Assembly: GCF_018616375.1 (NCBI RefSeq)
Contig: NZ_JAEQBB010000001.1
Span: forward strand, 248,001-312,000
DNA length: 64,000 bases
From: Exiguobacterium sp. J17977
Lineage (GTDB): Bacteria > Bacillota > Bacilli > Exiguobacteriales > Exiguobacteriaceae
Direction: 5' to 3'
Shown here: positions 1 to 64,000 of the stretch, one piece after another
Layout: every line of letters begins with the position of its first letter
How positions within the stretch are numbered: the first letter of the stretch is position 1
The notes under the pieces: generated by a model
Database searches by the model: none
Told to the model about the DNA's origin: nothing
Seen by the model: only the letters and a program-made list of their open reading frames with translations
Translations under genes and position numbers: made by a program

Positions 1-40
1 CGATGGCGCCGCCCCATAAAAATCCGTTTGGAAAACTCAT
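1..40 (-). CDS. 6-phospho-beta-glucosidase (GH1), N-terminus only
   Basis: Only the first 13 codons lie in the window, reading MSFPNGFLWGGAI. This is the characteristic opening of glycoside hydrolase family 1 6-phospho-beta-glucosidases (the FLWGGA strand that starts the barrel). An AAAGGATGG ribosome site precedes the ATG. The gene follows the PTS permease on the same strand after a short gap that contains a small GGAGGG/CCCTCC hairpin at about 64-82. The enzyme would hydrolyse the phosphorylated glucoside delivered by the PTS in the cytoplasm. The family call rests on very few residues, but context supports it strongly. Confidence 0.75.
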   Translation of the reverse strand, partial: MSFPNGFLWGGAI

Positions 41-86
41 TAAATCCATCCTTTCTCAGATAGAGGAGGGACGAGCCCTCCCACAT

Positions 87-1994
87 TTATTCGTTGATGA
101 CAAACAAGGCTTCGCCTGAGCGAACGCTTGCGGCACGGCTCGGAGAAATCACTTTTCGGTTCGTGACGATGACCGGTGTCGTGAGGGCACGGCCAGAGCG
201 TTTGATTGCGTCGAGGTCGAACTCAATCAACAGCTGTCCTTTCTCGACGAACTCGCCTTGCGTGACGTGTGCCTTGAAGTGTTTGCCTTCGAGTTGGACC
301 GTGTCCATACCGATATGGATGAGCACCTCGGCTCCTGTCTCGGTCGTGATGCCGATGGCGTGATGTGTCGGGAAGAGGGCAGACACCGTACCCGAGACAG
401 GAGCGACGAGCTTGCCTTCCGTCGGTTCGATGGCAACGCCTTGACCGAGCGAGCCCGATGAGAAGGCGACGTCCGAGATGTCTTTCAAGTTAACGACGTT
501 CCCCGCGAGCGGGCTAAGGATTTGTTCTTGGCCGACTTTCGTGGCTGATACTTCTTGTGAGACCGGTGTGACTTCTGGTTGTGACGTTGCGGCGACCGCT
601 TTATTGACGCCACCGAACAAGTACGTCAAGACGAAACCGACGACGAAGGCGACGGCCGTCCCGATGAGTGAGCCGTAGAAGCCGGTCGTGATGCCTTCCG
701 GTGAGATGTTCGACGGGTAACCGAAGACGCCGAGACCACCGATGATATAAACTTGCGTGCCCATGACACCCATGATTCCACCACCGACGGCACCACCGAT
801 ACAGCTCATGATGAACGGTTTTTTAAGTGGGAGCGTGACCCCATAAATGGCTGGCTCAGTGACACCGAAAATGCCTGAGATGAAGGCCGGAATCGAGAGC
901 GTTTTGATTTTTTGATTTTTGATTCGGAGGAAGACTGCGAGTACGGCACCGATTTGCGCGAATGAGGCCGCGAAGACGAGTGCGAGTACAGGGTCAGCCC
1001 CGAGTGACGTTAAGTTGTTGATGGCGACCGGGACGAGTCCCCAGTGAAGGCCGAAGATGACGAATACTTGCCAGAGACCACCGAGGAAGATCCCGGCGAT
1101 GAGTGGGCTCAAATTGTAGACAGCGACCGTGGCGCTACCGAGCAACATCCCAGCCCAAGTCGCGATCGGTCCGATCAAGATGAACGTGAGCGGGACGATG
1201 ATGAGCAATGTCAATAACGGAACGATGAACATTTTGATGACGTCCGGGATGACCGTCTTCAAGAACTTCTCAAGCTTCGCTGCGAAGAACGCCGCGACGA
1301 TGATTGGAATGACCGATGTCGAGTATGTCATCAAGATGACCGGCACACCGAGGAACGTGATATGAATCGGTGACTCGAACATCGTGCCGGCGAAGACGGT
1401 GTAGAGCGGATCACCGGCCGTGAGCGTCGACAGCGTCGGATAGACGAGCGCCGCCCCGATGGCCATCCCGATGAATGGACTGCCGCCGAACTTCTTAATG
1501 GCCGTATAGCCGAGGAAGATTGGGAAGAAGTAGAACAGCGAATCGCCGATGGCGTTCAACAGCTGATACGTGCCGGATGTGGCGTCGAGCCAACCGAGGG
1601 CGACGAAGAGGGCGTTGAACCCTTTGATCATCCCGGTCGCGGCCAAGACGCCGAGGACAGGGGTGAAGATGCTAGAGATGATATCGATGAACCGGCTGAA
1701 CAATGATCCTTTCGGGCCTTCCTCTTCTTCAATCGGTGACTGGTTTTGGAAACCGCCGACTTCGACGACCGCTTTATACACGTCCGGGACGTGGTTGCCG
1801 ATGACGACCTGGTATTGACCGCCGCTCTTCATGACGGTGACGACACCGTCCATATTTTTGATGGCTTCCGTGTTGGCCTTGCTTTCGTCTTTTAATTTGA
1901 AGCGCAAACGGGTGATACAGTGGACGACGCTGTTGACGTTCTCTTTGCCGCCGACTTGTTGGATAATGTCGCGTGCGAGCTGTTCATACTTCAT
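87..1994 (-). CDS. bglP: Beta-glucoside PTS permease, EIIBCA
   Basis: 635-residue membrane permease that imports and phosphorylates beta-glucosides. Domains in order: EIIB (about 1-90, with the phospho-accepting Cys26 in VVHCITRLRF), EIIC (about 105-460, hydrophobic, with GVTEPAIYGV), and EIIA (about 490-635, with the active-site His near 560 in LIHIGMDTV). The EIIB sequence and the fused EIIA match the BglP type rather than trehalose permeases, which usually lack EIIA. I chose the ATG at 1994 because AAGGAAGG sits 7 bases upstream; two earlier in-frame ATGs have poorer spacing. The 6-phospho-beta-glucosidase gene follows. The leader has a cre box, RAT element and terminator, so both catabolite repression and antitermination are expected. 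A sucrose substrate is less likely but not excluded. Confidence 0.93.
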   Translation of the reverse strand: MKYEQLARDIIQQVGGKENVNSVVHCITRLRFKLKDESKANTEAIKNMDGVVTVMKSGGQYQVVIGNHVPDVYKAVVEVGGFQNQSPIEEEEGPKGSLFSRFIDIISSIFTPVLGVLAATGMIKGFNALFVALGWLDATSGTYQLLNAIGDSLFYFFPIFLGYTAIKKFGGSPFIGMAIGAALVYPTLSTLTAGDPLYTVFAGTMFESPIHITFLGVPVILMTYSTSVIPIIVAAFFAAKLEKFLKTVIPDVIKMFIVPLLTLLIIVPLTFILIGPIATWAGMLLGSATVAVYNLSPLIAGIFLGGLWQVFVIFGLHWGLVPVAINNLTSLGADPVLALVFAASFAQIGAVLAVFLRIKNQKIKTLSIPAFISGIFGVTEPAIYGVTLPLKKPFIMSCIGGAVGGGIMGVMGTQVYIIGGLGVFGYPSNISPEGITTGFYGSLIGTAVAFVVGFVLTYLFGGVNKAVAATSQPEVTPVSQEVSATKVGQEQILSPLAGNVVNLKDISDVAFSSGSLGQGVAIEPTEGKLVAPVSGTVSALFPTHHAIGITTETGAEVLIHIGMDTVQLEGKHFKAHVTQGEFVEKGQLLIEFDLDAIKRSGRALTTPVIVTNRKVISPSRAASVRSGEALFVINE

Positions 1995-2037
1995 GTCCAT
2001 ACCTTCCTTTTTCATTAGATTTTTGGTTTGCGTCAAA

Positions 2038-2104
2038 TAAAAAACCTGACCCGTGTCAGAGGAGATACGTGAAATCACGTCTACCATCTGACTCGAGTCA
2101 GGTT
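2038..2104 (-). terminator. Conditional leader terminator of bglP
   Basis: On the minus strand a long stem (arms ACCTGACTCGAGTCAGA and TCTGACACGGGTCAGGT, 15 of 17 bases paired, extended inward by GACGTG/CACGT) ends in a run of T. It lies between promoter and bglP start. Its 5' arm overlaps the 3' end of the RAT element, the arrangement used by LicT/BglG-family antiterminators: when the protein binds RAT, this hairpin cannot form. Confidence 0.9.
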
Positions 2105-2128
2105 ATGCCCACTAAAGGTAACATTCCT
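2098..2128 (-). promoter_or_regulatory. RAT site (LicT/BglG-type antiterminator RNA)
   Basis: Minus-strand RNA has AGGAATGTTACC, a short loop, then GTGGGCATAACCTGA. This closely matches the ribonucleic antiterminator consensus of LicT/SacY/BglG proteins (GGATTGTTACTG ... GGCAAAACCT), including the two internal asymmetric bulges. It directly precedes and overlaps the leader terminator. The cognate antiterminator protein is not in this window. Confidence 0.87.
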
Positions 2129-2164
2129 GCGCAGGAGACCGTTCAGTTGTTATTTGATACTTGA

Positions 2165-2194
2165 AATGTAGCACGTGCCAAAACAAAATGTCAA
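2165..2194 (-). promoter_or_regulatory. Sigma-A promoter of bglP
   Basis: Minus strand TTGACA, 18-base spacer, TACATT, with a start expected near 2158, upstream of the RAT leader. The -35 hexamer is perfect. Confidence 0.8.
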
Positions 2195-2202
2195 CGCTTA
2201 CA
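2189..2202 (-). promoter_or_regulatory. cre box (CcpA operator)
   Basis: TGTAAGCGTTGACA fits the catabolite-responsive element consensus TGWAANCGNTNWCA at every position and overlaps the -35 hexamer. CcpA binding here should block transcription of the glucoside operon when preferred sugars are present. Confidence 0.88.
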
Positions 2203-2337
2203 TTTAGGAATTTTCAGATTTCTTCAATCTGTCACAAGTGAGATTTTTTACTTCTATAGATGGGAATCATTTTGAATTGAAACCAACGTAGGGAAGGATT
2301 CGTACATACATTAACACTAACTAAAGGAGCTTTGACC

Positions 2338-2793
2338 ATGAGACGTGAACAACATATCCGCCGCCTCGTCGATTACGCACGGCAAGGAAATGCAAAGACA
2401 TTCATCATTGGGGCCGCTTCGGCCATCATCACGGGAACGCTCGTCCAGTACGTGTCTCAATACGAATTCGTCGTTCTCGGTATCGGATTTCTAGGCGTCA
2501 TTCCGTTGGCCATTCGCGAATGGAAACTCGGCACGATTCGAGCCTCGTTCAACGACAATGCGACGTATCAGCGGCTCGTCCGGTTGCCGTTTTGGCTGAC
2601 GTTAGGCGGATTGATTATGCTGTACGCGCTTCTCGGCTGGTACGATTCCGGCTCGCCGGGTCCGTCCTTTTTTATCTTGTTCGCAGTGCTCTGCATGGGG
2701 ATGTTCGGTCTCCAGCGCGCCTTCGACCGGGTCATCTTGAAACTCGAGCCGGACTATATCACCGACCGCGAGCTCCATCGTGAGTTGAAATGA
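2338..2793 (+). CDS. Small multi-pass membrane protein, unknown
   Basis: 151 residues with about four hydrophobic segments (roughly 21-38, 43-60, 82-101 and 108-126) and charged ends. I recognise no family. The ATG at 2338 is preceded by AAAGGAGC at a good distance; an in-frame TTG two codons earlier is an alternative. It stands alone: divergent from the bgl operon and convergent with the NeuD-like gene, from which it is separated by a bidirectional terminator. Confidence 0.75.
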   Translation: MRREQHIRRLVDYARQGNAKTFIIGAASAIITGTLVQYVSQYEFVVLGIGFLGVIPLAIREWKLGTIRASFNDNATYQRLVRLPFWLTLGGLIMLYALLGWYDSGSPGPSFFILFAVLCMGMFGLQRAFDRVILKLEPDYITDRELHRELK

Positions 2794-2796
2794 AAA

Positions 2797-2832
2797 AACG
2801 AGGTCACCCGGCGCGGGGTGGCCTCGTTTTTG
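2797..2832. terminator. Bidirectional terminator
   Basis: AACGAGGTCACCC and GGGGTGGCCTCGTT form a stem with A-run on one side and T-run on the other. It serves the small membrane protein gene on the plus strand and the NeuD-like gene on the minus strand. Confidence 0.85.
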
Positions 2833-2833
2833 C

Positions 2834-3481
2834 TTAAAGATAGCGTTCGTTCATGACCCGGCCTCGAATCGGTTTGGCCGGTGACCCGTAGGCGACGACG
2901 TGATTCGGGATGTCCTTGACGACCGTGGCCCCGGCGCCGATGACCGTGTCGTGCCCGATGTGGACGTTGTGGATGACCGTTGCGCTCATGCCGATGAACG
3001 TCCGGGTGCCGACATGGACGTTGCCACCGAGATGGGCGCCCGGGGCGACCGAGGCGAACGGTTCGAGCACACAGTCGTGATCGACCGATGTCATCGTGTT
3101 GACGATGCTGTGCGGGCCGATGACGGCGTTCGGATTGATGACGCTACCGGCCATGACGGCCGTCCCTTCACCTAGGGTGACGTTCTTGCCGATGACGGCG
3201 CTCGGGTGGATGGCGTTGATGAACTCGAAGTCCGAGTTGTTCTGTAAGATTTTCTCGGCTATCTGCTCACGATTATGATTCACTCCGACTCCGATAATCC
3301 CCTTGTTTGCCACAAGCTTAGAATCAATCAATCCTAACACCGGATATCCGGCGATGAACTTGCCTAGCATACTGGGGCTGTCATCATAAATTCCTGCAAT
3401 CCGATAGACACCCATCAATTCGAGAATATCGATAAGCACTTGTGCATGACCGCCCGCACCAAATATCACAATCCATTCCAT
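2834..3481 (-). CDS. NeuD/PglD-family sugar O- or N-acyltransferase
   Basis: 215 residues. The N-terminus (IVIFGAGGHAQVLIDIL) is the nucleotide-sugar-binding Rossmann-like lobe of the NeuD/PglD family. From about 95 onward the sequence falls into left-handed beta-helix hexapeptide repeats (IGKNVTLGEG, VIGPHSIVN, IGHDTVIGAG), with an expected catalytic His in VDHDC. The family acetylates UDP- or dTDP-amino sugars, or sialic acid. The RBS is AAAGGGGTG. It faces the polysaccharide locus divergently, and that locus encodes a DegT aminotransferase, so N-acylation of a 4-amino sugar is a reasonable but unproven role. Confidence 0.85.
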   Translation of the reverse strand: MEWIVIFGAGGHAQVLIDILELMGVYRIAGIYDDSPSMLGKFIAGYPVLGLIDSKLVANKGIIGVGVNHNREQIAEKILQNNSDFEFINAIHPSAVIGKNVTLGEGTAVMAGSVINPNAVIGPHSIVNTMTSVDHDCVLEPFASVAPGAHLGGNVHVGTRTFIGMSATVIHNVHIGHDTVIGAGATVVKDIPNHVVAYGSPAKPIRGRVMNERYL

Positions 3482-3679
3482 AATTGGTCACCCCTTTTGC
3501 CGAAAACTGTCGAAAATATGGTTCTGTACGTTAGTTATTTCCGATTCGCCATATTTAAAACAAAATCAGAAAGAAGTTACGAGCATAGTTTGATGTCAAA
3601 GCATATTCCTCATAAGTGTCCCATGCAGGTATGGCGAGGCAGACGATAAATAAATAACATTATATGAAAGGTTTGGATT

Positions 3680-3730
3680 GCAAAAGCATTATCCGGATTT
3701 CCGTTTTGTTGTTTTTCGGACGGGCTAATT
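3680..3730 (+). promoter_or_regulatory. Possible shared upstream element, copy D
   Basis: In the 285-base gap between the NeuD-like and aldolase-like genes, CAAAAGCATTATCC is followed by GTTTTG, 13 bases and GGGCTAA. The first part resembles the element before the GT2 gene at 5686. The second part resembles a sigma-B-type promoter (GTTT ... GGGTAT). Weak and by eye only. The rest of this gap shows nothing convincing. Confidence 0.3.
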
Positions 3731-3766
3731 CCCTAAAGTAATCAATTGATGAGAGGAGTGCTCGCC

Positions 3767-4612
3767 ATGTCTTTAAAACTGATGTATATCACGAATGAAC
3801 CGAACATTGCCCTGCTCGCTGAACAGAACGGGGTCGATTGGGTGTTCGTCGACTTAGAACTAAACGGAAAAGAAGAACGCCAAGGTCATCTCGATACGGT
3901 CATTTCACGCCATGCCATCCGTGACGTGAGCCGCCTGCGTGCGGTGTTGAAACATGCCGAGCTGCTCGTCCGCGTCAATCCGATTTTCCAAGGTTCACGT
4001 TATGAGATTAATGAAGTCATCAATCGCGGGGCCGATGTCGTCATGCTTCCTTACTATAAGACGGCCGCCGAAGTGGCGGCGTTTATCGATTTCGTCGACA
4101 AACGGGCCGAAGTCTGTCTGCTATGTGAAACGAAAGAGGCTATCGCCTGTATGCCGGACGTGCTCAAACTATCGGGCATCGACTACGTCCATATCGGATT
4201 GAACGACCTGCATCTCAGTTACGGGCAGAGCTTCCTGTTCGAACCACTCGCCGATGGTACGGTCGAAGCGGTGACACATCAACTCCAAGCGGCCGGAATC
4301 CCGTTCGGTTTTGGCGGCGTCGCTCGAATCGGAGAAGGTAAGCTTCCGGCTGAAAAAGTGCTCGGGGAGCATGTCCGACTCGGTTCGTCACTCGCGATTT
4401 TATCGCGCAGTTTTTGTAATATCGGATCGGTCGGGAAATTTGATGCGAAACAGGCACAACTATTCCAAGAAGGGGTATGGAGAATTAGAGCGTACGAGCA
4501 ACAGCTCGAACACGCGACACCGGAGTGGTTGGAATTGAATCGGTTGAGTCTCGTCTCGACCGTCGATGCCATCACGGCGGAAATCCAAAATCGGAAAGGA
4601 ATCTTGTCATGA
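3767..4612 (+). CDS. HpcH/HpaI aldolase-citrate lyase family protein
   Basis: 281 residues with the TIM-barrel pattern of the HpcH/HpaI family. The conserved Arg is in LLVRVNPIF, the metal-ligand Glu in LLCETKEA and the metal-ligand Asp in HIGLNDLHLS. The usual DGEH motif that supplies the catalytic His reads DLELNG here, so the chemistry may differ from HpaI; a His occurs shortly after in RQGHLDTVISRH. The start at 3767 follows GAGAGGAGTG. The stop overlaps the ATG of the dehydrogenase (ATGA), so the two are translationally coupled. Substrates are unknown. A joint role making a hydroxyacid for the polysaccharide is only inference. Confidence 0.82.
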   Translation: MSLKLMYITNEPNIALLAEQNGVDWVFVDLELNGKEERQGHLDTVISRHAIRDVSRLRAVLKHAELLVRVNPIFQGSRYEINEVINRGADVVMLPYYKTAAEVAAFIDFVDKRAEVCLLCETKEAIACMPDVLKLSGIDYVHIGLNDLHLSYGQSFLFEPLADGTVEAVTHQLQAAGIPFGFGGVARIGEGKLPAEKVLGEHVRLGSSLAILSRSFCNIGSVGKFDAKQAQLFQEGVWRIRAYEQQLEHATPEWLELNRLSLVSTVDAITAEIQNRKGILS

Positions 4613-5514
4613 ATTTGCTATCGACAGGAGTGCGGTTGACTCCTGAACAACTCGCGACACTCGAACGACTTGGCTATACGGTGACGATGCTTCGGGAAGA
4701 GGCGGACGTGTCGGACATCGATGTCTCACAGGTCGAGGGTTTGATTTGTAACAATGTGTTCCAATATCGCCAATGTGCGGATTTCAAACGGCTGCGGTTC
4801 GTTCAAGCGATCAGCGCAGGACTCGACCGTTTGCCGCTCGACGAACTCGAGGAACGAGACATCCGTATCTACAACGCCGGCGACACGTACGCCGTACCGA
4901 TGGCCGAATGGGTCGTTTGGCAGTTGCTCGATTTCATGAAGCACGGGGCCGCGTTTCGGGAGAAACAGGCGAACCGGCATTGGGAAAAGGAACGGCGCTT
5001 GCGTGAGCTGACCGGGAAGACCGTGGCGCTACTTGGTCTTGGCCATGTTGGGGAAGCGATTGCGACACGGCTCCGGGCGTTCGATATGACCCTCATCGGC
5101 GTCGGGCATCGGGAGAAGCACGTGCCGTTCGTCGACCGTTACGTGTTGATGGATGAGCTGCACGACGTTTTGGCGGAGAGTGACGTCATCGTCATCGCCT
5201 TACCGCTCACCGACGATACGTATCATGTCATCGACGCGGAAGCGATTGCGTCCATGAAAGAGGATGCCGTCCTGTTGAACGTCGCGCGCGGGTCGATTAT
5301 CGACGAGTCGGCGCTCATCGCGGCGCTCGAGGAAGGCAAGTTCTTCGGGGTCGCCTTGGACGTCTTCGAGACCGAGCCGCTCCCGTCGGATCATGCGCTC
5401 TATAACTTCGAATGGGTGACGCTCACCCCGCACAATTCGTACGTGTCGGACCGGGTGAACGAGCGGCTGTTCGAGAACATAATCCGAAACTTGCGGCAAG
5501 AACAACTTCACTGA
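4609..5514 (+). CDS. D-isomer-specific 2-hydroxyacid dehydrogenase
   Basis: 301 residues. An N-terminal substrate lobe is followed by the NAD-binding domain with GLGHVGEAIATRL and the signature VLLNVARGSIIDESALIAAL, which contains the substrate-binding Arg. The catalytic Glu is expected near FETEPL and the His in TPHNSYVS. It would interconvert a 2-keto acid and a D-2-hydroxy acid with NAD(P)H in the cytoplasm. The ATG lies inside the stop of the aldolase-like gene and GGAAAGGA precedes it. Family resemblance is to phosphoglycerate dehydrogenase-like proteins, but it is too short and lacks an ACT domain, so it is probably not SerA. Confidence 0.88.
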   Translation: MNLLSTGVRLTPEQLATLERLGYTVTMLREEADVSDIDVSQVEGLICNNVFQYRQCADFKRLRFVQAISAGLDRLPLDELEERDIRIYNAGDTYAVPMAEWVVWQLLDFMKHGAAFREKQANRHWEKERRLRELTGKTVALLGLGHVGEAIATRLRAFDMTLIGVGHREKHVPFVDRYVLMDELHDVLAESDVIVIALPLTDDTYHVIDAEAIASMKEDAVLLNVARGSIIDESALIAALEEGKFFGVALDVFETEPLPSDHALYNFEWVTLTPHNSYVSDRVNERLFENIIRNLRQEQLH

Positions 5515-5521
5515 CATGCGA

Positions 5522-5546
5522 AGCTGACCAAAGGTCGGCTTTTTTC
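5522..5546 (+). terminator. Rho-independent terminator
   Basis: AGCTGACC, loop AAA, GGTCGGCT followed by six T. It closes the aldolase/dehydrogenase pair, so the following glycosyltransferases need their own promoter. Confidence 0.88.
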
Positions 5547-5562
5547 ATTTTTTATACTTCAC

Positions 5563-5613
5563 GAAAAGATTATCCACGACTCATTCTGTTTGTCAGTTAC
5601 CAGAAAGGGCTTA
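5563..5613 (+). promoter_or_regulatory. Possible shared upstream element, copy A
   Basis: GAAAAGATTATCCACGACTC begins a stretch resembling those before the wzz-like and capE genes. It is followed by GTTTGT, 13 bases and GGGCTT, similar to a sigma-B promoter. It lies between a terminator and the GT2 gene, where a promoter is required. By-eye match only. Confidence 0.35.
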
Positions 5614-5685
5614 CGGGAACAACGAGGATAGAATCATAGCCTTCCACTCACATCATGAAACGACAACCTAGAAGGAGTGACCCAC

Positions 5686-6738
5686 ATGCCAAGTCTTACC
5701 CCGCTCGTCAGTTTGGTTGTGCCCATCTATAACACAAGCGTCTACTTGAGACAGTGTCTGGATAGCCTTATTCACCAAACGTATCCACACCTCGACATTA
5801 TTTGTATCGATGATGGCAGTACGGATCGTAGTCTTGAAATCGCCTTGAGCTACGACAAAGACCCACGTGTACGTGTCATCAGTCAGACGAATCGTGGATG
5901 CTCCTCTTGCCGTAATCGTGGCCTACAATTGGCATCGGGCGAGTACATCATGTTCATCGACAGTGACGATTGGCTCGATTTAGATGCGATTCGATTAATG
6001 GTCGAGCACGCGGAAGCTGAACGTGCCGACGCGGTCATGGGGACGTACGTCCGCGAATACACAGACCGTTCCCTCCCTAAACGAATCTTTGAAGCGGATT
6101 ATTTGTCGTATGACGCAGTGCAGACGAGACGCTATGTTCACCGCCGTTTATTCGGACTCGTCGGTGACGAGCTCGCGCACCCGGAAACGGTAGATGCGCT
6201 CAATTCAAATTGCATCACACTCTATCACCGGGACCTCATCAAACATTTGTCATTCGGCGGTCCATACGGGACATTCATCGATTTATATTTTCAAATCCAA
6301 GCGTTGGAGCATTGCCAGCGATTCATTTACATCGACTATCCGGTCTATCATTACCGAAAAACCAATGCCGCATCGGAGACGAGTGTGTATAACAAAAACC
6401 TCATCTCCTCGCGCCTGCAGTTCTTTCATATTTTGATGCGCTACATCGAGACGCATCAGCTCGGAGAGGAGTACAATCACGCCCTCTATAATCGAATCGC
6501 CCTCAGCATGATTGGCATCGGCTTGAACGAGCTCGCGGCACCGAAGTCACTCTTCGCCCAGGCCGAGTCGCTGAAACAAGTGCTCCGGCAAGAAGAGTAT
6601 AAGCGCGCCTATTCGCAGATGGACATGCATCATTTCGATGTGAAATGGCGGACGTTCTTCCAGCTTTGTAAACACGAACAGACCGTGCCGCTCGTCTTGA
6701 TGTTGCGTGGCGTCGATTATCTTCGGAAACGTGTATGA
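5686..6738 (+). CDS. Family 2 glycosyltransferase
   Basis: 350 residues. The GT-A fold opens with SLVVPIYNTSVYLRQCLDSL, then CIDDGSTD and the metal-binding FIDSDDW, all typical of GT2 enzymes that transfer a sugar from a nucleotide donor to a lipid-linked acceptor on the inner membrane face. There are no clear membrane spans. The start at 5686 has AAGGAGTG 6 bases upstream. It is followed after 13 bases by a GT4 gene. The donor and acceptor cannot be told from sequence. Confidence 0.9.
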   Translation: MPSLTPLVSLVVPIYNTSVYLRQCLDSLIHQTYPHLDIICIDDGSTDRSLEIALSYDKDPRVRVISQTNRGCSSCRNRGLQLASGEYIMFIDSDDWLDLDAIRLMVEHAEAERADAVMGTYVREYTDRSLPKRIFEADYLSYDAVQTRRYVHRRLFGLVGDELAHPETVDALNSNCITLYHRDLIKHLSFGGPYGTFIDLYFQIQALEHCQRFIYIDYPVYHYRKTNAASETSVYNKNLISSRLQFFHILMRYIETHQLGEEYNHALYNRIALSMIGIGLNELAAPKSLFAQAESLKQVLRQEEYKRAYSQMDMHHFDVKWRTFFQLCKHEQTVPLVLMLRGVDYLRKRV

Positions 6739-6751
6739 GGAGGGAAGAACG

Positions 6752-7909
6752 ATGAAACGAGTGCTCATGGTCGCCTCGGTCGTCTCAATGATTGAGAGCT
6801 TCAACCGCGACAATATCCGTATGCTTCAAGAGATGGGCTATCAAGTCGACGTCGCCACGAACTTCGAGTGGGGTAGCATGTATTCGCCTGAGAAGATTGC
6901 CCGCATCAAGCAGGACCTAGAGGCGAATGGCGTCACGCTGTTCCAAATCGATTTCGAGCGTGACATCAAGCGGATGAACAGCCACGTCCGTGCCTATCAA
7001 CAATTGAAAGCCGTCATGACGGCAAACCGCTATCACTTCGTCCACTGTCACTCGCCAATCGGCGGGGTCGTCGGTCGGCTCGTCGCCCGCCAGACGCACA
7101 CGCCGTGCATGTATACGGCGCACGGCTTCCATTTCTTCAAAGGCAGCCCGTCGCTCAATTGGATGCTGTATTATCCGGTCGAGCGGACGCTCGCCCGAAT
7201 GACCGATACGATTGTCACCATCAACGAGGAAGATTTCTCGCGGGCGCAGACGTTCAAGACGTCACACACGTTTCGCATCCCCGGCATCGGCGTCGACACG
7301 AAACGGATCGAGGCGGTCACAATCGACCGTCCGCTGAAACGTCGTGGACTCGGCATCGACAGTGACACCGATTTCGTCTTGTTGTCGGTCGGCGAGTTGA
7401 ATGAGAATAAGAACCACGAAACGATTATCCGCGCCATCGCCTCGCTCAAAGAACCGACGCTCCGCTATTTGATTGCCGGGACGGGTGACAACAAGGACCA
7501 CCTCGAGCGGCTCATCCAGGAGCTCGGGCTCGAGCGGCAAGTGACCTTGCTCGGTTTCCGCGATGACGTCATCGAAGTGATGAAGGCGGCGGACTGCTTC
7601 GTCTTCCCGTCGAAACGGGAAGGGCTCGGCATGGCCGCGCTCGAGGCGATGGCGGCCGGACTCCCGCTCATCACGTCGAACGTGCACGGCATCAACGACT
7701 ATTCGATCGACGGTGTGACCGGCTACAAATGTTCGCCGGAAGACATGGCCGGATTCGCCCAGGCCATCCGGACGATGCAGCTCGATTTCGACTTGTCTCA
7801 CCAGATGGGGCTCCATAACAGCGAGTCGGTCAAGGCGTTCGACGTCGACCGCTCGAAGACGGAGATGCGACGCATCTATTCTCAATTCCTTCAAGATAAG
7901 CCGACGTGA
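6752..7909 (+). CDS. Family 4 glycosyltransferase (EpsD-like)
   Basis: 385 residues with a GT-B fold. The N-terminal lobe includes HFVHCHSPIGGVVGRLVAR and YTAHGFHFFKG. The C-terminal donor lobe has GELNENKNHET, GFRDDV and the EX7E-type signature FPSKREGLGMAALEAMAAG. The N-terminal sequence is reminiscent of Bacillus EpsD-type transferases of exopolysaccharide operons. GGAGGGAAG precedes the ATG. Base composition is very GC-rich (one sampled 60-base line at 7501 counts 40 G+C), unlike the wzz-wzx block that follows. Confidence 0.9.
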   Translation: MKRVLMVASVVSMIESFNRDNIRMLQEMGYQVDVATNFEWGSMYSPEKIARIKQDLEANGVTLFQIDFERDIKRMNSHVRAYQQLKAVMTANRYHFVHCHSPIGGVVGRLVARQTHTPCMYTAHGFHFFKGSPSLNWMLYYPVERTLARMTDTIVTINEEDFSRAQTFKTSHTFRIPGIGVDTKRIEAVTIDRPLKRRGLGIDSDTDFVLLSVGELNENKNHETIIRAIASLKEPTLRYLIAGTGDNKDHLERLIQELGLERQVTLLGFRDDVIEVMKAADCFVFPSKREGLGMAALEAMAAGLPLITSNVHGINDYSIDGVTGYKCSPEDMAGFAQAIRTMQLDFDLSHQMGLHNSESVKAFDVDRSKTEMRRIYSQFLQDKPT

Positions 7910-7917
7910 TAGTTCAT

Positions 7918-7965
7918 GAAAAGATGGTAGACATTTCTTTTCGATTTGCAGAGAACGTCGGGTAA
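7918..7965 (+). promoter_or_regulatory. Shared upstream element, copy B (before wzz-like gene)
   Basis: GAAAAGATGGTAGACATTTC at 7918 and GTCGGGTAA at 7957-7965. ACATTTCTTT and GTCGGGTAA are separated by exactly 16 bases here and before capE (copy C). The gap 7910-8043 must hold the promoter of the wzz operon. The function of the element is not known; a common regulator or promoter class is inferred. Confidence 0.5.
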
Positions 7966-8043
7966 GAAGTAAAGACATAGAACGATCTCATCATCTCGAT
8001 TAGATTATGGTATAGGCAACTTTGTCTGAAGGAGGGCTTACGT

Positions 8044-8820
8044 GTGAAAAGTCAAACGATGTTACTCTCAGAAATATTTGGAGTCCTAAAGAAAAACTTT
8101 TTACTTCTCGTGTTGATGATGCTCATTGGAGGAGGGGCAGCCTATTATTTAAGTCAGTATGTGATTGCACCGACTTATGAGGCTTCGACACAAGTATTGA
8201 TTGTACCTAAAGAAGAAGCCGGTACGAACGTGATTGACAGTGCCCAAGTATCTTCTTCACTATCGCTCGTAAACACGTACCGCGTCATCATGCGCAGTCC
8301 AGCCATCTTGAACGAAGTACAAGAAAGAGTGCCTGAAGCACCGACAGACATCAGTGAGATTCTTTTAGTAGAAAGTGAAGAGGACTCGCAAGTCATCAAC
8401 ATCGTCGTCCAATACGTTGATCCCGTCGTGGCAACTGAAATTGCAAATGTCATCACGCGCGTATTCGCGAGTGAGATTCCAGATTTAATGAACATCGACA
8501 ACGTTCGCATCTTATCAGAGGCTGTCATACCAGGAGAACCGATTGCGCCTAACCTCGTTATGAACACCGCGATGGGTCTACTTGCTGGTTTCGTGATCGG
8601 AGGAGCGCTCGCTCTCATTCGCCATGCGTTTGATAAACGGATTCACGATGAGCGTGAGGCAGAACTGATTTTGTCCATGCCAGTGATTGGTTCAATTCCG
8701 GTCATTGAAAAACGGGATATGAATCCCAAAGCGGTGAAGGCAAAAGCTGAAGCTGCCAAAGAACCGAAAGGAGATGACCCACATGTTCCACCTGTCAAAG
8801 AGACAAGACAAACATCGTGA
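8044..8820 (+). CDS. Wzz-type chain-length regulator / BY-kinase modulator
   Basis: 258 residues, YveK/CapA class. One membrane span lies at about 19-37 and a second at about 172-192. Between them is an extracytoplasmic Wzz domain with the usual YEASTQVLIV strand, and after them a cytoplasmic tail of about 66 residues. In Gram-positive systems this tail binds and activates the separate tyrosine kinase, whose gene follows and overlaps by 38 bases. The start is GTG after GGAGGG. The protein is expected to control polymer length with the EpsG-like polymerase and the kinase. It starts a block of lower-GC genes. Confidence 0.92.
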   Translation: MKSQTMLLSEIFGVLKKNFLLLVLMMLIGGGAAYYLSQYVIAPTYEASTQVLIVPKEEAGTNVIDSAQVSSSLSLVNTYRVIMRSPAILNEVQERVPEAPTDISEILLVESEEDSQVINIVVQYVDPVVATEIANVITRVFASEIPDLMNIDNVRILSEAVIPGEPIAPNLVMNTAMGLLAGFVIGGALALIRHAFDKRIHDEREAELILSMPVIGSIPVIEKRDMNPKAVKAKAEAAKEPKGDDPHVPPVKETRQTS

Positions 8821-9487
8821 TTCTGGGCGTAGCCTCATCACATTGGCAAATCCTAAATCCCCGATCGCCGAACAATATCGAACGATTCGGACCAACCTAC
8901 AGTTCACGGCACTTGGTGCGACGTTACAGACGATTGTTGTCACGTCGGCGTCGCCAGGTGAAGGGAAATCAACGACGGCTTCGAACTTGGCCATCGTCTA
9001 TGCGCAGCTCGGAAAACGGGTGTTGCTCATGGACTGTGATATGCGGAAGCCGACGGTCCACTTCACATTCCAACTAGCGGGGCAAACCGGTATGTCTACC
9101 GTCCTCGCTAAACGGACATCGTTTGAGCGTGCGGTTCAAATGACGAAAGTGCCAAAACTTCATTTACTGGCAGCGGGACCGATTCCGCCGAACCCATCTG
9201 AGTTATTGGCTTCTCCAATGATGAAGCAACTATTGGATGAGGTGAAGGAAAAGTACGACTTGGTTATCTTGGACGCTCCTCCACTCATGCACGTGGCGGA
9301 CAGTCGACTGTTGGCAAGTGAGACCGATGGAACCATTCTCGTCGTAGGTTGTGACAATTCAAACCGCGACCTCGTCTTAAAGGCGAAAGAACAGCTCGTC
9401 TTGTCTGGTGCTCACATGCTTGGAATCGTTATGAACAAGCGGGAACGAGGCGGCAAGGACGCCTATTACGCCTATACGTACGAGTAA
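8783..9487 (+). CDS. CpsD/CapB-family tyrosine kinase (BY-kinase)
   Basis: 234 residues. Walker A SASPGEGKST is at about 55-64, Walker A' LLMDCDMRKP at 81-90, and Walker B LVILDAPP at about 150. The C-terminus ends in a Tyr cluster (YYAYTY) that serves for autophosphorylation. With the modulator encoded just upstream it would cycle between phosphorylated and free states to control polymer export. The ATG at 8783 is better spaced from AAAGGAGA than the ATG at 8774. No cognate PHP-type or low-molecular-weight tyrosine phosphatase is seen in this window, which is unusual for such loci. Confidence 0.93.
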   Translation: MFHLSKRQDKHRDSGRSLITLANPKSPIAEQYRTIRTNLQFTALGATLQTIVVTSASPGEGKSTTASNLAIVYAQLGKRVLLMDCDMRKPTVHFTFQLAGQTGMSTVLAKRTSFERAVQMTKVPKLHLLAAGPIPPNPSELLASPMMKQLLDEVKEKYDLVILDAPPLMHVADSRLLASETDGTILVVGCDNSNRDLVLKAKEQLVLSGAHMLGIVMNKRERGGKDAYYAYTYE

Positions 9488-9503
9488 GGAGGGAGGGAGA
9501 ACC

Positions 9504-10775
9504 ATGCGGATTTTACACATCAATGCCATTCATGAAGAAAAAAGCACGGGACGGATTTGTAAAGAGATTTCGTCCGTAGCGGTGGCCCATGGGCATGAGA
9601 GTGTCGTCGCTTATGCGACAGGTCCAGATACGGGAAGTGGGTTCCGCATCGGTTCATCCTTCGATCAAAAACGACATGCGCTCTTGTCTCGTTTGAGTGG
9701 GAAACAAGGCTATTTCTCAAAAGGGGCGACGGCAGAACTCATCGATTATATCGAATCGTACAAGCCTGACGTCGTGCATTTGCACAACCTCCACGGCAAT
9801 TATATCCATCTCGAGACATTGTTTAATTGGCTCAGTCATACTGACACGCCGACAGTACTGACGCTACATGATTGTTGGTTTTACACCGGGAAGTGCACGC
9901 ATTATACGCGAAGCGGTTGTGAGCGTTGGCGAGATGGATGCGGGAGCTGTCCTAGACTTGCGCTTGATAATCCAAGTTGGGGTCTTGATCGGACTGCTGA
10001 AATGTGGAAAGACAAAAAACGATGGTTCGAAAACATCTCGCGATTAGCCGTCATCGGCGTCTCGGATTGGATCACGATTGAAGCACGATTTTCATTTCTC
10101 GGGAATGCAAAGATGATTCGGCGGATTTATAACTGGGTCGACCTCGATATTTTCTACCCCCGGGACACATCAAGGTTACGTTCGGCGCTTGGGTTAGAGA
10201 ACCGTTTCGTTCTACTAGGCGTCGCTAGCTCATGGGACGACTCGAAAGGGCTATCTGACTTTTTGCAGGTGGCACAGGCATTGCCAGAAGCACAATTGTT
10301 GCTCGTCGGCGACCTTCCCGACATCACGTTACCTGTGAATGTGATTCATATTCCTTCAACGAATCGTATCGAGGAGTTGGCTGACTATTATGCGCTCGCA
10401 GATGTGTTCCTCAACTTATCGGTCGAAGAATCATTCGGGAAAGTGACCGCGGAAGCGATGGCCTCAGGAACGCCGGTCGTTGTGCTCGATGCGACAGCTA
10501 ACCCAGAACTAGTTCCTCCTGAATGTGGTGAAGTCATACAGCCGCAACGGTTAGAGGCCGTTATAGCTGCCATCGAAAAAATGAAACGACTCGGAAAGGA
10601 ACACTACACGGATTCTTGTGTCGAGCACGCACGTACCTCATTTTCAATGGAAGAGCGAGTGACGGATTATTTGGAAGTATATGAAAGCTTGGTCCACGAA
10701 AAAAGGAGGAATCCACAATGGAACGTCCACTCGTCTCGATTGTCATCCCCGTCTACAATGGAGCGGACTATTTGA
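9504..10775 (+). CDS. Family 4 glycosyltransferase with run-on C-terminus
   Basis: 423 residues, GT-B fold. Acceptor-side motifs are DVVHLHNLHGNY and LTLHDCWFYTGKC, followed by a Cys-rich stretch (CTHYTRSGCERW ... CGSCP) seen in WcaC/WbuB-like transferases. The donor site includes SVEESFGKVTAEAMASGTPV. The frame runs 58 bases into the next gene, and the last residues (after about VHEKRRN) look like translation of the neighbour's start in another frame, not family sequence. The RBS is GGAGGGAGG. The donor sugar is unknown. Confidence 0.88.
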   Translation: MRILHINAIHEEKSTGRICKEISSVAVAHGHESVVAYATGPDTGSGFRIGSSFDQKRHALLSRLSGKQGYFSKGATAELIDYIESYKPDVVHLHNLHGNYIHLETLFNWLSHTDTPTVLTLHDCWFYTGKCTHYTRSGCERWRDGCGSCPRLALDNPSWGLDRTAEMWKDKKRWFENISRLAVIGVSDWITIEARFSFLGNAKMIRRIYNWVDLDIFYPRDTSRLRSALGLENRFVLLGVASSWDDSKGLSDFLQVAQALPEAQLLLVGDLPDITLPVNVIHIPSTNRIEELADYYALADVFLNLSVEESFGKVTAEAMASGTPVVVLDATANPELVPPECGEVIQPQRLEAVIAAIEKMKRLGKEHYTDSCVEHARTSFSMEERVTDYLEVYESLVHEKRRNPQWNVHSSRLSSPSTMERTI

Positions 10776-11653
10776 AGGAAACGATTGAAAGTGCCCTCGC
10801 TCAAACGTATGAGCGTGTGGAAGTGATTGTAGTCAACGACGGATCGACAGATGGTGGGGCGACAGCGGCGATTGCCCGTAGCTTTGGAGACCAAATTCGA
10901 TATTATGAAAAATCAAATGGCGGAGTATCGACCGCACTAAATCTTGGTATCGAGAACATGCGCGGTGAGTGGTTCTCTTGGTTAAGTCATGATGATCTTT
11001 ATGAACCGGACAAGGTGAACAATCAAGTCCAAGAACTACAGAAACTTGGTGATCAAGCTCAGAACTATATATTGTCTTGTGGTACGAAACTGATTAATGA
11101 AACAGGGGATCCCATCCATCGTCCAAGAAGACAGTTGAAAGGGTTGTACACGGATGAGGCCATGTTTGATTACCTTTTACTCAAAGCTTGTTTGAGCGGC
11201 TGCGCGTTACTTATTCCCAAACAAGCATTCGAACAAGTGGGAGGATTCCCAACAACGTATCGATATATTCAAGACTGGGTGTGTTGGGTTGATATGGCTT
11301 TAGCAGGGTATCAATTCAAATTGACAACGACTCCACACTCGAAGACACGCATTCATGAAAAACAACAGACCAAAAAAATTGCTGACCTCGCGCCAATCGA
11401 GACGGCTCGCTTTTTCGAACAGTTGTTAGTACGACTTGATGCCCAAAATAGTGTTACCACGCCTCAGATTAAAACGGTATTTAAAGCGGTGTACCGCTCG
11501 ACTGAACCTGAAGTGAGAGAGGATTTATTAAAACGTTTTGCTGGAAACCGTCATTTAAGTGAATTCGAACAAAAGAAATTGCAAACGTCTTCGTTCATCT
11601 ATCATCGCGTGTTGATGCTCTATAGAGGAATGATGAACCTTCGTTATCGATAA
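10718..11653 (+). CDS. Family 2 glycosyltransferase
   Basis: 311 residues opening with VSIVIPVYNGADYLKETIES, then VVNDGSTD and a WLSHDDLYEPDK metal site (DD in place of the common DXD). A predicted acceptor region (QDWVCWVDMALAG) follows. AAAGGAGGAATCCACA precedes the ATG, which lies inside the tail of the upstream gene. It is AT-rich compared with flanking genes (sampled line 11041 counts 21 G+C in 60). It probably adds one sugar of the repeat unit. Confidence 0.9.
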   Translation: MERPLVSIVIPVYNGADYLKETIESALAQTYERVEVIVVNDGSTDGGATAAIARSFGDQIRYYEKSNGGVSTALNLGIENMRGEWFSWLSHDDLYEPDKVNNQVQELQKLGDQAQNYILSCGTKLINETGDPIHRPRRQLKGLYTDEAMFDYLLLKACLSGCALLIPKQAFEQVGGFPTTYRYIQDWVCWVDMALAGYQFKLTTTPHSKTRIHEKQQTKKIADLAPIETARFFEQLLVRLDAQNSVTTPQIKTVFKAVYRSTEPEVREDLLKRFAGNRHLSEFEQKKLQTSSFIYHRVLMLYRGMMNLRYR

Positions 11654-11673
11654 GCAGAACAGGAGGAGGTCAT

Positions 11674-12738
11674 ATGTGGATCTATTTGATTAATATGTTG
11701 CTTCTGATTGCATGGGCGGCGCTCCTCCTGCGTGATGATGGCATCAAGCACGGAAAGTTGCTGTTTGTGACGATTGCGACGTGCCAGTGGATTCTTTTGT
11801 CAGGGTTTCGACACTTCAGTGTAGGTGCCGATACAATGCAATACAAATGGATGTTTGATGAGACGAAAGGCATATCGTGGGAGCGGCTAGGTGACAATTT
11901 TGTCAGCATTCTCTTTGGCGCCGCTGACGGAAGAGATCCAGGTTATTACTTATTGCAAAAAACAATTCAACTGGCGACAGAAAATTATCAATGGTATCTC
12001 TTGACGGTTGCGCTCCTGTTCTTGATTCCGTTTGGGATTTGGATTTATCGGAACTCGAGCGAACCGTTACTCAGTTTTCTAATCTTTTCAACACTGTTTT
12101 ACGCGTTCTTTGCCATTACTGGTATCCGCCAAACGATTGCAACGGCCATTGCCGTTTTGATCGGCTACTACTTTATTCAAACGAGACGATTTTGGCCATT
12201 TCTCGGTGTCGTGTTGCTGGCAGCGACGATTCATCAATCCGCACTCGTCTTCCTTCCGTTTTATTTCTTGGCCACGAAGACGATCACATCACGTTATCTG
12301 TTGTTCATGGGTGCGCTGATCCCGTTCCTGTTCGTTTTTCGGGTTCCACTCTTCGAGTTCTTCCGTACCATTAGCGGTTATGACGAGTATGACTACTATA
12401 CGGGCGCAGGCACGTTCAATTTCTCCATGATTTTGATTTTAATCACGATTGTCTCACTTTGGCGTCGTGAACAAATGATTGCGGTCAATCCGAACGTAAC
12501 GCACTACTTAAATGCGTTACTGTTGGCGCTTTGCTTCCTACCATTAACGTTCATCAATCCTTCGATGATGCGAATTGTCCAGTACTTTTCAATCTTCGTC
12601 ATGCTACTGATTCCTGAGCTACTCCGTTCATTCGAGCGTCGAGAGCGTTTATTCGTCTATTACGTTGCCATCACGATGCTGCTGCTCTTATTTGTCCGCA
12701 ATGAACCGCTTTATATGTTCTTTTGGCAACAAAAGTAA
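11674..12738 (+). CDS. EpsG-family polysaccharide polymerase (Wzy-like)
   Basis: 354 residues, almost entirely hydrophobic with about ten membrane spans. SGFRHFSVGADTMQYKWMF and GIRQTIATAIAV are typical of the EpsG family, which acts as the Wzy-type polymerase joining repeat units on the outer face of the membrane. The RBS is AGGAGGAGG. It lies directly before the flippase gene, as in Wzx/Wzy-dependent loci. Confidence 0.88.
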   Translation: MWIYLINMLLLIAWAALLLRDDGIKHGKLLFVTIATCQWILLSGFRHFSVGADTMQYKWMFDETKGISWERLGDNFVSILFGAADGRDPGYYLLQKTIQLATENYQWYLLTVALLFLIPFGIWIYRNSSEPLLSFLIFSTLFYAFFAITGIRQTIATAIAVLIGYYFIQTRRFWPFLGVVLLAATIHQSALVFLPFYFLATKTITSRYLLFMGALIPFLFVFRVPLFEFFRTISGYDEYDYYTGAGTFNFSMILILITIVSLWRREQMIAVNPNVTHYLNALLLALCFLPLTFINPSMMRIVQYFSIFVMLLIPELLRSFERRERLFVYYVAITMLLLLFVRNEPLYMFFWQQK

Positions 12739-12753
12739 GAGGAGGGGAATCTG

Positions 12754-14295
12754 GTGACGACGAAAGTGGAATTTGATGAACAAAAAAGCTCTCGGCAAAT
12801 CAAGATTGGTGTGCTTATGTCTTACGTCGCCATCGGATTCAATATCCTGGCGGGTCTGTTTTACACCCCGTGGATGATCGCCGAGATTGGGAAGGCGAAC
12901 TACGGGCTCTACATGTTGTCGCTGTCGCTCGTCAGCATCTTCGCCATGGATTTCGGGCTAGAGGCGGCTGTGTCACGGTTCCTGTCAAAATACCACGCCC
13001 TCGGGGATACAGAAGGGGCGTCTCGCTTTCTCGGTGTCGCGTTCAAACTGTTCATCGGCATCGCGCTATTGATTGGGGTCGTACTGATCGGTGTGTATAT
13101 GATGATCGACACGATTTATGCGAGTTTATCTGCTTCAGAAATCGAGACGCTTCAAGTCCTGTACGTCATGGTAGGTTTTTACATCGTCGTCTTGTTTCCG
13201 ACCAAACCGTTCAACGGGATTTTTATCGCGAACGAACGATTCGTCGTCCTCAACTGGTTCAACTTGATTGAGAAGGTATCGACGGTCGTCTTGATGGTCG
13301 GTGCGCTCCTATTCGGATTTGGCTTATACGCGCTTGTCTTCGTTAATGCGCTCGTAGGTCTGTCGATTATTATCGGAAAAGGAATCTATCTCATGCGTAA
13401 AACAGAGACGGCGATTGATTTTTTGCATAACAGCCGTTCGATGTACCGAGACATCTTCACGTTCTCCTCATGGACGACCGTGATTGCCATCGCGCAGCGC
13501 TTCATTTTAAACATCACACCGACCATCCTCGGGGCTTTGGCGAGCAGTGCCTCCATCGCCTTGTTCTCGATTGGGATGGTGATTGAAGGCTACGTCTGGA
13601 CCATCTCCTCGGCAATCGGTTCTCTATTCCTGCCGAAAGTCACGCGCATGACCACGTTTAATCGTCAGGCCGAACTCGACAATCTATTAATCCGCGTAGG
13701 GCGGATTCAATTATACATCGTCGGTTTGATTATCATCAGCTTTGCGACGATGGGCCGGGAGTTCATCGGACTTTGGGTCGGGCCAGACTTCTTTCCCTCT
13801 TATGTAGTGGCATTATTACTCATTCTGCCTGGCATCATCACATTGACGCAAGAAATCGCCTATACGACATTGATTGCGGTCAATCAAATCAAGTACCGGG
13901 CGTTCGCGTCGCTCATTGTCGCGACGGTCAGTGTGATCCTATCGCTTATCTTGTCACCGCATTATGGTGCGATTGGTGCTGCAAGCGCCATTTTAGTCGG
14001 CAACTTGGTCGGCACTGTGATTTTCATGAACATGGTGTATATTCGCGTATTAAAATTGAACATGTGGAGATTCTTCTACGAATGTCATGTGAAGCTTGCA
14101 CCAGCCTTGATTTTTCTAGGGATTTCTGGCTTCTTGCTTCAACGATATCTGCCTGTCGATTCGCTCATGCACTTCCTCATTAAAGCTATTGTGCTCGGTC
14201 TCATCTACTTTATCTTTCTGTGGGTCTTCACGTTTCGGGATGACGAAAAAGAATTATTGCGTGGATTTGTCCGTCATGCAACGAAGGCATCCTGA
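12754..14295 (+). CDS. Wzx-type lipid-linked oligosaccharide flippase
   Basis: 513 residues with 12-14 hydrophobic segments, MATE/MOP superfamily. IGKANYGLYMLSLSL and DFGLEAAVSRFLSKYHALGD near the N-terminus match polysaccharide flippases (RfbX/Wzx/SpoVB-like). It would move undecaprenyl-linked repeat units across the membrane to the EpsG-like polymerase. The start is GTG after GGAGGGG. The 3' end forms one arm of a terminator, so it is the last gene of its operon. Confidence 0.92.
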   Translation: MTTKVEFDEQKSSRQIKIGVLMSYVAIGFNILAGLFYTPWMIAEIGKANYGLYMLSLSLVSIFAMDFGLEAAVSRFLSKYHALGDTEGASRFLGVAFKLFIGIALLIGVVLIGVYMMIDTIYASLSASEIETLQVLYVMVGFYIVVLFPTKPFNGIFIANERFVVLNWFNLIEKVSTVVLMVGALLFGFGLYALVFVNALVGLSIIIGKGIYLMRKTETAIDFLHNSRSMYRDIFTFSSWTTVIAIAQRFILNITPTILGALASSASIALFSIGMVIEGYVWTISSAIGSLFLPKVTRMTTFNRQAELDNLLIRVGRIQLYIVGLIIISFATMGREFIGLWVGPDFFPSYVVALLLILPGIITLTQEIAYTTLIAVNQIKYRAFASLIVATVSVILSLILSPHYGAIGAASAILVGNLVGTVIFMNMVYIRVLKLNMWRFFYECHVKLAPALIFLGISGFLLQRYLPVDSLMHFLIKAIVLGLIYFIFLWVFTFRDDEKELLRGFVRHATKAS

Positions 14296-14312
14296 GCAAG
14301 GGTGTCTTTTTT
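14285..14312 (+). terminator. Terminator overlapping the wzx stop codon
   Basis: AGGCATCC, a 7-base loop containing the stop codon, then GGGTGTC and six T. The stem is eight pairs including two G-T pairs. Confidence 0.7.
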
Positions 14313-14345
14313 CATGAGATACAAACATTAGACATGTCATCTTTC

Positions 14346-14393
14346 AAAAAAATGATAAACATTTCTTTCCTATTCTCACAAAGAGTCGGGTAA
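14346..14393 (+). promoter_or_regulatory. Shared upstream element, copy C (before capE)
   Basis: AAAAAAATGATAAACATTTC then GTCGGGTAA at 14385-14393. The ACATTTCTTT to GTCGGGTAA spacing is 16 bases, identical to the element before the wzz-like gene. It sits in the 192-base gap after the wzx terminator where the capE-rml operon must start. Confidence 0.5.
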
Positions 14394-14487
14394 CACGATA
14401 GTATCAACGTCATTGCAATTGTTTCCAACTCAACTTTCCCATCACCTTTAGAAGCAACTGACATCATGACAAAGGAGAGGATTTGCA

Positions 14488-15513
14488 ATGTTTAAAGACA
14501 AGACGTTATTGATCACTGGAGGCACAGGATCATTCGGAAACGCCGTCATGCAGCGTTTCCTGAAAACTGATATTAAAGAAATCCGTATCTTTTCACGAGA
14601 TGAAAAGAAACAGGACGACATGCGCAAACTATATCATGACGACAAACTCAAGTTTTATATCGGTGATGTGCGTGATGTGAACAGTGTGCGCAACGCGATG
14701 TACGGTGTCGATTACGTGTTCCACGCGGCGGCGTTGAAACAAGTGCCTTCCTGTGAGTTCTTCCCTCTAGAGGCAGTGAAAACGAACGTGCTAGGAACAG
14801 ACAACGTCTTGAACGCGGCCATCGAGCAACAAGTTCAAAAAGTCATTTGCCTGTCGACCGATAAGGCAGCTTATCCAATCAATGCGATGGGCATTTCCAA
14901 AGCGATGATGGAAAAGGTGTTCGTCGCCAAAGCGAAAGCTGTCGGACCGGACCAGACGTTGATTTGTGGCACACGTTACGGAAACGTCATGGCATCAAGG
15001 GGTTCTGTCATCCCGCTCTTCGTCGATCAAATCAAACGGGGCGAACCGTTGACCGTGACCGACCCGTTCATGACGCGGTTCTTGATGAGTCTCGAAGACG
15101 CGGTCGAACTCGTCGTCTTCGCCTTCCAAAATGCGCACGCGGGAGACATCATGGTCCAAAAGTCACCGGCATCGACAATTGGGGTATTGGCGCAAGCGTT
15201 GCTCGAACTGTTCCATGCGAATAACCCGATTAAAGTCATCGGCACAAGGCATGGCGAGAAGTCGTACGAGACGCTATTGACGCGAGAAGAGAACGTTGTC
15301 GCGGAAGACATGGGCGGATTCTACCGCGTCCCGGCCGATACGCGCGACTTGAACTACGATAAATACTTCAACGAGGGCAGCAAGCGGTTAACGGTCGAGG
15401 GCGAGTACAACTCGGCGAACACGGAACAGTTGAACGTCGAGCAAGTGAAGCAGCTCCTGTTGACGCTTCCTTACATCCAACAAGAGCTTGCGAGCTGGGT
15501 GAAAGTATCATGA
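14488..15513 (+). CDS. capE: UDP-GlcNAc 4,6-dehydratase / 5-epimerase (CapE/WbjB)
   Basis: 341 residues, short-chain dehydrogenase fold. LLITGGTGSFGNAVMQRFL binds NADP. The catalytic segment reads STDKAAYPINAMGISKAMME, with Met where most SDRs have Tyr, a hallmark of the inverting FlaA1/CapE dehydratases. It makes UDP-2-acetamido-2,6-dideoxy-L-arabino-hexos-4-ulose, the first step to UDP-L-FucNAc. The next two genes encode the remaining steps in order, and its stop overlaps the capF start (ATGA). GGAGAGGA precedes the ATG. Confidence 0.93.
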   Translation: MFKDKTLLITGGTGSFGNAVMQRFLKTDIKEIRIFSRDEKKQDDMRKLYHDDKLKFYIGDVRDVNSVRNAMYGVDYVFHAAALKQVPSCEFFPLEAVKTNVLGTDNVLNAAIEQQVQKVICLSTDKAAYPINAMGISKAMMEKVFVAKAKAVGPDQTLICGTRYGNVMASRGSVIPLFVDQIKRGEPLTVTDPFMTRFLMSLEDAVELVVFAFQNAHAGDIMVQKSPASTIGVLAQALLELFHANNPIKVIGTRHGEKSYETLLTREENVVAEDMGGFYRVPADTRDLNYDKYFNEGSKRLTVEGEYNSANTEQLNVEQVKQLLLTLPYIQQELASWVKVS

Positions 15514-16694
15514 AGATTCTCGTAACGGGAGCATCTGGATTCGTCGGCAAGAATCTGATCGCTGAATTGACCGCGCGGGGACACGACGTATATTCGTGCA
15601 CGCGCGATACGTCAGAAGCCGAATTTCAACGGTTTTGCCGAACCGCCGAGTTCGTCTACCATTTGGCCGGTGTGAACCGCTCGGAGACGGAAGCCGACTT
15701 TGCGGAAGGGAACACCGGGGCGACTGAGCGCTTGGTCGCAGCACTGACCGCTCATGCCAATGACGCGCCGATCATGTTCGCCTCGTCGATTCAAGCGGCT
15801 CAGGACAATCCGTACGGACGGAGCAAACTCGCGGCGGAGCGTGTGCTGAGAGCCGAATATGAGACGACGGGACGCACCATCTATCTGTTCCGCTTCCCGA
15901 ACTTATTCGGTAAGTGGGGTCGCCCGAATTATAACAGTTTCGTCGCGACGTTCTGCTATCGAGTCGCCCGCGACTTACCATTAGAAATCCATGACCCTAC
16001 ACGTACCGTGCAACTGGCATATATCGATGACGTGATCATGGATCTAGTCGAGTTACTCGATGCGGAACAACTAACGCCCGCTGTGTATGAGATGGACGTC
16101 GCGGTCCATGAACCGATTGAGCTCGGCCGAATCGCCGACTTGTTACAGACGTTCAAAGACAGTCGGCGGAGCCTAAACGTCCCGAAACTGGATGATTTGT
16201 TCACAAAACAGCTTTACAGCACGTACCTCAGCTACTTGCCTGTTGACTGCTTCGCTTATGACTTGAAGCTGAATGAAGATGTGCGTGGTTCCTTCACCGA
16301 ATTCATTCGAACACCGGACCGGGGACAAGTGTCCATCAACGTGGCGAAGCCGGGAATCACGAAAGGGAACCATTGGCACCATACGAAAAACGAGAAGTTT
16401 CTCGTCGTCAGCGGCGAGGCGCTGATTCGCTTCCGGAAAGTCGGCACAGACGAAGTGCATACGTATCACGTCACGGGAGAGATGATGCGTGTGCTCGACA
16501 TCCCGACCGGCTATACGCACAACATCGAGAATATCGGGACGACCGACCTGGTGACCGTCATGTGGGTGAATGAGGTCTACGACCCGAACCACCCGGACAC
16601 ATACTTCATGGAGGTGCAAGATGAAACGACTCAAAGTGATGACCATCGTCGGGACGCGTCCCGAAATCATACGCCTGTCGGCCGTCATTCATAA
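15510..16694 (+). CDS. capF: UDP-L-FucNAc pathway reductase/epimerase (CapF/WbjC)
   Basis: 394 residues. An N-terminal SDR domain (TGASGFVGKNL, SSIQ and YGRSKLAAE) is fused to a C-terminal cupin beginning near 250, with metal-binding NHWHHTKNEKFLVVSGEAL. CapF epimerises C3 and reduces C4 of the CapE product to give UDP-2-acetamido-2,6-dideoxy-L-talose. Family members normally end soon after the PDTYF motif (about 369 residues). Here about 25 extra residues (VQDETTQSDDHRRD...) are read through into capG in a different frame, a 74-base overlap. The gene is coupled to capE by ATGA. Confidence 0.93.
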   Translation: MKILVTGASGFVGKNLIAELTARGHDVYSCTRDTSEAEFQRFCRTAEFVYHLAGVNRSETEADFAEGNTGATERLVAALTAHANDAPIMFASSIQAAQDNPYGRSKLAAERVLRAEYETTGRTIYLFRFPNLFGKWGRPNYNSFVATFCYRVARDLPLEIHDPTRTVQLAYIDDVIMDLVELLDAEQLTPAVYEMDVAVHEPIELGRIADLLQTFKDSRRSLNVPKLDDLFTKQLYSTYLSYLPVDCFAYDLKLNEDVRGSFTEFIRTPDRGQVSINVAKPGITKGNHWHHTKNEKFLVVSGEALIRFRKVGTDEVHTYHVTGEMMRVLDIPTGYTHNIENIGTTDLVTVMWVNEVYDPNHPDTYFMEVQDETTQSDDHRRDASRNHTPVGRHS

Positions 16695-17778
16695 GCTCGA
16701 ACATACGGAGGCCATCGAGCACGTCCTCGTGCATACGGGACAAAATTATGACTACGAATTGAATGAGGTGTTCTTCCAAGATTTCGGCTTGCGAAAACCG
16801 GACTACTTCCTCAATTCGGCGACGGGCAGTCCGATTGAAACGATTGGCAACATCCTCATCCAAGTCGACCCGGTGCTCGAGCTCGAACGTCCCGACGCGG
16901 TGTTGATCCTTGGCGACACGAACTCCTGTCTCGCGGCAATCGCGGCCAAACGACGGAAAATCCCGATTTTTCACATGGAGGCGGGCAATCGTTGTTTCGA
17001 CCAGCGCGTTCCCGAGGAAATCAACCGAAAGATTGTCGACCATACGGCGGACGTCAATTTGACGTATAGCGATATCGCCCGCGAATACCTTCTCCGCGAA
17101 GGGCTGCCGGCGGAACGGATTATCAAGACGGGGAGCCCGATGTTCGAGGTGTTGATGTCCAAACGAGAGGCGATTGAACACTCAGATGTACTGGAGCGAC
17201 TCGAATTGACCTCGGACGACTACTTCATCGTCTCAGCCCATCGTGAAGAGAACGTCAACTCCGACAAACACTTCTTGGCACTCGTCGACAGTTTGAACGC
17301 GATCGCGGCGCAATACGGACTTCCCGTCATCGTCAGTACACATCCGCGGACGATGAAGCGCATCGATGAATTGAACGTCTCGTTCCATCCATTGGTCCGG
17401 CTCCTCAAGCCGCTCGGATTTGTCGATTACAATCACCTGCAGCTGCACGCCAAGGCGGTGCTCAGCGATAGCGGGACGATCAGCGAAGAGTCTTCCATCC
17501 TCGGATTGCGAGGATTGAATATCCGCGAAACGCACGAGCGGCCGGAAGCGATGGAGGAAGGGGCCGTGTTGATGGTCGGTCTCGAGACAGAGCGAATCTT
17601 GCAAGGGTTGTCGGTCGTCATGGAACAGGAACGGCCTCGCATCGTCAGCGACTACAGTATGCCGAACGTCTCGGATAAAGTGGTGCGGATCTTGATCTCT
17701 TACACGGACTACATCCGACGCGAAGTGTGGAAAGGCACGACCGATCCCCGTCAAACCGTAAAGGAGGGTGAACGATGA
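16621..17778 (+). CDS. capG: UDP-L-talNAc 2-epimerase (CapG/WbjD)
   Basis: 385 residues of the non-hydrolysing UDP-GlcNAc 2-epimerase family: MTIVGTRPEIIRLSAVIHKL at the start, then LVHTGQNYDYE, HMEAGNRCFDQRVPEEINR and the C-terminal SDSGTISEESSILG. In this gene order it is the third UDP-L-FucNAc enzyme, converting UDP-L-talNAc to UDP-L-FucNAc; a MnaA-type ManNAc role is less likely. GGAGGTG is 6 bases before the ATG. It overlaps the capF tail and, by ATGA, the next glycosyltransferase. Confidence 0.92.
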   Translation: MKRLKVMTIVGTRPEIIRLSAVIHKLEHTEAIEHVLVHTGQNYDYELNEVFFQDFGLRKPDYFLNSATGSPIETIGNILIQVDPVLELERPDAVLILGDTNSCLAAIAAKRRKIPIFHMEAGNRCFDQRVPEEINRKIVDHTADVNLTYSDIAREYLLREGLPAERIIKTGSPMFEVLMSKREAIEHSDVLERLELTSDDYFIVSAHREENVNSDKHFLALVDSLNAIAAQYGLPVIVSTHPRTMKRIDELNVSFHPLVRLLKPLGFVDYNHLQLHAKAVLSDSGTISEESSILGLRGLNIRETHERPEAMEEGAVLMVGLETERILQGLSVVMEQERPRIVSDYSMPNVSDKVVRILISYTDYIRREVWKGTTDPRQTVKEGER

Positions 17779-18905
17779 AACAAAGACTCGTCTTTATCGG
17801 GAATATCGCTTCCCCTTACCAAGTGAAACTGTGCTACGCCTTAGAGGAATATTTCGATGCCGAGTTTTGGTTTTATGAGCATCTCGACCAAAATCGCCCG
17901 GACTGGTGGAAAATCCCACTCGGCGACAAGTGTCAGGTGCTGAAACATTCGAAATGGTTCCCGAAAATCGGCTACCTCTCCCTCGGCCTGATTCCAGAGT
18001 TGATTCGCTTCAAACCGGACGTCATACTGCTCGGGGGGTTCATGGCCGGCCATGCGGTCATCGTGAGGATCGCCAAACTGTTCGGCATCAAGACGGTCGT
18101 CATGAGCGAGCCGCTCCGGCCGCTGCAAAATGATGATGACCCGTCTGATAAACTGACGAATCCGGAAGACAATCCATACAAGACGAGACTGTTGCACTGG
18201 ATGTTCAAGGACGCCGACCTATATTTCGGGATGGGGACGGTGGCGGTCGAGCAATTCAAGAATCAACTTGGCTTTGACGCTGAAAAAGTTGTGCATGCGA
18301 CCTACGCCCAGGACATCGACGCCTACTTCGATCACGGCTTGAGACGCAAGCAACCAGGCGATACGTTCAAGCTGTTGTTCGCGAATCGACTCGTCGAACG
18401 CTATCAACCGCTGCTCGTGCTAGAGGCATACCGGAACTTATCGAAACGCTATTCCCTTGAGCTTTATTTGAACCATTCAGGTCAACAGCTCGAGGCGTGT
18501 AAAACCTACATCGCCGAGCACGACCTGAAAAACGTCCACTTCTTGAATGAGATTCGGGCGTGGGATGAGATGCCGAAAGTGTACGAGCAAGCGGACATCT
18601 TGATTTTGCCGGCGACGTATTCGAACGGGAACGGGACGATCATCGAAGCGAGAGCCTCGGGGATGGGCGTCGTCATCAGCCATCAAATCAATAACGTGTC
18701 CCATCATTCGGTAGACGGCAAAAACTGTTACATGTGTGACGTAACGGTCGAATCAATCGAACAAGGGATTGAACAGTACCTCGAACATCCGGAGCGTCTG
18801 ATTGAACATGGCATGCTGTCACGGGAACTCGTCAAATTCCATCGAAATGACGTCACGGCCAAAGGGTACTATGATACGTTGCGCGCGAAACAAATCATCT
18901 CATAA
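17775..18905 (+). CDS. Family 4 glycosyltransferase, candidate L-FucNAc transferase
   Basis: 376 residues, GT-B type. The N-terminal region (FIGNIASPYQVKLCYALEEY) resembles acceptor domains. The C-terminal part has LLFANRLVERYQPLLVLEAY and the donor motif LPATYSNGNGTIIEARASGMG. It lies immediately after the complete UDP-L-FucNAc pathway with an ATGA overlap, so L-FucNAc is a plausible donor; that is inference from position only. Confidence 0.82.
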   Translation: MKQRLVFIGNIASPYQVKLCYALEEYFDAEFWFYEHLDQNRPDWWKIPLGDKCQVLKHSKWFPKIGYLSLGLIPELIRFKPDVILLGGFMAGHAVIVRIAKLFGIKTVVMSEPLRPLQNDDDPSDKLTNPEDNPYKTRLLHWMFKDADLYFGMGTVAVEQFKNQLGFDAEKVVHATYAQDIDAYFDHGLRRKQPGDTFKLLFANRLVERYQPLLVLEAYRNLSKRYSLELYLNHSGQQLEACKTYIAEHDLKNVHFLNEIRAWDEMPKVYEQADILILPATYSNGNGTIIEARASGMGVVISHQINNVSHHSVDGKNCYMCDVTVESIEQGIEQYLEHPERLIEHGMLSRELVKFHRNDVTAKGYYDTLRAKQIIS

Positions 18906-18917
18906 AGGAGAACCGTT

Positions 18918-19634
18918 ATGAACGTGGCCATCATGCAACCGTACTTCTTTCCTTACATCGGGTACTTTCAGTTGATTCATGCGGTCGATACGTTCGTCGT
19001 GTATGATGACGTTCATTTCATCAAGAAAGGCTGGATTCACCGCAATCGCATTCTACTTGACGGGAATCCTCATCCGTTCGTGTTATCCGTTCAGAAGATG
19101 AGCCAAAATCGTCTCATCTGTGAGCACGAGCGGGCACACCCGGACGAGGTCGCGGAGCAACAGCTGAAGTTGCTGCGACACGCCTATCAGAAAGCCTCTC
19201 AATTTGAACAAGTCTTCCCGTTACTCGAACGGGTGATCCGCAATCCCGAGCTAAACGTCGGCAAGTATGTGGCATCCGGGATCGAGGAAGTGGCGCGCTA
19301 TCTGGGCATCTCGACGAAGATGGTCTTGTCGTCCGAGTTGTGTGCGGGCATCGGTTTGAAAGGACAGGCGCGAATCCTTCACATGTGTCAGCGATTAGGG
19401 GCGTCCCATTATGTAAATGCGATTAACGGCATGGACCTATACGATACCGATGTGTTTGAACGGGCGGGACTCGATCTGTCATTTATCGAGACGCAACCAA
19501 TCACCTATCATCAAGGGCCGTTCCCGTTTCAGGCGAACCTGTCCATCATCGACGTGATGATGAATTGTTCTAAACAAGAAATTCAACTCATCCTTGAACG
19601 TTACGCACTCGTCTCCAATCGCCAAGTGACCTAG
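18918..19634 (+). CDS. WbqC family protein
   Basis: 238 residues. The opening MQPYFFPYIGYFQLIHAVDT and VYDDVHFIKKGWIHRNRI are diagnostic for the WbqC family, found in O-antigen and capsule clusters next to DegT aminotransferases, as here. The biochemical role is not firmly established; association suggests a step in amino-sugar modification. AAAGGAGAA precedes the ATG. The DegT gene follows after 10 bases. Confidence 0.87.
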   Translation: MNVAIMQPYFFPYIGYFQLIHAVDTFVVYDDVHFIKKGWIHRNRILLDGNPHPFVLSVQKMSQNRLICEHERAHPDEVAEQQLKLLRHAYQKASQFEQVFPLLERVIRNPELNVGKYVASGIEEVARYLGISTKMVLSSELCAGIGLKGQARILHMCQRLGASHYVNAINGMDLYDTDVFERAGLDLSFIETQPITYHQGPFPFQANLSIIDVMMNCSKQEIQLILERYALVSNRQVT

Positions 19635-19644
19635 GAGGTGCCTC

Positions 19645-20823
19645 ATGTTACACATCGTAGACATTCAATCCGCCGCTTTCCCGACCCGGCCAGTACCGCC
19701 TGAGCCTCATCACACACCGACAGCCATCGCGGTCACGAAATCGGTGCTCCCTTCTTTCGACGAATATACGGAAGAGATCCGTGACTTATGGGAGACGGGA
19801 TGGTTGACGAACAACGGGGCCAAACATCAACAGCTCGAGCGTGAGCTGGTCGATTATTTAGGCGTCGAACACGTATCGCTGTTCACGAACGGACACTTGG
19901 CACTCGAGGCGGCGATTGAAGCACTCGGACTGACGGGGGAAGTCATCACGACACCGTTCACGTTCGCTTCGACAAGCCACGCATTGGTTCGAAAAGGGCT
20001 GACGCCGGTTTACGGGGATGTCCGAGCCGATGATTTTACGCTCGATGCTACGAAGTTAGAACGATTGATCACGACGAAGACCTCGGCCATCCTGCCCGTC
20101 CATGTGTATGGAAATGTGTGCGACGTCGAGGCCATCGAGGCAATCGCCAAACGGCATAACCTGAAAGTGATTTATGACGCGGCCCATACGTTCGGCGTCA
20201 AAGTGAACGGACGCGGGATTGGGACGTTCGGCGACGTGTCGATGTTCAGCTTCCACGCCACGAAAGTGTTCCATACGATTGAAGGCGGCGCCTTGACGTA
20301 TAACGACCCGGCCTTGAAAGCGCGTTTCGACCAGTTGAAAAACTTTGGCATCACCGGGCCTGAGACGGTTCAAGCGCCAGGCGGGAATGCCAAGATGAAC
20401 GAGTTTCAAGCCGCGATGGGGATATGTAACTTGCGCCACGTCGATGAGACGATTGCGCGTCGCAAGCAAGTTCGGGAATTCTATGACACATTACTCAGCA
20501 GTATCGATGGAATCCGCATCCTGAAACCTCAACCAGGCGTCGAGACGAACCATTCCTACTACCCGATCATCTTCACAGAATCGGAGAATCGGCGGGACGA
20601 GCTGCACGACTCCTTGGCGAAAGAAGGAATTTTCACGCGGAAGTATTTCTATCCACTCGTGACGGATTATGCGTGGCAACACAACCGGTTCGCGAGCCGC
20701 CGTACACCTGTCGCTCGCGAGATTGCCGAACGGGTATTGACACTTCCGCTCTATCCGGACCTTGCCACAGAAGACGTGACCCGGATTTGCACCGTGATTC
20801 GAGAAAGGGTGATGAAACGATGA
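19645..20823 (+). CDS. DegT/DnrJ/EryC1 sugar aminotransferase
   Basis: 392 residues of the PLP-dependent nucleotide-sugar aminotransferase family. The PLP Lys is in [15 protein letters not shown], and [19 protein letters not shown] carries the Asp that contacts PLP. With rmlA and rmlB next in the operon, the likely substrate is dTDP-4-keto-6-deoxyglucose, giving a dTDP-4-amino-4,6-dideoxyhexose (VioA-like Qui4N or Fuc4N). The first 30 residues form an extension before the usual start of the family; no better internal start was clear. The RBS is AGGAGGTG. Coupled to rmlA by ATGA. Confidence 0.88.
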
Positions 20824-21791
20824 AAGGCATCATACTAGCAGGCGGAAACGGGACGCGCCTCTATCCGATGACGAAAGCCGTCTCGAAACAGCTGTTACCG
20901 ATTTACGACAAACCGTTGATTTACTATCCGATGTCCGTGTTGATGCTGGCGGGCATTCGTGAGATTCTCCTCATCTCGACGCCACAAGACATCGGTGGAT
21001 ATGAGCGCTTGTTCGGGGACGGCCATCAACTCGGGATCGACATCTCGTATAAAGTGCAAACCAAGCCGGTCGGTTTGGCTGATGCGTTTATTTTAGGGGC
21101 TGACTTCATCGGTGATGATTCGGTCTGTCTCATCTTAGGAGATAACGTGTTTTACGGACCGGATTTGACTCGATTCTTGAAACAGGCACAATCGAAAAAA
21201 CAAGGAGCGACCGTCTTTGGTTATCCGGTAAAAGATCCACGGGCCTTCGGCGTCGTTGAATTCGATGCTCAAAATCGAGTCGTCTCAATTGAAGAAAAAC
21301 CGACTGAACCAAAGTCGAATTATGCGGTGCCCGGTCTTTACTTCTATGACAACCAAGTCGTCGAGTTCGCCAAACGTGTTGAGCCTTCTGAAAGAGGAGA
21401 ACTCGAAATAACGTCAATCAATAATATGTATCTGGAACGCGGTGAGTTGAACGTCGTCTTGTTCGGCCGGGGAATGGCCTGGCTCGATACCGGCACACCA
21501 GAAGGCATGATCAAAGCAGCTGTGTTCGTTCAAACGGTACAAGAACGGCAAGGGTATTACATCGCCTGTCTCGAGGAAATCGCTTGGCGACGTGGCTTCA
21601 TCACACGGGATGAACTAAAAGATATCGGGCTGACACTCAAGATGACCGATTACGGACAATATCTCTTATCACTCGTCGAGGAAGGGGAGAGAACAGATGC
21701 GAACGATTCTAGTGACTGGCGGAGCCGGGTTCATCGGTTCAAATTTCATAAAGCACTTACGGGCAAAACATCCGACGTTCCGCATTCTTAA
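20820..21791 (+). CDS. rmlA: Glucose-1-phosphate thymidylyltransferase
   Basis: 323 residues. [20 protein letters not shown] and [15 protein letters not shown] are the nucleotide-binding signature of RmlA, and ILGDNVFYG holds the metal-binding Asp. It makes dTDP-glucose from dTTP and glucose-1-phosphate. RmlA is normally about 290 residues; here the frame continues about 30 residues ([14 protein letters not shown]...) into rmlB, a 95-base overlap. No rmlC or rmlD is present, so dTDP-rhamnose is not the product of this locus alone. Confidence 0.95.
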
Positions 21792-22755
21792 CGTCGATGC
21801 GCTCACCTATGCAGGAAACTTGGAGAATTTGCAAGAGTTCGAAGCAGATCCGCTCTACCAGTTCGAAAAAGTTGATATACGTGACCGTCAAGCGATAGCG
21901 CGATTATTCGAGACGTACGAAGTAGATGAGGTCGTCCACTTCGCCGCGGAATCACACGTGGACCGGAGCATCACCGAGCCCGAGCTGTTCTTGACGACAA
22001 ACGTCCTCGGGACGCAAGTGCTGCTCGATACGGCGATGCGCCATTGGAAAGTGGCCCCCGATGATAAATACAGCCGAGAGTATAAGGAAGGCGTCTGTTT
22101 CGTCCATGTCTCGACGGATGAGGTGTACGGTTCGCTCGGCGCGACCGGTTACTTTACCGAAGACTCGCCGCTTGCGCCGAACAGTCCATATTCTGCCTCG
22201 AAAGCGAGCTCTGACCTGCTCGTTCGGGCCTATTACGAGACGTACGGATTGCCGGTCAAGACGACCCGATGCAGCAACAACTACGGGCCGTATCAATTCC
22301 CGGAGAAGCTCATCCCGCTCATGATTCATAACTGTATGTCGAACTTGCCGCTACCCGTTTATGGGGACGGGCAACAGATTCGGGATTGGCTTCATGTGAG
22401 CGACCACTGTGAAGCCATCGATGTCGTTCGAGAACGGGGGCGCTTCGGCGAAGTGTATAATATCGGCGGTCAGAATGAAAAGACGAACTTGGAGCTCGTT
22501 CAACTCATCATTAAAGCGTTCGGCCAGTCAGACGAGTTGATTCAATTCGTGAAAGACCGCCCGGGGCATGATCAACGCTATGCAATCGACGCGACCAAGA
22601 TGGATGATGAATTGGGGTGGACCCCACGATATCGGTTTGAAAACGGGATTGCGGAAACGATTCAGTGGTATGTGGATCATCCTGAATGGATTGAGCGAAT
22701 CGTGTCTGGTGCGTATCAAACCTATTACGACTCGATGTATTCTTCGTTCAGATAG
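21697..22755 (+). CDS. rmlB: dTDP-glucose 4,6-dehydratase
   Basis: 352 residues, SDR fold with [19 protein letters not shown], the [12 protein letters not shown] segment, STDEVYG and the YSASK catalytic pair ([14 protein letters not shown]). It converts dTDP-glucose to dTDP-4-keto-6-deoxyglucose, the expected substrate of the DegT aminotransferase upstream. The ATG is preceded by GAAGGGGAGAG within the rmlA coding tail. Confidence 0.95.
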
Positions 22756-22766
22756 GAGGGATTACC

Positions 22767-23408
22767 ATGTACGAACGTTTGGTGAAGCGCCCACAAGACG
22801 CAATCCTTGCGATGGTTTCGTTACTTGTCCTAAGCCCTGTTCTTTTGACGATTGCGGGTCTCATCAAGTGGAAGTTCGGGGGACCGGTACTGTTCAAACA
22901 GAAACGTCCCGGCAAGAATGGCGTCATCTTCGAGATGGTGAAATTTCGGACGATGATCGACGAGCGGGATGAACATGGCGAGCTATTGCCGGACGAAGTC
23001 CGTTTGACCCCGTTCGGTCAGACGCTCCGTTCGCTCAGTTTAGATGAGTTGCCGAGTTTACTGAATATCGTCAAAGGCGACATCGCCATCGTCGGACCGC
23101 GCCCGCTGCTCGTCGAGTATTTACCGCGCTATAACGAGGAGCAGCGCCGACGTCACGATGTACGACCCGGTTTGACAGGACTTGCCCAAGTGAACGGCCG
23201 CAATCGGTTATCGTGGGAGGACCGTTTCGCCCTCGACGTGAAATATGTCGACAACGTCACGTTCCTCAATGACTGGAAGATCATCCTTCAGACGGTTGGG
23301 AAAGTCGTTAAGAAGGATGGGATTTCGTCCGATACGGCGGTGACGATGGAGGCGTTTATGGGGGATGAACCTAGGAGAGAACCTCAAAAAGAATTGCACT
23401 TGAGTTAG
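22767..23408 (+). CDS. Initiating sugar-phosphate transferase (PglC/EpsL type)
   Basis: 213 residues. One N-terminal hydrophobic re-entrant helix (about 15-33) is followed by the polyprenol-phosphate glycosylphosphotransferase core: KRPGKNGVIFEMVKFRTM, SLDELPSLLNIVKGDIAIVG, PRPLL and RPGLTGLAQVNGRN. It lacks the extra membrane domains of WbaP, so it is the short monotopic class. It attaches the first sugar-1-phosphate to undecaprenyl phosphate and so starts the repeat unit. It ends the operon; its 3' end forms part of a terminator. An AGGAGGG site precedes the ATG. Confidence 0.93.
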   Translation: MYERLVKRPQDAILAMVSLLVLSPVLLTIAGLIKWKFGGPVLFKQKRPGKNGVIFEMVKFRTMIDERDEHGELLPDEVRLTPFGQTLRSLSLDELPSLLNIVKGDIAIVGPRPLLVEYLPRYNEEQRRRHDVRPGLTGLAQVNGRNRLSWEDRFALDVKYVDNVTFLNDWKIILQTVGKVVKKDGISSDTAVTMEAFMGDEPRREPQKELHLS

Positions 23409-23432
23409 AAAAACTCGGCTGCAATTCTTTTT
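23386..23432. terminator. Long terminator at the end of the polysaccharide operon
   Basis: AAAAAGAATTGCA and TGCAATTCTTTTT are perfect complements. The loop holds the stop codon of the initiating transferase and a nested GAGTT/AACTC stem. It terminates the capE-to-transferase operon. Confidence 0.9.
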
Positions 23433-23473
23433 GTCGTTTTTTGTCATGCTGAATTCACCTGTTCTATAAAAGT

Positions 23474-23500
23474 GAAAAGATAAACATTTGAAGGAGGTGA
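23474..23500 (+). promoter_or_regulatory. Partial copy of shared element plus an orphan Shine-Dalgarno
   Basis: GAAAAGATAAACATTT at 23474-23489 matches the first half of the elements before the wzz-like and capE genes. It is followed directly by AAGGAGGTGA (23491-23500), a perfect ribosome site with no ATG, GTG or TTG at usable distance. The real gene starts 46 bases further at 23547 behind AAAGGCGG. Confidence 0.45.
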
Positions 23501-23546
23501 TATATTTTATAAGGATTTAATTTGAATAGAAAAAGGCGGCAAGAAA

Positions 23547-26500
23547 ATGAGAATCATGAAATCGAAAATCGCTATGCTTACATTCATTATGTGTCTAGTG
23601 ATTGGAACATTTTCGTTCTATCCAATGGGCGAAAGTGTGCACGGAGCAACAACATATAACATTGATCCTTTTAGCAAGGACAGTAAAGTAATTACCGGGC
23701 AAGCAGAGCCAAACACTCAAATCCAGTTAAACGTGGACGGTCAATTAGTGAACCTCCAAACGAATGCGACGGGTCAGTTTTCACATACCCTCACTAGTAA
23801 ACTGACGAGTTCGGATATTCATTTGTATCAAATCACAAAAGAAGGTTATGCGGAGTGGAAGTGGACTGCTTATGCCTCACAAGATGCATCTACTGTCGTT
23901 TATCCGGCGCAATATCTTGGGATTAACACAAGTAGCAACGAAATGAAATTTTCGTCACGAGAAGATCATACGATTGTCGCTGTATATGATGGACGTTCTT
24001 ACAGTGATGTTGGCACCTTATCAATTCCAGTAAAAGCAGCAAAAGAGGTTAAATTCTATACACAGTTTAATGGCAATCGTAGCACTACGATGACTGTTCC
24101 AGACGTGAATGTAAAACCAAATTATCTTTACCAATCAAATCAATTTGGATTTGAGTCAGGTTATCTTTCTGGAAAAACTGTCCCTTATCTAAAGATGAAT
24201 TTAGTAATCAATCAAGAAAAAGAAATTGAACTTTTAGCTGATGAAAATGGAAAGTTTAATACTTACCTATCTTTAACAGAAAACGATGTACTTACAGGTT
24301 TTGAATATAAGATTATTGAACCTTCAACAGGTCGTGAGTTAGTGGGTTCGACAAGTGTAGAACCGTTCCAAGCCTCAGCGGATAACCCGTTCTATTCTGT
24401 AAATGAATTCAGTAGTTATGAATTATATGGATATACATTTGCAAATGCTGAAATCAAAGCAGATGGGCAATTGATTGCTGTCTCAGATGAGATGGGTAGA
24501 ATTTATAACTATATTGAAGCTAATGGTTCGCCAATTCGTACAATTGAAGTATCTAAAAATGGAAAAATCGTCGCTACATTCACACGTGAGATGGCTTTTG
24601 ATTCAAGTCGATTTAAGTTTGACCTTACGAAGCCAATCACTTCTGAGCAAAATGAATTGATAGCAAAGACATACCCTAATCAAACATTTGTCGTACAGTA
24701 TCAAAATCAACATCATGGAGAATTGAAATCAACTTCGGATAATCAAGGGAATCTAAAGCTGATGTTGCCGAAATTTAATTCGGGTTCATTTAACGTCTAT
24801 GTAAATCAGAAGAATGGAGATGGACAACTAGTTAAGACAATTGCGGTAACAGATGAGCGTCCGCTACCAGACCCAATTATTAGAATGATTAACGATAACC
24901 TTTTGATTTTTAGTGATTTTTCGACAACGGAGCAACTTTATGTTGATGTTCAAATCGAGAAAAAGAATGGGGAAATCGAAGTTTATAATGAACCGCTTGT
25001 ATCTAGTAGAAAACCAATTAACAAACTCGAGTTTGGAGACAAATTTAAGACGAGAGTCTATATAAACGAAAATCGAAGCTCGAATTTTGTAGAAGGCATT
25101 TTTGATCCTATTAAAGAACCGACATTTGAAAACTTTTTTGAAGGTGAACAAACGATAAAAGGAAAAACAGAACCGAACGCGACCATTACAATTACTGAAT
25201 ATCAATATGATTCAAACGGTAATTATCTGTCTGATCAAGTCATAAAGTCGGATGCAGGTGGAAATTTCAGCTTTACTAAAAAGTCAAAAGTGGACGTATC
25301 TATAGCTTTTTTAGTCGAGCGAGAAAATAAATTAGATTATGCTAGATTCAGAATCTCTCCTAAAGATATTACACCTCCTAGGTTTAGCTCGGGTTATGCA
25401 AATAAAATTTCTGAAGACGAAAGTGTCATTAAAGTCCACACAGATGACTTGCTAAAAAGTCTTGTCGTTTCATATTTTTCAAATGGAAAAATGATTAAGA
25501 AACAAGATGTCGATGTAACTAAACATGATCGTTTTGATAAAAATGTATATAGTATCACCTTTGAAAATCAGGAGAACAAGACATTAAAAGAATTAGGGAT
25601 TGATAGGATTACCATTGAAGGGGAAAATATATCCGGATTATATGCAGACCCGACCTCATTTGTCGTTAAAGACATGACACCTCCTGATTTAAATGGTTTA
25701 TATCCAAGCTTATATGGAGATCAAGCTATAGAAGGTAAAACAGAGCCATTCGCAAAAATTCATTTCGGTAGTGGTGCTTCAGCTAAACAAACAACTGCGA
25801 ATTCAGATGGGTACTTTAAAGTAGTATTAGATTATCCAATCTCGAGATATTCTAGTCATTTGCGATTGACAATTACTGACTTAGGAAACAATAAGGTTCA
25901 GGACTATCTACGCACAATTGATTACCAAATTGAAGACATTCGAGTTAATCATGATGGGTCTAAAATTTGGTTCGCTAACGAAAATAGAAAGTTGTCTTAC
26001 CGATACTATGAGATTTATGTGAATGGACAAAAATGGGTCGATAGTGAAATGAGATATGGTCAGCAAAGTAGCCTGATTCAAACAACTACTAAGCCTTCAT
26101 TCCCGATGGATGTCAAGATTGTAATGAAAAATCCAGACGGCACGACTAAATATGAACTTTCAAAAAACTTTAGCGGTCCATCGGAGTTAATCGTTCCAAA
26201 TAAACTAGAAGCTTCTAACAACCGAAAGAGTCTTACGGGGTATGCAGACAAATTTACTGCCATCGATGTTTTTGACGCATCCGGAAAAAAAGTCGGCACA
26301 AACCGCGCAGACAAAGATGGAAAGTTTGCGGTCGTCTTGTATCGCTATCCAGTAGCAAACGAAACACTTAAAGTTGTAGCCAAAGATGCATTTGGCGGCA
26401 CTAAAACGTCAACGTTGAAAGTGAAAGATCGTGTGGCTCCAACGAAACCGACCGTCTCGACGCTCACGAACAAGTCGACGTACGTGTCCGGGAAAGCCGA

Positions 26501-26921
26501 GAAAGGCGCGACCGTGTATATCACGTATAACGGACGCACGTACACGACGAAAGCATCGAGTGCGGGTTCATATCGCTACAATGTGAAGACGACAAAGCCT
26601 GGTGTTACCGTCTCGGTGCGCGCGAAAGACGTGGCCGGGAACACGTCGAGCAGTACTTCTGTGAAAGTCCTCAACACGTTCCCGACGTTCACGGTCAACT
26701 CTGTGAAATCGACGGCGACGACGATGACCGGGAAAGGCAATAAAGGAGCAAGCGTCCAGGCATATGTCGGGACGAAGCTTGTCAGCAAGACCGCAAAAGT
26801 GGATTCAAAAGGCAACTACAAGCTGACGATTTCACGTCAGAAACCAGGTGTGGTTGTTACCGTGAAGATGACACAAAGCGGGTATCAAGAAGTGAAGAAG
26901 ACGACACGCATCGTCAAATGA
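23547..26921 (+). CDS. Large secreted Ig-like repeat protein
   Basis: 1124 residues. A signal peptide occupies about 1-33 (ends near VHGATTY). The rest is beta-rich and contains repeated bacterial Ig-like units of the form G.TEPNA.I ... A...G.F (for example VITGQAEPNTQIQL, TIKGKTEPNATITI, AIEGKTEPFAKIHF, YVSGKAEKGATVYI, TMTGKGNKGASVQA). No LPXTG motif, S-layer domain or C-terminal anchor is visible, so it is probably released or held non-covalently. Codon use changes abruptly near 26.43 kb: about 28% GC at 24241-24300 against 58% at 26461-26520 by hand count. The C-terminal units resemble those of the protein at 47216. Role unknown; adhesion or matrix function is a guess. Confidence 0.85.
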   Translation: MRIMKSKIAMLTFIMCLVIGTFSFYPMGESVHGATTYNIDPFSKDSKVITGQAEPNTQIQLNVDGQLVNLQTNATGQFSHTLTSKLTSSDIHLYQITKEGYAEWKWTAYASQDASTVVYPAQYLGINTSSNEMKFSSREDHTIVAVYDGRSYSDVGTLSIPVKAAKEVKFYTQFNGNRSTTMTVPDVNVKPNYLYQSNQFGFESGYLSGKTVPYLKMNLVINQEKEIELLADENGKFNTYLSLTENDVLTGFEYKIIEPSTGRELVGSTSVEPFQASADNPFYSVNEFSSYELYGYTFANAEIKADGQLIAVSDEMGRIYNYIEANGSPIRTIEVSKNGKIVATFTREMAFDSSRFKFDLTKPITSEQNELIAKTYPNQTFVVQYQNQHHGELKSTSDNQGNLKLMLPKFNSGSFNVYVNQKNGDGQLVKTIAVTDERPLPDPIIRMINDNLLIFSDFSTTEQLYVDVQIEKKNGEIEVYNEPLVSSRKPINKLEFGDKFKTRVYINENRSSNFVEGIFDPIKEPTFENFFEGEQTIKGKTEPNATITITEYQYDSNGNYLSDQVIKSDAGGNFSFTKKSKVDVSIAFLVERENKLDYARFRISPKDITPPRFSSGYANKISEDESVIKVHTDDLLKSLVVSYFSNGKMIKKQDVDVTKHDRFDKNVYSITFENQENKTLKELGIDRITIEGENISGLYADPTSFVVKDMTPPDLNGLYPSLYGDQAIEGKTEPFAKIHFGSGASAKQTTANSDGYFKVVLDYPISRYSSHLRLTITDLGNNKVQDYLRTIDYQIEDIRVNHDGSKIWFANENRKLSYRYYEIYVNGQKWVDSEMRYGQQSSLIQTTTKPSFPMDVKIVMKNPDGTTKYELSKNFSGPSELIVPNKLEASNNRKSLTGYADKFTAIDVFDASGKKVGTNRADKDGKFAVVLYRYPVANETLKVVAKDAFGGTKTSTLKVKDRVAPTKPTVSTLTNKSTYVSGKAEKGATVYITYNGRTYTTKASSAGSYRYNVKTTKPGVTVSVRAKDVAGNTSSSTSVKVLNTFPTFTVNSVKSTATTMTGKGNKGASVQAYVGTKLVSKTAKVDSKGNYKLTISRQKPGVVVTVKMTQSGYQEVKKTTRIVK

Positions 26922-26922
26922 A

Positions 26923-26953
26923 GCGAGCGGGCCATGCGGTCCGCTCGTTTTCT
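26923..26953 (+). terminator. Rho-independent terminator
   Basis: GCGAGCGGGCC, loop ATGC, GGTCCGCTCG then TTTTCTT, just after the stop of the Ig-like repeat protein. Confidence 0.85.
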
Positions 26954-27059
26954 TATGTGTCATTTCTTTTTACAAATTTCACCATAACGTCACTCGAGTC
27001 TGCCAATCAGACATGATATAACTAAATATGTGAACAATTGAACAAATAGGAGGTTATGC

Positions 27060-27704
27060 ATGAAACGAATTCTGTTTTTATTCGTCGGACTTATCGTCAT
27101 TCTTACAGCCTGCAGTCAAAGCGAGGCCGTCGACTCGACGAAAATCCATACATATGCGGCCTACGAGCTCCCGCTCGAAGAAAAGGTCGCGCTCGGGGAA
27201 GGCGAGCACGAGATTGTGTTCGTCTTCGACTACAGTTGTCCGTGGTGCAAGAAGTGGATGGAAGAGGTACTGCCGGAAATCGAGGAGCGCTGGATTGACA
27301 CGGGTGAGGCGACGTTCAAAGGCCAGCCGCTCGTCTTGTTGAACGAACAGTCACAGCTGCTCGCGAACGTGGATTATAACGTGGAACGGCTAATCCCGGA
27401 CCGCTATTACGAAGTGCAACGCGGCATCGGGCTCGACTCTGGATCGGACGGGTTCGGGACGGAAGCGTATGCCCGAGAACTTGCGTCCGAATTTGGCCTC
27501 GACGCGGACGAACTACTCGAGAACCATGTCGATATCGGCATCCAAAACTCTCGGCTGTTCACGCGCGACTTCGGTGTGGCCTATGTGCCGACGGTGTATG
27601 TCGACGGCATCCAGCTCGTGGACGCGTTCAGCTTAGAGGAGATGGAACAGGTCATGGACGGGACGATTGAAGCCGGGGACCAAGTCGAGTTGCCGGAAGA
27701 ATGA
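27060..27704 (+). CDS. DsbA-like thioredoxin-fold lipoprotein
   Basis: 214 residues. A lipoprotein signal ends in LTAC (Cys at about 19), so the protein should be tethered to the outside of the membrane. A thioredoxin fold with the redox motif CPWC (FDYSCPWCKKWMEE) and the cis-Pro region VAYVPTVYVDG identifies the DsbA/BdbD-like family. It would form or isomerise disulfides in exported proteins; substrates are unknown. AGGAGGT precedes the ATG. TATAAC with an upstream TG (about 27015-27023) could serve as an extended -10. No DsbB-like partner is adjacent. Confidence 0.88.
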   Translation: MKRILFLFVGLIVILTACSQSEAVDSTKIHTYAAYELPLEEKVALGEGEHEIVFVFDYSCPWCKKWMEEVLPEIEERWIDTGEATFKGQPLVLLNEQSQLLANVDYNVERLIPDRYYEVQRGIGLDSGSDGFGTEAYARELASEFGLDADELLENHVDIGIQNSRLFTRDFGVAYVPTVYVDGIQLVDAFSLEEMEQVMDGTIEAGDQVELPEE

Positions 27705-27708
27705 AAAT

Positions 27709-27735
27709 GACCCCTCGTCAATCGGACGAGGGGTC
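27709..27735. terminator. Bidirectional terminator
   Basis: GACCCCTCGTC and GACGAGGGGTC form a perfect 11-pair stem between the convergent DsbA-like and deacetylase genes. The T-rich side favours the minus-strand operon. Confidence 0.8.
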
Positions 27736-27738
27736 AAG

Positions 27739-28596
27739 TCAGTGTTGCTCGAAATACGGTTTGACGAACAACTCGAACAGTTCGGCGTCGAGCAAATACC
27801 GGTTCGAATAGAACGGATCGTTGTCAGGTGTGATCGGGTTCGGGCTCAAGATGAACGCCTGTTCGAAACCGAGGTCTTGCACTGTCTCGGTGACGGCGTC
27901 GCTCGTGTTGCCGAACGGATAGGCAATCGTCGTGACGTGCGTCCCGAGCGCTGACTCGATGGCGGCGATACTCGTCTCCAAATCTTGCCGCAGCTCGTCT
28001 TGCATGTCCTCCGGCAAGAACACGGCGCCCCCGTCTTTGACGTAATGCATGTCGTGCGTGTGCGTCCCGAAGTCGGCGAGCCCGCTCGCCTGCATGTCTT
28101 TCAATTCGGACCACGGGGCGAGGTCCAAGTTTTGGAACGCCTCGCCGACGTGACCGGTGATGATAAACAGCGTGAACGGAATCTGTTTCTCGTTTAGTAC
28201 CGGGAAGGCATTCTCATAGACGGTGTGGTCGACGTCATCGAACGAGATCCAGACGCATTTGTCCGGAATCGGTTCCCCGGCGCGATAGCTGAGCAAGTCT
28301 TCCTGCGTCGCGAAGTGGACGCCTTCCTCTTGGAGCCACGTCATCTGCTGTTCGAACTCGTCGGCGTAAACGTTATAGCGAATCAGTTCAGACGACCCGG
28401 TCACGTTCTCGACGAGTTTGTTCCACGTGTTCGGTCGTTTGACCCGATGAAAGTTGAGCCCGAGACAGACATCCTCGGTCGGGAGGAGCGCCGCGTCGGG
28501 CACGTCCTCATGCGTCGTCGAGGACACGTCGTAGACTTTCCAGGCGATGCCGCCAACAATCAAGAGAACAATCAGCCATTTCAGGTAGCGCATCAT
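27739..28596 (-). CDS. icaB: Poly-N-acetylglucosamine deacetylase (IcaB/PgaB-like)
   Basis: 285 residues with an N-terminal membrane anchor (about 6-22) and a NodB-type polysaccharide deacetylase domain. Motif 1 is WISFDDVDH, with the SFDDVD variant typical of IcaB. Motif 2 is GTHTHDMH, which supplies the metal His residues. Motif 3 is AYPFG. It would partly deacetylate PNAG outside the cell, needed for retention of the polymer. It is third in the pgaC-pgaD-icaB operon, overlapping the pgaD stop. There is no icaC-like gene. Confidence 0.9.
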   Translation of the reverse strand: MMRYLKWLIVLLIVGGIAWKVYDVSSTTHEDVPDAALLPTEDVCLGLNFHRVKRPNTWNKLVENVTGSSELIRYNVYADEFEQQMTWLQEEGVHFATQEDLLSYRAGEPIPDKCVWISFDDVDHTVYENAFPVLNEKQIPFTLFIITGHVGEAFQNLDLAPWSELKDMQASGLADFGTHTHDMHYVKDGGAVFLPEDMQDELRQDLETSIAAIESALGTHVTTIAYPFGNTSDAVTETVQDLGFEQAFILSPNPITPDNDPFYSNRYLLDAELFELFVKPYFEQH

Positions 28597-29072
28597 TTCA
28601 ACTCTTTCACTGGATTTTCGGTGAACACGATGACCTTATCGGATTGGAGCCGGGCGATATCTTCCGGTTCCATCAAGTCGAGTTTGAGCCAATCGTCGAG
28701 CGTCGTGTCTGTCGGCATCTGTCGGCGGTTGAGCGGGCCATATTTTTTCTTGTTATATGTCCGCCATATAAAGAGAAGTAAGGCGGCGACGAACGACGAG
28801 ACGAGCCCGAAGTAGAGCAGCTCGCGGATGTCGGCGTTCGTGACGTTCAAGGCGGTCTTGAGGATGGCGATATAGCGGTCGTTCACGTCGACGACGGCAC
28901 TGAGGAAGAACCACGTGACGATGAACGTGTAGAACCAGAACACGACCGTGAGCAACAGCTCGATGAGTTTACGGAACACGTTCTGTTTCGTCTTGACGAG
29001 AATCTCTTGCTCGTAATCATATAACTCACTTACAGGCTGCTTCTCCGTGTCCCCCGGTCTGGTGAACTCCAT
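28593..29072 (-). CDS. pgaD: PgaD/IcaD-like synthase subunit
   Basis: 159 residues with two membrane spans (about 38-60 and 82-103), a cytoplasmic N-terminus and a C-terminal tail of about 50 residues. Position between synthase and deacetylase, and topology, match PgaD, the accessory subunit of PNAG synthase that in E. coli binds c-di-GMP together with PgaC. IcaD is shorter. The start at 29072 has AAAGGAGG upstream; it lies 43 bases inside the pgaC coding region. Sequence similarity to PgaD is modest by eye. Confidence 0.75.
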   Translation of the reverse strand: MEFTRPGDTEKQPVSELYDYEQEILVKTKQNVFRKLIELLLTVVFWFYTFIVTWFFLSAVVDVNDRYIAILKTALNVTNADIRELLYFGLVSSFVAALLLFIWRTYNKKKYGPLNRRQMPTDTTLDDWLKLDLMEPEDIARLQSDKVIVFTENPVKELK

Positions 29073-30289
29073 GTCGCGTAGCCTCCTTTCACACGGGCTC
29101 TGATTGCTTTCGGCGTCGCCGCGATGACGACGAACGTGTTGAGCATCCAGTAGATGACCGGATACCAAGCAGCCCAAACGTAATATTTGAACACTTTATC
29201 ATAACGGGCGTCGTTCCAGAGCGAGATGATGAGCTGGACGTGGCTGACGAGGACGAGCGCAAACGAGTTGTACGTGAACCAAATCAACATGTCCTGCCAC
29301 GTATCGGCCGTCGCGAACAGATATACCGTGACGATGAGCCACGCATACGCCCAGAGGACGCTGACGACCTGTTCGATATAGACGGGCCAAATCCGGCGCT
29401 GGCGCCAGTCTTTGAAGATGTCGAAGTGACGCAAGACGACTTCCTGCCCGCCTTGCGACCAGCGTACGCGTTGCTTCCAAATGCCGGAGATTGACTCCGG
29501 GACGAGCATCCAGCAGAGGGCACGCGGCTCATAGCGGATGTCCCAGAAGTTCTTCTGGAGTTTCCACGAGACGGCGATGTCCTCGGTGATCATGTCGCGG
29601 TCCCAAAGACCGACCGACAGCAACGCTTTCTTGCGGAACATGACGATGACGCCGGAGACGGTCATGATTTTACCCATGACGCGCTGCGTCCGTTTGATCG
29701 AGCCGATAATCGACGAGTATTCGACGAGCTGCATCCGGCTAAGGAGCGTGTCGCGGTTACGGATGCGCGGGTTGCCGGTGACGGCACCGACACGCTCGCC
29801 GCGGTTCAAGAAGTGGCGGACGAGATAGTACGGGGCCTCCTCACTGAGGAAGGCGTCCGAGTCGACGCAAAGCAGATACTCGGAGCGGGCGGCGTGGGCG
29901 GCCATATGTAGCGCGTTCGCCTTGCCTCGGTTCTCATGACAGTCGATGACACGTAGACGTTCGTACTCGTCGGCGAGTCCGACGAGAATGTCGCCGGTCT
30001 TGTCCCGGCTGCCATCGTTGACGGCGATAATCTCAAAGTTCGGATAGGTGAGACGGTCCAAATACTCGATCGTCTCGGCAATCGTCTCTTCTTCGTTATA
30101 ACAAGGAATCAAGATGCTGATGAGCGGCCATTCCCGCTCGTTTAAATCAAGTTCTTCCTCTTTCTCACGCGTCAAGCTGAATAAGAGGGCGCCAGAAATC
30201 CAAAACAGCGCCATGAAGAACGGATACCAGAACACGAACTGGGCCAGTGGTTCGATCCAAGGTGCGATGTCGAGCCCGTAAAAATTCAT
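29030..30289 (-). CDS. pgaC: PNAG synthase, family 2 glycosyltransferase (PgaC/IcaA)
   Basis: 419 residues. One N-terminal span (about 17-38), a large cytoplasmic GT2 domain and C-terminal spans (from about 310). Processive-synthase motifs are all present: AVNDGSRD, CVDSDAF, MITEDIAVSWKL (TED) and QRVRWSQGG (QXXRW). It polymerises UDP-GlcNAc to beta-1,6-linked poly-N-acetylglucosamine at the membrane. AAGGGGAG precedes the ATG. The C-terminal tail overlaps pgaD. Hyaluronan or chitin synthase activity cannot be excluded from motifs alone, but the operon points to PNAG. Confidence 0.92.
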   Translation of the reverse strand: MNFYGLDIAPWIEPLAQFVFWYPFFMALFWISGALLFSLTREKEEELDLNEREWPLISILIPCYNEEETIAETIEYLDRLTYPNFEIIAVNDGSRDKTGDILVGLADEYERLRVIDCHENRGKANALHMAAHAARSEYLLCVDSDAFLSEEAPYYLVRHFLNRGERVGAVTGNPRIRNRDTLLSRMQLVEYSSIIGSIKRTQRVMGKIMTVSGVIVMFRKKALLSVGLWDRDMITEDIAVSWKLQKNFWDIRYEPRALCWMLVPESISGIWKQRVRWSQGGQEVVLRHFDIFKDWRQRRIWPVYIEQVVSVLWAYAWLIVTVYLFATADTWQDMLIWFTYNSFALVLVSHVQLIISLWNDARYDKVFKYYVWAAWYPVIYWMLNTFVVIAATPKAIRARVKGGYATWSSPDRGTRRSSL

Positions 30290-30331
30290 AATAGTCTCCC
30301 CTTATTTTCAAAAAAACCATGTACTGACAGT

Positions 30332-30340
30332 ATGATAGCA
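30332..30340 (-). promoter_or_regulatory. Extended -10 upstream of the PNAG operon
   Basis: Minus strand TGCTATCAT, an extended -10 (TGN followed by TATCAT), 43 bases before the pgaC start. No good -35 is visible at 17 bases, consistent with an extended -10 or an activator-dependent promoter. The same nonamer occurs before the GGDEF/EAL gene at 38397. Confidence 0.45.
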
Positions 30341-30408
30341 TCAAAAAATTGCTTTCCCATATTTATCAAAAAAATTGTACGGAAATTGAAAAAGACATTC
30401 GACCCGTG

Positions 30409-30654
30409 TCAAATGTCTTGGTGCTTGTTCTGTTTCGTCCGTCTGTCTTTGCGCCATTTCCAAACGAACAAACCGATTAGCGCGAGGACGGGGGCCGCAA
30501 CCCAAGGGCGGGCTTCGATGATGGAGACGAGTTCGAAAATCGAGAGCCATCCGCTAATCATGATCAGAATCAGCAGGAAAGTCTTAAGTCCACCTCGAAT
30601 AGGAAACCAGTAGAACACGAAGAGCGTAATCAAAAAGAAAGCGAGCAATCCCAT
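30409..30654 (-). CDS. Small membrane protein, unknown
   Basis: 81 residues with three hydrophobic segments (about 2-16, 22-38 and 48-64) and a basic C-terminus (KWRKDRRTKQNKHQD). AAAGGAATAACCGC precedes the ATG at 30654; an upstream in-frame ATG (30678) has no good ribosome site. It lies between the PNAG operon and the UDP-sugar dehydrogenase, transcribed toward the former. Family not recognised. Confidence 0.55.
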   Translation of the reverse strand: MGLLAFFLITLFVFYWFPIRGGLKTFLLILIMISGWLSIFELVSIIEARPWVAAPVLALIGLFVWKWRKDRRTKQNKHQDI

Positions 30655-30726
30655 GCGGTTATTCCTTTCTAGCCTCATTTTGACTCATTATAGCAGAGAA
30701 TATTCAGAGAGTGTTAGAGCCTTCCC

Positions 30727-30755
30727 TTGCTCGCCGCTTTTCGGTACTGTTAATA
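30727..30755 (+). promoter_or_regulatory. Candidate promoter of the UDP-sugar dehydrogenase
   Basis: TTGCTC, 17-base spacer, TTAATA, 26 bases before the GTG start. Moderate match only. Confidence 0.4.
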
Positions 30756-30780
30756 GAAGACTATTGAAGGAGGAACTATC

Positions 30781-32022
30781 GTGAAATTTGGAATCATCGG
30801 CCTTGGCTATGTCGGGCTGGCCACCTTATGCGGGCTAGCAAAAGCGGGGCATGAAGTCATCGGTGTCGAGAAAGATCAACCGAGACTGCTCCGCCTCATG
30901 AACGGGGACGTCCCGTTCCACGAACCGGGCATGGCAGACGTGTTACGCGACCACCACGGTTCAATCACGTTCACGGACTCGATTGCCGACACGGAAACGG
31001 CCGACTACCTCGTCCTCGCCGTCGGGACGCCGAGCAAGCAAGACGGAAGCTGTGACTTGACGTTCGTCGACGCGGCCTTGTCCGAGGTCAAGTCGAAACA
31101 TAAAATCATCATCCGCAGCACGGTGCCGCCGGGGACGACCGACACGCTGTCGGTCATGTATCCGGCCCATACGTTCGCCGTCGTGCCGGAATTCCTCCAA
31201 GAGGGGCGCGCCCTCGCCGACGTGTTGAAACCGCATCGCGTCGTCATCGGCAGTGACGACCTCGAGATGTGTGAGGAACTGGCGGGCATCTACGGACGTC
31301 TCGGTGTTCCGATCGTTTGCACGTCACCGGTTGATGCCGAGTTCATCAAGTACGCCTCGAACGCATTCCTCGCCACGAAAATCAGTTTCATCAACGACTT
31401 GGCGCGTCTCGCCGACAAGGCGGGAGCGGACATCACGACAATCGCAGACGGGATGGGGCTTGACCCGCGCATCGGGCGTTCGTTCTTGAACGCCGGTCTC
31501 GGCTACGGGGGCTCGTGCTTCCCGAAAGACATGCACGCGCTCTTGAACGTGGCGAGCGAGAACGAGCTCGACTTGCCGGTCATCCGTGCCGCCATGCATG
31601 CGAACGACGCCCAGATGGCGTACGTCGCCTCGAAAGTCGAACCGAAGAGCGGCCTCAAGGTCGCCTTGCTCGGCCTCGCCTTCAAACCGGGGACGGACGA
31701 CATGCGTGACGCGCCATCGCTCACGCTCGCTCGACTATTGGAGATGCGTGGAGTCGACGTCATCGGTTACGACCCGCTCGCCAAGTGGGACTTCCCCCAA
31801 GCCGAGACGGTCGAAGCGGCGCTCGAGGGAGCGGACGTCGCCATCCTCGTCACGGAATGGGACGAGCTCGTCGCGTTGACGCCGGAAGCGTTCGACGGGA
31901 TGCGGACGAAGCGGTTGATCGATGCGCGCAACGCGTGGAAATACGCACGCGACCCGGGTACCGTCCAGTACGAAGGGGTCGGTCGGATGCAAAACAAGGC
32001 GAATACACCGTCATCGACATGA
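30781..32022 (+). CDS. ugd: UDP-glucose 6-dehydrogenase
   Basis: 413 residues of the UDP-glucose/GDP-mannose dehydrogenase family. An N-terminal NAD domain (FGIIGLGYVGLATLCGLAKA), IIRSTVPPGTT, the catalytic Cys in GLGYGGSCFPKDMHALL, and a C-terminal UDP-binding domain (LGLAFKPGTDDMRDAPS) are all present. It oxidises UDP-glucose to UDP-glucuronate for polysaccharide or wall polymers; a UDP-ManNAc dehydrogenase role is possible. The GTG start follows AAGGAGGA. It is single and ends at a strong terminator. Confidence 0.92.
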   Translation: MKFGIIGLGYVGLATLCGLAKAGHEVIGVEKDQPRLLRLMNGDVPFHEPGMADVLRDHHGSITFTDSIADTETADYLVLAVGTPSKQDGSCDLTFVDAALSEVKSKHKIIIRSTVPPGTTDTLSVMYPAHTFAVVPEFLQEGRALADVLKPHRVVIGSDDLEMCEELAGIYGRLGVPIVCTSPVDAEFIKYASNAFLATKISFINDLARLADKAGADITTIADGMGLDPRIGRSFLNAGLGYGGSCFPKDMHALLNVASENELDLPVIRAAMHANDAQMAYVASKVEPKSGLKVALLGLAFKPGTDDMRDAPSLTLARLLEMRGVDVIGYDPLAKWDFPQAETVEAALEGADVAILVTEWDELVALTPEAFDGMRTKRLIDARNAWKYARDPGTVQYEGVGRMQNKANTPSST

Positions 32023-32024
32023 CG

Positions 32025-32056
32025 AAAGGTGAGACCCCGCGGGGCCTCACCTTTTT
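32025..32056. terminator. Bidirectional terminator
   Basis: AAAGGTGAGACCCCG and CGGGGCCTCACCTTTTTT form a strong stem between the convergent dehydrogenase and DinB-like genes. Confidence 0.92.
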
Positions 32057-32530
32057 TCACGCCTGCATCTGTTCTTTCGTCGGTCCCATGACGCCCGGGA
32101 CCGCGAGTCCCGCCTGCCGGAGCAACACCGTCATCTGGCCGCGGTGGTGCGTCTGATGGTCAATCATCATGCGCAAGACGGCACCGCGTGGCTGTTTCGC
32201 GCCGTGGACGTCGACTTCTTCTAACAAGTAGTCGTCCGAGAACTGTTCGGCTGCCTGACGGATCTCGTCGGCATAGCGCGCATACTGGTCGGCGATGGCT
32301 GACGCGTCAGCGGGTTGCGTCAAACTCTTCAGCGCCGACAAGCGGAAGCCGAGCAAGTTCGTGAAATAGCCGAGCGCGGTCGTCACGTGCCAATCGATCC
32401 AGCCGAGCGAATTGTGGCCAGGCACAATCTCCTGTCCGAGCGCTTCGTCGGTGACGGCGCGGAGAACGTCGAGCGTGCCGGTCGATGATTTGGTCCAATC
32501 TTGTAGAAAATCTGCTTTCGTGCGATACAT
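32057..32530 (-). CDS. DinB/YfiT-family four-helix protein
   Basis: 157 residues, all-helical. The metal-binding His pattern of DinB-like proteins is visible: one His in GWIDWHVTTALGY and two in MMIDHQTHHRGQMTVLL. The family includes bacillithiol-dependent transferases and damage-induced proteins; the specific activity is unknown. The start at 32530 has AAGGAGG at ideal spacing, so longer upstream reading is discarded. Confidence 0.87.
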   Translation of the reverse strand: MYRTKADFLQDWTKSSTGTLDVLRAVTDEALGQEIVPGHNSLGWIDWHVTTALGYFTNLLGFRLSALKSLTQPADASAIADQYARYADEIRQAAEQFSDDYLLEEVDVHGAKQPRGAVLRMMIDHQTHHRGQMTVLLRQAGLAVPGVMGPTKEQMQA

Positions 32531-32637
32531 CGAATTCCTCCTTGAACGTTCTACCCTGAGTATACGACGCAGATTCACGATTTTGAAACGTTCTGTCTCG
32601 TTTTCACGTAGACTATAGAAGAAAGGGGGACACCTGT

Positions 32638-33366
32638 ATGTGGGGACTCGTGATTGCAGCACTCATTTTGGTTTTGCTCGGATTTGCCGTCCATCGCTTG
32701 GGTTGGCACTTCCTCATCTCGGGATATAACACGATGAAGCGTGAGGACAAGGAACGCGTCAATATCAAGGCGGTGGCGCGGTTAATCGGCTTCATGTGTT
32801 ACGGCATCGCAACAATCTTTCTCGTCATCGTCGCCATTGACGTGTCGGGTCTCGACATTCCGCTCGAGCCGTTGTTTCTGCTCATCGTCGTGCTTGTTGT
32901 CGTCACGCTTTGGCGCGCCCAAAAGTATGACGGGAATATCTTTGATGAACATGGAAAACTTCGGCCTGGGGGCAAGAAGAAACTCATCCCGCTCGTTCTC
33001 GTCCTGACGCTCATCTTGGGCTTTGTCGGTGGTCTTCTGTTCTGGTTCAGTCAGCCGACCGAGGTGACGCTCACCGACTCGGCACTCGTCATCGAGGGCA
33101 GCTACGGCGAGACGGTGCCGTATGATGAAATCGAGACCGTGACATTGACGTATCGGCCGAGCCTCGACCGCCGGACGAACGGTGCCGCCGTCGGTTCACG
33201 ATTGACCGGCCACTTTCGCACGACGAGCGGGGAGGACGTACTCGTCTACCTTGACCAAGAAATCGAGGCCGCCGTACGCATCGACTGGAGCGGCAAACCG
33301 ATTTATGTGAACGTGGAGTCGAACGAGGCGACGGAAGCGTTGTATGAGGAGGTACGATTGAAATGA
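32638..33366 (+). CDS. DUF3784-type membrane protein with PH-like domain
   Basis: 242 residues. The N-terminal half has hydrophobic spans with the LISGYNTMKREDKERVN loop typical of DUF3784 proteins. After another pair of spans (about 78-94 and 120-140), the last 100 residues (VTLTDSALVIEGSYGETVPYDEIETVTL) resemble a bacterial PH-like fold. Function unknown. AGAAAGGGGG precedes the ATG. Its stop overlaps the start of the next small membrane protein gene, so they form a two-gene operon. Confidence 0.75.
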   Translation: MWGLVIAALILVLLGFAVHRLGWHFLISGYNTMKREDKERVNIKAVARLIGFMCYGIATIFLVIVAIDVSGLDIPLEPLFLLIVVLVVVTLWRAQKYDGNIFDEHGKLRPGGKKKLIPLVLVLTLILGFVGGLLFWFSQPTEVTLTDSALVIEGSYGETVPYDEIETVTLTYRPSLDRRTNGAAVGSRLTGHFRTTSGEDVLVYLDQEIEAAVRIDWSGKPIYVNVESNEATEALYEEVRLK

Positions 33367-33629
33367 CACAACCTTGGTATACACGGCATATGCCGTTCTT
33401 CTTCTTGACGTTCTTGTTCGCGCCGTTGACGCTGCTTTTGCTCGTTTGGCGCTGGGAGCGGTTTGAAGGTCATGAGCGGGGCGTCAAGCTGTTCTTCGCC
33501 ATCGGCATGACGGCGTTCATCGTGTTCGGGCTGTTGCCGCGCGGGTCGTTACCGGTCATCTTGCCGGTCATCGGACTGTTGATCGCGTTGAAGCTCGTCC
33601 TCAATCTCATCAAACAAAAGACCGGCTGA
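33363..33629 (+). CDS. Small membrane protein, unknown
   Basis: 88 residues with three hydrophobic segments (about 10-27, 42-58 and 62-80) and no recognised family. It starts at the ATGA overlap with the DUF3784 gene, whose reading end supplies GAGGAGG as ribosome site. A perfect hairpin (GACCGG-TGACA, 33620-33645) spans its stop codon but lacks a T-run. Confidence 0.7.
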   Translation: MTQPWYTRHMPFFFLTFLFAPLTLLLLVWRWERFEGHERGVKLFFAIGMTAFIVFGLLPRGSLPVILPVIGLLIALKLVLNLIKQKTG

Positions 33630-33661
33630 CATGTGTCAACCGGTCGAATCGGGGCGCTCGC

Positions 33662-36370
33662 TCAGGCGAGATGCCCTCTTTTGTCGTTCACCCACGTCTC
33701 AAACGCTGTCGCGTCGAGGGCCGGGGCGTAATAATAACCTTGCCCGAGTTCGACGCCTTCGGCGATGATGCGGTCGAGGTCTTGTTTCGTCTCGATGCCC
33801 TCGGCGAGTGAGGTCAGTTTCTGTTCACTCGCGAACCGGGAAACGGCACGGAGGAACGATGTGCTGTCCTTCGCTTTGCCGCTGACGTACATGCGGTCGA
33901 TTTTCACTTCTTGAATCGGCAAGTGCCAAATCGCTTCGAACGAGGCGTAGCCGGTCCCGAAGTCGTCAATCGAGAGGCAATAGCCGAGGTCGGAGATGTC
34001 CTCGAGCCGTTCGAGCTCGTTCGTGTGTGACATGATGTCGGCCGACTCGGTCAACTCGATTTTCAATCGATCCGGCAACCATGGATACGTCACCATCAAG
34101 TCGCGCAGTTTCGTGACAATCGACGGATCGACCGAATGAGCCGACAAGTTGTACGACAGCGAAATGTCGGCGAACGGGGTGTCACGCCAGGCGACGAGCT
34201 GTTCGACGACCAAATCGAGAATCGAGTGCGACAGCCACAGAATCTGGTCCGAGCGCTCGGCGATGCGGATGAATTCGTTCGGCGGCACGTTGCCGATTTC
34301 CGGGTGCTGCCAGCGGGCGAGCGCCTCGGCCCCGACGACCCGGCCCGTCTTCAGCTCGACTTGCGGCTGATAGGCGACGGTGATATAGCCTTGCTCAATC
34401 GCTTCCGGGAGCGCCTGTTCAATCAAGGCAGCCCATTGTAGCTGGGCGAGGATGCTCGCGTCGTACCAGACGAACGGGGTCCGCGTCTCTTTGGCGTGTT
34501 GTAGCGCCTTCGTCGCCTCGAACAGGCAATCGTTAAAGTTCGGCGTCGTATGCGTCGCCCCGATTTGGAGGTGGACGGTCTGGCGTTTCTGATTGATTAA
34601 CAGCTCGGTCGGGAACAGCTCCATCAACTCATGTTCATCGACGGTGCTGAAGCCGCGGACGTACAGCATGAGCGTGTCGTCGCGGTAACGGCCGAACAAG
34701 TGATGCGCATACTTCTCGAGCCGGTCCTCGACGTGACGGGCGAACTCGGTCATGAGCAAGTCGGCGTACGTCGGGTCGTACCAGTCGACGAGGTGGTGGA
34801 AGTCGTTCAGTTTAATCAACAGGAACGTCCCCTCGATATCCTGTTTCTCCCACGCCCGCAGGAAGCCGTACTCGTTATACAGTTCGGTGGCGAGGTCGAA
34901 CCGGACGAGCCGGTCGACCTTGCGCTCGCGTTCGACGCGCTCGGTCTCATCTTCGAGGATGAGGTAATACGTGAGCGTCTCACCGCGCTTGAGCGGGATG
35001 ATTTTGACGTTCAAGAAGCGGACGTGTTCGCCTTTCAAGTGGAGGATGAACTGGGCGCTCGTCCCGTTCTCCGTCACCCCGGCGAGCGCCTCGCGCAACA
35101 GACGGCGTCCCGTGTCGGTGAACAACTGATTGATCTCATACAAGTTCCGTTCGCCGAAGAACTGGCGGAACACATCGTTTCGTTCAATGAAGTCGTACGT
35201 GTCATCGATTAATGCGATGGCGAGCCCCGTCTCGGAGAAAAGGGACGACCAGCGCTCGTGATACCGGAGCAAATCGTTCGATTTTGTCTCGAGCGTGTGC
35301 ACCGTCGAATGGACGCTGACGGCAATCTCACGAAGTTCGTCCTCGATGCCGCGGAAGTCATGGCTTGGCGGGAACGTTTCCTCGACCGGTTCGGTGCTCG
35401 GGTCGATGGCGAGGGCGCGTGCCTTCAAATGGCCCAAGTCGTGGGCGTACATCTTGCGCGTGTAACAAAGGGCAAACAAGAGCGCACCCGACAAGAGGAG
35501 TGTGATGAGCAGAACGGCGATAGCGAGCGCGCCGTAACGATCACGCTCGGTCATGAGCGTGTCGTCAGCCGCCGAGCGTACCGCTTGCAGCGCGGCGTGC
35601 GAATCCTCATAGAAACTCGTCCCGTTGACGTAACGGGCTTCAAGTGTCGAATTGGTGGCCGTCACCCGTCCGAGGGCGAGCGCGCTCTCAATCAAGTCGT
35701 CGACCGATTTCGTCCCGAGCGACGGGTCGGTCGCGACGATGTCCTCGATCAACCGGGCCTCGTTCGCAATCGTCGAGACCTCGAACTCGAGCTGATCTTG
35801 GTCCGGTGTCTCGGCGAGCAAGTTCGTGACGCCTTCGACGTACGCCATCTGCATGCGCATGATGGCATCAGTCAGCTCGTAGGCCGTATTTTCTTGGGCG
35901 GTCCGTTCGAGCCCTTGATAAAGCCAACGGCGATTGATCGACTCGATGACGTCGAACGGCACGGCTTCGAAGCGGCTCGATCCGTCCTCGTTCAACGTGT
36001 CCTCGAGGTCTTCGGAGAAGCGGAGCAACGCCTCCCGTTCGCGCTCGTCGACCCCGGTCTCGAAGTCGTCGAGCAGTTGCACGTTATATTGGAGCGCCCG
36101 TTCGCGGTATGGGGCCGACAGCAGCGCCGTCGGTTGCTCGGAGTTCGTCTCGTACAGCTTGGCCGCGTGATGCAAGACGAGATACGACTCGACGCCGGCC
36201 AAGTCGGAGGCGTGATTCAAGTCGCGCACCGTCTCGTCGACGGCGACGTGCTTTTCTTTCCAGTAATAGCTCAGGCCGAGCCCGAACAACAATACGCCGA
36301 TGAGACAAGCGACGGCGAGGGCCATCGTGTAAATCCGGTACGGAATTTTAGCGAATCGATTGCTTCCCAT
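33662..36370 (-). CDS. Membrane-bound c-di-GMP phosphodiesterase (degenerate GGDEF-EAL)
   Basis: 902 residues. Two spans (about 13-33 and 300-320) enclose a large helical extracytoplasmic sensor. A HAMP/PAS-like region (PAS near 370-490), a GGDEF-fold domain (about 500-650) and an EAL domain (about 660-902) follow. The GGDEF motif is replaced by YRDDT, so cyclase activity is not expected. EAL residues are complete: GAEALARW, YNLSAH, IELTES, IDDFGTGYAS, EVKIDR, AEGIET and GQGYYYA. It should degrade c-di-GMP in response to an external signal. The start at 36370 has GAAGGAGGTG upstream. Confidence 0.9.
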   Translation of the reverse strand: MGSNRFAKIPYRIYTMALAVACLIGVLLFGLGLSYYWKEKHVAVDETVRDLNHASDLAGVESYLVLHHAAKLYETNSEQPTALLSAPYRERALQYNVQLLDDFETGVDEREREALLRFSEDLEDTLNEDGSSRFEAVPFDVIESINRRWLYQGLERTAQENTAYELTDAIMRMQMAYVEGVTNLLAETPDQDQLEFEVSTIANEARLIEDIVATDPSLGTKSVDDLIESALALGRVTATNSTLEARYVNGTSFYEDSHAALQAVRSAADDTLMTERDRYGALAIAVLLITLLLSGALLFALCYTRKMYAHDLGHLKARALAIDPSTEPVEETFPPSHDFRGIEDELREIAVSVHSTVHTLETKSNDLLRYHERWSSLFSETGLAIALIDDTYDFIERNDVFRQFFGERNLYEINQLFTDTGRRLLREALAGVTENGTSAQFILHLKGEHVRFLNVKIIPLKRGETLTYYLILEDETERVERERKVDRLVRFDLATELYNEYGFLRAWEKQDIEGTFLLIKLNDFHHLVDWYDPTYADLLMTEFARHVEDRLEKYAHHLFGRYRDDTLMLYVRGFSTVDEHELMELFPTELLINQKRQTVHLQIGATHTTPNFNDCLFEATKALQHAKETRTPFVWYDASILAQLQWAALIEQALPEAIEQGYITVAYQPQVELKTGRVVGAEALARWQHPEIGNVPPNEFIRIAERSDQILWLSHSILDLVVEQLVAWRDTPFADISLSYNLSAHSVDPSIVTKLRDLMVTYPWLPDRLKIELTESADIMSHTNELERLEDISDLGYCLSIDDFGTGYASFEAIWHLPIQEVKIDRMYVSGKAKDSTSFLRAVSRFASEQKLTSLAEGIETKQDLDRIIAEGVELGQGYYYAPALDATAFETWVNDKRGHLA

Positions 36371-36442
36371 CGGACACCTCCTTCTTTCTCTTCCCATTCT
36401 ATCTTTCGTGTTCGAGTCTTTCGAGGGAAATCCTGCCCCACG

Positions 36443-36468
36443 AAAAAAAACCCGACAAAGGTCGGGTC
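36443..36468 (-). terminator. Terminator of the NlpC/P60 gene
   Basis: Minus strand GACCCGAC, loop, GTCGGG followed by eight T, downstream of the hydrolase stop codon. Confidence 0.88.
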
Positions 36469-36485
36469 AATGAATGCGCCAAAGG

Positions 36486-38117
36486 TCACGGTCGTTTGTA
36501 GCCGATGACGCGTGACTTCCAGTATGGCTCTTTACTGATCGTGTTATAGCCGAGGCCGTACGTCCCGGCGTGGATGAACGTGTCTGAATTGATCATGATG
36601 CCCATGTGTGACGGGCCGGCCGTATACGTGTTCTCGAAGAAGACGAGGTCGCCCGCTTGCGGGACGAACGTCTTGCTGAGCTGTGTTCCGAAATAAGACC
36701 CGGCCCAGTATGTGGCGACGTTCGTGCGTGGGACGCTGTAGCCTGCCTGATTGAAGGCGTAATAGATGAGTCCAGAGCAGTCGAATCCGCCGTTGGCCGG
36801 ATTCGATGACGCCCAGATGTACGGGGTGCCGACATACTTCTTGGCGACCGCGATGGCAGCGAGGCCAGCACCTTGTGACGGAGCCGGAGTCGGGTTTACC
36901 GTAGACCCTTTCGGCACCGCTTTGACGTAAGACGCCGCGACGAAACCGGTCGTATTCCCGATGTAGATTTGATGCCATCCGTTCGACGTCTGGACGATCC
37001 GGAGCGTCTGTCCGGCTGTGACACGGCCGATGATGGCCGAGCTCGTCGAGGCCGACGTGCGAACGTTGAGCGATGGTGTATTCACGACATAGTCGAACGA
37101 GGCGTTGCCCGCGCCGCCGTCTCCGGCGTTCGGTGTGACCGGCGCGCTCGGTGCAGTCGTCGTCTGTTTCAAGTAGCCGGTGCTGACGTAACCGCTCTTG
37201 CCGTTATACGTGACGTATACCCACGTGCCGCTCTGCTTCGTCGCTTTGACGGTCGTGCCGTTCGGGATGCTCGTGACGAGGGCGTAACCGATGCCCGGGC
37301 CTTGACGGACGTTCAAGTTGGCCGTCGTGACGTACGACTGGTTGATGCTCTCTTCTTTCGGCGCGGCCGGTGTTGTCGGCGCAGTTGGTGTGACCGGCGT
37401 CGTTGGTGTAGCCGGTTTGACTGACGAGTTCGTCAAGTAACCGTTATGGACCCAACCGGTCTTCCCGCCATAGCTGACTTTCGTCCAGGCACCGCTCGTT
37501 TGAATCGGTGTGAGCGACTGCCCTTTCGGGATCGTGAGGAGTACGTTATGCCATGTGCCCGCGGCAGCGCGCATATTCAAGGCGGCCGTCGTGACAGTGG
37601 CGTTTCCTGACGGTGCCGGAGCGGAAGGCGTCGTTGGCGTAGGTGTGCTCGGTGCGGCTGGTTTGACGGACGAGGCCGTCAAGTAGCCGTTATGTACCCA
37701 ACCAGTCTTTCCGCCGTAGCTGACTTTCGTCCAGGCGCCGCTCGTTTGAATCGGCTTGAGCGTCTGCCCTTTCGGGATCGTGACGAGCACTTGATGCCAC
37801 GTGCCTGCGGCGAGGCGCATGTTCAAGGCGGCCGTCGTGACCATGCCTGAAGTGGACGGTATGGCGGCAGGTTTCACCGTGGTCGGGGTGTTCCCGCTTA
37901 ATTTGAGCGTCTGCCCGATGGCGAGACGGTCTGAATTCAAGTTGTTGAAGGCTTTTAAATTGGCGAGTGACACGTTGTGCTGTTGGCTGATTGACCAAAG
38001 CGTGTCACCGGCACGGACGACGTGTGAGCTGGCTGCGGCGGCTTCGTCGGCCTGGGCGACGATCGTTACGGCGGCGATGGCTGCGAATGAGTACATGAGG
38101 CCGGACTTAGGGGACAT
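36486..38117 (-). CDS. Secreted LysM-SH3-NlpC/P60 cell-wall endopeptidase
   Basis: 543 residues. Signal peptide (about 1-31, ending AAAAS), one LysM (HVVRAGDTLWSISQQHNVS), four bacterial SH3 domains separated by Pro/Thr-rich linkers, and a C-terminal NlpC/P60 domain with catalytic Cys in GGFDCSGLIYYAF and His in GPSHMGIMI and FIHAGTYG. It cuts peptide stems of peptidoglycan. The first two SH3 units are nearly identical in DNA (37432-37595 and 37678-37841). The start at 38117 has AGAAGGAAGTG upstream; earlier in-frame ATG is not supported. Confidence 0.93.
   Translation of the reverse strand: MSPKSGLMYSFAAIAAVTIVAQADEAAAASSHVVRAGDTLWSISQQHNVSLANLKAFNNLNSDRLAIGQTLKLSGNTPTTVKPAAIPSTSGMVTTAALNMRLAAGTWHQVLVTIPKGQTLKPIQTSGAWTKVSYGGKTGWVHNGYLTASSVKPAAPSTPTPTTPSAPAPSGNATVTTAALNMRAAAGTWHNVLLTIPKGQSLTPIQTSGAWTKVSYGGKTGWVHNGYLTNSSVKPATPTTPVTPTAPTTPAAPKEESINQSYVTTANLNVRQGPGIGYALVTSIPNGTTVKATKQSGTWVYVTYNGKSGYVSTGYLKQTTTAPSAPVTPNAGDGGAGNASFDYVVNTPSLNVRTSASTSSAIIGRVTAGQTLRIVQTSNGWHQIYIGNTTGFVAASYVKAVPKGSTVNPTPAPSQGAGLAAIAVAKKYVGTPYIWASSNPANGGFDCSGLIYYAFNQAGYSVPRTNVATYWAGSYFGTQLSKTFVPQAGDLVFFENTYTAGPSHMGIMINSDTFIHAGTYGLGYNTISKEPYWKSRVIGYKRP
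37432..37595 (-). repeat. SH3-coding direct repeat, unit 2 of 2
   Basis: 164-base unit encoding the second SH3 domain of the cell-wall hydrolase, matching 37678-37841 in register at an offset of 246 bases, with roughly nine of ten bases the same by eye. It indicates recent tandem duplication or gene conversion. Confidence 0.85.
37678..37841 (-). repeat. SH3-coding direct repeat, unit 1 of 2
   Basis: First SH3-coding unit, partner of 37432-37595. The linkers between the units (Pro/Thr-rich) are more divergent than the units themselves. Confidence 0.85.
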
Positions 38118-38180
38118 TGGGTCACTTCCTTCTCTATGAGTGCTTTTGACAATTATCGACAGGTGAAGCAATACATGTTT

Positions 38181-38209
38181 ATTGTAGGGTTTACAGAAAC
38201 GGCAAGCAA
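38181..38209 (-). promoter_or_regulatory. Promoter of the NlpC/P60 gene
   Basis: Minus strand TTGCTT, 17 bases, TACAAT, 64 bases before the start codon. Confidence 0.6.
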
Positions 38210-38353
38210 TGGTGGAAATGGCTCAATCCTTGGATTCCGTTAAAAATGAGGTCAATATTTTTCGTCACGGACGCGTCAACTGTACTAAAGAAACAGGGGA
38301 ATCGAAAATTGACTTTCTGTTGAATTTTGGAAACCTATACATATATCTTTTCA

Positions 38354-38362
38354 TGCTATCAT
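38354..38362 (+). promoter_or_regulatory. Extended -10 upstream of the GGDEF/EAL gene
   Basis: TGCTATCAT. Transcription would begin near 38369, after the first in-frame ATG (38361), which supports the ATG at 38397. The nonamer is identical to the one before the PNAG operon. Confidence 0.45.
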
Positions 38363-38396
38363 GAATGCAAAACGTATGAACGAGAGTAGGGGACTT

Positions 38397-40250
38397 ATGA
38401 ACGAGGGGAACTTTTCAACACAATCATATCGAAAACATCAAGAGAAACTGTTCGAACTCGTCCGCATGCCTGAGGTGACGGAGGCGGCGGTGCGACAAGC
38501 GCTCTCCTACATGTGTGAGGTCGTTTCGGATATGCTCGACGTCGACACAGTCTCGATTTGGCATTTTGACGAATCGTACGCCTCGATTTCCTGCCAAGTC
38601 GCCTATTCGAAAGAGAACGGGCCGAGCGAACCGGTGTTGACGGTCATGCGTGGGGACGCACCTGTCTATTTCGACGCGTTGCGGACGAACCGGGTACTCC
38701 CGTTCGAGGACGTGCGGACGCACGAGTGGGTGAAGGACTTGTATCAACAGTACTTCGTGGAAGGGCAACGGATTTATTCAATGCTCGACGCCCCGATTTA
38801 TGCGAACAATCAGGCGAAAGGGGTCATCTGTTGCGAGACGTTCGCGCCGCGGCAATGGACGTTCATCGAAGAGCTGATCGTCAGCACGCTGTCCGATTTT
38901 ATCGCCATCCTCTATCTCCGGCTCGACCGCCGCGAGGTCGATGAACATATCGCCAAGCTCGCCTATACGGACGAACAGACGGGAATTATGAATTTGAACG
39001 GGTTCGTCGAGCGAGTGGACGCGCTTCGCGAACAGACACCGAACCAACTTGGCTCATTGATTTATCTCCGGGTAGACGAGTTCCGTTCCGTCGAGACGGC
39101 GATTGGGATTCAGCGCGCCGACGAAATCGTCATCGAACTGTCGGAACGCCTCCAACAAGTCGTCGATGCGTCACTGTTGGCACGTGTCTCGCAAGCAGGG
39201 TTCTTGCTATGGACGCCTTACGGTGATCGCATCAAAGTGAAGGCGCTCGCCGATTTGATTTGTGAGACGGTGACGAGCGAGCCGTTCGCGGTCGGGGAGC
39301 TCGACGTCGTCTTGACGATGAGCGCGTTCATCTCGATTGAGGACAAGTCACGCTCGACGCTCGAGATGATGGACACGACCCGAATCACGGCCAATGAGCG
39401 TCACGTACAGCGCGGCGGCATCGCCTTCTATGAGGAAGAGATGGGCGAGAAGGCGACGGCACGGCTGACGCTCGAGATGAACTTGCGTAAAGGGCTCGCC
39501 TTGAACGAGTTCACGCTCTATTATCAGCCAAAGATCGAAGCGGCGACGGGCAAGCTGAACGGGTTTGAAGGACTGATGCGCTGGATTCACCCGAAACAAG
39601 GGTTGATTCCGCCACTCGACTTCATCCCGCTCGCCGAATCGACCGGTGTCATCATCGCTCTCGAGGAATGGGCGCTCGAGGCCGCATGCCGTCAGTTGAA
39701 GACGTGGCATGACTCGGGCCGGATGTATCAGCTCGCCTTGAACTTGTCGGCGCGGCATTTTCTATCGGACGGGGTCGTCGACAAATTGGCCCATATCGTC
39801 AAAGCGATGGGCGTCTGCCCGAACTACTTGACGTTCGAGATCACCGAGAGTGTCGGCATGGAGAATCAGCAACACGTCATCGAACGTTTCGTCGCGTTCC
39901 GGGAACAAGGCTTCTCGATTTCGATTGACGACTTCGGGACGGGCTTTTCGGCATTCGTCTACTTGAAGCACTATCCGATTCATGAGATTAAAATCGATCG
40001 GCAGTTCATCCAAGTGACGGACAACGACCCGACCGGCAACGTCATCGTCCAATCGATTATCGAGCTCGCCCGCGGGCTCGGCTTGAAGACGGTGTGCGAG
40101 GGCATCGAGACGACCGACCAGCGCGACACGCTCCGCTCGCTCGGCTGTGACGAGATGCAAGGCTACTACTTCTCGCGTCCGCTCCCGATTGACGAGCTCG
40201 AGACGTGGATTGAGGATTATGGCACGACGAAAAAGGATTCGCTCCGTTGA
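38397..40250 (+). CDS. Cytoplasmic c-di-GMP phosphodiesterase (GAF, degenerate GGDEF, EAL)
   Basis: 617 residues. A GAF-like sensor (about 20-180), a degenerate GGDEF fold (about 190-340; the motif position reads SQAGF) and an EAL domain (about 365-610). The signature is EGL instead of EAL (GFEGLMRW), keeping the metal-binding Glu. LNLSARH, FEITES, IDDFGTGFSA, EIKIDR, CEGIET and MQGYYFS are intact, so hydrolysis of c-di-GMP is likely. No membrane span. The ATG at 38397 follows AGTAGGGGA and fits the promoter position better than 38361. Confidence 0.88.
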   Translation: MNEGNFSTQSYRKHQEKLFELVRMPEVTEAAVRQALSYMCEVVSDMLDVDTVSIWHFDESYASISCQVAYSKENGPSEPVLTVMRGDAPVYFDALRTNRVLPFEDVRTHEWVKDLYQQYFVEGQRIYSMLDAPIYANNQAKGVICCETFAPRQWTFIEELIVSTLSDFIAILYLRLDRREVDEHIAKLAYTDEQTGIMNLNGFVERVDALREQTPNQLGSLIYLRVDEFRSVETAIGIQRADEIVIELSERLQQVVDASLLARVSQAGFLLWTPYGDRIKVKALADLICETVTSEPFAVGELDVVLTMSAFISIEDKSRSTLEMMDTTRITANERHVQRGGIAFYEEEMGEKATARLTLEMNLRKGLALNEFTLYYQPKIEAATGKLNGFEGLMRWIHPKQGLIPPLDFIPLAESTGVIIALEEWALEAACRQLKTWHDSGRMYQLALNLSARHFLSDGVVDKLAHIVKAMGVCPNYLTFEITESVGMENQQHVIERFVAFREQGFSISIDDFGTGFSAFVYLKHYPIHEIKIDRQFIQVTDNDPTGNVIVQSIIELARGLGLKTVCEGIETTDQRDTLRSLGCDEMQGYYFSRPLPIDELETWIEDYGTTKKDSLR

Positions 40251-40265
40251 GCGGATCCTTCTTTG
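40233..40265. terminator. Bidirectional terminator
   Basis: AAGGATTCGCTC and GAGCGGATCCTT form a stem between the convergent EAL and kinase genes, with A-run and T-rich flanks. Confidence 0.85.
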
Positions 40266-41639
40266 TTATGCCGGCAACTCGATGCGAATCGTCGTCCCGG
40301 ACCCGCGCGCACTCGTCACCGTGACGGTGCCACCGTGCGCTTTGATGATGTCCCGGGAAATCGCCATGCCGAGCCCGCTCCCGAGCGCGTCGGTCGTGTT
40401 CGTGCCCCGGTAGTAGCGCTCGAAAATGTACGGCAGCTCGTTCGCGTCGATGCCGATGCCGTCGTCTTGAATCGTGATCACATCCTGCGCGACGGTCACA
40501 TGGACGGCGACCGTCTCATCGTTATGCAGCAGGGCGTTATACAAGAAGTTAAGCAGCGCCCGCTTCATGAAGTGCCGGTCGATGGGGCGCGTCTCGGCGT
40601 TCGTGCTCGTGAACGTGATGTTCCGCTCGGAGAATCGTGCGTCGTTCAATACGTCGATGACGAGCTCGCGGACGAACCCTTCGAGCCCGGTCTCGACCGT
40701 CTCGAGCGGGAAGTCGCCGTGTTGGAGGCGCATCGTCAAATTGAAGTCGTCAATCAGTTCTTTCATATACAACGCCTGTCGCTCGATGACCTCGGCGTAT
40801 TGGCGTCGATCGGAATCACTCAGGTCGGGATCGTCGAGCAACTCGGCGTAGCCTTGGATCGAGGCGAGCGGCGTCTTCAAGTCGTGCGAGACGTTGCTCA
40901 TCCATTCTTTCCGGCGCAACTCGAGCTCTTCCCGTTCCGACTCGTACATCGTCAGCGTCGCAGACACGTCGTTCAAGTTGGCGAAGACGGGCCGATACAT
41001 GCCGGGCCGTTTCGGTTCGACGGTCGAGAAGTCGCGCGCCTTCAACTGGGCGATCCGTTCGGTCAACCGATAGACCGGCTTCGTCAACATCGAGCTGAAG
41101 GCGAGGCCGATCAACGCGGCGACGGCGAGGTCGACGATGAGCAGGATAAGTCCGGCCTTTGAGACGTAGGCGAGGACGGACTGGGGGTCGAACATCGTTA
41201 CGATGCGGCCCTCCGTCGCCTCGGGGAAGCCGACGAGATAGCTGTAGTCCTCGAACTCCCCGATGAAGTAGAGGACGAGGTCGTCGTCCTTGTATTTGTA
41301 GATGTGAATCAACTCGATCGGTGAATACGCGTCGGGTGCCGTCGCCGGCGCATCGATGTCACTGACGACTCGGCCGGTCGTGTCAAGCACTTGCAGGAAG
41401 GCATTGTTCGCCTCGAGCGCCCGGACTCCGTCCGGACTGACGACCGGTTCGCCGTCCTCGAGCGTCATATATTGATTGAACGTGCGCGTGAACGTCTCGC
41501 CGGAGTTGCTCTCGACGTCGTCGATGCCGGTCCGTTGATTGATGAGGAGCGTCACGAGAATGACGACGTTCAAGATGACGACGATGGCGACGATGGCCAA
41601 AATCGACACCAAATAGTTGCCGGTCAGTTTCCATTTCAC
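40266..41639 (-). CDS. Sensor histidine kinase
   Basis: 457 residues. Span 1 (about 9-31), an extracytoplasmic domain of about 130 residues, span 2 (about 166-188), HAMP, and a HisKA/HATPase core: phospho-His in SNVSHDLKTPLASIQGY, N box FLYNALLHND, QDDGIGIDANELPYIFERYY and GSGLGMAI. The start is GTG at 41639 after AGGAGGCGG. It pairs with the response regulator just upstream. Unlike BceS-type kinases, which have almost no external loop, this one has a real external sensor, although an ABC transporter of the Bce type is divergently encoded. Confidence 0.92.
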   Translation of the reverse strand: MKWKLTGNYLVSILAIVAIVVILNVVILVTLLINQRTGIDDVESNSGETFTRTFNQYMTLEDGEPVVSPDGVRALEANNAFLQVLDTTGRVVSDIDAPATAPDAYSPIELIHIYKYKDDDLVLYFIGEFEDYSYLVGFPEATEGRIVTMFDPQSVLAYVSKAGLILLIVDLAVAALIGLAFSSMLTKPVYRLTERIAQLKARDFSTVEPKRPGMYRPVFANLNDVSATLTMYESEREELELRRKEWMSNVSHDLKTPLASIQGYAELLDDPDLSDSDRRQYAEVIERQALYMKELIDDFNLTMRLQHGDFPLETVETGLEGFVRELVIDVLNDARFSERNITFTSTNAETRPIDRHFMKRALLNFLYNALLHNDETVAVHVTVAQDVITIQDDGIGIDANELPYIFERYYRGTNTTDALGSGLGMAISRDIIKAHGGTVTVTSARGSGTTIRIELPA

Positions 41640-41652
41640 GTGTGACCGCCTC

Positions 41653-42345
41653 CTATGCCTCGAACTTGTAGCCGAGCCCTTTGACCGTCTTGATATAGGT
41701 CGGTTGGGACGGGTTCGGTTCGATTTTTTCGCGGAGCCGGCGCATGTGCACCATGACGGTGTTGTCGGCGCCATAGAAATCTTCGCCCCACACTTGCGTG
41801 AACAGCGTCTCTTTACTGAGAATCCGGTTCGGGTTACGCATGAAGCAGGCGAGCAGGCCGACTTCCTTGGCCGTCAGCTCGAGCCGGACGCCGTCGCGAA
41901 ACACTTCGGTGCCGTCCGCGTTCAATCGGAACGGGCCGACGACCGTGTCGGCTGGTAACTCGGGTGCGTCGTAGAGTGACACGCGGCGAAGCTGCGCCTT
42001 GACGCGGAAGGCGACCTCCTTCGGGCTGAACGGCTTCGTGATATAGTCGTCGCCGCCGATGGCGAGGCCGAGAATCTTGTCGACCTCGTCGGACTTGGCC
42101 GACAAAAATAGAATCGGGATGTTCGACGTATTCCGGATTTGCCGGCACAGCTCATAGCCTTCACCGTCCGGCAACATGACGTCGAGGATGGCGAGATGGG
42201 GCGCGAACGCCATGAACGCCGCGAGTCCGTCTCGAATCGTGTGGGCCGTCCGTATTTCGCGGAAGCCTTCTTTCTCTAACGCTTTTTGGATGAGCGTACA
42301 TAAGTCTCTCTCGTCATCGACGATTAAGATACGTGGTTGTTCCAT
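41653..42345 (-). CDS. OmpR/PhoB-family response regulator
   Basis: 230 residues. Receiver domain with acidic pair (VDDERD), phospho-Asp in AILDVMLPDGEG and Lys in YITKPFSPKE. A C-terminal winged helix (LTAKEVGLLACFMRNPNRI ... VMVHMRRLREKIE ... VKGLGYKF) follows. GAGAGGTG lies 6 bases before the ATG at 42345. It likely controls its own operon and the divergent transporter through the repeated TAAGGTACG sites between them. Confidence 0.93.
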   Translation of the reverse strand: MEQPRILIVDDERDLCTLIQKALEKEGFREIRTAHTIRDGLAAFMAFAPHLAILDVMLPDGEGYELCRQIRNTSNIPILFLSAKSDEVDKILGLAIGGDDYITKPFSPKEVAFRVKAQLRRVSLYDAPELPADTVVGPFRLNADGTEVFRDGVRLELTAKEVGLLACFMRNPNRILSKETLFTQVWGEDFYGADNTVMVHMRRLREKIEPNPSQPTYIKTVKGLGYKFEA

Positions 42346-42386
42346 GATCATCACCTCTCGTTCAAGCATAACACTTAAGCTTTTTG

Positions 42387-42417
42387 TAAGGTACGCGTGA
42401 TTTTCAGTTAAGGTACG
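42387..42417. promoter_or_regulatory. Direct repeat TAAGGTACG, candidate response-regulator operator
   Basis: TAAGGTACG at 42387-42395 and again at 42409-42417, start-to-start distance 22 bases (about two helical turns), in the 108-base gap between the divergent regulator and ABC transporter genes. OmpR-family regulators bind tandem repeats on one DNA face. Confidence 0.55.
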
Positions 42418-42453
42418 GCCTGTATCGTAGTGTTCAGAAAGAGGTGCTGAACA

Positions 42454-43212
42454 ATGAATCCATTACTACAAGTTGAAGCTATCCAAAAGACATACACGAC
42501 CGGGGGCCATGCCTTCCACGCACTCGATGGGGTGTCGTTCACGATCGACCACGGCGAGTTCGTCGGAATCATGGGGCCGTCGGGGGCCGGGAAGTCGACG
42601 CTATTGAACGTGCTGGCGACAATCGACACGCCGACAAACGGGGACATCCTCGTCGATGGAGAGAATATCGCCAAACTCGAGGAAGAGGCGCTCTCTGACT
42701 TCCGCCGCGACCATCTCGGTTTCATTTTCCAAGACTATAATCTGCTCGACTCGCTCACGGTCCGGGAGAATATCCTGCTCCCGCTCGCCGTCACGAAGAC
42801 ACCGGTCGATGAGACACGGTCACGCGTCGACGCGCTCGCGCATCGGTTCGGGATCACGAGCGTTCTCGACCAATACCCGTATCAAATCTCAGGCGGACAG
42901 AAGCAGCGGACGGCGGTGTGCCGCGCGCTCATCTCCAATCCGAAACTCATCTTTGCCGACGAGCCGACGGGGGCGCTCGACTCGAAGTCGGCGACGGATC
43001 TGCTCCAGACGCTCGCCGGATTGAACGAGGCCGAGACGACAATCATGATGGTGACGCACGATGCCTACGCCGCGAGTTTTTGCCGCCGGGTGCTCTATAT
43101 CCAGGACGGACGGTTGTCGAAAGAACTGATTCGCGGGACGACATCGCGCGACGCCTTCTATCAGACGATCCTCGATGAGCTGAAGGGCGGTGCGTCTGAT
43201 GACGCTGTTTGA
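42454..43212 (+). CDS. ABC transporter ATP-binding protein (BceA-like)
   Basis: 252 residues: Walker A GPSGAGKST, Q-loop FIFQDYN, signature SGGQKQR, Walker B LIFADEPTGALD and the switch His in MMVTHDA. The MacB/BceA class partners with a single large FtsX-type permease, here the next gene. Such pairs usually act on cell-wall-active peptides. GAGGTG precedes the ATG. The 3' end overlaps the permease start by 14 bases. Confidence 0.93.
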   Translation: MNPLLQVEAIQKTYTTGGHAFHALDGVSFTIDHGEFVGIMGPSGAGKSTLLNVLATIDTPTNGDILVDGENIAKLEEEALSDFRRDHLGFIFQDYNLLDSLTVRENILLPLAVTKTPVDETRSRVDALAHRFGITSVLDQYPYQISGGQKQRTAVCRALISNPKLIFADEPTGALDSKSATDLLQTLAGLNEAETTIMMVTHDAYAASFCRRVLYIQDGRLSKELIRGTTSRDAFYQTILDELKGGASDDAV

Positions 43213-45028
43213 TTTAGCGAAGAAGAATGTCGCCCGCAACTTGTCGCGCTATGCGCTCTACGTCGGGACGACCATCTTCTCCATCATCATCTATTTCACG
43301 TTCGCGACGCTCAAACATAGCGATGAGATTAGCGGTATGGCTGAGACGTCGGGGCAGATTCGTAGCCTGATGAGCGCCTCGACGTTCATCCTGCTCGTCT
43401 TCGTCGCGTTGTTCATCGCCTACTCGAACGCCTTTTTTTTGAAAGGACGTAAACGCGAGGTCGGGCTCTACTCGCTCCTCGGGGTACGCAAGAAACAAAT
43501 CGGGACACTTTTGTTGTTCGAGAACCTCGTCATCGGTGCGGTGTCGCTCGTCGTCGGAGTCGGGCTCGGCCTGCTCGGATCGAATGCGCTGTTACAGCTG
43601 TTGCTCCGCTTGATGAACAGCGACTTGTCGATCGGCTTCACGGTCGCGACGTCGGCGCTCATCGAGACGACATTCGTGTTCGTGGCCATCTTCTTGTTCA
43701 CGTCGTTCCAAGGCTATCGGGTCATCTATCGCTTCAAGCTGATTGAGCTGTTCCATGCCGACAAGAAAGGCGAGGACGTCCCGGAGGCGAGTCCGTTCAT
43801 GGCACTCCTCGGGTTGCTCGTACTCGGCGCGGCCTACTGGCTCGCTTTGCAAGACTTGGCGACGTCACCGCTTTGGGGATATCTCACGGCGGCGATGCCG
43901 CTCCTCATCATTGGGCTCACGATTATCGGGTCGGGTCTGTTGTTCCATAGTGTCCTCATCTTCATCCTTGGCCGTTTGAAAGCGAATGAGCGCTGGTCAT
44001 GGCGCCGTCTCAACTTGTTGACGACATCGCAGTTGTTATACCGAATCCGTGGTAACGCCAAGACGCTCACGCTCATCAGCATCATCAGTGCGACGGCGAT
44101 CACGGCTGGAGGCGCCATCTTCAGCGTCTATTATTACGCCGAGCAACAAGTCACATCGTACGCCCCGTACACGTTCGCCTGGCAAGGAGAGGCGCGTGAC
44201 ATCGACGCCGACGTGCTTCATCGGGCGACGGTCCTCGAGAAGACGGTCCGGGTCGAAGGCGAAATGGGCGAACGGGAATACGGTGTCATCGACGAGTCGA
44301 CGTTTCGAGACGTCGCGTCCGATCTGGGTTGGGACACACCAGAACGACTAGCCACCAATCAAGTCTATTTAATCGACCCGTTCTATGACGAACGGTTCTC
44401 AGAACAGGTGACCGCGGTCGAACTCGACGGCGTGACGCATGAAGTCGCCTCCCGCTATGAAGAGACACCGCTCAACGTCATGACGTTCGGCGGCCTGCTC
44501 CTCGTGACGCCGGATGACGTGTTCACGGCACTGTCGGAACCGGCGGCGACGTATCAGGCCGTCTCGGTCGCCGATTATAAAGAACAGACCGCCTTGTCCG
44601 AGTCGTTATCGAACGAAACGAACTTCTCGAGCGCGACGGCCTTATATAGCGAGGCGATGGCCGTGCATGGTGCATTGTTGTTCGTCGGCAGCTTCCTCGG
44701 GCTCGTCTTCCTCGTTGCCACCGGTAGCATCATCTATTTCAAGACGATGACCGAGGCGGAAGAGGACCGCACCAAATATGCGGTACTCCGCAAAGTCGGC
44801 ATCTCGAAACGGGACGTGAAACGGACGGTCCGCCAACAGATCGCCGTCGTGTTCTTGGCCCCATTCTCACTCGGGCTCGTTCACGCCTCGGTCGCCCTCG
44901 TCGCGTTCTCGCGGTTGCTGGCGATGGACTTCACGGTGCCGGTGCTCGTCTGGATGGGCGTGTACAGTGCGATTTATGCGCTCTATTACGTGTTGACCGT
45001 ACGTCGGTTCACGAAACAAATTTTGTGA
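43199..45028 (+). CDS. FtsX-family ABC permease (BceB-like)
   Basis: 609 residues opening MTLFDLAKKNVARNLSRYAL, the usual start of BceB-type permeases. About ten membrane spans are predicted, with a large external domain of about 200 residues (roughly 315-510) between the seventh and eighth spans. In this family that domain recognises bacitracin-like or lantibiotic peptides. The ATG at 43199 is behind GAAGGGCGGTG; the earlier GTG is less likely. It works with the ATP-binding protein upstream. Confidence 0.92.
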   Translation: MTLFDLAKKNVARNLSRYALYVGTTIFSIIIYFTFATLKHSDEISGMAETSGQIRSLMSASTFILLVFVALFIAYSNAFFLKGRKREVGLYSLLGVRKKQIGTLLLFENLVIGAVSLVVGVGLGLLGSNALLQLLLRLMNSDLSIGFTVATSALIETTFVFVAIFLFTSFQGYRVIYRFKLIELFHADKKGEDVPEASPFMALLGLLVLGAAYWLALQDLATSPLWGYLTAAMPLLIIGLTIIGSGLLFHSVLIFILGRLKANERWSWRRLNLLTTSQLLYRIRGNAKTLTLISIISATAITAGGAIFSVYYYAEQQVTSYAPYTFAWQGEARDIDADVLHRATVLEKTVRVEGEMGEREYGVIDESTFRDVASDLGWDTPERLATNQVYLIDPFYDERFSEQVTAVELDGVTHEVASRYEETPLNVMTFGGLLLVTPDDVFTALSEPAATYQAVSVADYKEQTALSESLSNETNFSSATALYSEAMAVHGALLFVGSFLGLVFLVATGSIIYFKTMTEAEEDRTKYAVLRKVGISKRDVKRTVRQQIAVVFLAPFSLGLVHASVALVAFSRLLAMDFTVPVLVWMGVYSAIYALYYVLTVRRFTKQIL

Positions 45029-45041
45029 AGGAGAGAGAAGA

Positions 45042-45386
45042 ATGAAAAAAGCAATCATTGCGAGCATCGTGCTTGTCATTGTTGTCATCGGTCTCATCAA
45101 TATCGATTGGCAACGGCTCGGGAAAAATCATGTCTACGTGCAGGTCGGTGAGGTGACGGAAGTGGAGGAGACGACGCTCGATTCGGGAGATGTCGTCCGC
45201 CGCTACGTCTACTCGACCGAGGGGCTGACGAAGGACGGAGATCCGCAAACGGTCACGTTCACGGCAGCGAAAGAGCTTCGGAGCGGGGCGTACTTGAAGC
45301 TTTACGTCAAAAACAAGGATGAAGTCACGTCCTACGACGAAGTGTCGGTCGCGGACGTCCCCGAGGCGGCACGGGAGAAATTATGA
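45042..45386 (+). CDS. YxeA-family (DUF1093) exported protein
   Basis: 114 residues with an N-terminal signal or anchor (about 3-20) and a compact beta-rich domain (VYVQVGEVTEVEE ... YLKLYVKNKDEVTSYDEVS) typical of YxeA/DUF1093. It is commonly found next to Bce-like transporters, as here. Function unknown; perhaps an accessory to peptide resistance. GAAGGAGAGAG precedes the ATG, 13 bases after the permease stop. Confidence 0.82.
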   Translation: MKKAIIASIVLVIVVIGLINIDWQRLGKNHVYVQVGEVTEVEETTLDSGDVVRRYVYSTEGLTKDGDPQTVTFTAAKELRSGAYLKLYVKNKDEVTSYDEVSVADVPEAAREKL

Positions 45387-45394
45387 AAACCAAA

Positions 45395-45427
45395 ACAGCC
45401 CTTCCTGACGATTCAGGAAGGGCTGTC
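45395..45427. terminator. Terminator between convergent genes
   Basis: CAGCCCTTCCTG and CAGGAAGGGCTG form a perfect 12-pair stem. The T-run is on the minus side (TTTTGGTTTTC), so it mainly serves the MerR-like gene but may also stop the transporter operon. Confidence 0.85.
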
Positions 45428-45437
45428 TCATGTCCGC

Positions 45438-45878
45438 TCATTTATGCGGGAGTTCGGTTTTCAATTCCAGTTGGAGTATGTACGCCAATTCTTTATGGGC
45501 CAGCTCGGAGAAGTTCGTCTTTTTGACGTGTGTCCGGGGCCGTAGTCCGCATTCCAATGCGATGTCGACGATTGTCCGAATCTGATTTTCCGTATAGAAG
45601 CGCTTGCGTCCCATCGTGAACGGGGTCGGTGGCAAGACGCCGTCGGTTTCCCATTTGATCAGCTGTTGCTGGCTACGGGGAATCCCGGCGACATGAAACG
45701 CACGGCTCAGTTCTTTGAGTGGATAGACGGTCAATGGGCGTTCGTTGTACAGGAACGGCTTCGCGTTCTCAGGGCGGTAAGCATCCCAGTCAGTCGCGTA
45801 AAACGTCAGGTCGGTGTGGTCGAAGTCGAGTTGAGCGGAAGGAATAGAAGTGTTGAGTGCGAAGTCTAAGCTGTTCAT
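45438..45878 (-). CDS. MerR-like helix-turn-helix protein
   Basis: 146 residues. A winged-HTH segment at about 50-110 (VYPLKELSRAFHVAGI ... LIKWETDGVLPPTPF ... RKRFYTENQI) resembles the MerR/excisionase fold, with the typical order helix, turn, wing with PP..R. It lacks the long MerR coiled coil, and the N-terminal 45 residues are not recognised. AGAAGGAGATA precedes the ATG. It is divergent from the tiny-ORF operon across 320 bases and may regulate it. Confidence 0.65.
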   Translation of the reverse strand: MNSLDFALNTSIPSAQLDFDHTDLTFYATDWDAYRPENAKPFLYNERPLTVYPLKELSRAFHVAGIPRSQQQLIKWETDGVLPPTPFTMGRKRFYTENQIRTIVDIALECGLRPRTHVKKTNFSELAHKELAYILQLELKTELPHK

Positions 45879-46198
45879 CTAGAGTATCTCCTTCTTCAAG
45901 TCAAACTGGTCATTTCGAAAATGCCCTCCTACGTATAGTAACCCATTTCTAAGCAATTAACTGCCAGTTTTTTCAAAGTGGGGAAATGAATTCGTGGGAC
46001 TTTAGGCGTGTTTTCGAAATTCGATTGACGACTATTAAGATACCCTAATTGGTATGGAATTTCAAGGAATAAAGCCGATTTCGACCGATGAATGCGTCTT
46101 CATTCAGAATAGGTCTATAGTCGTTACGAAAAGGTTACAAGGGAATTTGAGCAAACATTCACCAACTTCGGTTAATAGGGGCGAAGGAGGTGAGACAT
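45879..46198. other. Intergenic region between MerR-like gene and tiny-ORF operon
   Basis: 320 bases without a credible gene. It contains a palindrome ATACC-N6-GGTAT (about 46041-46056) next to a TTGACG hexamer on the plus strand (near 46024), and a short palindrome AACTGCCAGTT (about 45959-45970). Both are possible operator sites for the divergent regulator. An ORF beginning inside it (46054) overlaps the true gene and has no ribosome site. Confidence 0.4.
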
Positions 46199-46411
46199 AT
46201 GGCAGTGTATCGAGAATACGCAAGCGTCTTTTATCTCGACACGAAGCGGCTCGTTGACGGCAAGGAAAAGCGTCAGCTCGTCCGGTTCGGTCCACTCGGT
46301 GCGCGGATGGAGACCGAGGAAATCAAGCAGTTCGGTGATCTGTTGATTCCGCTTCTCGCGGTCGAATCCGCCGCATACGTCGTGTCGCGTGAATTCCACG
46401 TGACGTTCTAA
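46199..46411 (+). CDS. 70-residue protein, unknown, paralogue of the 46647 product
   Basis: Small soluble protein. Its C-terminal half (VRFGPLGARMETEEIKQFGD ... YVVSREFHV) aligns with the 46647 product (QRFGPIRAALTADNAEAFGH ... VSVVREYDV), so the two are paralogues. GAAGGAGGTGA is at ideal distance, showing strong translation. It is the first gene of a five-ORF operon that includes YvrJ and a DUF2922-like protein; in Bacillus such genes are small, clustered and poorly understood. Confidence 0.75.
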   Translation: MAVYREYASVFYLDTKRLVDGKEKRQLVRFGPLGARMETEEIKQFGDLLIPLLAVESAAYVVSREFHVTF

Positions 46412-46426
46412 TTGGAGGAACCCCTG

Positions 46427-46483
46427 ATGCGTGTACCGAAGCGTCCCGCCGGAGCCTTGTCCGATGAGCGGGTGGGCCCATGA
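46427..46483 (+). CDS. 18-residue ORF coupled to yvrJ
   Basis: ATG with TTGGAGGAA 8 bases upstream encodes MRVPKRPAGALSDERVGP and stops in an ATGA overlap with the yvrJ start. yvrJ itself has no separate good ribosome site (GGTGGGCCC only), so this ORF may exist to couple its translation. The peptide is basic and not hydrophobic. Confidence 0.5.
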   Translation: MRVPKRPAGALSDERVGP

Positions 46484-46620
46484 GCTGGCCCGAACTCATC
46501 TCGAACCTCGGCTTCCCGATCGTCGTCTCGCTCTATCTGCTCCACCGGATCGAGACGCGTCTTGAGCGCATGATTCAACTGCTCGAACGTCTCGACTCGA
46601 CCTATCCATCTGAATTGTAA
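46480..46620 (+). CDS. yvrJ: YvrJ-family holin-like small membrane protein
   Basis: 46 residues: MSWPELISNLGFPIVVSLYL opens with one membrane span, followed by an amphipathic charged helix (HRIETRLERMIQLLERL). This is the YvrJ family pattern (GFPIV followed by RIE..LE). The start is the ATG overlapping the upstream 18-codon ORF. The function in Bacillus is not established. Confidence 0.82.
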   Translation: MSWPELISNLGFPIVVSLYLLHRIETRLERMIQLLERLDSTYPSEL

Positions 46621-46646
46621 TCCATCCCCGAAAGGAGCCATCCCTC

Positions 46647-46859
46647 ATGGCCGTATTGACTGAAAAGAAAGCCACGCTCGTCTTGACGACGCACCACGAT
46701 TTGAACAGCTTGAAACCGACGAAGAAAACACAGCGCTTCGGTCCGATTCGGGCGGCGCTCACGGCTGACAATGCCGAGGCGTTCGGTCACCTCATGCTCG
46801 ACTTGACCGAGCAAGAAGATTTCACCGTGTCGGTCGTTCGCGAATACGACGTCGTCTAA
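46647..46859 (+). CDS. 70-residue protein, unknown, paralogue of the 46199 product
   Basis: Small soluble protein with a beta-strand-rich start (KKATLVLTTHHDLN) and the shared RFGPI ... VVREYDVV ending. GAAAGGAG precedes the ATG. It may belong near DUF1659, whose members occur with DUF2922 and YvrJ, but this match is uncertain. It is the fourth ORF of the operon. Confidence 0.75.
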   Translation: MAVLTEKKATLVLTTHHDLNSLKPTKKTQRFGPIRAALTADNAEAFGHLMLDLTEQEDFTVSVVREYDVV

Positions 46860-46888
46860 TCACACCCACATCCAAGGAGGACTAACCC

Positions 46889-47101
46889 ATGACTGAGACT
46901 AAAGTAGAAATCGCATTTTTGGATATGTTCAATAAAGTATCGCGCTTCCGTTTGAATAACGTGAAACAACCGGTCGATGCGTTGAAAGTGCAAGCGCTCG
47001 CCGACTTCATGGTCGCCAACGACCCGCTCGGCAAGAGCGTCGTCAAATGGACGGAGATCAAGATGATTGAAGGCACGCAGACCGTGTTGAACGTTCAATA
47101 A
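46889..47101 (+). CDS. DUF2922-like small protein
   Basis: 70 residues. The pattern (VEIAFLDMFNKVSRFRLNNV ... VDALKVQALADFMVANDPL ... EIKMIEGTQTVLNV) resembles DUF2922: two strands, one helix and a final strand. CAAGGAGGA precedes the ATG. It is the last gene of the operon, with a terminator 6 bases after the stop. Function unknown. Confidence 0.75.
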   Translation: MTETKVEIAFLDMFNKVSRFRLNNVKQPVDALKVQALADFMVANDPLGKSVVKWTEIKMIEGTQTVLNVQ

Positions 47102-47106
47102 TCCAA

Positions 47107-47143
47107 AAGGCATCGTCTCTTAGAAAAGAGACGGTGCTTTTTT
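47107..47143 (+). terminator. Terminator of the tiny-ORF operon
   Basis: GCATCGTCTCTT, loop AGAA, AAGAGACGGTGC and six T. Confidence 0.92.
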
Positions 47144-47215
47144 CCTGTTATTCTTCTAAAAATCACAAATTGAAGGTATATTTAAAATATATTGAATAAA
47201 AGGCAGGTATTGTAA

Positions 47216-49954
47216 ATGAAGAAATGGCACTATTTACTCTTATTCGTCGCACTGCTGTTCGTGATGTTCCCGGTGGGTCAAGTGAGTGCGACACCGAAGT
47301 TCGAGCTGGGCACGCTACTCGAACAAGAAGCAAAGACGATTGAAGGGTCCCCGTTCTATTTGGATTATCAAGATGGATTCACACGACTGCATGATGTAAA
47401 ACGGCAAACCGTCGTTCCAATCGATTTTAATGACAATCTGACGGCGAATCGGTCGTATGATGAAGATGGGGCGTATGGAGATTTCTACACGTTCGAGCCG
47501 AGCCTAGATGGTGAAGCGTTCATGGCGACACATCATCGGACCGGGGACATGATTCATGTTAATCGTGATGGGTCGACGCGTACATTCAGCCCTCCATTCG
47601 ACACAGAATCGATTCGACTCATCACGTATGATGTGAGTCGTGACATGATGATTTGGGAAAACGAGACGACAGGTCAATGGATGATGACCGATTTGAATGG
47701 TGCCACGACGTGGGTTCGCGACCGTTCGAGTTGGGAACAAATCATCTTGGCGACAAACAGTGACGAAATCGTCGTCACCAATACTAATTTGGGCGTGTTA
47801 CTTCGTCTTGATGTCGCGACTGGTGAGACAATTGAGACAATCGAAATTTCGAACGATCGAGCGAAGGTATTTGTTGAACCGTTGACAGACCATCTTCTGT
47901 TGGAAGGATCGTCGGATATTCATATGTACGACATGACGAAACAGACGATTACGAAATTAAAGGTGAATGCCTATTATCTGAGGAGTTTCGAATCGCTAAA
48001 TTATCACGACGGTGTTTACTACGCGATGACCAGTTCAAGTCACATGGTTACCATCGATTTGACGACGAACATCGTGCGACAGTTTGATTTAGATCCGTCA
48101 AATCGCTGGTATGAGTACGAGGCGATGCAAGAAGGATACATGATTCAAAACGGGGAGCGCCTATTCCCGATGTCACGCTTCCATCTCATCCCGGTAGGAA
48201 TCTCGACATCACTGAAAGCGGTGGATGCCTCTGGTGATGCCAACTATTGGTTAGGCGAGTCGTATCAATTGATGGCGACGGTGACGACGCTAGATGAAGT
48301 CCGCCATACCATCCCTGTTTCCGACTTGGGTCCAGACGCGGAGGTGCTTTATGCGACGCGTTCATTCGATGAGGGATATATTGTTCCATCGTTCGATGAG
48401 TCATTCAGTTATGCGGTTCGATTCGGAAAACTCACAAGCAGCAGGGTCACCTTGAATCCGGTGACGAAAGTGCCGCTTCAAATCGATACGTCGTTTACCA
48501 ACGGACCGGTCGGTGAGATTACAGGTACGACTTCGCCAAACATGACGGTGTATGTGACATGTGAAAACAACAAATACGCGAGCTGTGACGGATCAGTCAC
48601 GGCCGATGAGACAGGACGTTTCACATTCTCACGCGGCATTCTCTGGGGAAATCAAACCATCACGGTTTGGGCGGCAGACAATGCGACGTATAACCAAGCC
48701 ACAAAAGCATCGGTCAAGCAAACGTTCCAAATGAACGAACCGACCGAGACAAACATCGCCGAAGTGTTGACCGAGACGGCGATGGAAGGTGTGACGATTC
48801 GTACGAAACCAAATGTCCGAGTCGAAGTGCGTCAATTATTCTCACCGACAAACTTTGAAGTTCGTGAAGTCCAGGCGGACGCGACGGGAGTCGCGAAGCT
48901 GACCGAATACAATCGGGACAAGCCGATGTATTATCGTGTCATCTATCGCATTCTCGACACGAACAGTCCATACGCGAACCTATACGTCTCAAAAGACTAT
49001 CCAATCCCTGACGTCACGTGGACAAAACCACCGAAAACAGGTGACACGACGCTCACAATTCATAACGGGACGCTTGCGCCAATGGTCGCGGTATACCGGA
49101 ACGGGAGAGTGGAGACATCGAAACGACTCGTGCTCGGGACGAACGTCATCACGTTGAAAGAACCGCTCTGGGAAGGACAGACGATTCGGATGGTCGCCAG
49201 TTTCCGTCCGGAACTTAGTAAAACGTTCGAACAAATCGTGACGAGTGACATGCCGAAGACACACAGCATCAAAGATGTGCTCGTCACATCCTCCACTTCG
49301 ACGTTTACGGTGTTGAAAGATGCGAAAGCTTACGTCCATTTTTACGTGAATGGACGTCAGTTGCCGCATACGGAAGTCGGGAAAGACCGCTACCGGATCT
49401 CGGTGAAACCTGGCATGCCGGTCGTCGTCGAGTCGTCAATCGGGTCGAAGAAGAAGCGGACGACGTACAAAATCCCGACAGCTTCGCTGACGTCGTTCGC
49501 CCCGTCTGACGAAGTGAGCACGTGGAGTGGGAAGACATTGCCGAACGCAACGGTCACCGTCAAGGCCGGGACGAAAGTGATTGGCCGCACGACGGTGAAC
49601 TCGACCGGCAGCTATCAAGTGAAGTTCACCCGTCAGCGTGCGGGTACGAAGCTTGTGTTCGAGGCGAAAGTCGGAGTGGCCCGTGACGCGAAGAGCGCCA
49701 CCGTCAAAGCAGGGGTCCGCCCGACGGTGAGCACCGGCACGATTCGCTCGACGACGAAATCGATCGCCGTTCGCACGAACGTCCCGTACGGTACGGTGAC
49801 GATTTATAATGGTAAGACGCTCGTCGCGAAGAAGACGATCACATCGACTTCGACGAACGTGTCCATCAAACCGCAAAAACGGGGCTCGAAGTTGACGATT
49901 ACAGTCGTGACGCCGGCCAACCGAAGCGGCCAGACCGTTAAGACCGTTTTATGA
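47216..49954 (+). CDS. Large secreted protein: propeller-like region plus Ig-like repeats
   Basis: 912 residues with a signal peptide (about 1-25, ending VSATP). Residues about 30-370 contain repeating four-strand units (such as MIHVNRDGSTRTFSPP, LLRLDVATGETIETIEI and IHMYDMTKQTITKLKV), suggesting a beta-propeller. From about 420 onward are Ig-like units with G.T.PN.TV and A...G...F signatures, ending in two well-kept repeats (WSGKTLPNATVTVKAGTKV ...). The C-terminal units resemble those of the protein at 23547. No sorting signal or S-layer anchor is seen. Surface or matrix role inferred only. Confidence 0.82.
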   Translation: MKKWHYLLLFVALLFVMFPVGQVSATPKFELGTLLEQEAKTIEGSPFYLDYQDGFTRLHDVKRQTVVPIDFNDNLTANRSYDEDGAYGDFYTFEPSLDGEAFMATHHRTGDMIHVNRDGSTRTFSPPFDTESIRLITYDVSRDMMIWENETTGQWMMTDLNGATTWVRDRSSWEQIILATNSDEIVVTNTNLGVLLRLDVATGETIETIEISNDRAKVFVEPLTDHLLLEGSSDIHMYDMTKQTITKLKVNAYYLRSFESLNYHDGVYYAMTSSSHMVTIDLTTNIVRQFDLDPSNRWYEYEAMQEGYMIQNGERLFPMSRFHLIPVGISTSLKAVDASGDANYWLGESYQLMATVTTLDEVRHTIPVSDLGPDAEVLYATRSFDEGYIVPSFDESFSYAVRFGKLTSSRVTLNPVTKVPLQIDTSFTNGPVGEITGTTSPNMTVYVTCENNKYASCDGSVTADETGRFTFSRGILWGNQTITVWAADNATYNQATKASVKQTFQMNEPTETNIAEVLTETAMEGVTIRTKPNVRVEVRQLFSPTNFEVREVQADATGVAKLTEYNRDKPMYYRVIYRILDTNSPYANLYVSKDYPIPDVTWTKPPKTGDTTLTIHNGTLAPMVAVYRNGRVETSKRLVLGTNVITLKEPLWEGQTIRMVASFRPELSKTFEQIVTSDMPKTHSIKDVLVTSSTSTFTVLKDAKAYVHFYVNGRQLPHTEVGKDRYRISVKPGMPVVVESSIGSKKKRTTYKIPTASLTSFAPSDEVSTWSGKTLPNATVTVKAGTKVIGRTTVNSTGSYQVKFTRQRAGTKLVFEAKVGVARDAKSATVKAGVRPTVSTGTIRSTTKSIAVRTNVPYGTVTIYNGKTLVAKKTITSTSTNVSIKPQKRGSKLTITVVTPANRSGQTVKTVL

Positions 49955-49963
49955 TGTAGTGGG

Positions 49964-49993
49964 AAGGTGACTGATTTTTCAGTCATCTTTTTT
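49964..49993 (+). terminator. Rho-independent terminator
   Basis: AAGGTGACTGA, T-rich loop, TCAGTCATCTTTTTTT following the secreted repeat protein gene. Confidence 0.85.
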
Positions 49994-50012
49994 TATTTTG
50001 GTCAATCCCCTT

Positions 50013-50038
50013 TAGATTCCTCGACGTCAAGACGATAT
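50013..50038 (+). promoter_or_regulatory. Candidate sigma-D promoter of a chemoreceptor gene
   Basis: TAGA, 14 bases, GACGATAT; sigma-D consensus is TAAA-N15-GCCGATAT. The -10 matches 7 of 8. Sigma-D control is normal for chemoreceptors of Bacillales. Confidence 0.5.
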
Positions 50039-50074
50039 AGGAAGAAACGTTGCATGCGAGAGGGGAATATACAT

Positions 50075-51901
50075 ATGTCAGTGAAACAGAAGTGGACAGC
50101 GTTGCGGAACCGTTTGAACGTCCGGCGCTTTCAATGGAAACCGAAACGACGAAAGCCGAGCACGCGTGAAGGAAAACGAATGACCGGGAAGAACCTGACC
50201 ATCCGTCAAAAGTTATGGGGACTCGTCATTCTCGCGCTCCTCATGGTCGCAGGTGTCGGCGGCTACTCGCTCTTGTCGCTCGCTGATGCGAACCGTCAAG
50301 GCGATGACATCGTCAACAACTGGAACAAAGGGCTCGACTACGCCCACGAGCTGAACACGCTCGCGGCGAACTATCGCGCGCTTGAGCTCGAGCATATCGT
50401 GACGGACGACGCGGCCGCGAAAGAAGAATTGATGACCGCGATGAAAGAGATTCGGACGCGCATCAATGAGATTGCCCCGAAATATGAACAGACGGCGACA
50501 GGCGCAACGGACAAGGAGCTGTTCGCCAATTTCAGCAAGCAGTGGGAGATGTATCAGCGCGTGTCGGACAACATGCTCATCTTCAGCACGTCCGGCAACA
50601 ACGGCATGGCCCGCTCGTATTATGACGCCCAGTCCCAATCGACATACGATAACTTCACACAGCGCCTGACCGAGCTCGTCGACTATAACTCGGAAGGCTC
50701 GCAACGTGTCGGCGCCGACATGGAACGTGAGTTTCAACAGTCGCTCATCGCATTGCTCGCCGTGACAATCGGTGCGGTCGCACTGTTATTGTTCCTCGGA
50801 TTGAGCCTATTGCGCTCCATCATCAAACCGATGCGAGTGTTACAAGAGAAATTCGACGAGTTGGCTTCACAGGGCGGTGACTTGACGATGGCTATCCCGG
50901 TCACGTCGAACGACGAGATTGCGCAAGTGAGCCGCTCATTCAACACGTTCCTTGCGACGCTTCGCGACATCATGATCGACGTCGACAAGACGGCAAAAGT
51001 CGTCCTCGTCTCGTCAAAAGAAGTGGCGACGGAAGTGACCGAACTGAGTCGTTATATGGAAGAGACGTCAGGCACGGTCGAGGAGCTGACGGCCGGTATG
51101 GAAGAAACGGCCGCCTCGTCACAAGAGATGAGCGCCTCGACGACCGAGATGGGAAGTTCCATCGATTCCATCGTCGATTTGTCGAACGACAGCGCGACGA
51201 CAGCGGGCGACGTCGAACGTCGCGCCCACGCGATGCGTGAACAAGCCGTCGCATCGAAGACGGAAGCGAACGCCATCATTGAGCAAAAACGCATCGAACT
51301 TGACGAGGCCATCAAAGGGGCGCAGTCGGTCGAAGAAATCCGTGTCTTGACGAAAGCCATCTTGACGATCGCCGACCAGACGAACTTGCTCGCCTTGAAC
51401 GCATCGATTGAAGCGGCCCGGGCCGGAGATGCCGGTCGTGGCTTCGCCGTCGTCGCCTCGGAGATTCGTAAGCTGGCCGAGAATTCGCGCCAGACGGTGA
51501 ACGAGATTCAAGCGGTGTCCACGACGGTCATCGATTCCGTCGCCCGGCTCAATACGAGTTCGGCCGATATGCTGACGTTCCTTGACACGAAAGTGCTCGC
51601 CGATTACGACCGGCTCGAGGAATCGGCCACGCAATACGAGTCGGATGCGAACGTATTCGGACAGACGGCAGAGACGTTCGAGACGAACGCGCTCCAACTC
51701 CGTCATATGACCGACAGCATTCTCCACGTCATCCAAGAAGTCGCGACGACCGTGACCGAAGGGGCGGACGGGACGCAGTCGATCTCGGAGAAGGTCCAGC
51801 TTTCCGTCGAGCGGTTCAACGATGTGCAGACGCGGATGCAGGAGACGGAACAGCGTGCGGTCGAACTGTCGAATCGCGTGTCACAATTTAAATTGCATTG
51901 A
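50075..51901 (+). CDS. Methyl-accepting chemotaxis protein
   Basis: 608 residues. Span 1 (about 51-72), a four-helix-bundle external sensor, span 2 (about 232-252), HAMP, and a cytoplasmic signalling coiled coil with the hairpin [20 protein letters not shown]. It relays ligand binding to CheA/CheW. The start at 50075 follows GAGAGGGGA and gives an unusual Arg/Lys-rich N-terminal extension of 35 residues. A second ATG at 50180 with GAAGGA would give the more typical [12 protein letters not shown] start. Both are downstream of the sigma-D-like promoter. Confidence 0.9.
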
Positions 51902-52032
51902 ATTGATGAAGCGGCTGGCCATCTTTGGATGTGCCAGTCGTTTTAGGTTGGTGATTGATTTCGATTGAGCGAGGTATATATATACATAGTGTGAAATCGT
52001 TTTGGCCTTTTTTGCTTAAGGAGGAACAAGAC

Positions 52033-52812
52033 ATGTCTCGAAAAAACTCAATCATCTTAGCAGCGGTCGTGTTTATGGTGATGGGTGTCGTGATGGCCGT
52101 TTCGGCGTTCGGGTTCCAGCTTTATTATGGAAATCCGGAACTGTTGCGCATCGCTATTTTCGGTGAAGTGTTGACGGCTGTTTTCATCGTCTTTTGGATT
52201 CGCAGGAAAGGGTCGTTCGCGAGCGTGGGATTCTCAACGTTAAAAGTACGTGGCCTCGTATGGCTTGTCCCCATCTTTTTAGTCGTCCTCTATCAGTTCG
52301 GGATGATTGTCACTGAATTTATATCGCGATTTGATCAATTATCGGGCTCGACCATTCAATTGTTGGCCATTATTTTCGTGACGACATTGTTCGTCGGATT
52401 CAATGAAGAAGTGACGTTCCGCGGCGTCTTGTTGCGCATGTTGAAACCGGATGTTCACCCATATCGTGCGATTGTGATTAGCGCTCTCTTGTTCTCCTCA
52501 TTCCATCTTCTCAATCTCATCGCGTTCATTCCTCCGGGGGCGATGCTCTTCCAACTTGGGAATACGTTTTTGTTCGGATTATTTTTTGCTCTCGTTGCAT
52601 TGAAGCTGAACAATTTGTGGCCGCTCATTATCTTTCATGCGCTCTGGGATTTTAGCAGCATCGCAGGCGACGTATTAGCTGTCAATTTGACGATTCCTAC
52701 CGTGATCACACAAGTCTTTGTGATCGTTGCGATTGTTGTGCAATTGGTGCTGTTGAGACGACATGATTTATCTCATTTGAAACCGACGCCACTAACATCG
52801 GCTAAAATATGA
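52033..52812 (+). CDS. CPBP-family intramembrane metalloprotease
   Basis: 259 residues with about eight hydrophobic segments. The three CPBP/Abi motifs are present: NEEVTFRG (EEXXXR), FSSFHLLN (FXXXH) and FHALWD. Family members cleave prenylated or signal-like peptides or serve in bacteriocin self-immunity; the substrate here is unknown. The start at 52033 has AAGGAGGAAC upstream; an earlier in-frame ATG (51955) lacks one. It stands alone between two chemoreceptor genes. Confidence 0.88.
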   Translation: MSRKNSIILAAVVFMVMGVVMAVSAFGFQLYYGNPELLRIAIFGEVLTAVFIVFWIRRKGSFASVGFSTLKVRGLVWLVPIFLVVLYQFGMIVTEFISRFDQLSGSTIQLLAIIFVTTLFVGFNEEVTFRGVLLRMLKPDVHPYRAIVISALLFSSFHLLNLIAFIPPGAMLFQLGNTFLFGLFFALVALKLNNLWPLIIFHALWDFSSIAGDVLAVNLTIPTVITQVFVIVAIVVQLVLLRRHDLSHLKPTPLTSAKI

Positions 52813-52822
52813 ACGTGTTTTC

Positions 52823-52855
52823 TAGACCGTTGCCCACAGCTGCGGTCTATTTTTG
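52823..52855 (+). terminator. Rho-independent terminator
   Basis: TAGACCG, a long loop, CGGTCTA and five T, just after the CPBP gene. Confidence 0.7.
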
Positions 52856-53008
52856 TGGCAAAACGAGGGACAGGAAACTAGGAAATGAGGTCAATGTTCA
52901 AATAAATGTGCCAGAAGGTTGGAAAACCGTTTGCGCTATCCGATAAAACCCATGTAGTTCCAAAAAAAGAGAGATAGAGGTGGGAGAGGACGCGTTCCTC
53001 GAAGGATT

Positions 53009-54712
53009 ATGAAACGATTCAATCAACTGTCATTGACTCAAAAATTGTTTAGCGGCATCGGCTTGATTTTGCTGTTCGTCACGATCGGCATGGGTTATAA
53101 CCTATGGACGCTGCAAAATATGACGAGCCAATACGAAGACATGATTTCGCATGATGTCATGAAGATGAAAGCGGCCGACGACTTGTCACTCGGCATGACG
53201 CGTCAAGCGTACGGTGTACGTGGTTATATTCTCGTCCAAAATGACGAACGACGTGCCCAAATCGAACGCGGCGCCAAAGAAAAGAAAGAAGCGCTCGAAC
53301 AATTACTCGCGCTATCGAAGACGGAAGCCGAGACGAAAGAACTCGAGAGCATGCTGTCTTACGCCAACGGCTATGATGATTTGGCGCAAGAAGTCATCGT
53401 CGCGGCCGACAATCAAGACCAGGACAACATCGATCGATTGACGCTCCGCCTCATGCCAGATGTGACAGCATCGATTTCGGAGACGGGTGAACGGTTGCAA
53501 GCCGAGACCGAAGCGACGATTGTCGAGAAACAACAAGAGCTCGAGCGACTTGGCGGACAGGCGTTCCTTTACTCGACAGGGATTGCCCTCCTCATCTTGC
53601 TGCTCACGCTCGGGGCCGGATATATGCTCCAGCGCATGGTGACGGTACCGCTCCGTCAACTATCGAACGAGGTCGGCATCGTCGCTGACGGCGATTTGAC
53701 GCGCGCCGACCTTCAAGCGCTCACACGCGATGAAATCGGTGAGCTCATGATTGGCTTCAACCAGATGAAAGGCAACCTTCGCGAACTCATCGACGAAGTG
53801 AGCCGAAACGCCCAAGAGATCACGGCCCAGTCGGAAGAACTGTACGCGAGCACGGAAGAGATGTCTTCGCAGACAGAAGAGACGACGCGGATGATTGAAC
53901 AAGTCGTCGGCGAAACAATCAACCAGGCAGCGGCGGCCTCGAAGAGCGGGCAAGCGGTCGCAGCGGCCGATGAGGGCGTCGAGCGAATCGCCACATCAAT
54001 CGGGACAATCAGTCAAGACGTCCAGACGAGTCTGAAGCTCGCCGAACGCGGCGAACAGACGATTCAACAAGCGAAACAAGAAGTGCTCGCGCTCGAATCG
54101 GAGACGGTCACGACCGGACAATCGATTACAGCGTTGAAACAACAGTCGGATGAGATCGCCCTCATCACCGAGGTCATCCAATCGATCACCGACCAGACGA
54201 ACCTGCTCGCCTTAAACGCGGCCATCGAAGCGGCCCGCGCCGGGGAGCAAGGAAAAGGGTTCGCCGTCGTCGCCGAGGAAGTGCGGAAGCTCGCGGAACA
54301 GTCGAAACAATCGGCGTCCCAAATTGCGGGCTTAATCGAATCGATTCAAGTCCAGTCGAACGCGGTGCTCGAGCGTCACGCCATCAGCGCCCGCCGCGTC
54401 GAGACGAACACGGCGCTGCTCGAAGAAGCAACGACGTCGTTCCAACAGATCGTCGGGCAATTGCACGCCTCGGTCGAGAATACGGAACAGATTCGTGTTG
54501 CCTCGAGCGAGATTGCGATCACGACGAAACAAGTAGCGACAGCGGCGATTCATATGGCGAGTGACAGTGAAGGCACGGCCGAGACGATGCGCAGCGTCGG
54601 CGAGACGGCCGACGCCCAGCTCGCGATGATTCAAGAGTTGAACGGCGTCGCCGAGTCGCTCGGCAATATGACCGGTGACTTGCAGACGCTCATCGGACGT
54701 TTCCAAACATGA
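53009..54712 (+). CDS. Methyl-accepting chemotaxis protein
   Basis: 567 residues. Span 1 (about 12-31), a four-helix-bundle sensor with long charged helices ([21 protein letters not shown]), span 2 (about 187-207), HAMP, and the signalling domain with [20 protein letters not shown] and [15 protein letters not shown]. The ATG is preceded by GAAGGATT (a GAGGTGGGAGAGG stretch lies further up). A TCCGATAA about 65 bases upstream weakly resembles a sigma-D -10 but has a poor -35. It shares the architecture of the 50075 receptor but is distinct in its sensor. Confidence 0.92.
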
Positions 54713-54717
54713 GACGG

Positions 54718-54755
54718 ACCGTCCTTTCCTGTTTTAGGGAAAGGACGGTTTTTGC
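54718..54755 (+). terminator. Rho-independent terminator
   Basis: ACCGTCCTTTCC, loop, GGAAAGGACGGT and five T after the chemoreceptor gene. Confidence 0.92.
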
Positions 54756-54838
54756 GTGTTGTCAGGATTGACGAGAGGGTGTTACGGGAATTGCGGGAGA
54801 GAGACAACATCTCGACTAACGTGAAAAGGGGACACATT

Positions 54839-55585
54839 ATGAAATATACCGTCATCACAGGAGCAAGTTCAGGAATTGGATACGAGGCAGCGAAATTGCT
54901 CGCCAAGCAAGGGAGGTCACTCGTACTCGTGGCACGCCGCCACGACGAGCTTGAGAAGTTGCGGAGCGAAATCAAGGCGATTGCACCGAAGAGCGATGTC
55001 ATCATCAAGGCGAAAGACTTGTCATACAGCGAGAACGTGTACGGGCTGTATGAGTCGCTCGCCGATCTCGACATCGAGACGTGGATCAACAACGCCGGGT
55101 TCGGGGACTCGAATTTCGTGAAGGACGTCGAGGTCGGGAAAATCGAGAACATGATTCGCTTGAACGTGGAGGCGTTGACGGTGCTGTCGAGCCTGTACGT
55201 CCGCGACTATCATAACGTCGAAGGGGCGACGCTGTTGAACGTTGCATCGGTCGTCGGCTATCACATCGCCAAAAAAGGCGTAACGTATAGCGCGACCAAA
55301 TTCTTCGTCAGCGCGTATACGGAAGGGCTTGCTCGTGAACTGATGAACGATGGGGACAAACTGCGGGCGAAAGTGCTCGCGCCGGCTGCGACGGAGACGG
55401 GCTTTGCGAACCGTGCCCGCGAAGAGGACGACTTCGACTATAGCCAAAACGTCGAGAAGTATCATACGGCCGAAGAGATGGCCGGGTTCTTAGTGCAACT
55501 GCTCGAGAGCGATCAAGTCGTCGGCATCGTCAACCACGAGGATTACTCGTTCGAGTTGCGCGGACCGATTCATCCGTATATGTGA
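54839..55585 (+). CDS. Short-chain dehydrogenase/reductase
   Basis: 248 residues. TGASSGIGYEAAKLLAKQG is the cofactor motif, NNAGFG the structural motif, Ser in NVASVVGY and YSATK the catalytic residues. A basic ARRHDE after the second strand suggests NADP preference. The substrate is unknown. AAAAGGGGACAC precedes the ATG at 54839; the longer reading lacks a ribosome site. Single gene with a shared terminator downstream. Confidence 0.9.
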   Translation: MKYTVITGASSGIGYEAAKLLAKQGRSLVLVARRHDELEKLRSEIKAIAPKSDVIIKAKDLSYSENVYGLYESLADLDIETWINNAGFGDSNFVKDVEVGKIENMIRLNVEALTVLSSLYVRDYHNVEGATLLNVASVVGYHIAKKGVTYSATKFFVSAYTEGLARELMNDGDKLRAKVLAPAATETGFANRAREEDDFDYSQNVEKYHTAEEMAGFLVQLLESDQVVGIVNHEDYSFELRGPIHPYM

Positions 55586-55605
55586 TCAAGTCAAACAAGA
55601 AAACA

Positions 55606-55648
55606 AACAGGGGTCCCGTCACCGACATGTGGTGGCAGGACCCCTGTT
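55606..55648. terminator. Terminator between convergent genes
   Basis: AACAGGGGTCC and GGACCCCTGTT enclose a loop with a second short stem. T-rich on the minus side. Confidence 0.8.
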
Positions 55649-55657
55649 CAGATTTAA

Positions 55658-56542
55658 TTAAGATGAACGCATCGAATCCCCGTAGCCCCCGGTCAAGCGG
55701 TGCGTGAGCCGGTGATACCAATAGCGGAGGCGCAAGCGATATACATACAGTTTAGACGTGTTCGGCAAGACGACGTTGTCGATATAATCGGCGAACATGG
55801 CGCGGAACATCTGGTCCTCGCTGTCGTCATACGTCGCGCTCCACATGCCGTGCTCTTCGACCTCGAGCAACATCGCAATCGTCTCATCGTCGAGCTGTTG
55901 ATTGTCTTCCGGCAAGCGTTTGACGAGCATCTCGACCCGATGGCTGCAAATTGATGCATATAGCGAATGGGCGCGCGGGTTGCGCGGGTTGGCGTTCAAG
56001 TACCCGATGGCCACCTTGAGCAGCTCATCGTTCATCTCGAGCGGAATCTCATCGTACACTTGGAAGAACTCGAGTAGCATCGGCACGGTCTCTTCGTTGA
56101 ATCCGGCGAGTCGGACGTAATGCATCAAATGGAGACCGGCCTCCCCGTGAAATTTACGGTTGAAGTAATGGACAGCGATGGCACGCTGGACCATCGGCAC
56201 GTTCGGATAGCGTTCGACGGCACGGAGGAAATGTTGCTCGGCCTCGAACAAGAAATTCGTATCGTCGCTCAAAATCCCGTGGAGGCAATGAATCATGTAA
56301 TGGTCGCCTTTCGCACTCGCGGCTTCGAGCACGTCACGCGCCCGGCCGAACTCGCCTTCGCGGATGAGCGGATAGGCCCGCATCGCCGTGAAGAACGGGT
56401 CGTCCGGGAAGTTCGTCTCACCGCGGACGACGAGCGACTCGATCGCTTCCGCGTTATAGTCTTCAATCATTTCTTCAAGGAGCATCATCTCGAGGAAGGT
56501 GCGTTGAAAGTCTGGATGGTGTAAATCGATGGTGTGTTTCAT
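55658..56542 (-). CDS. Helical repeat (TPR-like) protein, unknown
   Basis: 294 residues, nearly all helical, cytoplasmic, with repeated 34-residue-like units (FFTAMRAYPLIREGEFGRARDVLEAA; FLFEAEQHFLRAVERYPNVPMVQRAIAVHYF) of TPR character. No enzymatic motif. It ends in a basic Tyr/Arg-rich stretch. CGGGAGGG precedes the ATG at 56542. It is divergent from the DUF3221-like gene. Probably a protein-binding scaffold; no partner is indicated. Confidence 0.75.
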   Translation of the reverse strand: MKHTIDLHHPDFQRTFLEMMLLEEMIEDYNAEAIESLVVRGETNFPDDPFFTAMRAYPLIREGEFGRARDVLEAASAKGDHYMIHCLHGILSDDTNFLFEAEQHFLRAVERYPNVPMVQRAIAVHYFNRKFHGEAGLHLMHYVRLAGFNEETVPMLLEFFQVYDEIPLEMNDELLKVAIGYLNANPRNPRAHSLYASICSHRVEMLVKRLPEDNQQLDDETIAMLLEVEEHGMWSATYDDSEDQMFRAMFADYIDNVVLPNTSKLYVYRLRLRYWYHRLTHRLTGGYGDSMRSS

Positions 56543-56667
56543 GGAGGTCCCTCCCGGCGTAAATGAGTGTGGCTTCATTATACCGAGCAATCGGACGTAC
56601 GAGTAGAGTTATTTCAAAAAATGGGAAAAGAAAAGAGAAGGATTTCCGAGGAAATGGAGGGATGGAG

Positions 56668-56895
56668 ATGGTCACGTTCACGGGCTATATCGTCGAACTC
56701 GAGCCGACACGAATCCGGGTTGCACCGAACGTGGATGCCGAGCCGTTCGATGGGATTGTGTTTCATTGGGAAGGCGTTTTGCGAGAGGACGAGACGCCGC
56801 TTGCCGTCGGACAATACGTCCGCGTCGAACACGATGAGAAGATGACCCGCTCGCTGCCACCCCAGGCGACGGCGCATCGGGTCGATGTGCTATGA
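56668..56895 (+). CDS. Small DUF3221-like protein
   Basis: 75 residues, beta-rich: TFTGYIVELEPTRIRVAP and GQYVRVEHDEKMTRSLPPQATA fit an OB-like DUF3221 domain, found mostly in lipoproteins. This copy has no signal peptide. GGAGGG lies 6 bases before the ATG at 56668; a longer reading from 56563 is unsupported. Function unknown. Confidence 0.65.
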   Translation: MVTFTGYIVELEPTRIRVAPNVDAEPFDGIVFHWEGVLREDETPLAVGQYVRVEHDEKMTRSLPPQATAHRVDVL

Positions 56896-56914
56896 TGAGA
56901 CCGAGGTGAACGAA

Positions 56915-57079
56915 ATGGGACAGTCGAATTTCTTATGGATGGGTGTCGTCATCGCCATCAGTGCGCTGATCGTCTGGTTGTTGCAAGACGTGATGCCGTT
57001 TTGGATGTTATCCATCATCCTGCTCCTATTCGGGGCGGCGGTCGGCAACTTGCAGCGACGCACGCGAAAAGACACGTAA
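56915..57079 (+). CDS. Small membrane protein, unknown
   Basis: 54 residues with two hydrophobic segments (about 5-20 and 25-42) and a basic end (QRRTRKDT). CCGAGGTGA precedes the ATG at 56915. It follows the DUF3221-like gene after 19 bases, so the two are probably cotranscribed. No family recognised. Confidence 0.6.
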   Translation: MGQSNFLWMGVVIAISALIVWLLQDVMPFWMLSIILLLFGAAVGNLQRRTRKDT

Positions 57080-57110
57080 AAAGCACGTCATCATTCCGAT
57101 GGCGTGCTTT
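57078..57110. terminator. Bidirectional terminator
   Basis: AAAGCACGTCATC and CGATGGCGTGCTTT form a stem overlapping the end of the minus-strand protease gene and the end of the small membrane protein gene. Confidence 0.75.
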
Positions 57111-58329
57111 CTTCGTCTTCAGCCGGCTCGTCCTTAGCTTCTTCGGTCGCGTCATCGGCGACCGGTTTCTCTTTGGCGGCGGTCGGTGTCTCTTTCTTAT
57201 CAGGTTTGGCGGTGTCTTTCGGCTTGTCTTGTTTCTTGACCGGTGCCGTCGCCTCCGCTTCTTTTTCCTGAGTGGCCGGTTGTTCCGGCTCGACCGGTTC
57301 GGCCGGTTCGGTCACGGGGACATCTGGTTCGGTCGGTTGCTCCGTGACGGGAGGCGCCTCAGGTTCTTCAGCCGGTTGTTCTGGTTCGGCCGGCGGCGCT
57401 TCCTCGACCGGCGGCGCTTCCTCGACCGGTGCCGGTTCTTCCACTGGCGGCTCGGTCGGTGCCGGTGTTTCTGGTGCTGGCTCGGCTTCCGGAGCTGGAG
57501 CTGGTTCCGGTTCAGGTGCCGGAGCGGGTTCGACCGGATCTTCACGTTTCGGGACCGGTGTGATTGGTGCGACCGGTGCAAGTTCAGCGGCCGGGGTACT
57601 CCGCTTTGTCGTCGGTGGTGGGGCCGGTGTGTCCGACTCGAGGAACGACAGCACGTCTTGTTCGAACAAGGCGACTGGGAGTGTCTTCGTCACCAAGTGA
57701 AGACCGAGCACGCGCCAATTGGCCGTGACGATCGGGCTGCCGATGGCGCGGTTCGGTAAATCGAATTCGCGGCGATAGCTATCTTCTTCGAACGTGAGCG
57801 TGCCTTCAATCTGTTCGTTCGGTGCGAGTGTCAATACCGATTCGTCTGGTCCGACAATCGCATGACTGAACGAGAACGGGGTCGCTTTCACTTTTTCGAT
57901 GCGGATGACGGCGATGGCGTCGGTCCGACCGATGACGGTTCCGTTCACCGCCTTATCACCGTGTTTCATCGTGACACGCGTGATGCCGGCGACGTTATGG
58001 GCCGCCGTCAACACGTCTTGTGGGCTAATCAAAAACCCGGTACCTGTGCCGACGGTATACAGGCTATCTTGCAACGTCTCGAGGTCGACGGTGGTGGCAC
58101 CATCGGCTGAGACCGTGTCTTCCGTGATGTTCAAATCGACTTTGTCGGCGAGCGAATCACTCGAGCGCGGGCTGTCGGTAAGATAGGCGTTCGTTAAAAA
58201 CGAGACGAATGCGATGAGTGCGATAACGATAGGGACAGCAAGCCATTTCAAGCGGCGTGGGCGATGGCCACACGTCGGACAAACAGTTGTTTTTGAGCGG
58301 GTCTTCGCTCCGCAGCGTGGACAAGTCAC
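57091..58329 (-). CDS. Membrane-anchored trypsin-like protein with zinc ribbon and Pro/Glu-rich tail
   Basis: 412 residues. An N-terminal zinc ribbon (CPRCGAKTR ... CPTCGHRP) is followed by one span (about 30-48). A trypsin/DegP-like fold comes next, with His in LTAAHNVAG, Asp in RTDAIAVIRIE and a Ser in RAIGSPIV that replaces the usual GNSGGP. About 170 residues of Pro/Glu/Ala-rich low complexity end the protein. The GTG at 58329 is chosen from AAGGAAGGTG. Protease activity is uncertain because the Ser loop is degenerate. The tail may cross or bind the wall. Confidence 0.75.
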   Translation of the reverse strand: MTCPRCGAKTRSKTTVCPTCGHRPRRLKWLAVPIVIALIAFVSFLTNAYLTDSPRSSDSLADKVDLNITEDTVSADGATTVDLETLQDSLYTVGTGTGFLISPQDVLTAAHNVAGITRVTMKHGDKAVNGTVIGRTDAIAVIRIEKVKATPFSFSHAIVGPDESVLTLAPNEQIEGTLTFEEDSYRREFDLPNRAIGSPIVTANWRVLGLHLVTKTLPVALFEQDVLSFLESDTPAPPPTTKRSTPAAELAPVAPITPVPKREDPVEPAPAPEPEPAPAPEAEPAPETPAPTEPPVEEPAPVEEAPPVEEAPPAEPEQPAEEPEAPPVTEQPTEPDVPVTEPAEPVEPEQPATQEKEAEATAPVKKQDKPKDTAKPDKKETPTAAKEKPVADDATEEAKDEPAEDEESTPSE

Positions 58330-58493
58330 GGGATGACACCTTCCTTCTTTACACATAGATGATATGCCTATTCCTCATATGAAGCAGGGGTAAACAAATA
58401 TTTATTGGGGGCATATACATTTATAAGGAAATGGACTGACTTTTTCTAAAACGGGAATGGGTTAAAGTAACGTTTCAGAAAGGGGAAACCGAC

Positions 58494-59621
58494 ATGCAGC
58501 CCTTTTGGACGACCCGTGCCTTCCGTAATGGGATTTGGGTGTTGCTCATCTTGACGATCGTGTTCATGGCGAAGCAAGTCGAGTTCTTGTTTTATCCGAT
58601 CGGCATCTTTTTCGCCACCGTCCTGACCCCGTTTTTGTTCGCCGGCATCTTATTTTATTTGACGGTCGGTCTTGTCGATTGGTTGGAAGGGAAGTTCAAG
58701 CGCCGGTCGCTCGCGATTTTAACGATTTTGTTGCTGTTGCTCCTATTGAGTGTCCTGTTCGTCCTGACGCTCGGTCCGCTCATCACACGACAACTGCTCG
58801 CCTTGCTCGATACGTTCCCGCGCTTTGCCGAAGAGAGTTATCGTCAATTCTTGTTATTGTACGCGCGCCTCGAGGAGTATAGCTGGTTCCGTGAGTACGC
58901 CGAACAGAACGCGACGTCCGTCGAGACGTGGGTCCGTCAATTGGCCGATGCGCTCGGTGTCGTCATCGGCTCGGTCGCCGGTTCGCTCGGCCGTCTGCTT
59001 GCCCTCATCATTTCAGGGCTGTTCACGTTGTTCATCGCCTTATTCTTATACGTCTTCATGTTGATTGACGGCGGCAAGCTCGCGAGTGCAATCGTCCGCT
59101 GGATTCCGCCGACGTATGAACAGGACGCCCGTCACATCCTGCACGATATGCACGAGACGATTAAGCGCTACGTCCGCGCCCAGCTCATCGTCTGTACGTT
59201 CGTCGGTTTCTTCGCCACGCTTGCTCTTTGGTTGCTCGACGTCCCATTCTTCCTGCCGCTCGGTCTGTTCATCTTCGCAACGAATATCATCCCGTATTTC
59301 GGTCCGTTTCTCGGGGCCGCACCCGCCGTCTTGATTGCGTTCATCGATGAACCGGTCAAAGCCATCTACGTCATCATCGCCATCACCATCGTCCAACAAC
59401 TTGACGCCAACGTCATCTCACCGCTCGTCCAAGGCAAATCACTCCGTGTCCATCCCATCACCATCACGCTCGTCCTGCTCGTGGCGGGGCGTCTCGCCGG
59501 TATCGTCGGTATGTTGCTCGCCGTCCCGTTCTACGCCGTCCTCAAAGTCACGTTCCTTAATCTCCAAAAACTATATGCGCTCCGCAAACAGTCGAAGTTC
59601 TCTGATGAAAGGGGCCGTTGA
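58494..59621 (+). CDS. AI-2E-family transporter
   Basis: 375 residues with eight or so spans and the family pattern: long first helices, a charged amphipathic middle (FAEESYRQFLLLYARLEEYS), then the conserved C-terminal block IIPYFGPFLGAAPAVLIAF and SPLVQGKSLRVHPITITLVLL. Members export signals or exchange ions; B. subtilis relatives are YtvI-like. The substrate is not predictable. AAAGGGGAAACC precedes the ATG. The stop is 3 bases before the M20 peptidase start. Confidence 0.9.
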   Translation: MQPFWTTRAFRNGIWVLLILTIVFMAKQVEFLFYPIGIFFATVLTPFLFAGILFYLTVGLVDWLEGKFKRRSLAILTILLLLLLLSVLFVLTLGPLITRQLLALLDTFPRFAEESYRQFLLLYARLEEYSWFREYAEQNATSVETWVRQLADALGVVIGSVAGSLGRLLALIISGLFTLFIALFLYVFMLIDGGKLASAIVRWIPPTYEQDARHILHDMHETIKRYVRAQLIVCTFVGFFATLALWLLDVPFFLPLGLFIFATNIIPYFGPFLGAAPAVLIAFIDEPVKAIYVIIAITIVQQLDANVISPLVQGKSLRVHPITITLVLLVAGRLAGIVGMLLAVPFYAVLKVTFLNLQKLYALRKQSKFSDERGR

Positions 59622-59623
59622 CC

Positions 59624-60742
59624 ATGTCAACACGAATCGTCGATACATTCGCTGCCTTGGTTCAAGTGGACTCAGAATCATATGCCGAAGGTCCATTTCT
59701 TGAGTATGTGAAAGGGAGGTTACTCGCCCTCGGCCTGACGCTCGAGGAAGACGATTCGAAGTCGTCGACAGGTCTCGGTTCGAATAACTTGATTGCCCGG
59801 CTCGCCGGGGATCCGTCCATCGAACCGTTGTTTTTATCGGCCCACATCGACACCGTCGCACCAGGAAAAGGGATTGTGCCCGTAATCCGAGATGGCATCA
59901 TTTATTCACAAGGAGAGACGATTCTCGCGGCTGACGATAAGGCGGGGATTGCCATCATGATTGAGGTCATTGAACGGCTGAGCGAAATGAAAGTCCGACA
60001 CGGGCCGATTGAACTCGTGTTGACGCCGGGCGAAGAAGTCGGTTTGCTCGGGGCGAAAGCGCTCGACCTCTCGTCGCTCCGAGCGAAACATGGGCTCATC
60101 CTCGATAACGGAGGACCGGTCGGCGGGATCATCTTAAGTTCTCCGAGCATGTTCAGTCTCACCATCGATATCCATGGGAAGGCTGCTCACGCCGGACTCG
60201 AGCCGGAGAAAGGCATTTCGGCACTCGTTATCGCGGCCGAGGCGATCAGCCAGATGAAACTCGGACGGATCAATGTTGAAACGACAGCAAACATCGGGAA
60301 GATTTCCGGCGGGACCGGCAGCAACGTCGTCATGGGTCACGTCACACTCATCGGCGAGGCGAGATCGCTCAACCACGATGCCTGTGTCGAGCAGGTAAAT
60401 CATATGGTGGAGACGTTTGAGCGAGCAGCCGAAAACCACGGCGGCACGGTCGATATCGAGCGCAAACAGATGATTCGAAGTTATCACTTTTCCGAAGACG
60501 AGCCGTTCGTGCGCCAAGTAGCGCATGCGTTGCAACGTGAAGTGTTCCCGGTGCGTTACGAGCATAGTGGCGGCGGAAGTGATGCCAACGTGTTCAATGA
60601 GTATGGCAAGGTCGGACTGAACGTGTCGATTGGGTATGAGGCCATCCATACGGTCGACGAAGCGATACCAATCGAAGAACTCGAGAACAGTGTCCGGTTC
60701 GTGCTCCGGTTGATTGAGACGATGGCATCGTTTCGGCCTTAA
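59624..60742 (+). CDS. M20-family metallopeptidase (PepT/YqjE-like)
   Basis: 372 residues. Di-zinc ligands are visible in LSAHIDTVAPG (His, Asp), LAADDKAGIAI (Asp), the general base in TPGEEVGLLGAKAL (Glu-Glu), ILDNGG (Asp) and near the C-terminus IHTVDEAI (His). The dimerisation domain begins near 180. It cleaves small peptides in the cytoplasm, probably a tripeptidase or aminoacylase-type enzyme. AAAGGGGCC supports the ATG at 59624 instead of the TTG two codons earlier. Confidence 0.9.
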   Translation: MSTRIVDTFAALVQVDSESYAEGPFLEYVKGRLLALGLTLEEDDSKSSTGLGSNNLIARLAGDPSIEPLFLSAHIDTVAPGKGIVPVIRDGIIYSQGETILAADDKAGIAIMIEVIERLSEMKVRHGPIELVLTPGEEVGLLGAKALDLSSLRAKHGLILDNGGPVGGIILSSPSMFSLTIDIHGKAAHAGLEPEKGISALVIAAEAISQMKLGRINVETTANIGKISGGTGSNVVMGHVTLIGEARSLNHDACVEQVNHMVETFERAAENHGGTVDIERKQMIRSYHFSEDEPFVRQVAHALQREVFPVRYEHSGGGSDANVFNEYGKVGLNVSIGYEAIHTVDEAIPIEELENSVRFVLRLIETMASFRP

Positions 60743-60761
60743 CGGAAGGGAAGGGGTTGTC

Positions 60762-61601
60762 GTGCGCAAACGACTACAAGACGTCGCTATCATTTTGCTG
60801 TCCATCACCGTCCTCGGATTGGCCATCAATTTATTTCTAGGTCCGCATGACATCGCGGCCGGCGGTGTGACCGGTATCGGGATTTTGTTAGAAGATGTCC
60901 TTGGCATCGACCGCTCGCTCGTCGTGTTCGTCTTGAATGGGGTTATGCTCGTCTTGACGTTCATCTTTCTCGGGAAAAGTGTCTTCTTCAACACATTGCT
61001 CGGGAGCCTGTTCTTGCCGCTCGTTCTTGCCGTCGTTCCGAAATACATGGTGACGTCGGACCGCTTTTTCTCGGTCGTGTTTGGCAGTATCTTGTTCGCC
61101 GTCGCCGTGGCCATGCTGTATCGAATCGGCGCCTCAAGTGGCGGGACGACGATTCCGCCCCTCATTCTGCATAAGTACACGGGACTGAACACGGCCATCG
61201 GCTTCTTTTTGACCGATGCGCTCATCGTCTTCTCGAGCCTGTTCGTCTTCGGGGTCGAATCGTTCTTATTTGCCATCGCCTCGATCATCTTGACGTCCGC
61301 CGTCATGGCGTATATCGAGCTCGGGCTCGACCGGAAGAAGGCGATTTTCATTATGAGTGAGTCGCATCTCGATGATATCAAGCAGGCGTTGTACCGGGAC
61401 GTCGACCGAGGTATTACCGTGTTCGACGTGAGAGGAGGGTTTCAAGGAGAAAATCGAGAGATGTTGATGATTGTATTGACCCGGAATGAATATCAGACGG
61501 CACTCAAAACCATCAATGCCATCGATCAGCGTTCGTTCATGATTGTCTACAATGTCGCTGATGTTCACGGTCTCGGCTTCAGTTATCAACCGCGTGTCTA
61601 A
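60762..61601 (+). CDS. YitT-family membrane protein
   Basis: 279 residues with five spans (INLFLGPHDIAAGGVTGIGI and GASSGGTTIPPLILHKYTG are the paired family motifs) and a C-terminal DUF2179 domain (IELGLDRKKAIFIMSES ... GITVFDVRGGFQGENREML). The function of YitT proteins is unsettled. The GTG start follows AAGGGGTTGTC. It lies 19 bases after the M20 gene, so it is likely in the same operon. Confidence 0.92.
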   Translation: MRKRLQDVAIILLSITVLGLAINLFLGPHDIAAGGVTGIGILLEDVLGIDRSLVVFVLNGVMLVLTFIFLGKSVFFNTLLGSLFLPLVLAVVPKYMVTSDRFFSVVFGSILFAVAVAMLYRIGASSGGTTIPPLILHKYTGLNTAIGFFLTDALIVFSSLFVFGVESFLFAIASIILTSAVMAYIELGLDRKKAIFIMSESHLDDIKQALYRDVDRGITVFDVRGGFQGENREMLMIVLTRNEYQTALKTINAIDQRSFMIVYNVADVHGLGFSYQPRV

Positions 61602-61622
61602 CTTCTGAAAGGGGAGCCCCTC

Positions 61623-62792
61623 ATGAACTCCTTACTCGCCTTCACGATCGTCATGCTCATCTGGACGATTAGTGACTACGTCTCAAAGAAAACGAAAGCG
61701 CTCCTGTCGTCTCTATTCGTTGCCTCGGTCATTTTTCTCATCGGGTTTAAGTCAGGCTTGTTCCCGGAAGACTTACTGCCTTCATCTTCTTTACTCACGC
61801 TCGGTCAAACGGTCGTCGGTCTCGTCATCGTCCACCTCGGGACGTTAATCAGTCTCGATGAGTTCAAACGGCAATGGAAGACGTTCGTCATCGGGGTGTC
61901 CGCTGTCCTTGGGATTGCCGCTTTCCTATATGGCATCGGCCAGTTTTTTCTCGACACGAATTATGTGCTCAGTGCGATTGCAGCCATCAGCGGTGGGACG
62001 ATTTCCATCATCCTCGTCCAAGACGCGGCCGTCAATGCCGGTCTCGTCTCGGTCGCCGTCTTTCCGGTGTTGATTGCGGCGACGCAAGGGTTGATCGGGT
62101 TCCCGCTCACATCGATCATCTTACGGAAAGAAGCACGACGCATCCGGACGGCGCATCGCGACGGTACGCTCGCCACACCGAAAGAACATGCGGTCGTCCA
62201 TGACGAGACGGACGATTCGATTTTACCAGCCGCGTTCCACACGACGGCGGGGACGCTGTTCGTCATGGGGGTCGTCGTCCTCATCTCGACCGTCTTGAGC
62301 GGATGGACGAACGGCTACTTGAACACATTCGTCATCGCCTTGATTCTCGGGATCGTGTTGCGCCGTTTCAAGATTTTGAAAGCGAACGCGTTGAACGGGA
62401 TTGATGCTTATGGTCTCATCATGATTGCGATTCTTCTCATCATCTTCGGTCCGCTCGCGACGCTATCTCCGAGCGCCTTGTTCGATTTGATTGTACCGAT
62501 CACCATCTCGTTCGTCCTCGGTGTGTCCGGACTTCTCTTGTTCGCACTGATTGTCGGACGCTTCCTCGGCTACTCGAAAGAGATGTCGATGGCGATTGGG
62601 TTGACGGCACTCTATGGATTCCCGGGAACGCTTATCTTGAGCGAGGAGGCGGCGAAGAGTATCGGGGAGACGGAAGAGGAGGTGCATATCATCGAGGATG
62701 AGATATTACCGAAAATGATTGTCGCCGGTTTCTCGACGGTGACAATCACATCCGTGTTTATCACGGGGATACTTGCTGCGTTCATCTATTAA
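61623..62792 (+). CDS. Multi-pass membrane carrier, GltS-like pattern
   Basis: 389 residues with about eleven spans in two halves. Small-residue loops (AAISGGTISIILVQDAAVNAG and GLTALYGFPGTLILSEEAAK) resemble the re-entrant hairpins of ion-transporter-superfamily carriers such as GltS. The acidic loop before the last span (GETEEEVHIIEDEILPK) is distinctive. Substrate unknown. AAAGGGGAG precedes the ATG. It follows the YitT gene closely, so an operon with the peptidase is likely and amino-acid transport is a guess. Confidence 0.65.
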   Translation: MNSLLAFTIVMLIWTISDYVSKKTKALLSSLFVASVIFLIGFKSGLFPEDLLPSSSLLTLGQTVVGLVIVHLGTLISLDEFKRQWKTFVIGVSAVLGIAAFLYGIGQFFLDTNYVLSAIAAISGGTISIILVQDAAVNAGLVSVAVFPVLIAATQGLIGFPLTSIILRKEARRIRTAHRDGTLATPKEHAVVHDETDDSILPAAFHTTAGTLFVMGVVVLISTVLSGWTNGYLNTFVIALILGIVLRRFKILKANALNGIDAYGLIMIAILLIIFGPLATLSPSALFDLIVPITISFVLGVSGLLLFALIVGRFLGYSKEMSMAIGLTALYGFPGTLILSEEAAKSIGETEEEVHIIEDEILPKMIVAGFSTVTITSVFITGILAAFIY

Positions 62793-62804
62793 GGAGGAAA
62801 CGAC

Positions 62805-63581
62805 ATGGCATTATCAACTGAACTCGGGACAATCAAGCAACTTCACAATGCGGAGGCGGGGGTGCTCAGTCTGTACTTGAGCACGAAACCGAGTGAGCGT
62901 GACAAATGGGAGATTCATTTGAAGAACGAGTTGCGCCGGCTCGAGCAAGAAATCAAGAGCGAAGACGAGACGAAACTGCAAGCGTTCAAACAGCTCCGGG
63001 ACCGGGCCGAGCGAGAGATTCGGAGCAACGAACATAAGCTGTTGCGTAGCATCGTGTTATTCGCGGAAGGGAATGACGGCTTGTTCGAACTGCATTTCCT
63101 ACAGCTCGATGTCGACAACGAGTTCCATTACGGCGACAAACCAAATTTAGATCAAATCGAGAAGCTCGACGCCGAGTTCCCGAACACGGGCATCTTGCTC
63201 GCCCAACTCGACAGTATCACGGCGTATGACACACGACTTGGTGAAATCGAGGATATTGTCGTGTTCGACCTTGATCTCGATACCGACCAATGGAGACGGT
63301 ATCAAGGGCGTGGGAAAGGCGGGGAAGCCGCTTCGAGTAGCCAAACCGATCAATTCGACAGCCGGAAAGAAAATCAAGTCCGGCAATTTTATCGGGACGT
63401 CGCCGAAGAGATTCGTAAACTGCATAAGCATCACAAGTGGAGTGAGATCGTCATCATCGGACAGGACCGGAGCGCCAACTTGTTGAAAGATGAACTCGGA
63501 CTCGAGGTCGAGCGGGTCGTGAACCGGAACTTGGGACATGCTGAGGAAGAAGAAGTATTGCGGCGGGCGTTTGAAGCATGA
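62805..63581 (+). CDS. VLRF1-type (Vms1-like, aeRF1-fold) release factor
   Basis: 258 residues. The N-terminal domain opens TIKQLHNAEAGVLSLYLS. The middle has the catalytic-loop pattern GRGKGGEAASSSQTDQFDSR, corresponding to the GGQ-like loop of Vms1/aRF1 relatives, followed by an RNase H-like half (IVIIGQDRSANLLKDEL). Relatives hydrolyse peptidyl-tRNA in stalled ribosomes. A ribosome-rescue role is inferred from family. AAGGAGGAAACG precedes the ATG. Last gene of its cluster, closed by a terminator. Confidence 0.8.
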   Translation: MALSTELGTIKQLHNAEAGVLSLYLSTKPSERDKWEIHLKNELRRLEQEIKSEDETKLQAFKQLRDRAEREIRSNEHKLLRSIVLFAEGNDGLFELHFLQLDVDNEFHYGDKPNLDQIEKLDAEFPNTGILLAQLDSITAYDTRLGEIEDIVVFDLDLDTDQWRRYQGRGKGGEAASSSQTDQFDSRKENQVRQFYRDVAEEIRKLHKHHKWSEIVIIGQDRSANLLKDELGLEVERVVNRNLGHAEEEEVLRRAFEA

Positions 63582-63582
63582 T

Positions 63583-63613
63583 TAAAGCGAGCGACACGTG
63601 TCGCTCGCTTTTC
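63583..63613. terminator. Bidirectional terminator
   Basis: AAAGCGAGCGACAC and GTGTCGCTCGCTTTT are perfect complements between the release factor gene and the convergent cation diffusion facilitator gene. Confidence 0.92.
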
Positions 63614-64000
63614 ATTCGGCCCAACGGTTGTCTTGCGTGAACGAAATCGTCAGCCATTTCTCATACGGCAAGAACGCGAGCGCGTCCTCGATCTTCTGAC
63701 GGATGCGGTCCTGCTCGGCAATCTTGTCATACCGGTAGTCCTTTGGGACGACGAGGTCAATCTCGATGAAGAGCATGTTGCCCGACTTGGTCGTGCGGAC
63801 ATACGTTTTCAACACATCATAGTGGTGGGCGACTTGAAGGATGGTAAGCGTGATTTGTTTGCTGTACGGCGTCTCCGTATTCATCCCAATCAACTCTTTA
63901 ATGGCGGTCCACATCTCGATGAGCGGCGTCTTGACGAGCCAGAGTGTGATGATAATTAGCATGACCGGGTCGACGTACGGAGAGATGGCGTCGAACGACA
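63612..64000 (-). CDS. Cation diffusion facilitator transporter, C-terminal part
   Basis: The frame runs off the right edge; 129 codons are visible, starting SFDAISPYVDPVMLII. The SPYVDPV loop leading into a final span, followed by a cytoplasmic domain (NTETPYSKQITLTILQVAHH ... VRTTKSGNMLFIEIDLVVP), is characteristic of CDF metal/proton exchangers. It exports divalent metal ions. The start is outside the window, so the metal-site Asp residues of the membrane half cannot be checked. Confidence 0.82.
   Translation of the reverse strand, partial: SFDAISPYVDPVMLIIITLWLVKTPLIEMWTAIKELIGMNTETPYSKQITLTILQVAHHYDVLKTYVRTTKSGNMLFIEIDLVVPKDYRYDKIAEQDRIRQKIEDALAFLPYEKWLTISFTQDNRWAE

Follow-up and report, generated by a model that had tools for sequence, protein, structure and literature searches.

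A composition break inside an Exiguobacterium Ig-domain gene looks like an old module border in a recombined, segmentally variable surface-protein gene

In a 64,000-nucleotide stretch of the genome of Exiguobacterium sp. J17977 (referred to here as the window), we analyzed a gene at positions 23547 to 26921 (plus strand) that codes for a long secreted Ig-domain protein of 1124 aa. The gene is modular: a near-invariant 5' block is followed by a strongly variable, AT-rich mature part and by a C-terminal module of host composition (Table 1). On sequence comparison, it is a segmentally variable gene for a predicted surface protein; its composition border is unusually clear, and its orphan Shine-Dalgarno sequence (SD) is conserved. 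The composition break inside the gene looks like an old module border, left in a surface gene with a history of recombination, and not like a splice made recently. Our favored explanation, which we regard as reasonably probable, is that the product is a Bap-like accessory Ig-domain surface protein, that its body is exchanged by recombination between conserved ends, and that the SD in the leader acts in the manner of a STAB-SD.

Table 1. Features of the gene and its leader (window coordinates).
Position	Strand	Feature	Basis
23386..23432	+	Probable terminator: hairpin with T-run over the end of the WcaJ-like sugar-transferase ORF	read from sequence
23441..23470	+	Promoter-like TTGTCA-N18-TATAAA, predicted; RNA start near 23477	sequence; invariant in three species
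23491..23500	+	Perfect Shine-Dalgarno AAGGAGGTGA of the 5' leader, orphan; STAB-SD proposed	sequence, three-species alignment, genome copies
23533..23539	+	AAGGCGG, likely working RBS, 7 nt before ATG	sequence; invariant in three species
23547..23651	+	First 35 codons, signal-peptide-like; 0 to 5 of 105 bases differ between species	alignment, dS
23652..26400	+	Mature N-part, AT-rich; Ig-like domains in a chain; mosaic, with stretches of high divergence between species	sequence, Pfam, alignment, dS, structure prediction
26427..26918	+	C-terminal module, GC-rich, of about 164 aa, with Big_6 domains and codon usage like that of the host; also on otherwise different longer proteins	sequence comparison
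26900..26951	+	3' end of gene and terminator	sequence; empty-site junction comparison

A preliminary description of this DNA had reported about 2.9 kb of strongly AT-rich sequence that becomes GC-rich in the same frame near 26.43 kb, and both of its 60-base G+C counts are exact (17/60 at 24241 and 35/60 at 26461). The break does lie within one gene, as the GC3 change-point falls at codon 965 (~26.44 kb), where GC3 rises from 0.30 to 0.67 (log-likelihood ratio, 39.8; maximum of 300 shuffles, 7.6). When the same test was applied across 38 control ORFs of the window (at least 250 aa, largely nonoverlapping, and mechanically chosen rather than curated genes), the runner-up ratio was 14.4. The median GC3 of these ORFs is 0.68; thus, a host-like composition is seen in the C-terminal part but not in the first 960 codons. 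The comparison within the genus covered 19 genomes (one genome per species), three of which carry the gene (i.e., the window genome, G000; Exiguobacterium sp. s146, G017; and G011). The two other species have full-length orthologues (78% identity for G017 and 70% for G011) located between the same neighbor genes as in the window. Their GC3 change-points, at codon 953 in G017 (step ratio, 55.9; shuffle maximum, 8.7) and codon 961 in G011 (step ratio, 27.1; shuffle maximum, 10.7), are within 12 codons of that of the window gene.

On the basis of sequence comparisons, the C-terminus is a separate module common to otherwise different proteins. Over its last 165 residues, the window protein is 68 to 71% identical to the C-termini of giant proteins of 1391, 1480, and 1484 aa (G006, G005, and G004, respectively), and the range over all three orthologues is 68 to 72%; at an E value of 1e-5, blastp gave no match to these giant proteins before residue 937. 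The homology border (residues 937 to 961) and the composition break (codons 953 to 965) nearly coincide. The proposal that a native C-terminus was kept under another N-terminal part is borne out insofar as closer relatives of this segment are joined to N-terminal parts of a wholly different kind. In a tree of 14 C-termini, with several long rows, the giant proteins did not group with the window C-terminus with support.

The protein matches Pfam Big_6 above the cut-off over six stretches (E = 2.1e-43; 146.9 bits versus a cut-off of 27.6), and its match to Pfam RHS_repeat is under the cut-off of that family. In the AlphaFold2 model (mean pLDDT, 77), beta domains follow one another in a chain, and the pTM of 0.36 makes their arrangement unreliable. 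The start of the protein is signal-peptide-like, and a helix predicted at residues 5 to 19 falls in a low-confidence stretch of the model. A sequence-profile search of the PDB returned Bap chains alone (7dm0 and 6m3a), the Bap C region of 7dm0 with an E value of 4.3e-20; the N-part had no sequence match to Bap chains among the matches listed. In the fold search, generic chains of Ig-like domains led, and the Bap C region was found at rank 42 (29% identity; TM score, 0.67 by target length). An LPxTG anchor is a feature of Bap. Neither an LPxTG nor an NPxT[GN] motif is found anywhere in the protein, which is consequently not filed as Bap. The natural inference is a secreted matrix or surface protein, this location being predicted.

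On one side of the gene is an exopolysaccharide operon, the last gene of which encodes a priming sugar transferase, and on the other is a poly-N-acetylglucosamine operon of the ica/pga type. The neighbors scoring above their NCBIfam cut-offs are a dTDP-glucose dehydratase, PgaC/IcaA, and a nucleotide-sugar dehydrogenase, and those under their cut-offs are the exopolysaccharide priming transferase and an IcaB-like deacetylase. The adjoining 214-aa protein had no NCBIfam hit at 1e-10 and was labeled DsbA-like here from its CxxC motif. No paper on this gene was among the best matches of a search of the open-license literature (PMC) for Exiguobacterium together with Ig-like, surface-protein, or plasmid.

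Just upstream of the leader is a hairpin that is outside the loop and G-C rules of our terminator scan. The hairpin also occurs in G017 and G011, and in a similar form in G014; by eye, G007, G008, and G015, whose sites are empty, show no such hairpin after the transferase gene. An Rfam search of the leader gave three microRNA hairpin matches over this terminator hairpin, all far under the gathering scores. The predicted promoter, which our promoter scan missed because its rule requires T as the last -10 base, would put the orphan SD about 14 nt from the RNA start. The leader is not notably structured (z = +1.19). The perfect AAGGAGGTGA was confirmed to lack a start codon at a normal distance, with no ATG, GTG, or TTG 3 to 15 nt after its GGAGG in a stretch that is identical in three species. 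There are 10 perfect copies of this sequence genome-wide, and its SD-like identity rests on the 8 of them that have a start codon 5 to 9 nt downstream, as in working SDs; the other two, including the copy at 23491, have none at that spacing. The gene is not without a ribosome-binding site of its own, since AAGGCGG, which is likely to work as one, precedes the ATG.

In the preliminary description, the orphan SD was taken as a remnant of an old start. Of the 110 bases from position 23437 to 23546, however, 0, 1, and 1 are different in the three species pairs, against 12 to 20% in the two neighboring genes and in the downstream spacer that leads to the DsbA-like gene. This does not resemble a decaying remnant, and that explanation is not supported. 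The sole variable base of the leader (position 23523) turns the TTG at 23522 into TCG in G011, where no ordinary start codon then remains in the interval from the SD to the ATG. A 25-base core of the leader occurs once each in G000, G017, and G011 and in none of the 16 other genomes of the genus (up to three mismatches allowed). The best reading of the orphan SD is a putative 5' mRNA-stabilizing SD (STAB-SD).

The invariance of the leader could also stem from an exchange of the 5' end in recent times, since the signal peptide is almost as invariant at its synonymous sites (dS of 0 to 0.09 over the first 35 codons; 0.58 to 0.77 in the two flanking genes). The leader would then be a nonfunctional relic of recombination, with a block from 23437 to 23651 recently exchanged between species together with the gene. 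The hairpin just upstream is also close (2 to 6 of 56 bases differ), and other windows of low dS occur in the gene between G000 and G017 (residues 276 to 335 and 936 to 995). Against this, near identity in all three pairs would take two or more exchanges at a single place, and the block holds a likely promoter and RBS, which must work. We consider the relic somewhat unlikely.

Relatives of the gene are found within one family. Further full-length homologues, 28 to 33% identical, are present in five genomes (G014, G008, G004, G005, and G006), and their C-termini are 43 to 51% identical to that of the window protein. In G008 and G005, the homologue is on the same contig as the DsbA-like gene, at distances of ~200 kb and ~134 kb, respectively; those of G004 and G006 are on other contigs than that gene, and that of G014 opens another contig. 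The G+C content of these homologues (0.43 to 0.51) is below that of the measured flanks except for the downstream flank in G006, and the G014 homologue has its own GC3 rise toward the C-terminus. The low G+C content may thus be a trait of the gene family instead of a sign of import. Matches to the N-part were found in at least 11 of the 38 genomes of the order, all belonging to one family, and in at least 3 of the 19 genomes of the sister genus, one of them marginal (E = 9.2e-4); these counts are lower bounds, as the order-wide scan missed a plasmid gene (46434 to 49811). No N-part match was found in 397 other genomes of the phylum (from an even draw of 398, in which the own genome was the only match), in a donor search that scored up to two candidates per genome among the matches listed. 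There is no support for a phage origin: among 50,697 phage records, 6 gave a match, in each case a partial one, and none covers 80% of the query.

Two full-length relatives are encoded on an E. acetylicum plasmid of the sister genus (NZ_CP081879.1, contig 2 of G021; mobilizable, MOBP). One (the gene at 46434 to 49811) is near HNH, McrC, and AAA genes, and the other (77797 to 81159) is near dcm and the genes for a very short patch repair endonuclease, a SNF2-related protein, and ParA. A 111 kb contig of G033 carries a similar gene in comparable surroundings, and another member (L111) lies in a stretch of 34% G+C beside sugar-nucleotide genes (the gene labels in both cases were assigned here). 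These plasmid and polysaccharide-site relatives point to a partly mobile, partly AT-rich pool inside the family. The relatives in this pool are just 22 to 28% identical, and no donor allele was found.

In three close relatives (G007, G008, and G015), the gene is absent at the locus, and the matched parts of the transferase gene and the DsbA-like gene are ~140 to 160 bp apart; G014 has other sequence at the site. The junction after the transferase gene in G007 matches the last 22 bases of the gene at 20/22 (G017 and G011) and 19/22 (window) and is followed by the same terminator, and the G008 junction, aligned in that register, agrees with the end of the gene at 15 to 16 of 22 bases. The G015 junction differs, with no match to the gene end and no scar. 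In an rpoB tree built on a 2085-base core of that gene, gene-bearing and empty genomes are interleaved, and the gene-bearing ones do not form one clade (G011 with G015, support 94/89, is split from the group with G000, support 95/93; the inner forks, at 82, are weak). Loss by deletion is the likeliest cause of the absence at the locus, and the gene may also have been transferred between species.

The body of the gene is a mosaic. In 300-base windows of a three-way alignment, DNA identity is 85 to 98% from 22.9 kb to the gene start, drops to 58 to 71% in stretches of the mature part, and returns to 82 to 93% from ~26.2 kb. G000 and G017 share 83 to 93% until ~24.8 kb and then 58 to 64% near 25.2 to 25.5 kb, and from ~25.3 kb up to ~26.3 kb the closest pair is G017/G011. 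This shift of the sharing pattern along the gene, from G000/G017 to G017/G011, gives a maximum chi-square of 106, which was reached by none of 2000 shuffles (largest value, 31). At the protein level, residues 576 to 695 of G011 and G017 are 45 to 48% identical to the window protein, between borders that are 91 to 100% (residues 1 to 35) and 98 to 100% (residues 936 to 995) identical to it. The gene thus has a variable segment of at least 70 aa with conserved sequence on both sides, which is the definition of a segmentally variable gene, as applied here outside the published pipeline.

Synonymous divergence follows the same partition. At residues 516 to 935, dS is 0.77 to saturated in 17 of the 21 pair-windows and throughout for G000/G017; in both pairs with G011, it is 0.79 to saturated at residues 96 to 875. 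It is 0.34 for G017/G011 at residues 876 to 935 and 0.09 to 0.70 for all pairs at residues 936 to 1115. Between G000 and G017, values at residues 36 to 515 range from 0.13 to 0.93, with five of eight windows at or below the flanks, so there is no general elevation in that part, which slightly lowers our confidence in the favored explanation. A stretch that is shared, or that was exchanged recently, would agree with the low values over this first half of the mature part.

The same observations could be described with no exchange at all, i.e., as an ancestral chimera followed by fast vertical divergence under diversifying selection, with an AT-rich composition arising from codon or regulatory needs of its own. 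Amino acid change is indeed high in the middle of the protein, most dS values of G000 versus G017 over residues 36 to 395 do not exceed those of the flanks, and the N-part homologues, found in this family only, have a lower G+C content than most of their flanks. Fast protein change alone, however, leaves synonymous divergence unraised, and selection on the protein alone does not produce a dS that is far above the flanks at residues 516 to 755 in all three pairs (bar one window at 0.79 to 0.82). Since the closest species pair also switches along the gene, we consider purely vertical divergence unlikely and infer that allele exchange is the better reading.

The preliminary description had also proposed that the N-terminal part was replaced by foreign DNA through recombination. 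The protein is indeed modular, and its N-part is a mosaic between species, but the event is not confined to this strain: full-length orthologues with the same composition pattern are present in both of the other species that bear the gene (one genome each), so the chimera is older than these species or has spread among them. A recent swap of the N-terminal 2.9 kb into this strain alone, leaving the orphan SD as the dead start of the former gene, would agree with the sharp GC3 step and the modular C-terminus, and an ATA in the main frame 4 nt past the GGAGG makes a lost ATG start imaginable. The swap is nevertheless very improbable, being largely refuted by these orthologues: the SD and the ATA are invariant in all three species, and a TGA stop separates the ATA from the ATG in the window and G017 (CGA in G011). 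That the orphan SD serves a short upstream ORF controlling the main gene is the least probable of the alternatives: the TTG at 23522 has AAGGA before it, and rare ATA or ATT codons lie 4 to 6 nt past the GGAGG, but an ORF from that TTG was rejected because G011 has TCG there, and the properly spaced candidate starts are rare noncanonical codons only.

In the favored explanation, homologous recombination between the conserved ends would repeatedly exchange stretches of the mature part among alleles of the Exiguobacterium family, perhaps from the AT-rich pool of polysaccharide loci and plasmids, and the gene would also be lost by deletion. The C-terminal module may hold the protein at the envelope or in the matrix, with the variable part doing the binding. 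The orphan SD would act like a STAB-SD, i.e., as a ribosome-binding site that shields the 5' end of the mRNA without starting translation, and initiation would use the AAGGCGG at 23533. A bolder version, which we put forward as speculation and rate as rather unlikely, makes the gene a cassette-exchange site: an invariant expression block (promoter, stabilizing SD, and signal peptide) and a shared C-terminal anchor would serve as homology arms, and AT-rich bodies of matrix proteins, drawn from a pool on mobilizable plasmids and polysaccharide loci, would be swapped in step with changes in the neighboring polysaccharide operon. An intragenic composition break can mark an old module border with recurrent exchange instead of one recent event. 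The locus offers an environmental bacterium in which variation of a matrix protein, variation of polysaccharide loci, and a conserved stabilizer-like leader can be studied jointly, and should the leader prove to be a STAB-SD, such control would be broadened to include an Exiguobacterium surface gene.

Among known systems, the Bap-type biofilm surface proteins (7dm0 and 6m3a) resemble the window protein in that its C-terminal Ig domains match the Bap C region in sequence and fold, while the window protein is without an LPxTG sorting signal. In the rhs genes (PMC2935791), the C-terminal tip varies and displaced tips stay downstream. They share with the present gene the distinct G+C signatures of conserved and variable parts and the limitation of exchange by homologous recombination to relatives; here, in contrast, it is the N-part that varies, with no displaced fragment among the annotated neighbors. 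The STAB-SD of cry3A is an SD near the mRNA 5' end that binds 30S and blocks RNase J1 (PMC4113751, section 3.2). The leader described here likewise has a perfect SD with no start codon, and this SD would lie near the predicted mRNA 5' end; 30S binding and stabilization are putative here. For segmentally variable genes, PMC387263 reports no significant general difference in G+C content between variable and conserved segments, whereas the difference here is large and the comparison comprises three orthologues. The gene has in common with them a mosaic structure and a variable segment of at least 70 aa set between conserved ones in a single gene.

In the DNA alignments, the polysaccharide locus immediately beside the Ig-domain gene changes between species. 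Upstream of ~22.6 kb in the window, the exopolysaccharide operon is shared with G011 (75 to 94% identity), while G017 (Exiguobacterium sp. s146) aligns at only 44 to 56% and therefore has other genes or another gene order there.

Among the 38 ORFs, the second strongest GC3 change-point lies in another ORF, at codon 723, where GC3 rises from 0.56 to 0.77 with a log-likelihood ratio of 14.4. Besides the copy in the leader of the Ig-domain gene, only one of the 10 perfect AAGGAGGTGA copies in this genome (L110) lacks a start codon 3 to 15 nt downstream.

Coordinates of the additional features
Feature	Sequence	Position
ORF with second GC3 break	window	47216-49954
Second orphan Shine-Dalgarno (L110)	G000:C27	25104-25113
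Plasmid-borne Ig-domain relative	NZ_CP081879.1	46434-49811
Plasmid-borne Ig-domain relative	NZ_CP081879.1	77797-81159

The relatives on the E. acetylicum plasmid are surrounded by restriction- and defense-like genes (i.e., dcm, very short patch repair endonuclease, SNF2-related, McrC, and HNH).
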